This document shows, piece by piece, positions 1-37,783 of a DNA stretch of 37,783 bases (position 1 is its first letter; every line of letters starts with the position of its first letter). The position numbers and the translations under genes were made by a program. The notes under the pieces were generated by a model. That model saw nothing but the letters and a program-made list of their open reading frames with translations. It was not told where the DNA came from and did no database searches. This DNA comes from SAR86 cluster bacterium (lineage in GTDB: Bacteria; Pseudomonadota; Gammaproteobacteria; Magnimaribacterales; D2472): the NCBI GenBank assembly GCA_029254395.1, contig JAQWXQ010000037.1, forward strand, positions 1 to 37,783, given 5' to 3'.

Positions 1-323
1 GTATATAAAGGATCTTCATTGGGACCATTTACATCAATTTTATTAAAAAGAGGGAAGGTTACATTATATTTTTCGGTACAGAAAAATTTTATCTCATCAT
101 TAGTTCCAGGCTCTTGTGCGCCAAATTGGTTGCATGGAAAAGCTAAAATTTCTAATCCTTTAGAGCTAAATTTATTATAAAGTTCCTGCAAACCCTCGTA
201 ATGATATGTGAGACCGCATTCACTTGCCACATTGACTACAAGAATGGCTTTCCCATCATATACAGATAGATCTACGTCATTTAGATTATTGTCATTTACA
301 ACAAAGTCAGTTATTTTTTTCAT
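1..323 (-). CDS. Glutathione peroxidase family protein, C-terminus cut by window edge
   Basis: Minus-strand translation from ATG at 323: MKKITDFVVNDNNLNDVDLSVYDGKAILVVNVASECGLTYHYEGLQELYNKFSSKGLEILAFPCNQFGAQEPGTNDEIKFF; NVASxCG and FPCNQFGxQEPG motifs of the GPx family. Not in the ORF track because it is truncated. Confidence 0.93.
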   Translation of the reverse strand, partial: MKKITDFVVNDNNLNDVDLSVYDGKAILVVNVASECGLTYHYEGLQELYNKFSSKGLEILAFPCNQFGAQEPGTNDEIKFFCTEKYNVTFPLFNKIDVNGPNEDPLY

Positions 324-458
324 AAGTCACCATTTAAAAAATGATTTTAAGTTATTAAAGATAATTTCTCCACTTATTACTTTAGAAATATAAAAGTTGA
401 TAAATGCTTTAGCTAAAAAAAGATGCAAGATGTATGAGTTAGTTTAAGATATTCAAAT

Positions 459-923
459 ATGACAGATACAAAAGATATTAAATTTATTTGGAAAACATAT
501 AAGGACTTATCTAATGATGAGCTATATGCAATATTGCATTTACGCCAAAAAGTATTTGTTTTAGAGCAGGATTGTCCATATATAGATGCTGATTATTCAG
601 ATCAAGATGCAATTCATCTTTTAGCCCTCAAAGACAATGAATTAACTGGATATCTTAGAGCTTTTAAGCCTGGAATAAAGTATGAAGGCTCTTCACTTGG
701 AAGAATAGTTACTGACATAGATTCTAGAGGTCTTGGCTTGGGTAAAAAAATAACCATTGAGGGAGTTAACTTTTTAAAGAAAGAATACCCAGATACCGAA
801 ATTGTGATTTCCGCACAGCATCGATTAGAGCATTTTTATTTTGATTTAGGATTTACCGCAAGAGGCGATGTTTATCTAGAGGACAATATTGATCATATTC
901 AGATGTACTTTCCTATAAATTAG
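459..923 (+). CDS. GNAT family N-acetyltransferase, ElaA-like
   Basis: 154 aa; LRQKVFVLEQDCPYIDADYSDQDAIHL and LGRIVTDIDSRGLGLGKKI match ElaA-type GNAT patterns. Confidence 0.85.
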   Translation: MTDTKDIKFIWKTYKDLSNDELYAILHLRQKVFVLEQDCPYIDADYSDQDAIHLLALKDNELTGYLRAFKPGIKYEGSSLGRIVTDIDSRGLGLGKKITIEGVNFLKKEYPDTEIVISAQHRLEHFYFDLGFTARGDVYLEDNIDHIQMYFPIN

Positions 924-965
924 AATCAATTCTTTAAAATTTTAATTTTGTTGAAGTTTTTAGTT

Positions 966-1430
966 TTAATTGCCATCTTCAAAGAAAAAAACAACTGAGT
1001 AGTCTTTTTCCTCAAGGCAAGTTTCTAAATTTTTATAAGCACTTAATTCAGATACAGCATCCGCAGAAGCATAGGTTACCCAACCTGCAGCGGTAATTAC
1101 AGCCATGCCCGGTATCAAAAGCGAAGAAAGAACACCTCCGGTTGTTGCTAGGTCAATTAAAGCAACTACTCCCGCAACTCCATAAATACCACCAACAACC
1201 TTCATTGGTGTTTTTATACTTCTAGCCTTGCCCTCAACTTCTGCTAAGCAGATATATATGTGATCATTGAGAAGTTCTATGGATTTATCAGGCTCAATTA
1301 ACACATATGCTGGAGTGCCATCAATGTGAGCAAACCTATTTTTTTCTGGAGCAGAGCTTGCCGTATTAACAGCACAAGAGGAGATCAACAATGATGTCAT
1401 TATGGTAGTTATTAAGGAATATTTTTTAAT
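966..1430 (-). CDS. Putative lipoprotein; start uncertain (ATT at 1430 with strong SD, or TTG at 1448)
   Basis: (I/M)KKYSLITTIMTSLLISSCAV has a lipobox-like LISSC; the ORF track extends the start to TTG at 1448. Confidence 0.7.
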   Translation of the reverse strand: MKKYSLITTIMTSLLISSCAVNTASSAPEKNRFAHIDGTPAYVLIEPDKSIELLNDHIYICLAEVEGKARSIKTPMKVVGGIYGVAGVVALIDLATTGGVLSSLLIPGMAVITAAGWVTYASADAVSELSAYKNLETCLEEKDYSVVFFFEDGN

Positions 1431-1501
1431 GAAACTCCCTCCACTCAATAGTTATTGCTGGTTTGCTTGATATACCAGGAAGCACTTTACTTGCAGTTTT
1501 A

Positions 1502-3721
1502 TTATTCAATTATTGGGTTGTTAAATAACAAACTATGTATTTCTTCGGTAATAAAAGGAGCAAAAGGATGCATCATGACTAGAATTTCTTTTAGAAGAGG
1601 TCTAAGGTTTTTCGTTTCCCCACTTTTTTTACATTCTTCAATATAGATATCACAGAATTTGCCCCAGAAAAATTCATATATCTCATTTATAGCGTAATCG
1701 AGCCTGTAATCTGCAATATTTTGAGCAATTTTAAGTTTTGTTTTTTCAAATTCTTCTAAAATTTGAGTATCATTATCATTCTTGGCCTCAAAGACATCAT
1801 TACTTTCTGGGTAACCACTAATAAATCTAGCAGCATTCCAAATTTTTGTGCAAAAATTTCTATAGCCTTTTAATCTACCTAGCTCAAAACTTATATCTTT
1901 AGTGTGAGTGGCTAAAGAATAAAAAGTCATCCTTAGTGCATCTGATCCATAGGAATCAATACCTTTAGGAAATTGATTTCTTGTCTTTTTAGCAATCTTT
2001 TCAGCTGTACTTTCTTGCATGAGATTGCTAGTTCTTTTTTTAACAAGATCTTCTTGAGAAATTCCATAGATTAAATCCAATGGATCAATAACATTCCCCT
2101 TAGATTTAGACATTTTTTGACCATTTTCATCTCTGATCAACCCAGTCACGTATACATCTTTAAAAGGTATTTGATCAGTAAATTCTAGACTCATCATCAT
2201 CATTCTGGCTACCCAGAAAAAAATAATATCAAAACCAGTAACAAGCAAAGAAGTTGGAAAGTGCTTTTTAAAATCATCGGTATTTTCTGGCCATCCTAAA
2301 GAGGCAAAAGGCCATAGGCTCGATGAAAACCAAGTATCTAAAACATCCTCATCTTGACTGAGCTCAACACTCCCAAGGTTATAATGATCTCTCACACTAC
2401 CTTCATCTTCCCCAACATATATATTTCCCTCAACATCATACCAAGCTGGTATTCTGTGCCCCCACCAAATCTGCCTACTTATGCACCAATCTTCAATATT
2501 ATTCATCCAGTTAAAATAGGTTTTATCCCAGTTACTTGGATGAAATTTTATATCCCCATTATTAACAGCTTCATTTGCTCTCGCAGCCATTTCAGATGTT
2601 TTCACATACCATTGATAGCTAAGTTTAGGCTCAATTACTATATTAGATCTTTCTCCTCTTGGAACGCTAATATCATGAGGCTCTTCTTTTACTAATAAAC
2701 CAATATTTTGAAGTTCTTGAATAACAAGCTTTCTTACTTTAAATCTATCAAGATTATTGAATGGTTCCGGAACATTATCATTACTCCAAGCGTCATCATT
2801 AAATATACTTATAGGAGAGAAATCTTCTTGTCTATCGGAGGTATGAACTTTTCCATCAAGCTCATAAAGCGAGTATTTCTTTCCAATCTCATAATCATTA
2901 AAGTCATGGCCCGGAGTAATTTTAAGACACCCAGTTCCAAATTCTATATCTACATACTCATCTGCAATAATAGGTATTTTTCTTCCAACAAATGGTAGTT
3001 TTGCATATTTTCCAACAACTGATTTATATCTGTCATCATTTGGATTAACTGCGATAGCCATATCTCCAAACATAGTCTCTGGTCTTGTGGTGGCAATTTC
3101 AACAAACCCATCTGTTCCCTCAATAGGATATTTTATATGCCACAGCAAACCTTTCTTTTCTTGCCTGATAACTTCTAAATCTGAAACAGCTGTTTTTAAA
3201 GAAGGATCCCAATTTACTAGTCTGTATCCTCTATAAATTTTATTTTTCCTATGCAGATCAACAAAAGCCTTTATTACTGCTTTATCAAATCCATCATCTA
3301 AGGTAAATCGATATTTATCCCAATCTACTGAACAGCCAAGCCTTTTTATTTGAGAGGTTATTTTTTCTTCAGAAAATTCTTTCCATTTCCAGGTCTCATC
3401 AAGAAATTTATCTCTTCCAAGATCTTTTCTTGAAATATCTTTCCTAGCTAAATTATTTTCAACAACCATTTGAGTGGCAATACCAGCGTGATCAGCACCA
3501 ACTTGCCAGTATGAATCTTTGCCTGACATATGATTATATCTTGTATAGAAATCCATGATTGCATATTGAAAGCTATGACCCATATGCAATGTTCCAGTAA
3601 CATTAGGAGGCGGTATTACCTGAGCAAAGGATTCAGTTGCATTAGTATTATTAATACTTCTTTCAGACCAAATCTTTGCCCACTTTTCCTCTATTTCAAT
3701 GGGGTAATACTTTTTATCCAT
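1502..3721 (-). CDS. valS: Valyl-tRNA synthetase, C-terminally shortened
   Basis: 739 aa; PPPNVTGTLHMGHS (HIGH), GQKMSKSKGNVIDP (KMSKS), editing domain TTRPETMFGDMAIAV; ends at HPFAPFITEEIHSLLFNNPIIE. Confidence 0.97.
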   Translation of the reverse strand: MDKKYYPIEIEEKWAKIWSERSINNTNATESFAQVIPPPNVTGTLHMGHSFQYAIMDFYTRYNHMSGKDSYWQVGADHAGIATQMVVENNLARKDISRKDLGRDKFLDETWKWKEFSEEKITSQIKRLGCSVDWDKYRFTLDDGFDKAVIKAFVDLHRKNKIYRGYRLVNWDPSLKTAVSDLEVIRQEKKGLLWHIKYPIEGTDGFVEIATTRPETMFGDMAIAVNPNDDRYKSVVGKYAKLPFVGRKIPIIADEYVDIEFGTGCLKITPGHDFNDYEIGKKYSLYELDGKVHTSDRQEDFSPISIFNDDAWSNDNVPEPFNNLDRFKVRKLVIQELQNIGLLVKEEPHDISVPRGERSNIVIEPKLSYQWYVKTSEMAARANEAVNNGDIKFHPSNWDKTYFNWMNNIEDWCISRQIWWGHRIPAWYDVEGNIYVGEDEGSVRDHYNLGSVELSQDEDVLDTWFSSSLWPFASLGWPENTDDFKKHFPTSLLVTGFDIIFFWVARMMMMSLEFTDQIPFKDVYVTGLIRDENGQKMSKSKGNVIDPLDLIYGISQEDLVKKRTSNLMQESTAEKIAKKTRNQFPKGIDSYGSDALRMTFYSLATHTKDISFELGRLKGYRNFCTKIWNAARFISGYPESNDVFEAKNDNDTQILEEFEKTKLKIAQNIADYRLDYAINEIYEFFWGKFCDIYIEECKKSGETKNLRPLLKEILVMMHPFAPFITEEIHSLLFNNPIIE

Positions 3722-3743
3722 AATGCCGCTTTATTGAAGTTTT

Positions 3744-5258
3744 TTATAATTTATTGCTTAATAAAAGCTCACTTATTAATGGAACTGGTCTCCCAGTTCC
3801 TTCCTTCACAGGCGAACTATGTGATGCTGTCGCAGCAATATCTATATGTGCCCATTTATAATCAGTGGTAAATTTAGATAAGAATGCTGCAGCATGAATA
3901 GTTCCAGCCTCACGCCCTCCACCAATATTTGCAAGGTCTGCATAGCTTGTTTTAGTGCATGATTGATGTTCATCCCAGAGAGGCAGTTGCCAAGCTCTAT
4001 CTCCTGACTCTTCTCCAGAGGCAATTATCATATCTGCTAAATGTTGATCATTTGCCATTACTCCACTTGCATGTCTACCAAGAGCAACAACAACAGCGCC
4101 GGTCAAGGTCGCCATATCAATTACATATTTGGGTTTGTATTTTCCAACGTAAGTCAAAGCATCACATAAAACCAATCTGCCTTCTGCATCTGTATTGAGC
4201 ACCTCAATAGTTTGACCTGACATAGAGGTAACTACATCTCCTGGTTTGGTTGCTTTTGCAGAACACATATTTTCTGCACAAGCCATAATCCCTACAACAT
4301 TAACCTTTGCATTAAGCCTTGCTAGTGTGGACATTACTCCGAAAACAGTTGCAGCTCCACACATATCCCACTTCATCTCGTCCATTCCTTGAGGTGGTTT
4401 TAAGGATACGCCCCCAGTATCAAAAGTAATACCTTTTCCAACAAGAGCAATCGGCTTTTCTGAAGCTTTTCCACCCTTGTATTCTATGACCATCATTCTT
4501 GGCGGCTCATCACTTCCTTTAGAGACACTCAAATAAGATCCCATTCCCATTTTTGCTAAATCCTTTTCATTGAATGATTTTATTTTTAAGCTTGGAAAGT
4601 CTTTAGTCATAGCTTTTACTTTCTTTTCAATAATTTTTGGAGTGGCATGATTTGCAGGAAGGTCACCAAGATATTTTGCAGTATTAACTCCCTCACCAAT
4701 TGCGAAGCCTTTCTTAGCTGAATCTTTCGCTTTCTTAAGATCTGAACCAGTTAGATCATTTCCATATATAACAAGTTTTTTTAAGGTTGGGTTCTTTACG
4801 GTCTTATTTTTTGTTTCTGTAAAGATATAAGCATTAGATTCAACAGTCTTGGCAGTATTTTCTATCATCCAGAAAATGTCTTTACCTTGAGGTAACGAGG
4901 AGCTTAAAAGCAATGAAATGTCCTTTGCTTTTATTTTGTTTGCTTGTTTAGTTATAGATTTTAACGAGCCTAACCATTTATGTAATGGAGCATCTGCCTC
5001 TAAAGCCTTAACCATAAGAATACTTTCAGCCTCAATGCCATTAACCTTAGGAAGTAGAAGTGAAGATCCTTGTTCCTTAAGATGAGAGGATATTGAATTT
5101 TTTAGAAAACCTTTAGATGCTTTATCAATAGTCTTAAAAGCAGCATCCTTTAAAGTATCCTTATTAACTGTAATAACAAGAAGTGAAGTTTTAGCTGAAG
5201 TTAAATCAACTGTTGAAGTGTCTTTAACTGCTACGTTAGTTAAGATTTTATATGGCAT
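3744..5258 (-). CDS. pepA: Leucyl aminopeptidase (M17)
   Basis: NTDAEGRL signature, VGKGITFDTGGVSLKP, good SD (AGGAGAG) before ATG. Confidence 0.96.
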   Translation of the reverse strand: MPYKILTNVAVKDTSTVDLTSAKTSLLVITVNKDTLKDAAFKTIDKASKGFLKNSISSHLKEQGSSLLLPKVNGIEAESILMVKALEADAPLHKWLGSLKSITKQANKIKAKDISLLLSSSLPQGKDIFWMIENTAKTVESNAYIFTETKNKTVKNPTLKKLVIYGNDLTGSDLKKAKDSAKKGFAIGEGVNTAKYLGDLPANHATPKIIEKKVKAMTKDFPSLKIKSFNEKDLAKMGMGSYLSVSKGSDEPPRMMVIEYKGGKASEKPIALVGKGITFDTGGVSLKPPQGMDEMKWDMCGAATVFGVMSTLARLNAKVNVVGIMACAENMCSAKATKPGDVVTSMSGQTIEVLNTDAEGRLVLCDALTYVGKYKPKYVIDMATLTGAVVVALGRHASGVMANDQHLADMIIASGEESGDRAWQLPLWDEHQSCTKTSYADLANIGGGREAGTIHAAAFLSKFTTDYKWAHIDIAATASHSSPVKEGTGRPVPLISELLLSNKL

Positions 5259-5304
5259 TTAAGCTCTCCTATTTATAGTATTTACTGATAAGATATTTAT
5301 TGTA

Positions 5305-6447
5305 ATGCATCATAGTTCTCAAGGCATGTTTAAAAATAATATTCTTTCAAAAAGTTTCAATTTGGAAGTTTTTAAATCTACCACATCTATATTAATAATA
5401 TTATTTTTATTAGTAATTGGGTCAAGGTTTGTATCATATTTTGAGCAAGCCTCAGAAGGGCTCATCGATCCATCTGTAATTTTGTATGCAGTATTTTTAA
5501 GGGTTCCTGATTTTATATCTCTACTACTCCCGCTTTCATTTTTTATTGGTATATTGATTACTGTGAGCAGGCTTTACGCCGACAGAGAAATATATGCTTA
5601 TTTTTCTACCGGCATCTCGCCAATTACACTAATAAAATTTATCTTCCCACAGGCCTTTATATATATGGTCTTCACGCTTATCTTAAGTCTGTATATAGCT
5701 CCAGTGAGCAAGGAAATATCAAATGAGCTACTAAAGGTAAATACCTTCGAAGAACAAATAGCATCTCTTGCTCCAGGAGAGATTTATGGCATAAAAGGAT
5801 CAAAAAGTTTTATAACGGTTGGCGAAAATAATGAAACCAACTTAAAAAATGTTATTTTTTTTAATGATGTTGGAAAAGATTCTATTCTAATATCTGCAGA
5901 TACATTGAACATCTCAAGCTCTCAGTTAGATTATGAGCTGTTGTTTGAAAATGGATCATTGACTGCAGGTGTTTTTTCAAATGATGCAAAAATGATCTCA
6001 AGCTTTAAAAAGTTTGAATTCCCATTAGTAAATGATCAAACCCACACCAGAACAAGTTTTGAAAATATTTTTAGTTCAATAAATATAGATGACTCATTAG
6101 AGTATCAATGGAGTATTTCACTATCTATTACTATCTTGGTGCTAATGGTTATTGCTGTGTATATTGGAAAAGTAGAACCAAGACAAGGTAGGCTGTCAGT
6201 AATCTTACCTGGAATGCTAATTTATATATTGTACTTAAGTCTTTTGCTGCTTGGCAGAGACCATATCGCTCAGAATAATCAAACAAACTTAAATTTAATT
6301 TTCATTCATCTAATTTTTATATTTTTCGCAATACTGCTGTATCTAAAAGATAAATTTTTTATTTCAATTACTAGAAATAAATTTTCCCCCTATAAAACAA
6401 CTCTAGCAACTATTTTAATTTTATTTATTTTGTGGGCATTGTTTTAA
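5305..6447 (+). CDS. lptF: LPS export ABC transporter permease LptF (start may be ATG at 5326)
   Basis: YjgP/YjgQ-family topology, LAPGEIYGI region, adjacent to lptG and divergent from pepA as in many gammaproteobacteria. Confidence 0.9.
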   Translation: MHHSSQGMFKNNILSKSFNLEVFKSTTSILIILFLLVIGSRFVSYFEQASEGLIDPSVILYAVFLRVPDFISLLLPLSFFIGILITVSRLYADREIYAYFSTGISPITLIKFIFPQAFIYMVFTLILSLYIAPVSKEISNELLKVNTFEEQIASLAPGEIYGIKGSKSFITVGENNETNLKNVIFFNDVGKDSILISADTLNISSSQLDYELLFENGSLTAGVFSNDAKMISSFKKFEFPLVNDQTHTRTSFENIFSSINIDDSLEYQWSISLSITILVLMVIAVYIGKVEPRQGRLSVILPGMLIYILYLSLLLLGRDHIAQNNQTNLNLIFIHLIFIFFAILLYLKDKFFISITRNKFSPYKTTLATILILFILWALF

Positions 6448-6448
6448 A

Positions 6449-7513
6449 ATGAGCATTTATATCACCTATCTTATTAAGAGATCGCTAGTAATAACTTGTT
6501 TTGTATTTGGGTTATTTATATTAGTCGATTTCTTATTTAACCTTATTGGAGAGCTTGAAGATTTATCCTTAACCTACACGTTCATAAAGGCCTTTAATTT
6601 TTCTTTGTTATCTATTCCTGACAGAGCCTATGCTTTTATAGAGGGTTCATGTCTTCTTGGCTTTATGATTGCAATGGGATTATCTCAAGAAGAAGGTAAT
6701 TTAAATGTTTTGAGATCTAGTGGAATTTCTCCATTAAAAATAGTTATTCTTAGCTCCATTGGACCTTTAAGCATCGCATTCTTTTTTTTACTTGGCAGTG
6801 AGTTTATGTTTAAAGAAATTGGAAACAAGGCAGAAATTAACAAAGCGATAGCAACTTCAAGCTCCAATAGTACTCAAGAAGAATCAGTTTGGTTAATTGA
6901 CGGAAATAAGTTTCTTAATTTTGAAAGAAAAATAGGAGATCAAATTTTCGGAGTTCAATATTTTGAACTAAAAAATAATAAAGTAATGTTAGCTCAAATG
7001 GCACCATCAGCTAAAATTAAAAATTCTGAAATAAAATTTGATGATTCGCTATATACAACTATAAACAAAAATCCATCGCAAAAATTTAACAAAAAGATGC
7101 TTAAAAAAAGTTTTAACTTCCCAAAAGTCATCTCAAAAAATCTTCGTGATATAGAAAATCTTACAATAAGAGAAAGTTATAGTCTTAACCAGATATTATC
7201 TGGAGATATAGGAAAGCAAGATAGATTTTTTAAAGCACACGTTGAAAAAAAGATTTATAAATTCTTTTTTATGCTAATTTCTATAACTATATTAATCTTG
7301 TTTTTTGGTTATTTTATATTTGGATCTTTGAGAGACTCATCGCCAGGATCTAAAATTGTGATATCAGTTCTAGGGGCTTTTGTGTATCAAATTATGCAAG
7401 ACCTAACTATAAGTATTGCCATCTCATTCAATATATTTTTATTTATTGGTATATGCCTTCCCGCGCTTGTCTTGCTGCTGTGCAGCTTTTTTATGTACAG
7501 AAGGTTAAATTAA
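6449..7513 (+). CDS. lptG: LPS export ABC transporter permease LptG
   Basis: YjgQ-like architecture (N-terminal TM, SxGISPLKI, C-terminal TMs); follows lptF directly. Confidence 0.9.
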   Translation: MSIYITYLIKRSLVITCFVFGLFILVDFLFNLIGELEDLSLTYTFIKAFNFSLLSIPDRAYAFIEGSCLLGFMIAMGLSQEEGNLNVLRSSGISPLKIVILSSIGPLSIAFFFLLGSEFMFKEIGNKAEINKAIATSSSNSTQEESVWLIDGNKFLNFERKIGDQIFGVQYFELKNNKVMLAQMAPSAKIKNSEIKFDDSLYTTINKNPSQKFNKKMLKKSFNFPKVISKNLRDIENLTIRESYSLNQILSGDIGKQDRFFKAHVEKKIYKFFFMLISITILILFFGYFIFGSLRDSSPGSKIVISVLGAFVYQIMQDLTISIAISFNIFLFIGICLPALVLLLCSFFMYRRLN

Positions 7514-7915
7514 TCTTAAGTTCGTCTTAGAAATTTTATCATTTATAGCCAATTTATCTGTTGAGAAATATATTTGGAGTAGGGGTGCTCCGATAAGAAT
7601 AACAATCAATAAGTTGGTATAAAAACGAAGTGTTGCTTGTATAAAAGTAATATTTTCACCATTAAGAGAGTATATTTCGATATTCCAAGCAGCCATACCA
7701 AGCGTCTTCCCACCTCTCATCCAAAAGAATGAATAAAATAGCCACGCACTTACTATTACAATACCTAGACCAATACCAGGATGAAGTATCTCGGAGTTAT
7801 TTAACCAAAGCGCTATTGAACCAACACCAAACCAAACTCCTAAAAGTAAAAAAACATCATAAATAGTTGCTGCCAATCTTTTAACAGGAGATACAAACTG
7901 TGTTTTTATATTCAT
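7505..7915 (-). CDS. RDD family membrane protein
   Basis: 136 aa; VKRLAATIYDVFLL (RxxAxxxD) and GGKTLGMAAWNIEI typical of RDD proteins; converges on lptG with a 9-nt overlap. Confidence 0.87.
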   Translation of the reverse strand: MNIKTQFVSPVKRLAATIYDVFLLLGVWFGVGSIALWLNNSEILHPGIGLGIVIVSAWLFYSFFWMRGGKTLGMAAWNIEIYSLNGENITFIQATLRFYTNLLIVILIGAPLLQIYFSTDKLAINDKISKTNLRLI

Positions 7916-7921
7916 TTTGCT

Positions 7922-7927
7922 ATAGTA
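7922..7927 (-). promoter_or_regulatory. Candidate -10 box (TACTAT) 6 nt before RDD gene ATG
   Basis: Minus: AAGTACTATAGCAAA-ATG. Confidence 0.35.
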
Positions 7928-7956
7928 CTTAAAACTTTGTTAATAATAAATAATTT

Positions 7957-9441
7957 ATGAATACATCATTACCATCATCAGAATTTTTAGGACACCCTAA
8001 AGGCCTTTTTGTTTGTTTTGCTACAGAAATGTGGGAGCGTTTTTCTTACTATGGGATGCGAGCGCTATTAATACTTTATCTTACTAAGCATTGGAATTTC
8101 TCTGATGCACAAAGTTATATTATTTATGGAGCTTATACGTCTTTAGTATATATCATGCCTGTTTTTGGTGGGATGTTAGCTGATAGAATTCTAGGTTCTC
8201 GAAAAGCAGTCACTTTTGGAGCTATTCTGCTTGTCTTAGGTCATACTGGCATGGCATTTGAAAGCAGCATCCAAATATTCTACCTATCTCTAGCATTGAT
8301 TATTTCTGGTGTAGGTTTTTTAAAGCCTAATATTTCAACAATGGTAGGTGCTTTGTACAAAGAAGGCGACCCTAGGCGTGATCCTGGATTTACAATTTTT
8401 TACATGGGTATCAACATAGGTGCATTCACTGCTTCTTTATTATGCGGTTATCTAGGGGAAACATATGGTTGGTCTTATGGCTTTGGTGCTGCAGGTGTAG
8501 GGATGCTTATTGGTTTATTTATATTCTTATGGGGACAAGAATATTTAGAAGGACATGCAGAGCCTACTAGCGACTTTTACAAGGAAACAAAATTTAATAT
8601 ATCTTACGAGAATTGGGCATATATTAGCGGCATAGCTATGGTAATTTTTTCTTATTTATTAATTCAAAATCAAGAAGTTGTTGGAAATCTTCTTGGTGGA
8701 TTTGGTGCAATATGCGTAGCATTTTGGTTGTTCTATGCCTTATTTAAATGCTCTGCAGAAGAGAGAGATAGGTTATTAGTTGTAGGAGTGCTTATTTTAT
8801 TTTCATTAATTTTTTGGGCTTTATTTGAACAAGCTGGTTCATCTTTAAACATTCTTACCGATAGGGGTGTTGACAGAACAATACTTGGATGGGCTGTACC
8901 TGCATCAATGTTTCAATCATTAAATGCATTCTTCATATTTACTCTTGCTCCAATTTTTGCATTTATGTGGCTTGCTCTATCTAAAAGAAATATAGAGCCT
9001 TCAACGCCACTCAAATTTGCTATTGGTATTATGTTTGTTGGTCTTGGTTTCTTAGTTCTTGTTTATGGCATGAATAATAGCACTGGGCTTCAAACTGGAG
9101 TTATCTGGATAATGCTTATTTATCTTCTTCATACAATCGGTGAACTATGCTTGTCTCCGGTAGGATTATCTTCAGTCACCAAGCTTTCACCACAAAGAAT
9201 AGTTGGCATGATGATGGGAATGTGGTTCTGCGCTTCTGCAGCTGGTAACTATGTTGCAGGCTTGATTGCAAGAGCTACAGCTAGTGAGGAAATGGCAGGC
9301 GAAGAGGTTATATTTTCAATAAATCAGAAAACTGCATTTATTGATGTGTATACAAGCGTTGGATTAATAGCGCTTACTGTAGGTGTCATTTTAGCACTGC
9401 TTTCACCTTTGCTTAAAAAGGGAATGCACGGTATAAATTGA
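7957..9441 (+). CDS. POT/PTR2 family proton-dependent oligopeptide transporter
   Basis: FATEMWERFSYYGMRALLILYL and GADRILGSRK-like loop, FYMGINIGAF signature. Confidence 0.95.
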   Translation: MNTSLPSSEFLGHPKGLFVCFATEMWERFSYYGMRALLILYLTKHWNFSDAQSYIIYGAYTSLVYIMPVFGGMLADRILGSRKAVTFGAILLVLGHTGMAFESSIQIFYLSLALIISGVGFLKPNISTMVGALYKEGDPRRDPGFTIFYMGINIGAFTASLLCGYLGETYGWSYGFGAAGVGMLIGLFIFLWGQEYLEGHAEPTSDFYKETKFNISYENWAYISGIAMVIFSYLLIQNQEVVGNLLGGFGAICVAFWLFYALFKCSAEERDRLLVVGVLILFSLIFWALFEQAGSSLNILTDRGVDRTILGWAVPASMFQSLNAFFIFTLAPIFAFMWLALSKRNIEPSTPLKFAIGIMFVGLGFLVLVYGMNNSTGLQTGVIWIMLIYLLHTIGELCLSPVGLSSVTKLSPQRIVGMMMGMWFCASAAGNYVAGLIARATASEEMAGEEVIFSINQKTAFIDVYTSVGLIALTVGVILALLSPLLKKGMHGIN

Positions 9442-9460
9442 TCAATATATTATAAGAAAA

Positions 9461-10579
9461 TTAGTTTAGCTCTCGAAGGACTTCAAGATATATTGCCTTT
9501 AGAGTTTCAAGATCTTTAACGCTGACACATTCGTCAATTTGATGAATTGTTTTGTTTAAAGGTCCAAGTTCAATAATTTCAGTATTCATTTTTGCAATAA
9601 ACCTTCCATCAGATGTGCCACCTTTTGCATTTTTATCCGCATCAATCCCAGTTTCTTTTTTTATTGATTTAACAACAATATCTTTCAAAGTACTGTCTGT
9701 TGTAAGGTATGGAAGTCCACTCAAATACCAATCAATATCATAGTCAAGATTTAATTCATGAAGTATTGATTCAAACTCATCTCTTAAAGAGCTTTCTGTA
9801 GATTCAGTAGAAAATCTAAAATTGAAGACCATATCTAAATGGCCAGGAACTACATTTTTAGCACCTGTACCAGATGCAATATTAGAAATTTGAAAGCTTG
9901 TAGGTTGAAAAATTGCATTTCCATTATCCCAGACTTTATTTTTTAATTGCACAATAAGATCGCTTGATAGAAATATTGGATTCTTAACATTTTCAGGATA
10001 GGCAATATGCCCCTGCTTACCTTTTACTCTTAGCTCACCGCTTAGCGAACCTCTTCTTCCAACTCTTATACTATCACCAAGTCTTTCATTAGAAGTTGGC
10101 TCACCGACAAGACAGTAATCAATCTCATCTGCTTTCTCAATCATATCGTCAACAATTCTATCTATAAAACCATCACATGCATTGCCTTCCTCATTGCTTG
10201 TAAGAAGAATAGAAATTCTATAATTGGGCTCCTTGTTTTCCTCAAGAAACTCTTCAACACTATCAAGAAAGGCTGCAATAGAACCCTTCATATCAGCAGT
10301 CCCTCTTCCATACATCATTCCATCCTCTATATGGGCTGAAAAGGGCGGATATGTCCAGTTTTCAACCGGCCCTGTTGGTACAACATCTGTATGACCTAAA
10401 AAACAAAAAAGTTTACCTTTGTCACCAAATGTCGCATATAAGTTCTCAACATTTAAATAGTTAATCCTTTCACAATTAAAGTTGAGCTTATTAAGGCGCT
10501 CCTCTATCAAATCAAAACAACCCATGTCTTTCGGAGATATTGATTCAATCTGTATAAGTTTTTGTAAAAAATTAATCAT
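9461..10579 (-). CDS. dapE: Succinyl-diaminopimelate desuccinylase
   Basis: FLGHTDVVPTGPVENWTYPPF, GRGTADMKGSIAAF, TSNEEGNACDG metal-site motifs. Confidence 0.96.
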   Translation of the reverse strand: MINFLQKLIQIESISPKDMGCFDLIEERLNKLNFNCERINYLNVENLYATFGDKGKLFCFLGHTDVVPTGPVENWTYPPFSAHIEDGMMYGRGTADMKGSIAAFLDSVEEFLEENKEPNYRISILLTSNEEGNACDGFIDRIVDDMIEKADEIDYCLVGEPTSNERLGDSIRVGRRGSLSGELRVKGKQGHIAYPENVKNPIFLSSDLIVQLKNKVWDNGNAIFQPTSFQISNIASGTGAKNVVPGHLDMVFNFRFSTESTESSLRDEFESILHELNLDYDIDWYLSGLPYLTTDSTLKDIVVKSIKKETGIDADKNAKGGTSDGRFIAKMNTEIIELGPLNKTIHQIDECVSVKDLETLKAIYLEVLRELN

Positions 10580-11480
10580 TTTTATGTAGGCTGTTATTTA
10601 GTTCTATGCTCTTTTTATTTGGCTTTGCTATTATTTTTCCATCAATAGAATGTCTTAAAAAAAGTATATTGTTTGCATACGATAAATCAGAGCCTTTCAC
10701 TATATCTAATTTATCCCCTTCTTCATTCTGTAATTCAATTTTTGATCCAGATGTAATATATAAACCAGCTTCTATAGTGCAATTATCACCCAATGGTATG
10801 CCTAGTCCAGAATTGGCACCAAGCAAGCAGCTCTCACCTATAGATATTTTTACATTATTTCCGCCTGAAAGAGTCCCCATGGTGCTACATCCTCCTCCTA
10901 GATCAGAATTATTTCCAACCACTACTCCAGCTGAAATTCTTCCTTCAATCATTGCACTTCCGAGGGTTCCTGCATTGAAGTTTACAAACCCCTCATGCAT
11001 TACCGTAGTTCCTTCAGACAAATAGGCTCCAAGCCTAACCCTGCTGGTATCAGCTATTCTTACATTTCTAGGAACAATATAATTAGTTAATTGTGGAAAT
11101 TTATCTAATGATACTAGGTGCAAGGGCTTACCCTCTAACTTTGATTTTAATAGCTCTTGATTAATTTCATCTACCGCAATAGGGCCTTTATTCGTCCATG
11201 CAACATTAGGCAAATGCTTAAACAAACCATCAAGATTAAGAGAGTTTGGCTTGAATACTTTATGCGATATCAAATGGAGTTTTAAATATGCCTCTTCAAC
11301 AGAGCTAATTGGGCTATCTAAATCATCAGAAGTTAAATGAAGATCTATTTTTTTAATAATTGATGATTCATCCACTTGAAATTCAATATCAAAATTTTTA
11401 GATTTGATGGCGTAAAAATGAACATCAAGGATCTTTCCAGCACTCGATGTAGAAGCAAAGCCTTTTGCATTAATTTCCAT
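10572..11480 (-). CDS. dapD: Tetrahydrodipicolinate N-succinyltransferase (longer, Pseudomonas-like type)
   Basis: GTTVMHEGFVNFNAGTLGSAMIEGRISAGVVVGNNSDLGGGCSTMGTLSGG; left-handed beta-helix hexapeptides. Confidence 0.95.
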   Translation of the reverse strand: MEINAKGFASTSSAGKILDVHFYAIKSKNFDIEFQVDESSIIKKIDLHLTSDDLDSPISSVEEAYLKLHLISHKVFKPNSLNLDGLFKHLPNVAWTNKGPIAVDEINQELLKSKLEGKPLHLVSLDKFPQLTNYIVPRNVRIADTSRVRLGAYLSEGTTVMHEGFVNFNAGTLGSAMIEGRISAGVVVGNNSDLGGGCSTMGTLSGGNNVKISIGESCLLGANSGLGIPLGDNCTIEAGLYITSGSKIELQNEEGDKLDIVKGSDLSYANNILFLRHSIDGKIIAKPNKKSIELNNSLHKND

Positions 11481-11486
11481 AAATAT

Positions 11487-11492
11487 ATTATA
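11487..11492 (-). promoter_or_regulatory. -10 box (TATAAT) 6 nt before dapD ATG
   Basis: Minus: ACTTATAATATATTT-ATG. Confidence 0.55.
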
Positions 11493-11510
11493 AGTTGAAC
11501 AATTAATAAT

Positions 11511-14024
11511 TTATATAATCTTTTCTAATACTGATGTAATTTTATTAATTTTTTTCTTAGATACGCTGGATAAAGTAAAATCCTCAACTTCAAAAGTATC
11601 CTCTACTTTTTCACCAAGAGTATTTATTCGTGCAGACTGTATCGAAATTCCATGCTCATTAAATGTCTTTGCAATTTTTACAAGAAGCCCGGTTGAGTTC
11701 AGAGCTTCAATAGTAAGTAGATTTTTTTTTCTATCAACATCCTCTATATTACTTATTCTGGACATATTCTTAAAAGCACTCTGTTTCACTTTTATTCTTG
11801 AGGCATTGTTTGAGGAGATAAATGTATCAAAATTCATGATTATTTTTTTTGTTATTGTATCTATTTCACTTTTCAGCAAAGGGTTGTCATGTGAGTGGAA
11901 TTTGGTGATAAAAGTATTGAGCGCTATTTTCTTATCAATACTTGTACTTATATTTGCATCAATAACCTCCAAGCCAACATTATCAAGCACTTCTACAAGT
12001 TTAAGAAACAAACCATCTGCATTATCAATATGTATAAATATTTCAAGATAATTATCGAAACATTTTCTGCAAGCAACCTTAATATCATTCTTAGATGAAG
12101 ACAGAACAAGCTTGCTTTGCCATAAGAGAGTTTCTGAAGAATGTTTGTTAAAAAAGACATCATCAAAATTTGACCAGATCGACTGTAAATATCTTAGATC
12201 TTCTTTTTTCAATGAGCTATAAACAAAATTTTGCCTATCCTTTGATATTTCTCTGGATGTTTTTATTGGCTCTTTGTTTAAAAATGATCTTGTTGTTAAG
12301 AATAAATCTTTAAGCAAACCATGCTTCCAGGCATTCCATAAACTTGGATTTGTTGATCTAATATCGTTAACAGTCAGGAGGTACAGGTAGTCTAATCTCT
12401 CAGTATTTAGAACAATATCTGCAAACTGAGATATAGTTTCTGGGTCACTGATATCTTGACGCTGGGAGATAGATGACATTTTTAAATGGTGAAGAACAAG
12501 CCATGAAATTAAATCTGAATCAGCTAGTGATAAACCCAGTCTCTCTGCAAAATCTCGGCTGATTTTTGCTCCAATTTCTGAGTGGTTGCCGCCTTTACCT
12601 TTTCCAAGATCATGAAATAAACCAGCAATATAAAGTATTTCTATCTTTGGTATTTTTCTTATAAGCTCATTCTCGAGCTTAAACTCATCTGAGTAAGTAA
12701 TTTTCATTTGACGCATACTTCTCATTACTTTAAATGTATGCTCGTCAACTGTGTATATGTGAAATAAATCAAACTGCATCTGACCAACTATTTCAGCAAA
12801 ATCTGGAATATATGATTGTAAAACACCCACGTTCTTCATCGTTCTTAAGATCGATGATAGGTTTTGCTCAGACTTAAGGATTTGAATAAATTTTTTAGAT
12901 ATAACCCTGTCTTGTTTAAATGATTTGTTAATTAACTTATTAGATTTCTTTAAAGCATAGATTGATTTTGAATTGATTTCATTAATCTTTTTGTGTTTAC
13001 CAAGCTCAATAAATATATCAAATATCAACTCCCTGTTATCAATACTCAAATCAAGATCTAAAAATCCAATTTGATTATTTTTAACAAAAAAAGAGCCTTT
13101 TTTTCTTTTAATACCTATTGAGCTTTGCTCATTAAATATTTGTGAAACCATTTCATTAAAACTTAGAATATTTTGAACATGAAAGTAGAAACTCTTCATA
13201 ACTAACTCTACTTTGTCTTTATAGTTTAAGTTTTTCGTTATTGCCTGTTTTGCTATATCTATCTGGGATTCAAAGTTAAGCCTATTTTTATTTTTTGTAC
13301 AAATATTTGTTGCGTATCTTAAAGTTTTTATAAATTCATAAGAAATCACAACCGAGTTAAAATCTTCCTTGAAATCATCAGACGATCTAATTTCTTTGAA
13401 GCTACTTAAACCAAAACAATAATTAAGAATCCATTCTGAATTATGAAAATCTCGCATGGTTCCTGGAGACTCTTTCAGATCTGGCTCTAAACTGAGAGCA
13501 GAGGAGTCAAATGATAGATGTCTATGTAATTTTTCATCACACTTAGCTTTGAAATATCTTCTCTTTGTCCAAGCTTGGGCAATAATTTTTTGTATTTTTT
13601 CATACTCCTTATTTTCTGAGACTAAGGGTCTTATAGTTAAATAAGCTGTAAGCTCTTTAGGATCCTCTTTCACTATCTTTTTCAATTCATTCATTGACCT
13701 TACAGAGCAACCAATTTTGTATCCCGAATCCCACATTGATGCTATGAAAGTTTCGAGTTGAGGCACCTTGCTTTCATCTTTATTTTTTTTAATGATGGAA
13801 ATATCTACATCAGAAGATGGAAACATTTCTTTTTTACCAAATCCACCTATTGCATAAAGAGAATAATTATCATGCAAGCCTGCTAATTTAAAATCACTTT
13901 TAATTTTACTTTCAATAGAAGCGCATATCCTATGAAGATAATTATCTGTTTGTATTGGGTCCGAATATATTGATGAGAAATTGTCCCAGAATTCTTTATT
14001 TATATGGGCAATTTCCTCTGTCAT
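11511..14024 (-). CDS. glnD: Bifunctional uridylyltransferase/uridylyl-removing enzyme GlnD
   Basis: Nucleotidyltransferase GGFGKKEMFPSSDVDISII, HD motif GLFHDLGKGKGGNHSEIGA, C-terminal ACT domains. Confidence 0.95.
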   Translation of the reverse strand: MTEEIAHINKEFWDNFSSIYSDPIQTDNYLHRICASIESKIKSDFKLAGLHDNYSLYAIGGFGKKEMFPSSDVDISIIKKNKDESKVPQLETFIASMWDSGYKIGCSVRSMNELKKIVKEDPKELTAYLTIRPLVSENKEYEKIQKIIAQAWTKRRYFKAKCDEKLHRHLSFDSSALSLEPDLKESPGTMRDFHNSEWILNYCFGLSSFKEIRSSDDFKEDFNSVVISYEFIKTLRYATNICTKNKNRLNFESQIDIAKQAITKNLNYKDKVELVMKSFYFHVQNILSFNEMVSQIFNEQSSIGIKRKKGSFFVKNNQIGFLDLDLSIDNRELIFDIFIELGKHKKINEINSKSIYALKKSNKLINKSFKQDRVISKKFIQILKSEQNLSSILRTMKNVGVLQSYIPDFAEIVGQMQFDLFHIYTVDEHTFKVMRSMRQMKITYSDEFKLENELIRKIPKIEILYIAGLFHDLGKGKGGNHSEIGAKISRDFAERLGLSLADSDLISWLVLHHLKMSSISQRQDISDPETISQFADIVLNTERLDYLYLLTVNDIRSTNPSLWNAWKHGLLKDLFLTTRSFLNKEPIKTSREISKDRQNFVYSSLKKEDLRYLQSIWSNFDDVFFNKHSSETLLWQSKLVLSSSKNDIKVACRKCFDNYLEIFIHIDNADGLFLKLVEVLDNVGLEVIDANISTSIDKKIALNTFITKFHSHDNPLLKSEIDTITKKIIMNFDTFISSNNASRIKVKQSAFKNMSRISNIEDVDRKKNLLTIEALNSTGLLVKIAKTFNEHGISIQSARINTLGEKVEDTFEVEDFTLSSVSKKKINKITSVLEKII

Positions 14025-14791
14025 ATCGACTCTTCTGATCTTTTCGTGAGAACCTCAACACCATCACTTGTAACAGCCAAAGTATGTTCCCACTGAGCAG
14101 AGTTTCGACCATCTTTGGTCTCAACAGTCCAACCATCACTTAACGATTTTGAATACTTAGAGCCTTGGTTAATCATAGGCTCTATAGTGAAGCACATGCC
14201 TTCTTTGAGCTGAACCCCAGTATTGGGGGTCCCATAATGTAAAACTTGTGGTTCCTCATGATAAACGGTACCAATGCCATGCCCACAATAATCTTCAACA
14301 ACAGAGTAATAATTTGATTCAGCATGTTTCTGAATGATATGGCCTATATCTCCAAGATAGGCCCCAGGCTTTACTAGCTTTATTGCTTTGTATAGACACT
14401 CTTGAGTTACTTTTACCAGTCTTTCATTATGCGGTTGACATTTTCCTACTAAAAACATTTTTGATGTATCGCCATGCCATCCATCTTTTATAACTGTTAC
14501 GTCTATATTTAAAATATCACCATTTTTTAAAATTTTATTTTTATCTGGTATGCCATGACATATAACCTGATTTACACTTGAACAAATTGTTTTCTCATAA
14601 CCTCTATAACCAACATTGGCTGGTATAGTCTTCTGCACTTCCGTGATGTATTTGAAGCATATGTCATCGAGTTCTCCTGTTGAAACCCCAGGAATAACAT
14701 ATGGTGTAATCATTTCAAGAACTTCTGCAGCCAATTTACCAGCAATCCTCATTTTATTAATTTCTTCTTTATTTTTTATTGTTATTTTCAT
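14021..14791 (-). CDS. map: Methionine aminopeptidase, type I
   Basis: MRIAGKLAAEVL, CHGIPD, GHGIGTVYHEEPQVLHYG, overlaps glnD by 4 nt. Confidence 0.97.
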   Translation of the reverse strand: MKITIKNKEEINKMRIAGKLAAEVLEMITPYVIPGVSTGELDDICFKYITEVQKTIPANVGYRGYEKTICSSVNQVICHGIPDKNKILKNGDILNIDVTVIKDGWHGDTSKMFLVGKCQPHNERLVKVTQECLYKAIKLVKPGAYLGDIGHIIQKHAESNYYSVVEDYCGHGIGTVYHEEPQVLHYGTPNTGVQLKEGMCFTIEPMINQGSKYSKSLSDGWTVETKDGRNSAQWEHTLAVTSDGVEVLTKRSEESI

Positions 14792-14943
14792 TTTTTTTCT
14801 CAGAAAAACATAGACATAAAGCCACTAAGTCTATAAAGTACAATTTTAATGCTAGCTTATAATTTTAGCCCATTAAAATCCGAAATATCTTCTATAAAAG
14901 TTCCCTTTTCTATTTTACCTAAACCTCTCAAGGGGTCATTATA

Positions 14944-16065
14944 ATGCCATTTAATTCTATATTAGCACTAGAAGATGGAACAATTTTTTATGGAGAGGGT
15001 TTTGGTAGTGAGATTGTTGATGTTGGAGAAATTGTCTTTAATACTTCGATGTCAGGCTATCAAGAAATAATTACAGATCCCTCCTATAAAAAACAAATTA
15101 TTACATTTACCCACCCACACATTGGAAATACTGGGATTAATATTGAAGATTATGAATCAGAAAAAATTCATGCATGTGGAATAATTGTTAAAGACTTTTG
15201 TTTAAAGCCATCCAATTGGAGAAGCTCCCAATCATTAGAAGACTTTCTCATTAAAAATCATTCAATGGCTATCTCTGGCATTGATACAAGAAATCTAACA
15301 GCACTCATTAGAGAAAAGGGTTCTATGGGTTGCTGTATAGGATCGCTCAACAAAATAACAAAAGATGAAGCCATAAAGAAAGCGCAAAATTTTTCTGGCC
15401 TATCTGGGTTGGATCTTGCAAAAGAAGTATCCTCTAAAGATCCCTATGGCTGGATTGAAGGTACTTGGCCCGATTATCTTGAAAGTAACAAAGATCTTAA
15501 CGTAGTTGCTTATGATTTTGGCATCAAAAAAAATATCTTAAGGTTGTTAGCTGATTCAGATGGAAAGGTTGATGTGGTGAATGCAAAAACATCTTTTGAA
15601 GATGTGATGAAAAAATCTCCAAATGGAATTTTTCTTTCAAATGGCCCTGGTGATCCAGAGCCATGCACATATGCAATCGATAATATTAAGTTATTCTTAA
15701 AATCAGGAATACCAATATTTGGAATTTGCTTAGGCCATCAACTTTTATCAATTGCAGCCGGGGCTTCAACCTATAAAATGAAGTTTGGACATCATGGGGC
15801 AAACCATCCTGTTCAAGATTTATCAACCAATGAGGTTTTTATTACTAGCCAAAATCATGGTTTTGCTGTCAATGGTGAAACACTGCCAGATAATATTACT
15901 AAAACTCATATCTCTTTATTTGATAATTCTCTTCAAGGTATAGAGTTTACAGACAAGCCTGCATTTAGTTTTCAAGGGCATCCAGAAGCAAGTCCAGGGC
16001 CTCAAGAAATACAAGTACTTTTTAAAAAATTTAAATTATTGGTGGAAGAGCATGCCAAAGCGTAA
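14944..16065 (+). CDS. carA: Carbamoyl-phosphate synthase small subunit
   Basis: [28 protein letters not shown] amidotransferase motif; SD AGGGG. Confidence 0.98.
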
Positions 16066-19000
16066 GGATATATCCTCAATATTAATAATTGGAGCAGGTC
16101 CAATTATTATTGGGCAAGCATGCGAGTTTGATTATTCCGGAGCTCAGGCTTGCAAGGCGCTTAAAGAAGAAGGATTCAGAGTAATTCTTGTTAACTCTAA
16201 TCCCGCAACAATCATGACTGACCCATTGTTAGCAGATGCAACATACGTTGAGCCTATTCATTGGAAATCAGTCGAAAAAATTATTGAGAAGGAAAAACCT
16301 GATGCAATATTGCCAACAATGGGTGGGCAAACAGCCTTAAATACTGCTCTGTCTCTTGCAAAAGAGGGAGTTCTTGAAAAGCACGGCGTCATTCTTATTG
16401 GTGCAAATAAAGAAGCTATTGATAAGGCCGAAGACAGAGAGCTTTTTGATAAAACTATGAAATCAATAAATATTGATACACCAAATTCTGGCATTGCTCA
16501 TTCAATGGAAGACGCTCTAAGTGTCCAAGAAAGAATAGGCTTCCCTTGCATAATTAGACCCTCATTTACCATGGGAGGTACGGGAGGCGGAATTGCTTAC
16601 AATATCAATGAGTTTAAAAAAATATGCGAAAAAGGTCTTGAATTATCTCCAACAACAGAATTGCTAATAGACGAGTCTTTGATTGGTTGGAAAGAATATG
16701 AGATGGAGGTTGTGCGAGACAAAAATGATAATTGCATCATAATTTGTTCAATTGAAAATCTTGACCCAATGGGAGTTCACACTGGCGATTCAATCACAAT
16801 CGCCCCTGCGCAAACTTTGACTGATAAAGAGTATCAAATAATGCGTAATGCTTCATTTAAGATTCTTAGAGAAATAGGTGTTGAGACTGGAGGCTCTAAT
16901 GTTCAGTTTGCTGTGAATCCAGAAAATGGAAAAATGGTAGTAATTGAAATGAATCCGAGGGTGAGCAGATCCTCTGCGCTTGCATCAAAAGCTACTGGAT
17001 TTCCAATTGCTAAAGTAGCTGCTTTATTGTCAGTCGGATTTACACTAGATGAGCTTAAGAATGATATTACAGGTGGCCTTACTCCTGCATCATTTGAACC
17101 AAGTATAGATTACATAGTTACAAAGATACCTAAATTTGCTTTTGAAAAATTCCCGCAAGCTAATTCAAGGCTTACAACACAAATGAAATCAGTTGGTGAG
17201 GTAATGGCAATTGGAGGCAATTTCCAAGAGTCTTTGCAAAAAGCAATTTGCAGTATGGAAGAGGATCTTGATGGCTTAAACTCAATCATTGATATAGAAA
17301 ATCCTGATTCAGAAAACGAGCTTAAGTATCAACTATCATTTCCCGGCCCCAGTAGAATTTTTTATGTCACTGACGCTATGAGAAAAGGATGGAGTAATGA
17401 AAAAATTTATAGTCTTACAAAAATAGATTATTGGTTCTTAGATCAAATATCTGAACTTATAAAAATAGAAAAATCACTTATAAATAAAAACATAGAAACT
17501 TTTGAAAAAAACGACTTACTTTACCTCAAGAAAAAAGGTTTTTCTGACTCTAGGTTAGCGCATTTAACTAACTCTAGCCAAAAAGATATAAGAGAGCTCA
17601 GAAAAGTGATGAACGTTCTGCCAATATTTAAGAGAGTGGATACTTGTGCGGCTGAGTTCTCAACTTCAACATGTTACATGTATTCTTCATATGGCGATCA
17701 ATGCGAAAGTAGCCCAACTAAAAATAAAAAAATAATGGTTCTGGGAAGCGGCCCTAATAGAATTGGTCAGGGTATTGAGTTTGATTATTGTTGTGTTCAT
17801 GCCTCGCTTGCAATGCAAGAAGAAGGTATAGAATCAATAATGGTAAATTGTAATCCTGAAACTGTTTCTACAGACTTTGATATTTCAGACAGACTTTATT
17901 TTGAACCAATTACTTCTGAAAAAATTCTAGACATTATTGATGTTGAGTCGCCTGATGGCGTAATAATTCAATTTGGTGGCCAAACGCCGCTTAAGCTCGC
18001 TGATACACTTGCTGAAAAAGGAATAAAAATACTTGGCACCGATGTTGATGCCATTGATAGATCTGAGGACAGAGAGAGGTTTCAGGAGCTTGTCGAAAAG
18101 CTTGAGTTAACTCAGCCAAATAATGCAACTGTTAAAAATAAAGAAGAGGCTTTAAAGGCTTCGGAAAAAATTGGATTTCCAATTGTTGTAAGGCCATCTT
18201 ATGTTCTCGGAGGAAGAGCTATGCAGCTCGTTCATAATACAAATGAACTTGACTCTTATTTAACCAATGCCGTTGAAGTTTCTAATAGCAAGCCTGTTCT
18301 GCTAGATAGGTATTTAACAGACGCAGTAGAGGTGGATGTTGATGTTGTGTCTGATGGGACAAATATCCAAATAGGAGGGATACTTCAGCATATAGAACAA
18401 GCAGGAATACACTCAGGAGACTCAGCATGCTCTCTCCCTCCATACAGTTTATCCGCTGATATCCAGAAACGTATTGGAGATCAAGCTATTAAAATTGCAA
18501 ATGAATTGAGTATTGTAGGGCTTATGAATATTCAGTTTGCAGTAAAGGACAATGAAATATTTATTATTGAAGTAAACCCACGAGCTTCAAGAACGGTTCC
18601 TTTTATCTCTAAAGCCATTGGGCATTCTCTTGTAAAAGCTGCATCAAAATCAATGATAGGAAAATCTCTTATCGATCAAGAATTTTCTGCAAAACTTCCA
18701 GATGATTTATTTTTTGTTAAAGAGGCTGTGCTTCCATTTGATAAATTCCCTTTGGTAGACCCAATACTTGGTCCAGAAATGAAGTCCACTGGTGAGGTGA
18801 TGGGAATAGGAAGAAACTTTGGTGAAGCCTATGCAAAAGCACAAAAAGGAGCAGGAAAAAATATTCCATTAGGCGGTGATGTATTTATAAGTGTTAAGGA
18901 TGCTGACAAAAAATACTTAGACGAGTTAATACCTTTAATTATTGGAAATAATTTCAATTTAATTGCTACAGGCGGGACAGCTGAATACATTTTAAATTTG

Positions 19001-19261
19001 GGCTTTGAAGTCAAGAAAATTAATAAAGTGAATGAAGGAAGACCACATACAGTCGATAGCTTATTAAATAATGAAATAGATTTAGTAATTAATACCACCG
19101 AGGGAAAACAATCAATAGAAGACTCTTCTTCTATAAGGCAGTCTGCATTAAGAACTAAAACTTTTTGTACAACAACTATGTTTGGAGCATTTGCTGTAAT
19201 GGAGGCTTTAAAAACTGATCAGGATGATTGGGTTTATACTCCTTTACAAGAAATAAATTAG
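16052..19261 (+). CDS. carB: Carbamoyl-phosphate synthase large subunit
   Basis: [37 protein letters not shown]; two ATP-grasp halves; 14-nt overlap with carA. Confidence 0.99.
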
Positions 19262-19274
19262 TTTTAAATATCTT

Positions 19275-19282
19275 GCTATAAT
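19275..19282 (+). promoter_or_regulatory. Extended -10 box 6 nt before greA ATG
   Basis: TTGCTATAAT-ATCTTA-ATG; no SD present. Confidence 0.6.
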
Positions 19283-19288
19283 ATCTTA

Positions 19289-19765
19289 ATGAGTACAGTT
19301 CCAATTACCAAAGATGGTGAAAAAGTTATAAAAGAGAAATTATCTCAGCTTAAATTTATTGAAAGGCCAAAAATTTCTGAAGCTATTGCTGAAGCAAGAG
19401 CTCACGGTGATTTAAAAGAAAATGCTGAATATCATGCTGCAAAAGAACTTCAAGGTCTTGTTGAAGCTAAGATAAATGAGATGGAAAGTGCTTTGTCTAA
19501 TGCGCAGGTGATTGATGTAAAAGATATACCTGAAACAGGTAGGGTCGTTTTTGGCTCGACCGTAACTCTTTACGATATTGATGATGATAAAGAAATTTCT
19601 TACAAAATTGTTGGTAATTTAGAGTCAGACCCTGATGCGGGAAAAATCTCAATAGATACTCCTATTGCTAAAGGGTTAATTGGGAAACACATAGATGATG
19701 AGATCGTAATTATCACTCCATCTAAAAAGCTGAATTATGAAGTGATAGATGTAAAGCATCTATAA
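19289..19765 (+). CDS. greA: Transcription elongation factor GreA
   Basis: AIAEARAHGDLKENAEYHAAKE signature. Confidence 0.98.
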   Translation: MSTVPITKDGEKVIKEKLSQLKFIERPKISEAIAEARAHGDLKENAEYHAAKELQGLVEAKINEMESALSNAQVIDVKDIPETGRVVFGSTVTLYDIDDDKEISYKIVGNLESDPDAGKISIDTPIAKGLIGKHIDDEIVIITPSKKLNYEVIDVKHL

Positions 19766-20337
19766 TGCATGCAGACAAGTGGGCCATTAAGGCAAAACAA
19801 GCAGGTTATAAAACGCGAGCTGTGTATAAGCTTGAAGAAATTTTGCTAAAGACGAATACTCTTCACAACACAGACAAAATATTAGATATAGGATCTGCTC
19901 CTGGAGGCTGGTCACACTTCTTAAAATTAAAAATGCCTAAATCAGAAATTTTTGCAATTGATATTTTAGATATGGAAGACATTAGCGGCGTTAACTTTTT
20001 TCAAAAAAGCATAGAGTCAATAGATGAAATTCCAGAAATAAAATGTCTAAAGGGTAAATTTAATCTTGTAATTTCTGATATAGCCCCAAACATTACTGGT
20101 ATCAACACTGTTGATATAGAAAATATTTATGAGTTGAATATTCTCACTTTAAAAGCAGCTCATACATATATAGATAAAAATAATGGTAAATTTATAATCA
20201 AAACCTTTCAAAACAGTATGTTTAAAAGGCTTAGGAAAGAAATGGATACGTTGTTTAAAACTGTTCAAACTTTCAAACCTGCCGCATCAAAGAAACAATC
20301 GGCAGAAATTTATTTGTATGGAGCTCAAAAACGATGA
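19765..20337 (+). CDS. rlmE: 23S rRNA 2'-O-methyltransferase RlmE (FtsJ)
   Basis: [18 protein letters not shown] motif, [15 protein letters not shown] overlap with greA; N-terminus shorter than E. coli. Confidence 0.95.
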
Positions 20338-22244
20338 TGAATAGTATATTTAGAAATTTATTTGTATGGATGATTCTAGGATCTTTCTTGATTTTCGTTT
20401 TCAATAATATTGAAAATTCTAATACAAGAGAGCAAATTAGCTATAGCCAATTTAAAGAAGAAATTTTATCAGATAGCATTGCTAAGGTTGTCTACAAAGG
20501 CGATCAGATGACAATTATTGGTGATAGGCTTGACGGATCTAAATTCGAAACAACACACCCTATCTTCAAAAAAGACGAGGCAGTAGATGCTGCAATTGAA
20601 GATAATGGAGTTATTGCTGTATTTGAGAAAATTGAGCAACCTTCAATACTCTCGCAGCTATTGGTTGGAGCATTTCCTATTATTTTGCTTTTAGGGATAT
20701 TTTTCTTTTTTATGAGGCAGATGCAAGGTGGAATGTCTGGAAAAGGTGGACCAATGTCATTTGGTAAAAGCAAGGCTAAGCTCATGGAGGGTGGAAAAGT
20801 TAAGACAAACTTTAATGATGTTGCTGGTTGTGAAGAGGCAAAACAGGATGTTCAAGAGCTTGTAGACTTTCTTAGAGACCCAACTAAATTTCAAAAGCTT
20901 GGGGGTAAGATACCTAGAGGCGTTTTAATGGTAGGTCCCCCAGGAACAGGTAAAACACTTCTTGCTAGAGCTGTTGCAGGCGAAGCCAAGGTTCCTTTCT
21001 TCACTATCTCAGGCTCTGATTTCGTCGAAATGTTTGTAGGTGTCGGGGCGTCTAGAGTTAGAGATATGTTTGAGCAGGCAAAAAAACAATCACCATGTAT
21101 CGTGTTTATTGATGAAATTGATGCGGTTGGGCGTCATAGAGGCGCGGGTCTTGGTGGTGGTCATGATGAAAGAGAGCAAACTCTTAACCAGTTACTAGTT
21201 GAAATGGATGGTTTTGAAGGTAACGATGGAGTAATTGTAATTGCTGCGACCAATAGGCCAGACGTTTTAGATCCTGCGTTATTAAGACCAGGTAGATTTG
21301 ACAGACAAGTTGTAGTTGATTTGCCAGATATTAGAGGAAGAGAGGCAATCCTGAAAGTTCATATGAGAAAAGTGCCAATCAGTGCTGATGTTGACCCATC
21401 AGTAATTGCAAGAGGAACACCTGGTTTCTCTGGTGCAGACTTAGCAAATTTAATTAATGAAGCGGCCTTATTTGCTGCAAGATATTCAGATAAAAAAATT
21501 GACCAAAATCATCTTGATTTAGCAAAAGATAAAATTATGATGGGAGCCGAAAGAAAGTCGATGATATTGAGTGAAGAGCAAAAGCGAATCACAGCTTATC
21601 ACGAGGCAGGTCATGCAATTGTTGGACGTCTTTCTCCAAAACATGATCCAGTTTATAAAGTAACCATAATCCCAAGAGGAAGGGCCCTTGGCGTAACCAT
21701 GTTCCTTCCCGAGGAAGATACATATATGCAAAGTAAAGAATATTTACTCAGCAGAATATGTGCATTGTTTGGTGGTAGGATCGCTGAAAATATTATTAAT
21801 GGTGATAACGGCATAACAACTGGAGCGTCTAACGATATTGAAGTTGCAACAAACATAGCAACAAATATGGTTACTAAGTGGGGTTTATCAGAAAAATTAG
21901 GCCCATTAAAATATGGAGAAGATGAGGGTAGTCCATTCCTTGGAAGATCAGCATCATCGCCAACACAAACAATAAGCGAAGATACTTCCAAGCTAATTGA
22001 TCAAGAAATTAAATCTATTATAAATTCTTGCTACAGTAGAGCTGATGAAATGCTTAAAAGTAATCTTGATAAATTGAATGTTATGGCTGATGCACTATTG
22101 AAATATGAAACTATTGATGCAAATCAGATTGATGACATTATGGCTGGAGCTGAACCCAGGGAGCCTAAAGGTTGGTCTGATGATGAGCCCACTAAAAAAG
22201 TAAATAAAAAAACTTCAATCAAAGGTACTGCTGAAGAGTTATAA
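20334..22244 (+). CDS. ftsH: ATP-dependent zinc metalloprotease FtsH
   Basis: [18 protein letters not shown] Walker A, SRH, HEAGH zinc motif. Confidence 0.99.
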
Positions 22245-22245
22245 T
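22240..22245 (+). promoter_or_regulatory. -10 box (TATAAT) 7 nt before glmM ATG, containing the ftsH stop codon
   Basis: GAGTTATAATTCATAGC-ATG. Confidence 0.45.
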
Positions 22246-22252
22246 TCATAGC

Positions 22253-23575
22253 ATGAATTTAAAATTTGGAACTGATGGCATAAGGGGCCCTGTAGAAACT
22301 CTTATTACACCTGAGGCTTGTCTAAGGATCGGTCATGCTACCGGCACTGTTGCAAAAGAATTGGGTTGGAATACAGTAATGATTGGCAAGGATACAAGAG
22401 TATCAGGATATATGCTTGAGTCCGCACTCCAGGCTGGGTTTATATCAGCTGGAGTTGATGTAAAGCTTTTGGGACCAATTCCAACTCCAGGTGTTGCATA
22501 TCTTACTAGATCAGTGAGAGATTCTTTCGGGCTTGTCATAAGCGCTTCACATAATGATTTTTTGGATAATGGAATAAAAATATTTATGCCCAATGGCGAA
22601 AAGTTATCAAAAGATATCGAGAAGCGTATAGAAAAGATAATAGCTGGAGAGATGAACATCGTCGATAGTTCATCCATAGGCAAGGCAGAAAGATTTGATG
22701 AATCTGGAGCTAGATATATTGAGTTTTGTAAATCAACAGTTCCTACTTATTTAAATTTTTCGTCATTAAGAATAGTTTTAGATTGCGCTCATGGCGCCTG
22801 TTACAAGGTTAGTCCGTCAGTATTTAAAGAGCTTGGAGCAGAAGTTATTTTGATTGGAAATAATCCTGACGGTTTTAATATAAACCAGGGCTGTGGTTCA
22901 ACGCACCCTGAACTACTTCAGGAAGAGGTGGTAAAACACAGAGCAGATTATGGTGTTGCTCTAGACGGAGATGGTGATAGGGTAATTTTGGTTGACTGTC
23001 ATGGAAACATTCTTGATGGTGACGATCTTCTTTATATCATGGCTTTTGCAAACCCGAACAGAGTTGGGGCATGGGCTGGAGTGGTTGGCACCAAGATGAG
23101 TAATTTTGGGTTAGAAGACGGCTTAAAAAAATTAGGATATAAATTTGTAAGAGCTGATGTTGGCGATAAATACGTAAGCCAGAAGCTTTCTGAAAAGGGG
23201 TGGTTGCTCGGAGGAGAAACATCTGGGCATATAATTAGCAAAGATTTAGTAAGTACTGGTGATGGCACAATTGCTGCTTTAAAAGTTATTTCTTCATTGA
23301 TGATTTTAGAAAAAACACCTAGCGAAGTTCTTGCAAACTATAATAAAAGACCACAAATTAATATCGCCGTTTCCGTTAAAAATAAAGATGTTATCAATGA
23401 CTCATCTATTCAATCTGCAATTTCTGATGCTCAATCTGATATTACAGTAGACAGAGTATTGGTAAGACCATCTGGAACAGAGAGCAAGATAAGAGTAATG
23501 GTTGAAGCAAGCGACGAAAATACAGCTAAGAAATACGCCAAGGACCTATCTCAACTTATTGAATCAAAGCTGTAA
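22253..23575 (+). CDS. glmM: Phosphoglucosamine mutase
   Basis: KFGTDGIRG, SASHNDFLDNGIKIF, DGDGDR, RPSGTE. Confidence 0.98.
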   Translation: MNLKFGTDGIRGPVETLITPEACLRIGHATGTVAKELGWNTVMIGKDTRVSGYMLESALQAGFISAGVDVKLLGPIPTPGVAYLTRSVRDSFGLVISASHNDFLDNGIKIFMPNGEKLSKDIEKRIEKIIAGEMNIVDSSSIGKAERFDESGARYIEFCKSTVPTYLNFSSLRIVLDCAHGACYKVSPSVFKELGAEVILIGNNPDGFNINQGCGSTHPELLQEEVVKHRADYGVALDGDGDRVILVDCHGNILDGDDLLYIMAFANPNRVGAWAGVVGTKMSNFGLEDGLKKLGYKFVRADVGDKYVSQKLSEKGWLLGGETSGHIISKDLVSTGDGTIAALKVISSLMILEKTPSEVLANYNKRPQINIAVSVKNKDVINDSSIQSAISDAQSDITVDRVLVRPSGTESKIRVMVEASDENTAKKYAKDLSQLIESKL

Positions 23576-23579
23576 AAAA

Positions 23580-24323
23580 ATGATCATAGCTAATTTTAAG
23601 TCAAATGGTTCTGAGCAAATGATCGTTCGCTGGGTTCAAGATTTTATATCTAATATTGATAACAATCATACAACTTTAGGTATAGCCCCGCCTTATACTT
23701 ATATAGAAAAATTAGAAAGGTTATTATCCGATGCAAACCAAAATAATCTTAAGGTTGGAGCTCAAGATGTAGGCGTTGGTTCAGGTGCTAAGACTGGTTC
23801 AGTCTCTTCATCCATGTTGGCTGATCTTAATTGTAACTTCGCTATTATTGGTCACTCTGAAAGAAGAAAGATATTTAACGAAAGCAATGAACTCATAAGA
23901 GAAAAGTTAAAAAACTTAATTTCTTCAAAATTAACTCCAGTGTTATGTGTTGGTGAATCTTATTCAGATTTTGAAAATAAAAAAACATTAATAACAATAA
24001 AAGAACAGCTTAACGAATGCCTATTAGATATTCATATACCTCAAGATATTATCATTGCCTATGAACCCTTATGGGCTATTGGTTCTGGAAAAACACCGAA
24101 CCCAACTGATGTAAATGAAATTAACGAATATATAAAAGATGTTGTACAATCTGCAACTTCAAACAACTATGTTCCTTCAGTTTGTTATGGTGGAAGTGTT
24201 GATGTTGCAAATGCTGGATCATTTTTTGATTGCAGTAACATAGATGGTGCTCTTGTAGGAGGAGCATCTCTAGATGGTAAGAAATTTGCTTTAATAGCAA
24301 ATGAATTTAATAGGAATAATTAG
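23580..24323 (+). CDS. tpiA: Triosephosphate isomerase (ATG at 23580, not the 23502 track start)
   Basis: NFKSNGS, IIGHSERR, AYEPLWAIGSGKTP, DGALVGGASL; the 23502 start would overlap glmM by 74 nt. Confidence 0.95.
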   Translation: MIIANFKSNGSEQMIVRWVQDFISNIDNNHTTLGIAPPYTYIEKLERLLSDANQNNLKVGAQDVGVGSGAKTGSVSSSMLADLNCNFAIIGHSERRKIFNESNELIREKLKNLISSKLTPVLCVGESYSDFENKKTLITIKEQLNECLLDIHIPQDIIIAYEPLWAIGSGKTPNPTDVNEINEYIKDVVQSATSNNYVPSVCYGGSVDVANAGSFFDCSNIDGALVGGASLDGKKFALIANEFNRNN

Positions 24324-24324
24324 G

Positions 24325-24636
24325 ATGATTACTTTAATACAAATTTTATGCGTGATTTTAGCCATTGCTATAATTGTGCTGGTTCTTCTTCAACAAGGAA
24401 AAGGCTCTGATCTAGGGTCGGCTTTTGGTGGGGGTTCTTCTAATTCAATGTTTGGAGCTTTGGGTCCATCTAATTTTCTAGGCAAACTTACATCTTTTCT
24501 TGCAGCTCTTTGGCTTGTTTTAACATTATTCTTAGCCTACTTGTATAAAACGGACAATACAGACCAAATTTTTGATACTCCGCTTATAGAAGAGGCACTT
24601 GAAGAAAGTAATTCTGATTCAATACCAGAGGAATAA
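24325..24636 (+). CDS. secG: Preprotein translocase subunit SecG
   Basis: LVLLQQGKGSDLGSAFGGGSSNSMFG signature; start MITLIQIL with upstream AGG. Confidence 0.95.
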   Translation: MITLIQILCVILAIAIIVLVLLQQGKGSDLGSAFGGGSSNSMFGALGPSNFLGKLTSFLAALWLVLTLFLAYLYKTDNTDQIFDTPLIEEALEESNSDSIPEE

Positions 24637-24675
24637 TAAAATAATACAAAGGTATTTTTTATATTTATTACAAGC

Positions 24676-24762
24676 TGGTGCCGAGAGCGGGACTTGAACC
24701 CGCACGAGTTTTCACTCACTAACCCCTCAAGCTAGCGTGTCTACCAATTCCACCACCTCGGC
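24676..24762 (-). tRNA. tRNA-Leu(GAG), encoded CCA
   Basis: Minus strand: GCCGAGGTGGTGGAATTGGTAGACACGCTAGCTTGAGGGGTTAGTGAGTGAAAACTCGTGCGGGTTCAAGTCCCGCTCTCGGCACCA; anticodon loop TTGAGGG; long variable arm. Confidence 0.96.
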
Positions 24763-24771
24763 TAAGCGAGA

Positions 24772-24777
24772 ATTATA
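24772..24777 (-). promoter_or_regulatory. Candidate -10 box (TATAAT) for tRNA-Leu
   Basis: TATAAT on the minus strand 9 nt upstream of the mature tRNA 5' end; weak -35. Confidence 0.55.
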
Positions 24778-24856
24778 CCAACATATTTTTAAATATTAAT
24801 AAATATATAACTTGACCAATGGTAGTACCTTTATTTACACTTCACCTTCGGTGCGA

Positions 24857-24933
<77 letters not shown>

Positions 24934-24954
24934 CATACATATATTAATTTTTGT

Positions 24955-24974
24955 GGGGCATTTGCCCTTTTTTT
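24955..24974 (+). terminator. Intrinsic terminator/attenuator between tRNA-fMet and rimP
   Basis: GGGGCATTTGCCC followed by TTTTTTT. Confidence 0.6.
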
Positions 24975-24984
24975 ATATAAGAGA

Positions 24985-25467
24985 ATGAATAAGGACGACA
25001 TAGAGAACATTGTGAACCCTGTAATTGGCAGGCATGAATGCTATCTATGGGGCATTGAGATATTAAGAGGTAAAAGAAGACCCACTTTGAGAATATATAT
25101 TGAATCTCATGAGGGTGCTGGTATTGAAGATTGTGAGAATGTATCAAGGGATTTGAATTACGAGGTTGAGCTAGAATCAATTCTTGGTGAAGATTTTGTT
25201 TTAGAGGTTTCAACACCAGGTATTGAAAGAAGATTCTTTAATTTTGGTCAATTAAATGACTATCTTGGAGAAGACTTTAAAATTAAATTAAGAGAGCCTT
25301 TGAATGGTATTAAAAATATCAGTGGTTGCTTAACAGAATGTAAAGATCAGTTAATTACAATAGAAACATCTGATCTTGAATATAAACTTGAGTTTGGGGA
25401 TATGGATTTCTGTAAACTAGAACCAAATTTTGAAAAAATTATGAAGGAAAGTGAACATGCAAAGTAA
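24985..25467 (+). CDS. rimP: Ribosome maturation factor RimP (start ATG 24985; the track start 24907 lies inside the tRNA)
   Basis: VNPVIGRHECYLWGIEILRG..., LEVSTPGIERRFF motif; directly upstream of nusA. Confidence 0.94.
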   Translation: MNKDDIENIVNPVIGRHECYLWGIEILRGKRRPTLRIYIESHEGAGIEDCENVSRDLNYEVELESILGEDFVLEVSTPGIERRFFNFGQLNDYLGEDFKIKLREPLNGIKNISGCLTECKDQLITIETSDLEYKLEFGDMDFCKLEPNFEKIMKESEHAK

Positions 25468-26917
25468 TGAAATATTATTGGTAGTTGATTCAGTATCAAA
25501 CGAGAAAGGTCTTACAAAAGAAGTTATATTTAATGCTGTTGAGGTGGCATTAGCATCAGCCTCTCAAAGACATTTTCATGAAGATGCAGAGCTTAGTGTT
25601 AGCATTGATAGAGAATCTGGGGAATATCAAACTCATAGAAGTTGGATAGTTGCTGACCCTGACGACATATACTTTCACAAAGAGACACATGTCTCACCTG
25701 AAGATTCAAAACTAGAGCTTAGCGATATCTTTACTGAGGCTGTTGAAAATATTAAGTTTGGGCGAATAGAAACACAGGCTGCGAGGCAAGTAATGCTTCA
25801 GAAAGTTAGAGAAGCTGAAAGAGAGAAGGTTGTAGCTCAATTTAAATCTAAAGATAGAACACTGGTCGGAGGATCTGTTAAAAGAGTAACTCGTGACAAT
25901 ATTATTGTTGATATAGCAAACGAAGCCGAGGCTATCTTACCAAGAGACAAGCTCATGCCGGGAGAGATTTATAAAATCAATGATCGAATTAGAGCTATTC
26001 TTAAAATCCAAGAGGTTGAAGGAAGAGGGCCGCAATTAATGCTTGATAGAGTATGCCCAGAAATGGTGACTGAACTTTTCAGTATTGAAGTGCCTGAAAT
26101 TAATGAAGATATTATTGAAATTAGAGGCGTCGCAAGAGAGCCGGGGTCACGCTCTAAAATTGCTGTTAAAACAAATGATGGGAGAATAGATCCAGTTGGT
26201 GCATGTGTTGGCATGAGGGGATCTCGAGTTCAAGCTGTATCATCAGAGCTTGGCAATGAAAGGATTGATATTGTTATATACGATGATAATCCAGCGCAAT
26301 TAGTTATCAATGCATTAGTGCCTGCAAAAGTAGATTCCATTGTTATGGATGAAGATTCAAGATCAATGGAAATTGCTGTAAATCAAGATAACTTAGCTCT
26401 TGCAATTGGATCAAGAGGTCAAAATATTCGTTTAGCATCTCAATTGGTTGGATGGGAGCTTAACATTATAAGCAGTGAAGAGGCTGAAGCTAAAGTTAAG
26501 GTTGATGAAACAGAATTCATGGTGAAACTAATAGATAGCTTAAGTGTTACTGAAGAGGTTGCTGAGAAAATAATTTCTGCTGGTTTAGGAAGCTTTGATG
26601 ATATTGCGTATGTTGATAACTCAGTACTAAAAAATATTGCCGAAGATGAGGCTGAAATCGAAAGAATAAAAAGTGCAGCAGAAGACGCCGCTTTGATGGA
26701 AGCCATGGGTGCTATTACAGAAGAAGAAGATAACCTTGACTCGTTTGAAGGTCTTGGCATAAGCGAAGATGATATTCAAAAACTTTCAAACAAAGGAATT
26801 AAAAATAAAGATGATTTTGCTGAACTATCTGTAGATGAGTTACAGGATATTATTGAGATAGCTGATGATGTTGGCTCGGCAGCAATCATGAAAGCAAGAG
26901 AAGATTGGTTTAAATAA
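25457..26917 (+). CDS. nusA: Transcription termination/antitermination factor NusA
   Basis: VVDSVSNEKGL, S1 and KH domains (VGACVGMRGSRVQAVSSELGNERIDIV), acidic C-terminal repeats. Confidence 0.97.
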   Translation: MQSNEILLVVDSVSNEKGLTKEVIFNAVEVALASASQRHFHEDAELSVSIDRESGEYQTHRSWIVADPDDIYFHKETHVSPEDSKLELSDIFTEAVENIKFGRIETQAARQVMLQKVREAEREKVVAQFKSKDRTLVGGSVKRVTRDNIIVDIANEAEAILPRDKLMPGEIYKINDRIRAILKIQEVEGRGPQLMLDRVCPEMVTELFSIEVPEINEDIIEIRGVAREPGSRSKIAVKTNDGRIDPVGACVGMRGSRVQAVSSELGNERIDIVIYDDNPAQLVINALVPAKVDSIVMDEDSRSMEIAVNQDNLALAIGSRGQNIRLASQLVGWELNIISSEEAEAKVKVDETEFMVKLIDSLSVTEEVAEKIISAGLGSFDDIAYVDNSVLKNIAEDEAEIERIKSAAEDAALMEAMGAITEEEDNLDSFEGLGISEDDIQKLSNKGIKNKDDFAELSVDELQDIIEIADDVGSAAIMKAREDWFK

Positions 26918-26936
26918 AAATTAAAAGGAAGTTATT

Positions 26937-29219
26937 TTGGCTTTAACAGTAAAAGATTTTGCAAAAGTATTAAAAATTTCAGACTCTGCTCTTATTGAAA
27001 GAATGCAGAATGCTGGTTTGAAACATTCAAGCAGCTCAGACGAAATCACAGCTTCTGATAAGCAGGCATTACTTAGATCGCTTAAAGGTGGAAAAGCACC
27101 TGCTTCCAAATCAGTTACATCCTCTGGAAACATAACTGTAACTTCAAAAAATAAGACTGCTAATGATGGTCAGCCTATCAAGAGCTATTCAGACAATATT
27201 GAAGCAAAGAGAGCTGCGGCATCAGAGCAATTAAAAGAACAACAAAGAAAAAGAGAAGAACAGCTAAAAGAGGCTGCAAGATTAAAACAAGAAGAGCAGA
27301 AAAAAAGAGAAAAATTTAAGGCTGCTTCCAAATCTCCTGAAAGGCCTGCTAAAAAAGTTAATGTAAAAGATCAATTATCAAGTGCGGTAAATGCCTACAG
27401 AAGAAGAGAGGGCAGTTTCAAATCAGATGGCGACCATCAGTTTGAGGCACCTACTGAAGTAGTAAAAAAAGAAATTCAAATACCTTCAACCATTCAGGTT
27501 GGTGATCTTGCTAAGCTTATGGCTGTTAAAGGTGGTGTAGTAGTTAAAAATTTAATGGCACTTGGTGTTCCTGCAACAATTAATGATGTAATAGATCAAG
27601 AAACAGCAGTTCTTGTTGTTGAAGAAATTGGTCATATTGGTGTTGCACTTGAAGAAAAAGATCTTGAAGAAGATTTTGCAAGTCTTATTGAGTATAAGGA
27701 TGAACCATCTCAAAGGTCACCCGTTGTAACTGTAATGGGGCATGTCGACCATGGTAAAACTACCTTACTAGACTATATTCGAGAAACAAAAGTGGTTGAT
27801 GGCGAAGCAGGAGGCATTACTCAACATATTGGAGCTTACCAAGTTGAAACATCTAAGGGAAGGATCACATTTATAGACACGCCTGGTCATGCTGCTTTTT
27901 CATCCATGAGAGCAAGAGGAGCTAATACTACAGATATAGTAATTTTAGTTGTTGCTGCTAATGATGGGATTAAACCTCAAACAGAAGAAGCTATAAACCA
28001 TGCAAAAGCTGCTAATGTTTCTATTGTTGTTGCTATCAACAAAATGGACTTAGCGGGAGCAGATGCTGAAAAAGTTAAAGGTGAGCTTGCTGCTAAAGAT
28101 TTAGTTCCTGAAGACTGGGGCGGAAATATACAGATGATTCCAGTTTCAGCCTTAAAAGGCGATGGCGTTGATAAATTATTAGATTCAGTATCATTAGAAG
28201 CTGAGCTGTTAGAGTTAAAAGCTTCTTATGATGGACCAGCTCAAGGTGTTGTTGTTGAGTCTGAATTAGATAAATTTAAAGGTTCGGTTGCCACTTTACT
28301 AATCCAAAATGGGACTCTAAAAACAGGTGATATTATTGCTGCGGGCAACTCTATTGGAAAAATTAAAAGCATTACAACCAGTGATGGTAAGAAAGAAAAA
28401 TCTGCAGGTCCTTCTGCTGCAATAGAAGTTCTTGGTTTGAATAGTGTGCCAAACGCAGGTGATGTATTCCAAGTTGTAAAAAATGATAAACAAGCAAGAG
28501 AAATTGTTGAGCATAGAGTTGATAGAGAAAAAGAAAGAAAGCTTCTCAAGCAAAAAGATGATTCAGCAGGCAACCTTTTTGAATCATTTGGACAAGATGC
28601 TAAGAAAGTATTGAATATAATTGTAAAAACTGATGTTGGTGGAACTTGTGAAGCAATATTGGCTGCATTGCACGAATTGGGTAATGATTTAGCGAAAGTT
28701 AAAATTGTCTCAAGTGGTGTTGGTGGAATATCTGAATCAGATGCAAACCTTGCTCTTGCTACAGACGCAATTATCCTTGGCTTTAATGTAAGAGCGGATA
28801 ATACTGCTAAAAAAATTGCTGAAGAAGAGTCTATTCCTCTTAACTATCACAGCATCATATATGAGCTTCTTGATGATGTTAAAGCGCGTATGAGCGGATT
28901 GCTTGATCCTATTATTAGAGAAGAAATTATAGGCACTGCAGAAGTTTTAGAAGTATTCAACTCGCCTAAATTTGGTCAAGTTGCAGGTTGTATGGTTGTT
29001 GAGGGCTCAGTAAATAGAAACAAACCTGTAAGAGTCTTAAGAGACGATGTGGTTATTTTTGAAGGTGAACTTAATTCTTTAAGAAGGTTTAAAGACGATG
29101 TTTCAGAAGTGAAAAATGGAAGTGAATGTGGAATGGGTATTAAAAACTATAAAGACATTAGACCAAAAGATAAAATCGAAGTCTTTGATAGAAAAGAGGA
29201 AGCTCAAACTATTTCTTAA
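26937..29219 (+). CDS. infB: Translation initiation factor IF-2, TTG start
   Basis: VTVMGHVDHGKTTLLDYIRE G1 motif; SD AAGGAAG before TTG GCT TTA. Confidence 0.98.
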   Translation: MALTVKDFAKVLKISDSALIERMQNAGLKHSSSSDEITASDKQALLRSLKGGKAPASKSVTSSGNITVTSKNKTANDGQPIKSYSDNIEAKRAAASEQLKEQQRKREEQLKEAARLKQEEQKKREKFKAASKSPERPAKKVNVKDQLSSAVNAYRRREGSFKSDGDHQFEAPTEVVKKEIQIPSTIQVGDLAKLMAVKGGVVVKNLMALGVPATINDVIDQETAVLVVEEIGHIGVALEEKDLEEDFASLIEYKDEPSQRSPVVTVMGHVDHGKTTLLDYIRETKVVDGEAGGITQHIGAYQVETSKGRITFIDTPGHAAFSSMRARGANTTDIVILVVAANDGIKPQTEEAINHAKAANVSIVVAINKMDLAGADAEKVKGELAAKDLVPEDWGGNIQMIPVSALKGDGVDKLLDSVSLEAELLELKASYDGPAQGVVVESELDKFKGSVATLLIQNGTLKTGDIIAAGNSIGKIKSITTSDGKKEKSAGPSAAIEVLGLNSVPNAGDVFQVVKNDKQAREIVEHRVDREKERKLLKQKDDSAGNLFESFGQDAKKVLNIIVKTDVGGTCEAILAALHELGNDLAKVKIVSSGVGGISESDANLALATDAIILGFNVRADNTAKKIAEEESIPLNYHSIIYELLDDVKARMSGLLDPIIREEIIGTAEVLEVFNSPKFGQVAGCMVVEGSVNRNKPVRVLRDDVVIFEGELNSLRRFKDDVSEVKNGSECGMGIKNYKDIRPKDKIEVFDRKEEAQTIS

Positions 29220-29224
29220 TTTTC

Positions 29225-29569
29225 ATGGCATCACTTAGATCAGATAAAATTGCAGATGAACTTAAAAAAGAAATTTCCTTAATAATTAATCGCAAAACCA
29301 AAGATCCAAGACTTCAAAACATTAATGTAACTGCTGTAAAGGTTTCTGATGATATTGGCATAGCAACTGTTTATTATTCTGTGATTGGACAATCAATAAA
29401 TAAGTCTGAAAGTGGTCTAGAAAATAAAGTTCTTAAAAAATTTTCAGGGATGGTTCGATCTCAATTATCAAGAACCATGAAAATAAGAAGAGTACCCATA
29501 ATTAATTTTCGATTCGATGAAAGTATCGAATATTCTGAGAATATTGAAAAGTTACTTCAAGATTTATAG
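29225..29569 (+). CDS. rbfA: Ribosome-binding factor A
   Basis: RSDKIADELKKEISLIINRKTKDPRL; position between infB and truB. Confidence 0.93.
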   Translation: MASLRSDKIADELKKEISLIINRKTKDPRLQNINVTAVKVSDDIGIATVYYSVIGQSINKSESGLENKVLKKFSGMVRSQLSRTMKIRRVPIINFRFDESIEYSENIEKLLQDL

Positions 29570-30409
29570 ATGCATGGTTTTGTAAATTTTATCAAACCAA
29601 AGGGTGTTAGCTCTAACTCCGCCCTTCAATCTGCAAAAAAGAAATTAAATATTAAAAAAGCAGGTCATTTGGGTACCCTTGATCCCATGGCAGAGGGTGT
29701 TTTAGTTTTAGGTATCAATAGAGGAACAAAATTTTCCTCTTTTTTTCTTGATGGAGATAAAACCTATAGAGCAGGAATAACACTTGGGTCTTCCACCGAT
29801 ACTGATGATGCTATGGGAGAGATAATACAAACATCTGATATCAAAAAGGATAAGGGTGAGGTTGAAGCTAAACTTGTTCAATTTATAGGCAAATCAATGC
29901 AGAATCCTCCTCATTACTCTGCTTTAAAGCACAAAGGTAAACCTTTGTATAAATATGCTAGAGAAGGAGTGCTTATTTCAAAACCCCCTAGAGAAATAAA
30001 TATTTATTCAATCAAAAATATTAATGTCCATAATAATATCTGTGTTTGCGACATCCATTGCTCTAAAGGTACTTACATCAGATCTATTGCTCGAGATCTT
30101 GGAGAGAGGTTAGGAACAGGAGCTCACCTATCATCACTTGTAAGGCTTAGCCAGGGAGTGTTTAATTTAGATGATGCTTGCAGTCTAGACGAGCTTAATC
30201 ATGAATCAATCATCAGCATTGAAAGCGCATTTCTTAATTTTGATAAATTATCACTAACTCAAGATGAAACTAGATTGTTTTTAAATGGTGTTAGGTTTGA
30301 TTTTGAAGGCCAAGAAAGCACTTTATTTAGAATCTATGATAATGATAAAAAATTCCTAGGTCTTGGTGAAGTTTGGGATTCTAAGCTTCAACTTAAACGA
30401 CTTGTTTAA
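29570..30409 (+). CDS. truB: tRNA pseudouridine(55) synthase TruB
   Basis: GFVNFIKPKGVSSNSAL, KAGHLGTLDPMAEGVL, CSKGTYIRSIARDLG. Confidence 0.97.
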   Translation: MHGFVNFIKPKGVSSNSALQSAKKKLNIKKAGHLGTLDPMAEGVLVLGINRGTKFSSFFLDGDKTYRAGITLGSSTDTDDAMGEIIQTSDIKKDKGEVEAKLVQFIGKSMQNPPHYSALKHKGKPLYKYAREGVLISKPPREINIYSIKNINVHNNICVCDIHCSKGTYIRSIARDLGERLGTGAHLSSLVRLSQGVFNLDDACSLDELNHESIISIESAFLNFDKLSLTQDETRLFLNGVRFDFEGQESTLFRIYDNDKKFLGLGEVWDSKLQLKRLV

Positions 30410-30495
30410 TAGCTTAATTAGGTTTAAAGTACGCTCGCATGCTTTAGTTGCGTGAGGCTGCAAACTTTTAATAACACGCATCGAGGAATTATATA

Positions 30496-30765
30496 ATGGC
30501 ATTAATAGCTAAAGAAAAAGAACTGATAGTTGAAAAATTCAAGAAAAGCGATAACGATACTGGATCACCAGAGGTTCAAATTGCATTACTATCAGAAAAT
30601 ATCAACAAACTTCAAAGTCACTTTAAAGAACATAAGAAAGACCATCACTCAAGAACAGGTTTAATCAGAATGGTAAATCTTAGAAGAAAATTATTGGCTT
30701 ATTTAAAAAGGAAAAACCCAGAAAGTTACTCTAATATTATTAAAGAGTTAAAACTAAGAGGTTAA
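30496..30765 (+). CDS. rpsO: Ribosomal protein S15
   Basis: [53 protein letters not shown]. Confidence 0.99.
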
Positions 30766-30780
30766 TTAAAAAGGAAAATC

Positions 30781-32922
30781 GTGGAAAATAATAAATTAGA
30801 ATCTACTAAAGTAGAATTTCAGTACGGAAATAAATTAGTAAAATTAGAAACAAACAAAGTCGCTAGACAAGCCACTGCAGCAGTGGTTGTAACCATTGAT
30901 GATTTGGTTGTATTAACAACTGTTGTGGCTAAAAAAGAAGCAGATCCAAAAAAAGATTTCTTCCCATTAGCAGTGTTTTATCAAGAAAAATTTTATGCAA
31001 CAGGTACCATACCTGGAGGTTTCTTTAAAAGAGAAGCAAGACCAACAGAGAGAGAAACATTAACTTCAAGACTTATAGACAGGCCTATAAGACCGTTATT
31101 CCCAGAAGGTTTTAAAAATGAAGTACAAATTTTTTGTACCGTATTGTCTTCAGGAAAAGATCAAAACCCAGATATAGCAGCCATGATAGGCGCGTCTGCA
31201 GCATTATGTGTTGCTGGAGTACCTTTCGATGGTCCTATGGGAGCAGCAAGAGTTGGGTTTGTTGATGGTAATTATGTTCTTAATCCTTCGTATGAAGAGT
31301 TAGAAGATTCATACCTAGACATGGTAGTGGCTGGAACAGAAGAAGCTGTTTTAATGGTCGAATCTGAAGCTAAAGAGCTTAATGAAGATTTAATGCTTGG
31401 CGCTGTTTTATTCGCCCATCAAGAAATGCAAGCTGTTGTAAAGGCTTGTTCTGAACTTAAAGAAAAAGCTGGTAAAGAAGATTGGGTTGTCACTGTTGAT
31501 GAGGAATCACCCGTATACGCTGCAGAGCTATCTGAGAAGTTTACTGATCAAATTACAGAAGCTTTCACAATTAAAGATAAGTCAGAAAGAACAGCAGCTA
31601 TTGGAGTTATAAAAGATGCAATTGTTGACTCTTATCCAGATGCTGATGAAATTCAACTTGGTAAAGTTCTTGGAGCATTTAAAAATCTTGAAAAAGACAT
31701 AGTAAGAAAAAATATTTTAAGTAAGCAGCCTAGAATTGATGGAAGAGATACGGATACTGTTAGACCTATATTTGTTGAGACAGATGTTCTTCCTAGTACT
31801 CATGGATCTTCATTGTTCACAAGAGGTGAGACCCAAGCAATTGTTGTTGCAACTTTAGGCTCATCAAGAGACGCTCAAAGAATTGAGTCTATTGAAGGCC
31901 AAAGCACTGACAATTTCATGCTTCATTACAATTTCCCAGCATATAGTGTTGGAGAAATCGGCATGCCAATGGGACCAAAAAGAAGAGAAATTGGACACGG
32001 CAATTTAGCGAAAAGAGCTATTAAAGCAGTGTTGCCTGATCTAGAAGATTTTGGTTATACAATGAGAGTGGTCTCTGAGATAACAGAATCAAATGGATCA
32101 AGCTCAATGGCATCAGTATGCGGTACTTCTTTATCACTAATGGATGCAGGGGTTCCAATTTCAAGCCCAGTTGCTGGTATAGCAATGGGGTTAATTAAAG
32201 AAGGCGATGATTTTGCTGTCCTAACTGATATCTTGGGTGATGAAGATCACTTAGGTGACATGGACTTTAAAGTAGCTGGAACTGAGAATGGTATTACAGC
32301 ATTACAAATGGATATTAAAATCCAAGGTATAAATGAAGCCATTATGGAAACAGCTCTAACTAAGGCTAAGGTTGCTATCACACATATTCTTGGAATTATG
32401 AATGAGGCGATATCGACTCCTAAAGAGCTTTCTGAGAACGCTCCCGCTATGAAAACATTCATGGTTGAAAAAGATAAGATTAAAGAAATTATTGGAAAGG
32501 GTGGAGCAGTTATCAAAGGCATGCAAGAAAAAACAGGTGCGACTGTTGATGTTAGTGATGATGGAACTGTTTCTGTTTTTGGTCAAAACCAAATATCAAT
32601 GCAAGAATGTCTAGAAATCATCGAGGGTATTTTAGAAGAGCCTGAGCTTAATAAAGTTTATAACGGTAAAGTTGTAAAAATTGTTGATTTTGGAGCTTTC
32701 GTAAATATTCTTCCAGGCAAAGATGGTTTATTGCACATCTCTGAAATTTCACATGAAAGAACTGAAAGCGTATCTGCGGTTTATTCAGAAGGCGATGAGA
32801 TAGAAGTTAAACTTATTGGCTTTGATAGAGGCAAGATGAAACTTTCAGTTAAAGCTCTTCAGGAGAAGAAAGTTGAAGAAGCTTCAGATGAAGCAGAAGA
32901 AGCATCAGATTCAGAAGAATAA
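30781..32922 (+). CDS. pnp: Polyribonucleotide nucleotidyltransferase (PNPase), GTG start
   Basis: [33 protein letters not shown] ([18 protein letters not shown]) and S1 domains. Confidence 0.99.
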
Positions 32923-32933
32923 TACTCTTATAA

Positions 32934-32969
32934 GATAAATTCTCAAAAGTCAAACTTTGAGAATTTATC
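32934..32969 (+). terminator. Long hairpin downstream of pnp
   Basis: GATAAATTCTCAAA...TTTGAGAATTTATC, perfect 14-bp inverted repeat with 8-nt spacer; weak T-tract. Confidence 0.6.
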
Positions 32970-33050
32970 ATTTCATATAATTTGCCCTATTTATACTTAT
33001 ATGGTCTTATACATGTGCAAAACATATAAAACCTATAGGGGGGAAATATT

Positions 33051-33269
33051 ATGAATGCATTAGATACGTTGAAAGGAATTATCGGCCAATTAACACATAT
33101 ACTTGTTGCTGCAATAGGTCTTGGTGTTGTAGCTGGTATAGTCTTTGGAGGCGACACATGGTTTGTTGGCGCAGTTCTAGATTCACTTCTAGACGTCGTT
33201 ACTAAACTAGGTGAAGCAGGCTTAGTAGGGCTTTTAGTAGCTGCTATGCTTATTGGCCTTCTTAAGTAA
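33051..33269 (+). CDS. Small hydrophobic protein, copy 1 (two predicted TM segments, FGxDTxFVG motif)
   Basis: 72 aa; SD run GGGGGG before ATG; gapless similarity to the next ORF. Confidence 0.85.
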   Translation: MNALDTLKGIIGQLTHILVAAIGLGVVAGIVFGGDTWFVGAVLDSLLDVVTKLGEAGLVGLLVAAMLIGLLK

Positions 33270-33283
33270 TATCTGAGAACTTT

Positions 33284-33313
33284 ATTAAGAAGGGCTTCAT
33301 AGCCCTTCTTAAT
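33284..33313 (+). promoter_or_regulatory. Perfect 13-bp hairpin between the two small-protein genes
   Basis: ATTAAGAAGGGCT-TCAT-AGCCCTTCTTAAT; no U-tract follows. Confidence 0.7.
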
Positions 33314-33328
33314 ATCTACTAATTAAAT

Positions 33329-33550
33329 ATGGAATATACAAAAAAAGTCATTGAATTCTTAAATAAACTTACTGATATTTTAGTTCCAGTGATATCGGTA
33401 GCAATTCTTCTTGGTGTAATATTTGGTCTAGATACACCATTTGTTGGACAGGTTTATGCAAATGTATCAGAGATATTAAATATGCTTGGAGAAGGAGCAT
33501 TACTGGCTCTGGTCTCTATTGTTATTATTTTGGCATACATAAAGAAATAA
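33329..33550 (+). CDS. Small hydrophobic protein, copy 2 (paralogue of 33051..33269)
   Basis: 73 aa; shares LTxILV, FGxDTxFVGxV and LGExxL with copy 1. Confidence 0.83.
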   Translation: MEYTKKVIEFLNKLTDILVPVISVAILLGVIFGLDTPFVGQVYANVSEILNMLGEGALLALVSIVIILAYIKK

Positions 33551-33588
33551 AAAACTTATATATTAATCTTTAAGCACATAATTTGAAT

Positions 33589-33665
33589 TGGTGGCTATGG
33601 GTGGAATTGAACCACCGACCCCAGCGTTATGAGTGCTGTGCTCTAACCATCTGAGCTACATAGCC
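33589..33665 (-). tRNA. Elongator tRNA-Met(CAT), encoded CCA
   Basis: Minus: GGCTATGTAGCTCAGATGGTTAGAGCACAGCACTCATAACGCTGGGGTCGGTGGTTCAATTCCACCCATAGCCACCA; close to E. coli tRNA-Met. Confidence 0.93.
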
Positions 33666-33699
33666 AAGTGTGGAAATGATAAAGAACTCCAATTAGAAG

Positions 33700-34785
33700 T
33701 CAAACATTAAATTTAAAGTGAATTACGTCACCATCCTCTACTAAGTAGTCCTTCCCCTCAAGTCTTAATTTTCCATCTTTTTTTGCACCTGACTCACCAT
33801 TACACTTTATAAAATCATCATATGAAATAACTTCTGCCTTAATAAAGCCTCTTTCAAAGTCTGTATGAATTACACCTGCTGCTTGAGGTGCTAGCGAATT
33901 TTGATGAATGGTCCATGCTCTTGATTCTTGAGGCCCTGATGTAAAGTAGGTCTCTAAATTAAGCAATTTATAACCTGAGAGAATAATTTTATTTAATACA
34001 GGTTCATCCATACCAAGAAGCTCTAAATATTCAGATTGCTCTTCTTCTTCTAGATTTGCTAGTTCATGCTCGACTTTAATTACAGCTGGAATAACATTAA
34101 TACTATTTTGCTTTGCGTAGCCCATAAGTTCATCAAGTTTATTTTTAGATTCATTGTCTGAGAGGTTTGCAATTAATAGCATTGGTTTTGTAGAAAGTAA
34201 GTTCAAACTTTGTATGAAGTCCAATGCCTCTTCTTCAAACGAATCAAGTTTAGGTAAGTTTCCATTTTCCATTAATTCTTTTAGAGATTGAATAATTCCT
34301 TGATCTTTTTTAGCTTGAGCATTACCAGAGCGTATAAGTTTCTCTAGCTTAAGACTCCTTTTTTCCAAGACCTCTAAGTCAGCAAAGATTAACTCTAAAT
34401 TAATTGTTTCTAGATCTTTCAGCGGGTTCACGTTTCCATCGACATGAATAACATTCTCATCATCAAAGCACCTAACCACATGCAGCAGGGCATTCATTTC
34501 TCTAATATTAGATAGAAATGCATTTCCTAAGCCCTCACCTTTGGATGCGCCTTTAACTAGTCCAGCAATATCAACAAAGCTCATTGTTGTTGGAATAACC
34601 TTTTCAGATTTTGTTATGTTGTTAATGCTTTCAAGTCTTTTATCTGGAACATTAACTATCCCCAGATTTGGCTCTATTGTACAAAATGGAAAGTTTTCAG
34701 CAGGAATTGATGACTTGGTAATAGCATTAAAAAGGGTAGATTTACCTACATTAGGCAATCCCAAGATACCGCATTTAAACCCCAT
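33700..34785 (-). CDS. ychF: Redox-regulated ATPase YchF
   Basis: MGFKCGILGLPNVGKSTLFNAITKSSIPAENFPFCTIEPN. Confidence 0.98.
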   Translation of the reverse strand: MGFKCGILGLPNVGKSTLFNAITKSSIPAENFPFCTIEPNLGIVNVPDKRLESINNITKSEKVIPTTMSFVDIAGLVKGASKGEGLGNAFLSNIREMNALLHVVRCFDDENVIHVDGNVNPLKDLETINLELIFADLEVLEKRSLKLEKLIRSGNAQAKKDQGIIQSLKELMENGNLPKLDSFEEEALDFIQSLNLLSTKPMLLIANLSDNESKNKLDELMGYAKQNSINVIPAVIKVEHELANLEEEEQSEYLELLGMDEPVLNKIILSGYKLLNLETYFTSGPQESRAWTIHQNSLAPQAAGVIHTDFERGFIKAEVISYDDFIKCNGESGAKKDGKLRLEGKDYLVEDGDVIHFKFNV

Positions 34786-34787
34786 AA

Positions 34788-35351
34788 TTACCCTGAATGA
34801 AGTTGGAGCTGAGCTTGTTCGATCTTATTCTCACCAAGAAGCTCAATAATATGATTAAACTTAAAATAACTTTCTAGCAAACTATCTTTTTCGCTTGATT
34901 TAAATCTTCCTAATACCCAATTTGTAACATCAATTTTATTGCCAGGATGACCTATTCCTACTCTCAGCCTAATAAAAGACTTGCCAGACAAGTTGATTAT
35001 ACTTCTGAGACCATTATGCCCTCCATGCCCTCCATCTACCTTAATTCTCATTGTCCCTATTTCTAAATCTAGATCATCATGAATAACAATAATCTGACCG
35101 AGTTCTAAATTAGTATTTTTAATTATTTTATTGATCGATTTCCCAGATTCATTCACGTATAAATCAGGATAGCCCCACAGAATCTTTTCATCTTTGGATA
35201 GGCCAGTAGTAGAATCTATTTTTTTCTTAGATTGAAGATCTAATTTTAACTCTTGAGCTATATTTATAACCCAATCTTTTCCAATATTATGTCTAGTACC
35301 GTTGTATTTTAGACCTGGGTTACCCAAGCCAAGAATACATATATTAGGCAC
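34788..35351 (-). CDS. pth: Peptidyl-tRNA hydrolase
   Basis: LGNPGLKYNGTRHNIG, HDDLDLEIGTMRIKVDGGHGGHNGLRSI. Confidence 0.98.
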   Translation of the reverse strand: MPNICILGLGNPGLKYNGTRHNIGKDWVINIAQELKLDLQSKKKIDSTTGLSKDEKILWGYPDLYVNESGKSINKIIKNTNLELGQIIVIHDDLDLEIGTMRIKVDGGHGGHNGLRSIINLSGKSFIRLRVGIGHPGNKIDVTNWVLGRFKSSEKDSLLESYFKFNHIIELLGENKIEQAQLQLHSG

Positions 35352-35365
35352 AGATTTTATGAACC

Positions 35366-36070
35366 TTAGTCAGTAGGCTCAGCATCCCCAGATGTTTCTT
35401 CTGCAGAGTCTGTTTGATCTTCAGAGGTTTCTTCGCCATCAACAGTTTCACCTTCTTCACCCTCAGGTAAGATTTCTGGTTCTTCTTCTTCTGCTCTAGG
35501 AGGATTCACTGAAACAATCATTTGATCATTTTCAGCATCAAATCCAGGTATTTCAGCTCCTTCTGGGAGTGCGAGCTCTGAGAGTCGAACTGCGTCATTG
35601 AGCATTAAATTGGTAATATCAATCTCTATCGCTTCGGGAATATTACCTGCTAAACAGGCAATCTCTATTTCAGATATTGCTTTTGCTATAACTCCACCAT
35701 CGGTTTTAACACCTTCACAATCTTCCTCTCCAATAAATCTGAAGGGTACTATAACCTTAAGTTTTGTTTTTCTTGATACTCGTTGGAAATCAGCATGCAG
35801 AAATTTTCCTTTAACAGGCTCTCTCTGTAGCTCCTTTAATACAACTTTTTCCTCTTGGCCTTCGAGTAAGATTTTTAGAACCTGAGTATAAAAAAGCTCA
35901 TTCTCAGAGGCTTTTGTTAGCTCGTTAAGTTTTACTTTGATGTTTTTTGACTCTTCTTCATTGCCATAAATAATCGCAGGGACCATAGAGTCTTCGCGCC
36001 TAATTTCTCGAGTTTTATTTGTACCAGTTCTAACTCTTAGATCTGCATTTAATATAATTTCATTTGACAT
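35366..36070 (-). CDS. rplY: Ribosomal protein L25/CTC family with long acidic tail
   Basis: L25/TL5 pattern (REDSMVPAIIYG, HADFQRV), between pth and prs. Confidence 0.94.
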   Translation of the reverse strand: MSNEIILNADLRVRTGTNKTREIRREDSMVPAIIYGNEEESKNIKVKLNELTKASENELFYTQVLKILLEGQEEKVVLKELQREPVKGKFLHADFQRVSRKTKLKVIVPFRFIGEEDCEGVKTDGGVIAKAISEIEIACLAGNIPEAIEIDITNLMLNDAVRLSELALPEGAEIPGFDAENDQMIVSVNPPRAEEEEPEILPEGEEGETVDGEETSEDQTDSAEETSGDAEPTD

Positions 36071-36090
36071 ATTTTGTACCTTCTAGCTTC

Positions 36091-37050
36091 TTACAAAAAA
36101 AGAGCGCTTAGAGACTCTTCATTGTTTAATCTTCTGATGCACTCCGCAATAGTTGGGGCAAGAGAAATGACGCGTATTTTACTGCATTTTTCTGCTTCTG
36201 TGGACAATGAAATGGAATTGGTCACAACTAATTCGTCTATTGAAGAATTTGAGATTCTTTCAATGGCAGGTCCAGATAGAACTGGATGAGTGATATATGC
36301 CTTTACTTTCGCTGCCCCAGCATCTTTTAATGCTGTTGCTGCATTGCATAATGTCCCGGCCGTATCAATTATGTCATCAGGAACAATGCAGCTTTTCCCT
36401 TCCACATCTCCAATAATATTCATTACTTCTGACTCGTTTGCAGTCGCTCTTCTTTTGTCAATAATTGCAAGGTCAGACTCACCTAAAAATTTTGCTAACG
36501 CTCTGGCTCTCACAACTCCACCTGCGTCAGGGGACACAACTAATATTTGCTCATCTTTCGATGTCTTAGACTTAATATCATCATGCATAATTTTTGTTGC
36601 ATACACATTATCTGCAGGCATATCGAAGAAACCTTGAATAGATTCGGAGTGGAGATCTACAGTTAAGACCCTATCAACCCCTACAGTATTCATCATATCT
36701 GCTATAACCTTTGCACTAATTGGAACTCTAGCAGACCGCACCCTTCGATCTTGACGGGCATAACCATAATAAGGAAGGATCGCAGTGATTCGAGATGCAG
36801 ATGACCGTTTGAGAGCATCTGTAATTAGCATTAATTCCATTAAATTTGAATTTGTGGGCGCGCAAGTAGATTGAATAACAAATGCTTCATGACCTCTTAC
36901 GTTCTCAAGTATTTCAACTTTTATTTCACCATCTGAGAATTTCCCCAAATCAATATTCCCAAGTTTGAGCCCAAGAATTTTTGCAATTTCATTTGAAAGA
37001 GCAATAGAGGCCGATCCTGAAAAAATTCCTACTGTTGGTTTATTAATCAT
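36091..37050 (-). CDS. prs: Ribose-phosphate pyrophosphokinase
   Basis: [54 protein letters not shown]. Confidence 0.98.
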
Positions 37051-37062
37051 TTTTCTAATTAT

Positions 37063-37137
37063 TGGCTGGGGTGGCTGGATTCGAACCAGCGCATGACGGG
37101 ATCAAAACCCGTTGCCTTACCGCTTGGCTACACCCCA
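37063..37137 (-). tRNA. tRNA-Gln(TTG), encoded CCA
   Basis: Minus: TGGGGTGTAGCCAAGCGGTAAGGCAACGGGTTTTGATCCCGTCATGCGCTGGTTCGAATCCAGCCACCCCAGCCA. Confidence 0.96.
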
Positions 37138-37783
37138 TTATTTTAAGTAAGTTAATAATGGTGAACATTGTAAAGGTTCGCAAAAAGAGTGTCTCCATTT
37201 AGTTGGAATTTTTTTTAAAGTTTTTTCAATTTTACTTTTATCATTATAAGCACAAAATATTGTTGACCCTGTTCCGGATAGCTTAAATGAGTTATTTTGA
37301 TTCAATTCATTAAAAATTTTTTTTATATCTTGATTTTTTTCAAGAAAGATAGGCAAAAACGAGTTTTCTTCCTTCATCAGAATTGATTCTTGAGAATCCT
37401 TGCTTAAATCATCCCATTCAGAGAAAAGTTCTTTGGTTGAGGAGTGAACCTGAGGAAATAGTAGTAAATATTTTTTATTAGAGTGTTTTATTTCCTCAGA
37501 TAGCTTTTCACCAATACCGGATGCATGAGCATTTTTTCCAAAAATAAAAAAAGGTACATCTGCTCCAAGTTTTTTGCCCAGCTTCATTAATTCTGAAAGA
37601 GAAAGTCCAAGCTTAAATAAGAAATTTATTCCTATGAGAGCTGCTGCTGCATTTGAGCTACCCCCGCCCAAGCCTCCCCCTAATGGGATATTCTTTACAA
37701 TCTCTATATTACAATGGATTTCTTTGCCAATGTAATTTGATAATGATCTAACTGCGTCAAAAACTATATTTTCCTTCCCATCG
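37138..37783 (-). CDS. ispE: 4-diphosphocytidyl-2-C-methyl-D-erythritol kinase, N-terminus cut by window edge
   Basis: Frame is open to the window end: DGKENIVFDAVRSL...IPLGGGLGGGSSNAAAALIG (GHMP kinase motif); the track start at 37671 is internal. Confidence 0.95.
   Translation of the reverse strand, partial: DGKENIVFDAVRSLSNYIGKEIHCNIEIVKNIPLGGGLGGGSSNAAAALIGINFLFKLGLSLSELMKLGKKLGADVPFFIFGKNAHASGIGEKLSEEIKHSNKKYLLLFPQVHSSTKELFSEWDDLSKDSQESILMKEENSFLPIFLEKNQDIKKIFNELNQNNSFKLSGTGSTIFCAYNDKSKIEKTLKKIPTKWRHSFCEPLQCSPLLTYLK

Follow-up and report, generated by a model that had tools for sequence, protein, structure and literature searches.

A tandem pair of small membrane proteins with a maintained intergenic hairpin in SAR86 genomes

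Two small genes lie in tandem on the forward strand of the window, the whole 37,783-nucleotide stretch of SAR86 DNA that was analysed. ORF1 (33051-33269) encodes a type 1 small membrane protein of 72 residues and ORF2 (33329-33550) a type 2 protein of 73 residues. Both assignments draw on relatives, structural models, selection, and a tree. The sequence-only reading had aligned the two without gaps and counted 22 identities in 72 positions; both ORFs were found where it had placed them and its count is exact. In 20,000 shuffles the mean was 6.8 identities and the maximum 18, and none reached 22. A BLASTP comparison of ORF1 with ORF2 gave 34% over 62 residues (E 4e-12, single comparison), and a profile-profile comparison gave a probability of 98.9 (E 2.9e-17). 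The proposal of a duplicated small membrane protein family is supported. LTxILV, FGxDTxFVGxV, and LGExxL are each present in the window's pair. However, FGxDTxFVG, which had been offered as a core motif, occurs in 1 of 53 ORF1 and 11 of 72 ORF2 sequences and is therefore not a conserved motif. The looser pattern FG...F[VFIL]G is kept in 62 of the 72 ORF2 sequences and in only 12 of the 53 from ORF1.

The family was identified in 39 of 41 genomes of the order, and in each of the 39 pairs examined the two genes shared a strand, with ORF1 first. In a larger draw it was found in 97 of 116 SAR86 genomes that were at least 80% complete, and in 37 of the 40 best. There were usually exactly two matches per genome. 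Relatives keep both ORFs, and no internal stop is present among the matches listed, so this check of the sequence-only reading did not refute it. Both ORFs are under purifying selection, with a median dN/dS between close relatives of 0.15 for ORF1 and 0.054 for ORF2, so ORF2 is the more constrained of the two. These ratios and the absence of internal stops rule out that the ORFs are spurious. In the tree, ORF1 and ORF2 form separate clades, and the ORF1 side of the branch has 100/100 support. This shows that a single duplication took place before the SAR86 order radiated and that the two genes were then inherited jointly.

In most SAR86 loci the order is pnp-ORF1-ORF2-tRNA-Met-ychF-pth-rplY-prs. 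In the window, the upstream neighbor pnp, encoding PNPase, is at 30781-32922 on the forward strand, in keeping with this recurrent order. Family f4 keeps the tRNA-Met and ychF side of the pair but not pnp. In family f3 (L047) the pair is at another site, beside tRNA-Ser and a serS-like gene. A link to the function of pnp was rejected, since both in f3 and outside SAR86 the pair is found at other sites. In genus g12 of f3, the pair is absent in four of four genomes (G026, G786, G787, and G788). This looks like a real loss, and a genus without the pair indicates that it is not indispensable. Genus g12 is also a natural comparison for what else changed. The pair is missing from G039 as well, and because the usual neighbor ychF is also missing from that assembly, this is probably an assembly gap and not a loss.

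With iterated profiles, further relatives were recovered from other Gammaproteobacteria, some of them as tandem pairs in two additional families. Tandem pairs are present in G761, G257, and G141, and single genes in G265 and in G746, the latter beside ubiA. The sequences from G746 and G265, and G761 a and G761 b, score above their own shuffles against profiles built without them. The G265 relative (L061, 1168-1719) has a long tail, mostly of Lys-Thr repeats, that follows the membrane part and is predicted to face the cytoplasm. The pair in G257 and G141 is flanked by fau-like and yaaA-like genes, and its two copies are separated by a GC hairpin. This location, together with that in f3, indicates that the cassette is independent of pnp. 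In the tree, the first copy from G257 and G141 groups with SAR86 ORF1 and the second copy is placed on the side of ORF2; these deep placements have modest support. The type-1/hairpin/type-2 arrangement is shown in another gammaproteobacterial lineage at a different chromosomal place. The G761 pair has no hairpin between its copies and a terminator-like hairpin after copy 2, and the Shine-Dalgarno (SD) sequence of copy 2 is at least as strong as that of copy 1. A single clade of all first copies, ORF1 and those outside SAR86, was rejected with G761 included (p 0.018), so the two G761 genes may have arisen by a duplication of their own. A search of 399 sampled genomes of the phylum with a narrower profile yielded no further relatives. 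A single-sequence match in G214 (E 6e-4), which lies within a frame of 246 codons, and weak class-level matches in long frames were treated as chance.

ORF1 and ORF2 represent a protein family that is real and old, as the pair is found in nearly every SAR86 genome and has paired distant relatives in a few other gammaproteobacteria, and that has apparently gone undescribed. The sequence-only reading had recognised no characterised family, and in agreement with this neither protein had a match in Pfam, NCBIfam, PHROG, PDB sequences, or fold entries. The literature searched yielded nothing on the locus or on small membrane proteins of SAR86, with subscription papers and small-ORF catalogues outside the search. 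A match of the ORF2 profile to RecA fusion chains in the PDB was noise summed over repeats, with no single significant stretch.

Small hydrophobic proteins of such size often serve as accessory subunits. By this established habit, ORF1 and ORF2 could be separate small subunits like AcrZ, KdpF, and CydX, each on a different larger membrane complex, and they need not meet. The neighbors differ among lineages, and position therefore points to no fixed partner; in some outside lineages (G746 and G265) there is a single copy. However, the two genes stay in tandem throughout the order and are again found as type 1 followed by type 2 outside it, which suggests that ORF1 and ORF2 work together. In addition, the match to AcrZ (PF10766) is not above its cut-off (7.6 bits against 26.2, E 3.8). 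Separate accessory subunits are rather unlikely here.

Class II holins are of comparable size and hairpin topology. The two proteins would fit this pattern as a pore-forming or inhibitory pair, resembling a holin and antiholin or a hydrophobic bacteriocin and its partner, and they have sub-threshold scores to holins and circular bacteriocins (E 0.17-0.31). For the circular bacteriocin class IId family (PF09221), the score was 11.7 bits against a gathering cut-off of 23.6, and among 22 members one scored to this family. The near-universal vertical inheritance and the fixed housekeeping location make such a pair very unlikely. There was also no fold match, and no relatives were found in phages, plasmids, or viral contigs, so the setting of a holin, in a phage or prophage beside lysis genes, is not seen. 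The two could also be pilins of the VirB2/TrbC type that belong to a filament or a secretion system. The length is similar, a hydrophobic hairpin is shared, and one second-copy relative scores E 0.12 to T4SS_pilin (PF18895). Against this, the VirB2/TrbC pilin profile (PF04956) has no match at E 0.1 in the window's own genome, and no match to solved pilins was obtained. No signal peptide is evident, and no type IV secretion or conjugation locus surrounds the pair, whose neighbors are pnp, tRNA-Met, ychF, pth, rplY, and prs. A pilin pair appears to be extremely unlikely.

The proteins had been pictured as two-helix proteins, which is incomplete, as the predicted models give three helices in each. 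In both, the first helix is long, the middle one amphipathic, and the last one short. The helices span residues 3-31, 36-55, and 58-71 in the ORF1 model (mean pLDDT 72, moderate confidence) and 2-32, 39-53, and 55-71 in that of ORF2 (mean pLDDT 86). The middle segment has three to four acidic and few basic residues, with a net charge of about -3 in both proteins. Both C-tails are basic, and the N-tail is +2.4 in ORF2 and not positive in ORF1. By the positive-inside rule, basic tails are assigned to the cytoplasm. From these charges and the models, each protein is likely an N-in/C-in hairpin with its middle helix at the periplasmic face. This topology is less sure for ORF1 than for ORF2, since the ORF1 N-tail is not positive. 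Residues M1, L14, T15, G23, G25, V27, F32, G33, L53, G57, G60, and L61 are invariant in ORF1 relatives, and L18, L27, G29, G33, G40, Y43, N45, G54, I66, and I67 in ORF2 relatives. The way the glycines are spaced in ORF1 suggests that its helices pack closely.

A pnp-distal hairpin had been noted upstream of ORF1, and it was located at 32934-32969 on the forward strand as a 14-bp stem with GTCAAA (32949-32954) in the loop. In 68 of 79 loci, GTCAAA precedes ORF1 by about 100 nt. At some of these it forms the loop of a hairpin that follows pnp, and at others no matching stem accompanies it. Genome-wide comparisons were made in G003, a SAR86 relative of which 1.2 Mb was examined (loci L159-L218). 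AAAGTCAAATnTT occurs once in these 1.2 Mb. The probable ORF1 promoter (32982-33010, forward strand) was identified by eye as a conserved block in the upstream alignment. It consists of TTGCCC, 17 nt, and TCTTAT preceded by TG. A plain consensus scan did not call this block. The ORF1 ribosome-binding site, GGGGGG, is at 33038-33043 on the forward strand, as judged from conservation of the G run and from anti-SD pairing. A run of five to seven G is present just before the ORF1 start in 79 of 79 loci. ORF1 had been credited with a very strong SD and ORF2 with none. The predicted anti-SD pairings bear this out, at -11.0 kcal/mol for ORF1 and +1.9 for ORF2. In G003, the equivalent ORF1 site is among the strongest 0.2-0.6% of genes. 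The lack of an SD in ORF2 is ordinary, as the median gene in the lineage has almost no anti-SD pairing (G003). G003 makes little use of SD sequences and has no translational codon bias. Codon adaptation was dropped as a proxy for expression; ribosomal genes are the same as the rest in the SAR86 genome, so codon usage is uninformative on this point. That ORF1 carries sequence marks of probable high expression is supported.

Between the two ORFs there is a further hairpin (33283-33314, forward strand). Its perfect 14-bp stem, which the sequence-only reading did not mention, is terminator-like and has no clear U run here. Hairpins in 76 distinct SAR86 gaps have a median of -20.3 kcal/mol (z -4.8, 95% below -3). 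There are 61 different stems among these 76 gaps. Thus, the hairpin is kept in nearly all SAR86 loci while its sequence changes. As a control, a similar hairpin was found in 12 of 129 same-strand gaps of 30-110 nt in one SAR86 genome. With about one in ten comparable gaps carrying a hairpin, this one may be an ordinary terminator of ORF1, and ORF2 may be transcribed from an unseen promoter within ORF1. There would then be no control of ratio, and the two proteins could still be partners. Such independent transcription is improbable. The hairpin is only about 15-25 nt from the ORF2 start in many loci, which leaves no room for a promoter between them. No forward-strand promoter was called in this region of the window, by a scan that also misses the conserved ORF1 block. 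After ORF2, no clear terminator is seen in 33551-33665, and transcription continuing past ORF2 would be antisense to tRNA-Met (33589-33665, minus strand).

The preferred reading is an inner-membrane assembly in which ORF1 is abundant and ORF2 scarcer, in a ratio set by the ribosome site and the hairpin. From the signals described above, this is quite possible, if somewhat short of probable. The cassette would be self-contained and would encode two paralogous small inner-membrane proteins. In each, helix 1 would cross the membrane, the acidic amphipathic middle helix would lie at the periplasmic face, and the short last hydrophobic helix would return. The lysine-bearing tails of both proteins would stay cytoplasmic. 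ORF1 would be made in large amounts, owing to a promoter of its own and to its exceptional ribosome site. Most transcripts would end or be trimmed at the hairpin, and ORF2 would thus be made in smaller amounts, by read-through. The glycine-rich ORF1 may pack into homo-oligomers that ORF2 joins as a minor partner, so that the cassette could yield an abundant membrane assembly, structural or channel-like, whose subunits occur in a set ratio. The binding of ORF1 to ORF2 and the role of the assembly are the weakest part of this proposal. It is possible, on the doubtful side, that the two proteins form a hetero-oligomeric inner-membrane assembly that has not been described before, that was already present in the ancestor of several gammaproteobacterial lineages, and that belongs to the SAR86 core. 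Its ratio of major to minor subunit would be fixed by the exceptional ribosome site and by a hairpin that persists in every case although its sequence varies.

Among heterotrophic bacterial groups in surface seawater, SAR86 is one of the most abundant. A pair that is near-universal, strongly selected, and apparently abundant, yet unnamed, is a sizeable blank in the SAR86 cell envelope. ORF1 and ORF2 are small enough to be expressed and studied in laboratory strains, and gammaproteobacteria with larger genomes that carry relatives may provide a culturable host.

Several known systems resemble the pair in part. The circular bacteriocins of PF09221, holins, and AcrZ are likewise small, hydrophobic, and helical, but the scores to them are weak or below curated cut-offs and the genomic setting of ORF1 and ORF2 is unlike theirs. 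VirB2/TrbC pilins (PF04956) and T4SS_pilin (PF18895) share a similar length and two hydrophobic segments; the VirB2/TrbC profile has no match and there is no secretion locus. The puf light-harvesting operon is an example of a subunit ratio set by an intergenic hairpin. Operons of this type also place a highly translated small membrane subunit first, followed by a stable hairpin and a second product downstream, with ratio control here being proposed, whereas their proteins are unrelated to ORF1 and ORF2. The FESNov synapomorphies are lineage-defining novel families of uncultivated taxa, for which the order-level criterion is about 90% clade coverage and 100% specificity (PMC10849945). Like the FESNov families, the pair is near-ubiquitous in an uncultivated order, strongly selected, fixed in context, membrane-bound, and unannotated (PMC10849945). 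Against that criterion, coverage is 37 of the 40 best genomes and 97 of 116 overall. The pair differs from FESNov families (PMC10849945) in having distant homologues outside the order, which break strict specificity, so it is not strictly confined to SAR86. Small membrane proteins at the core of a lineage are a known kind, and the new part is the two-type cassette with its maintained hairpin.
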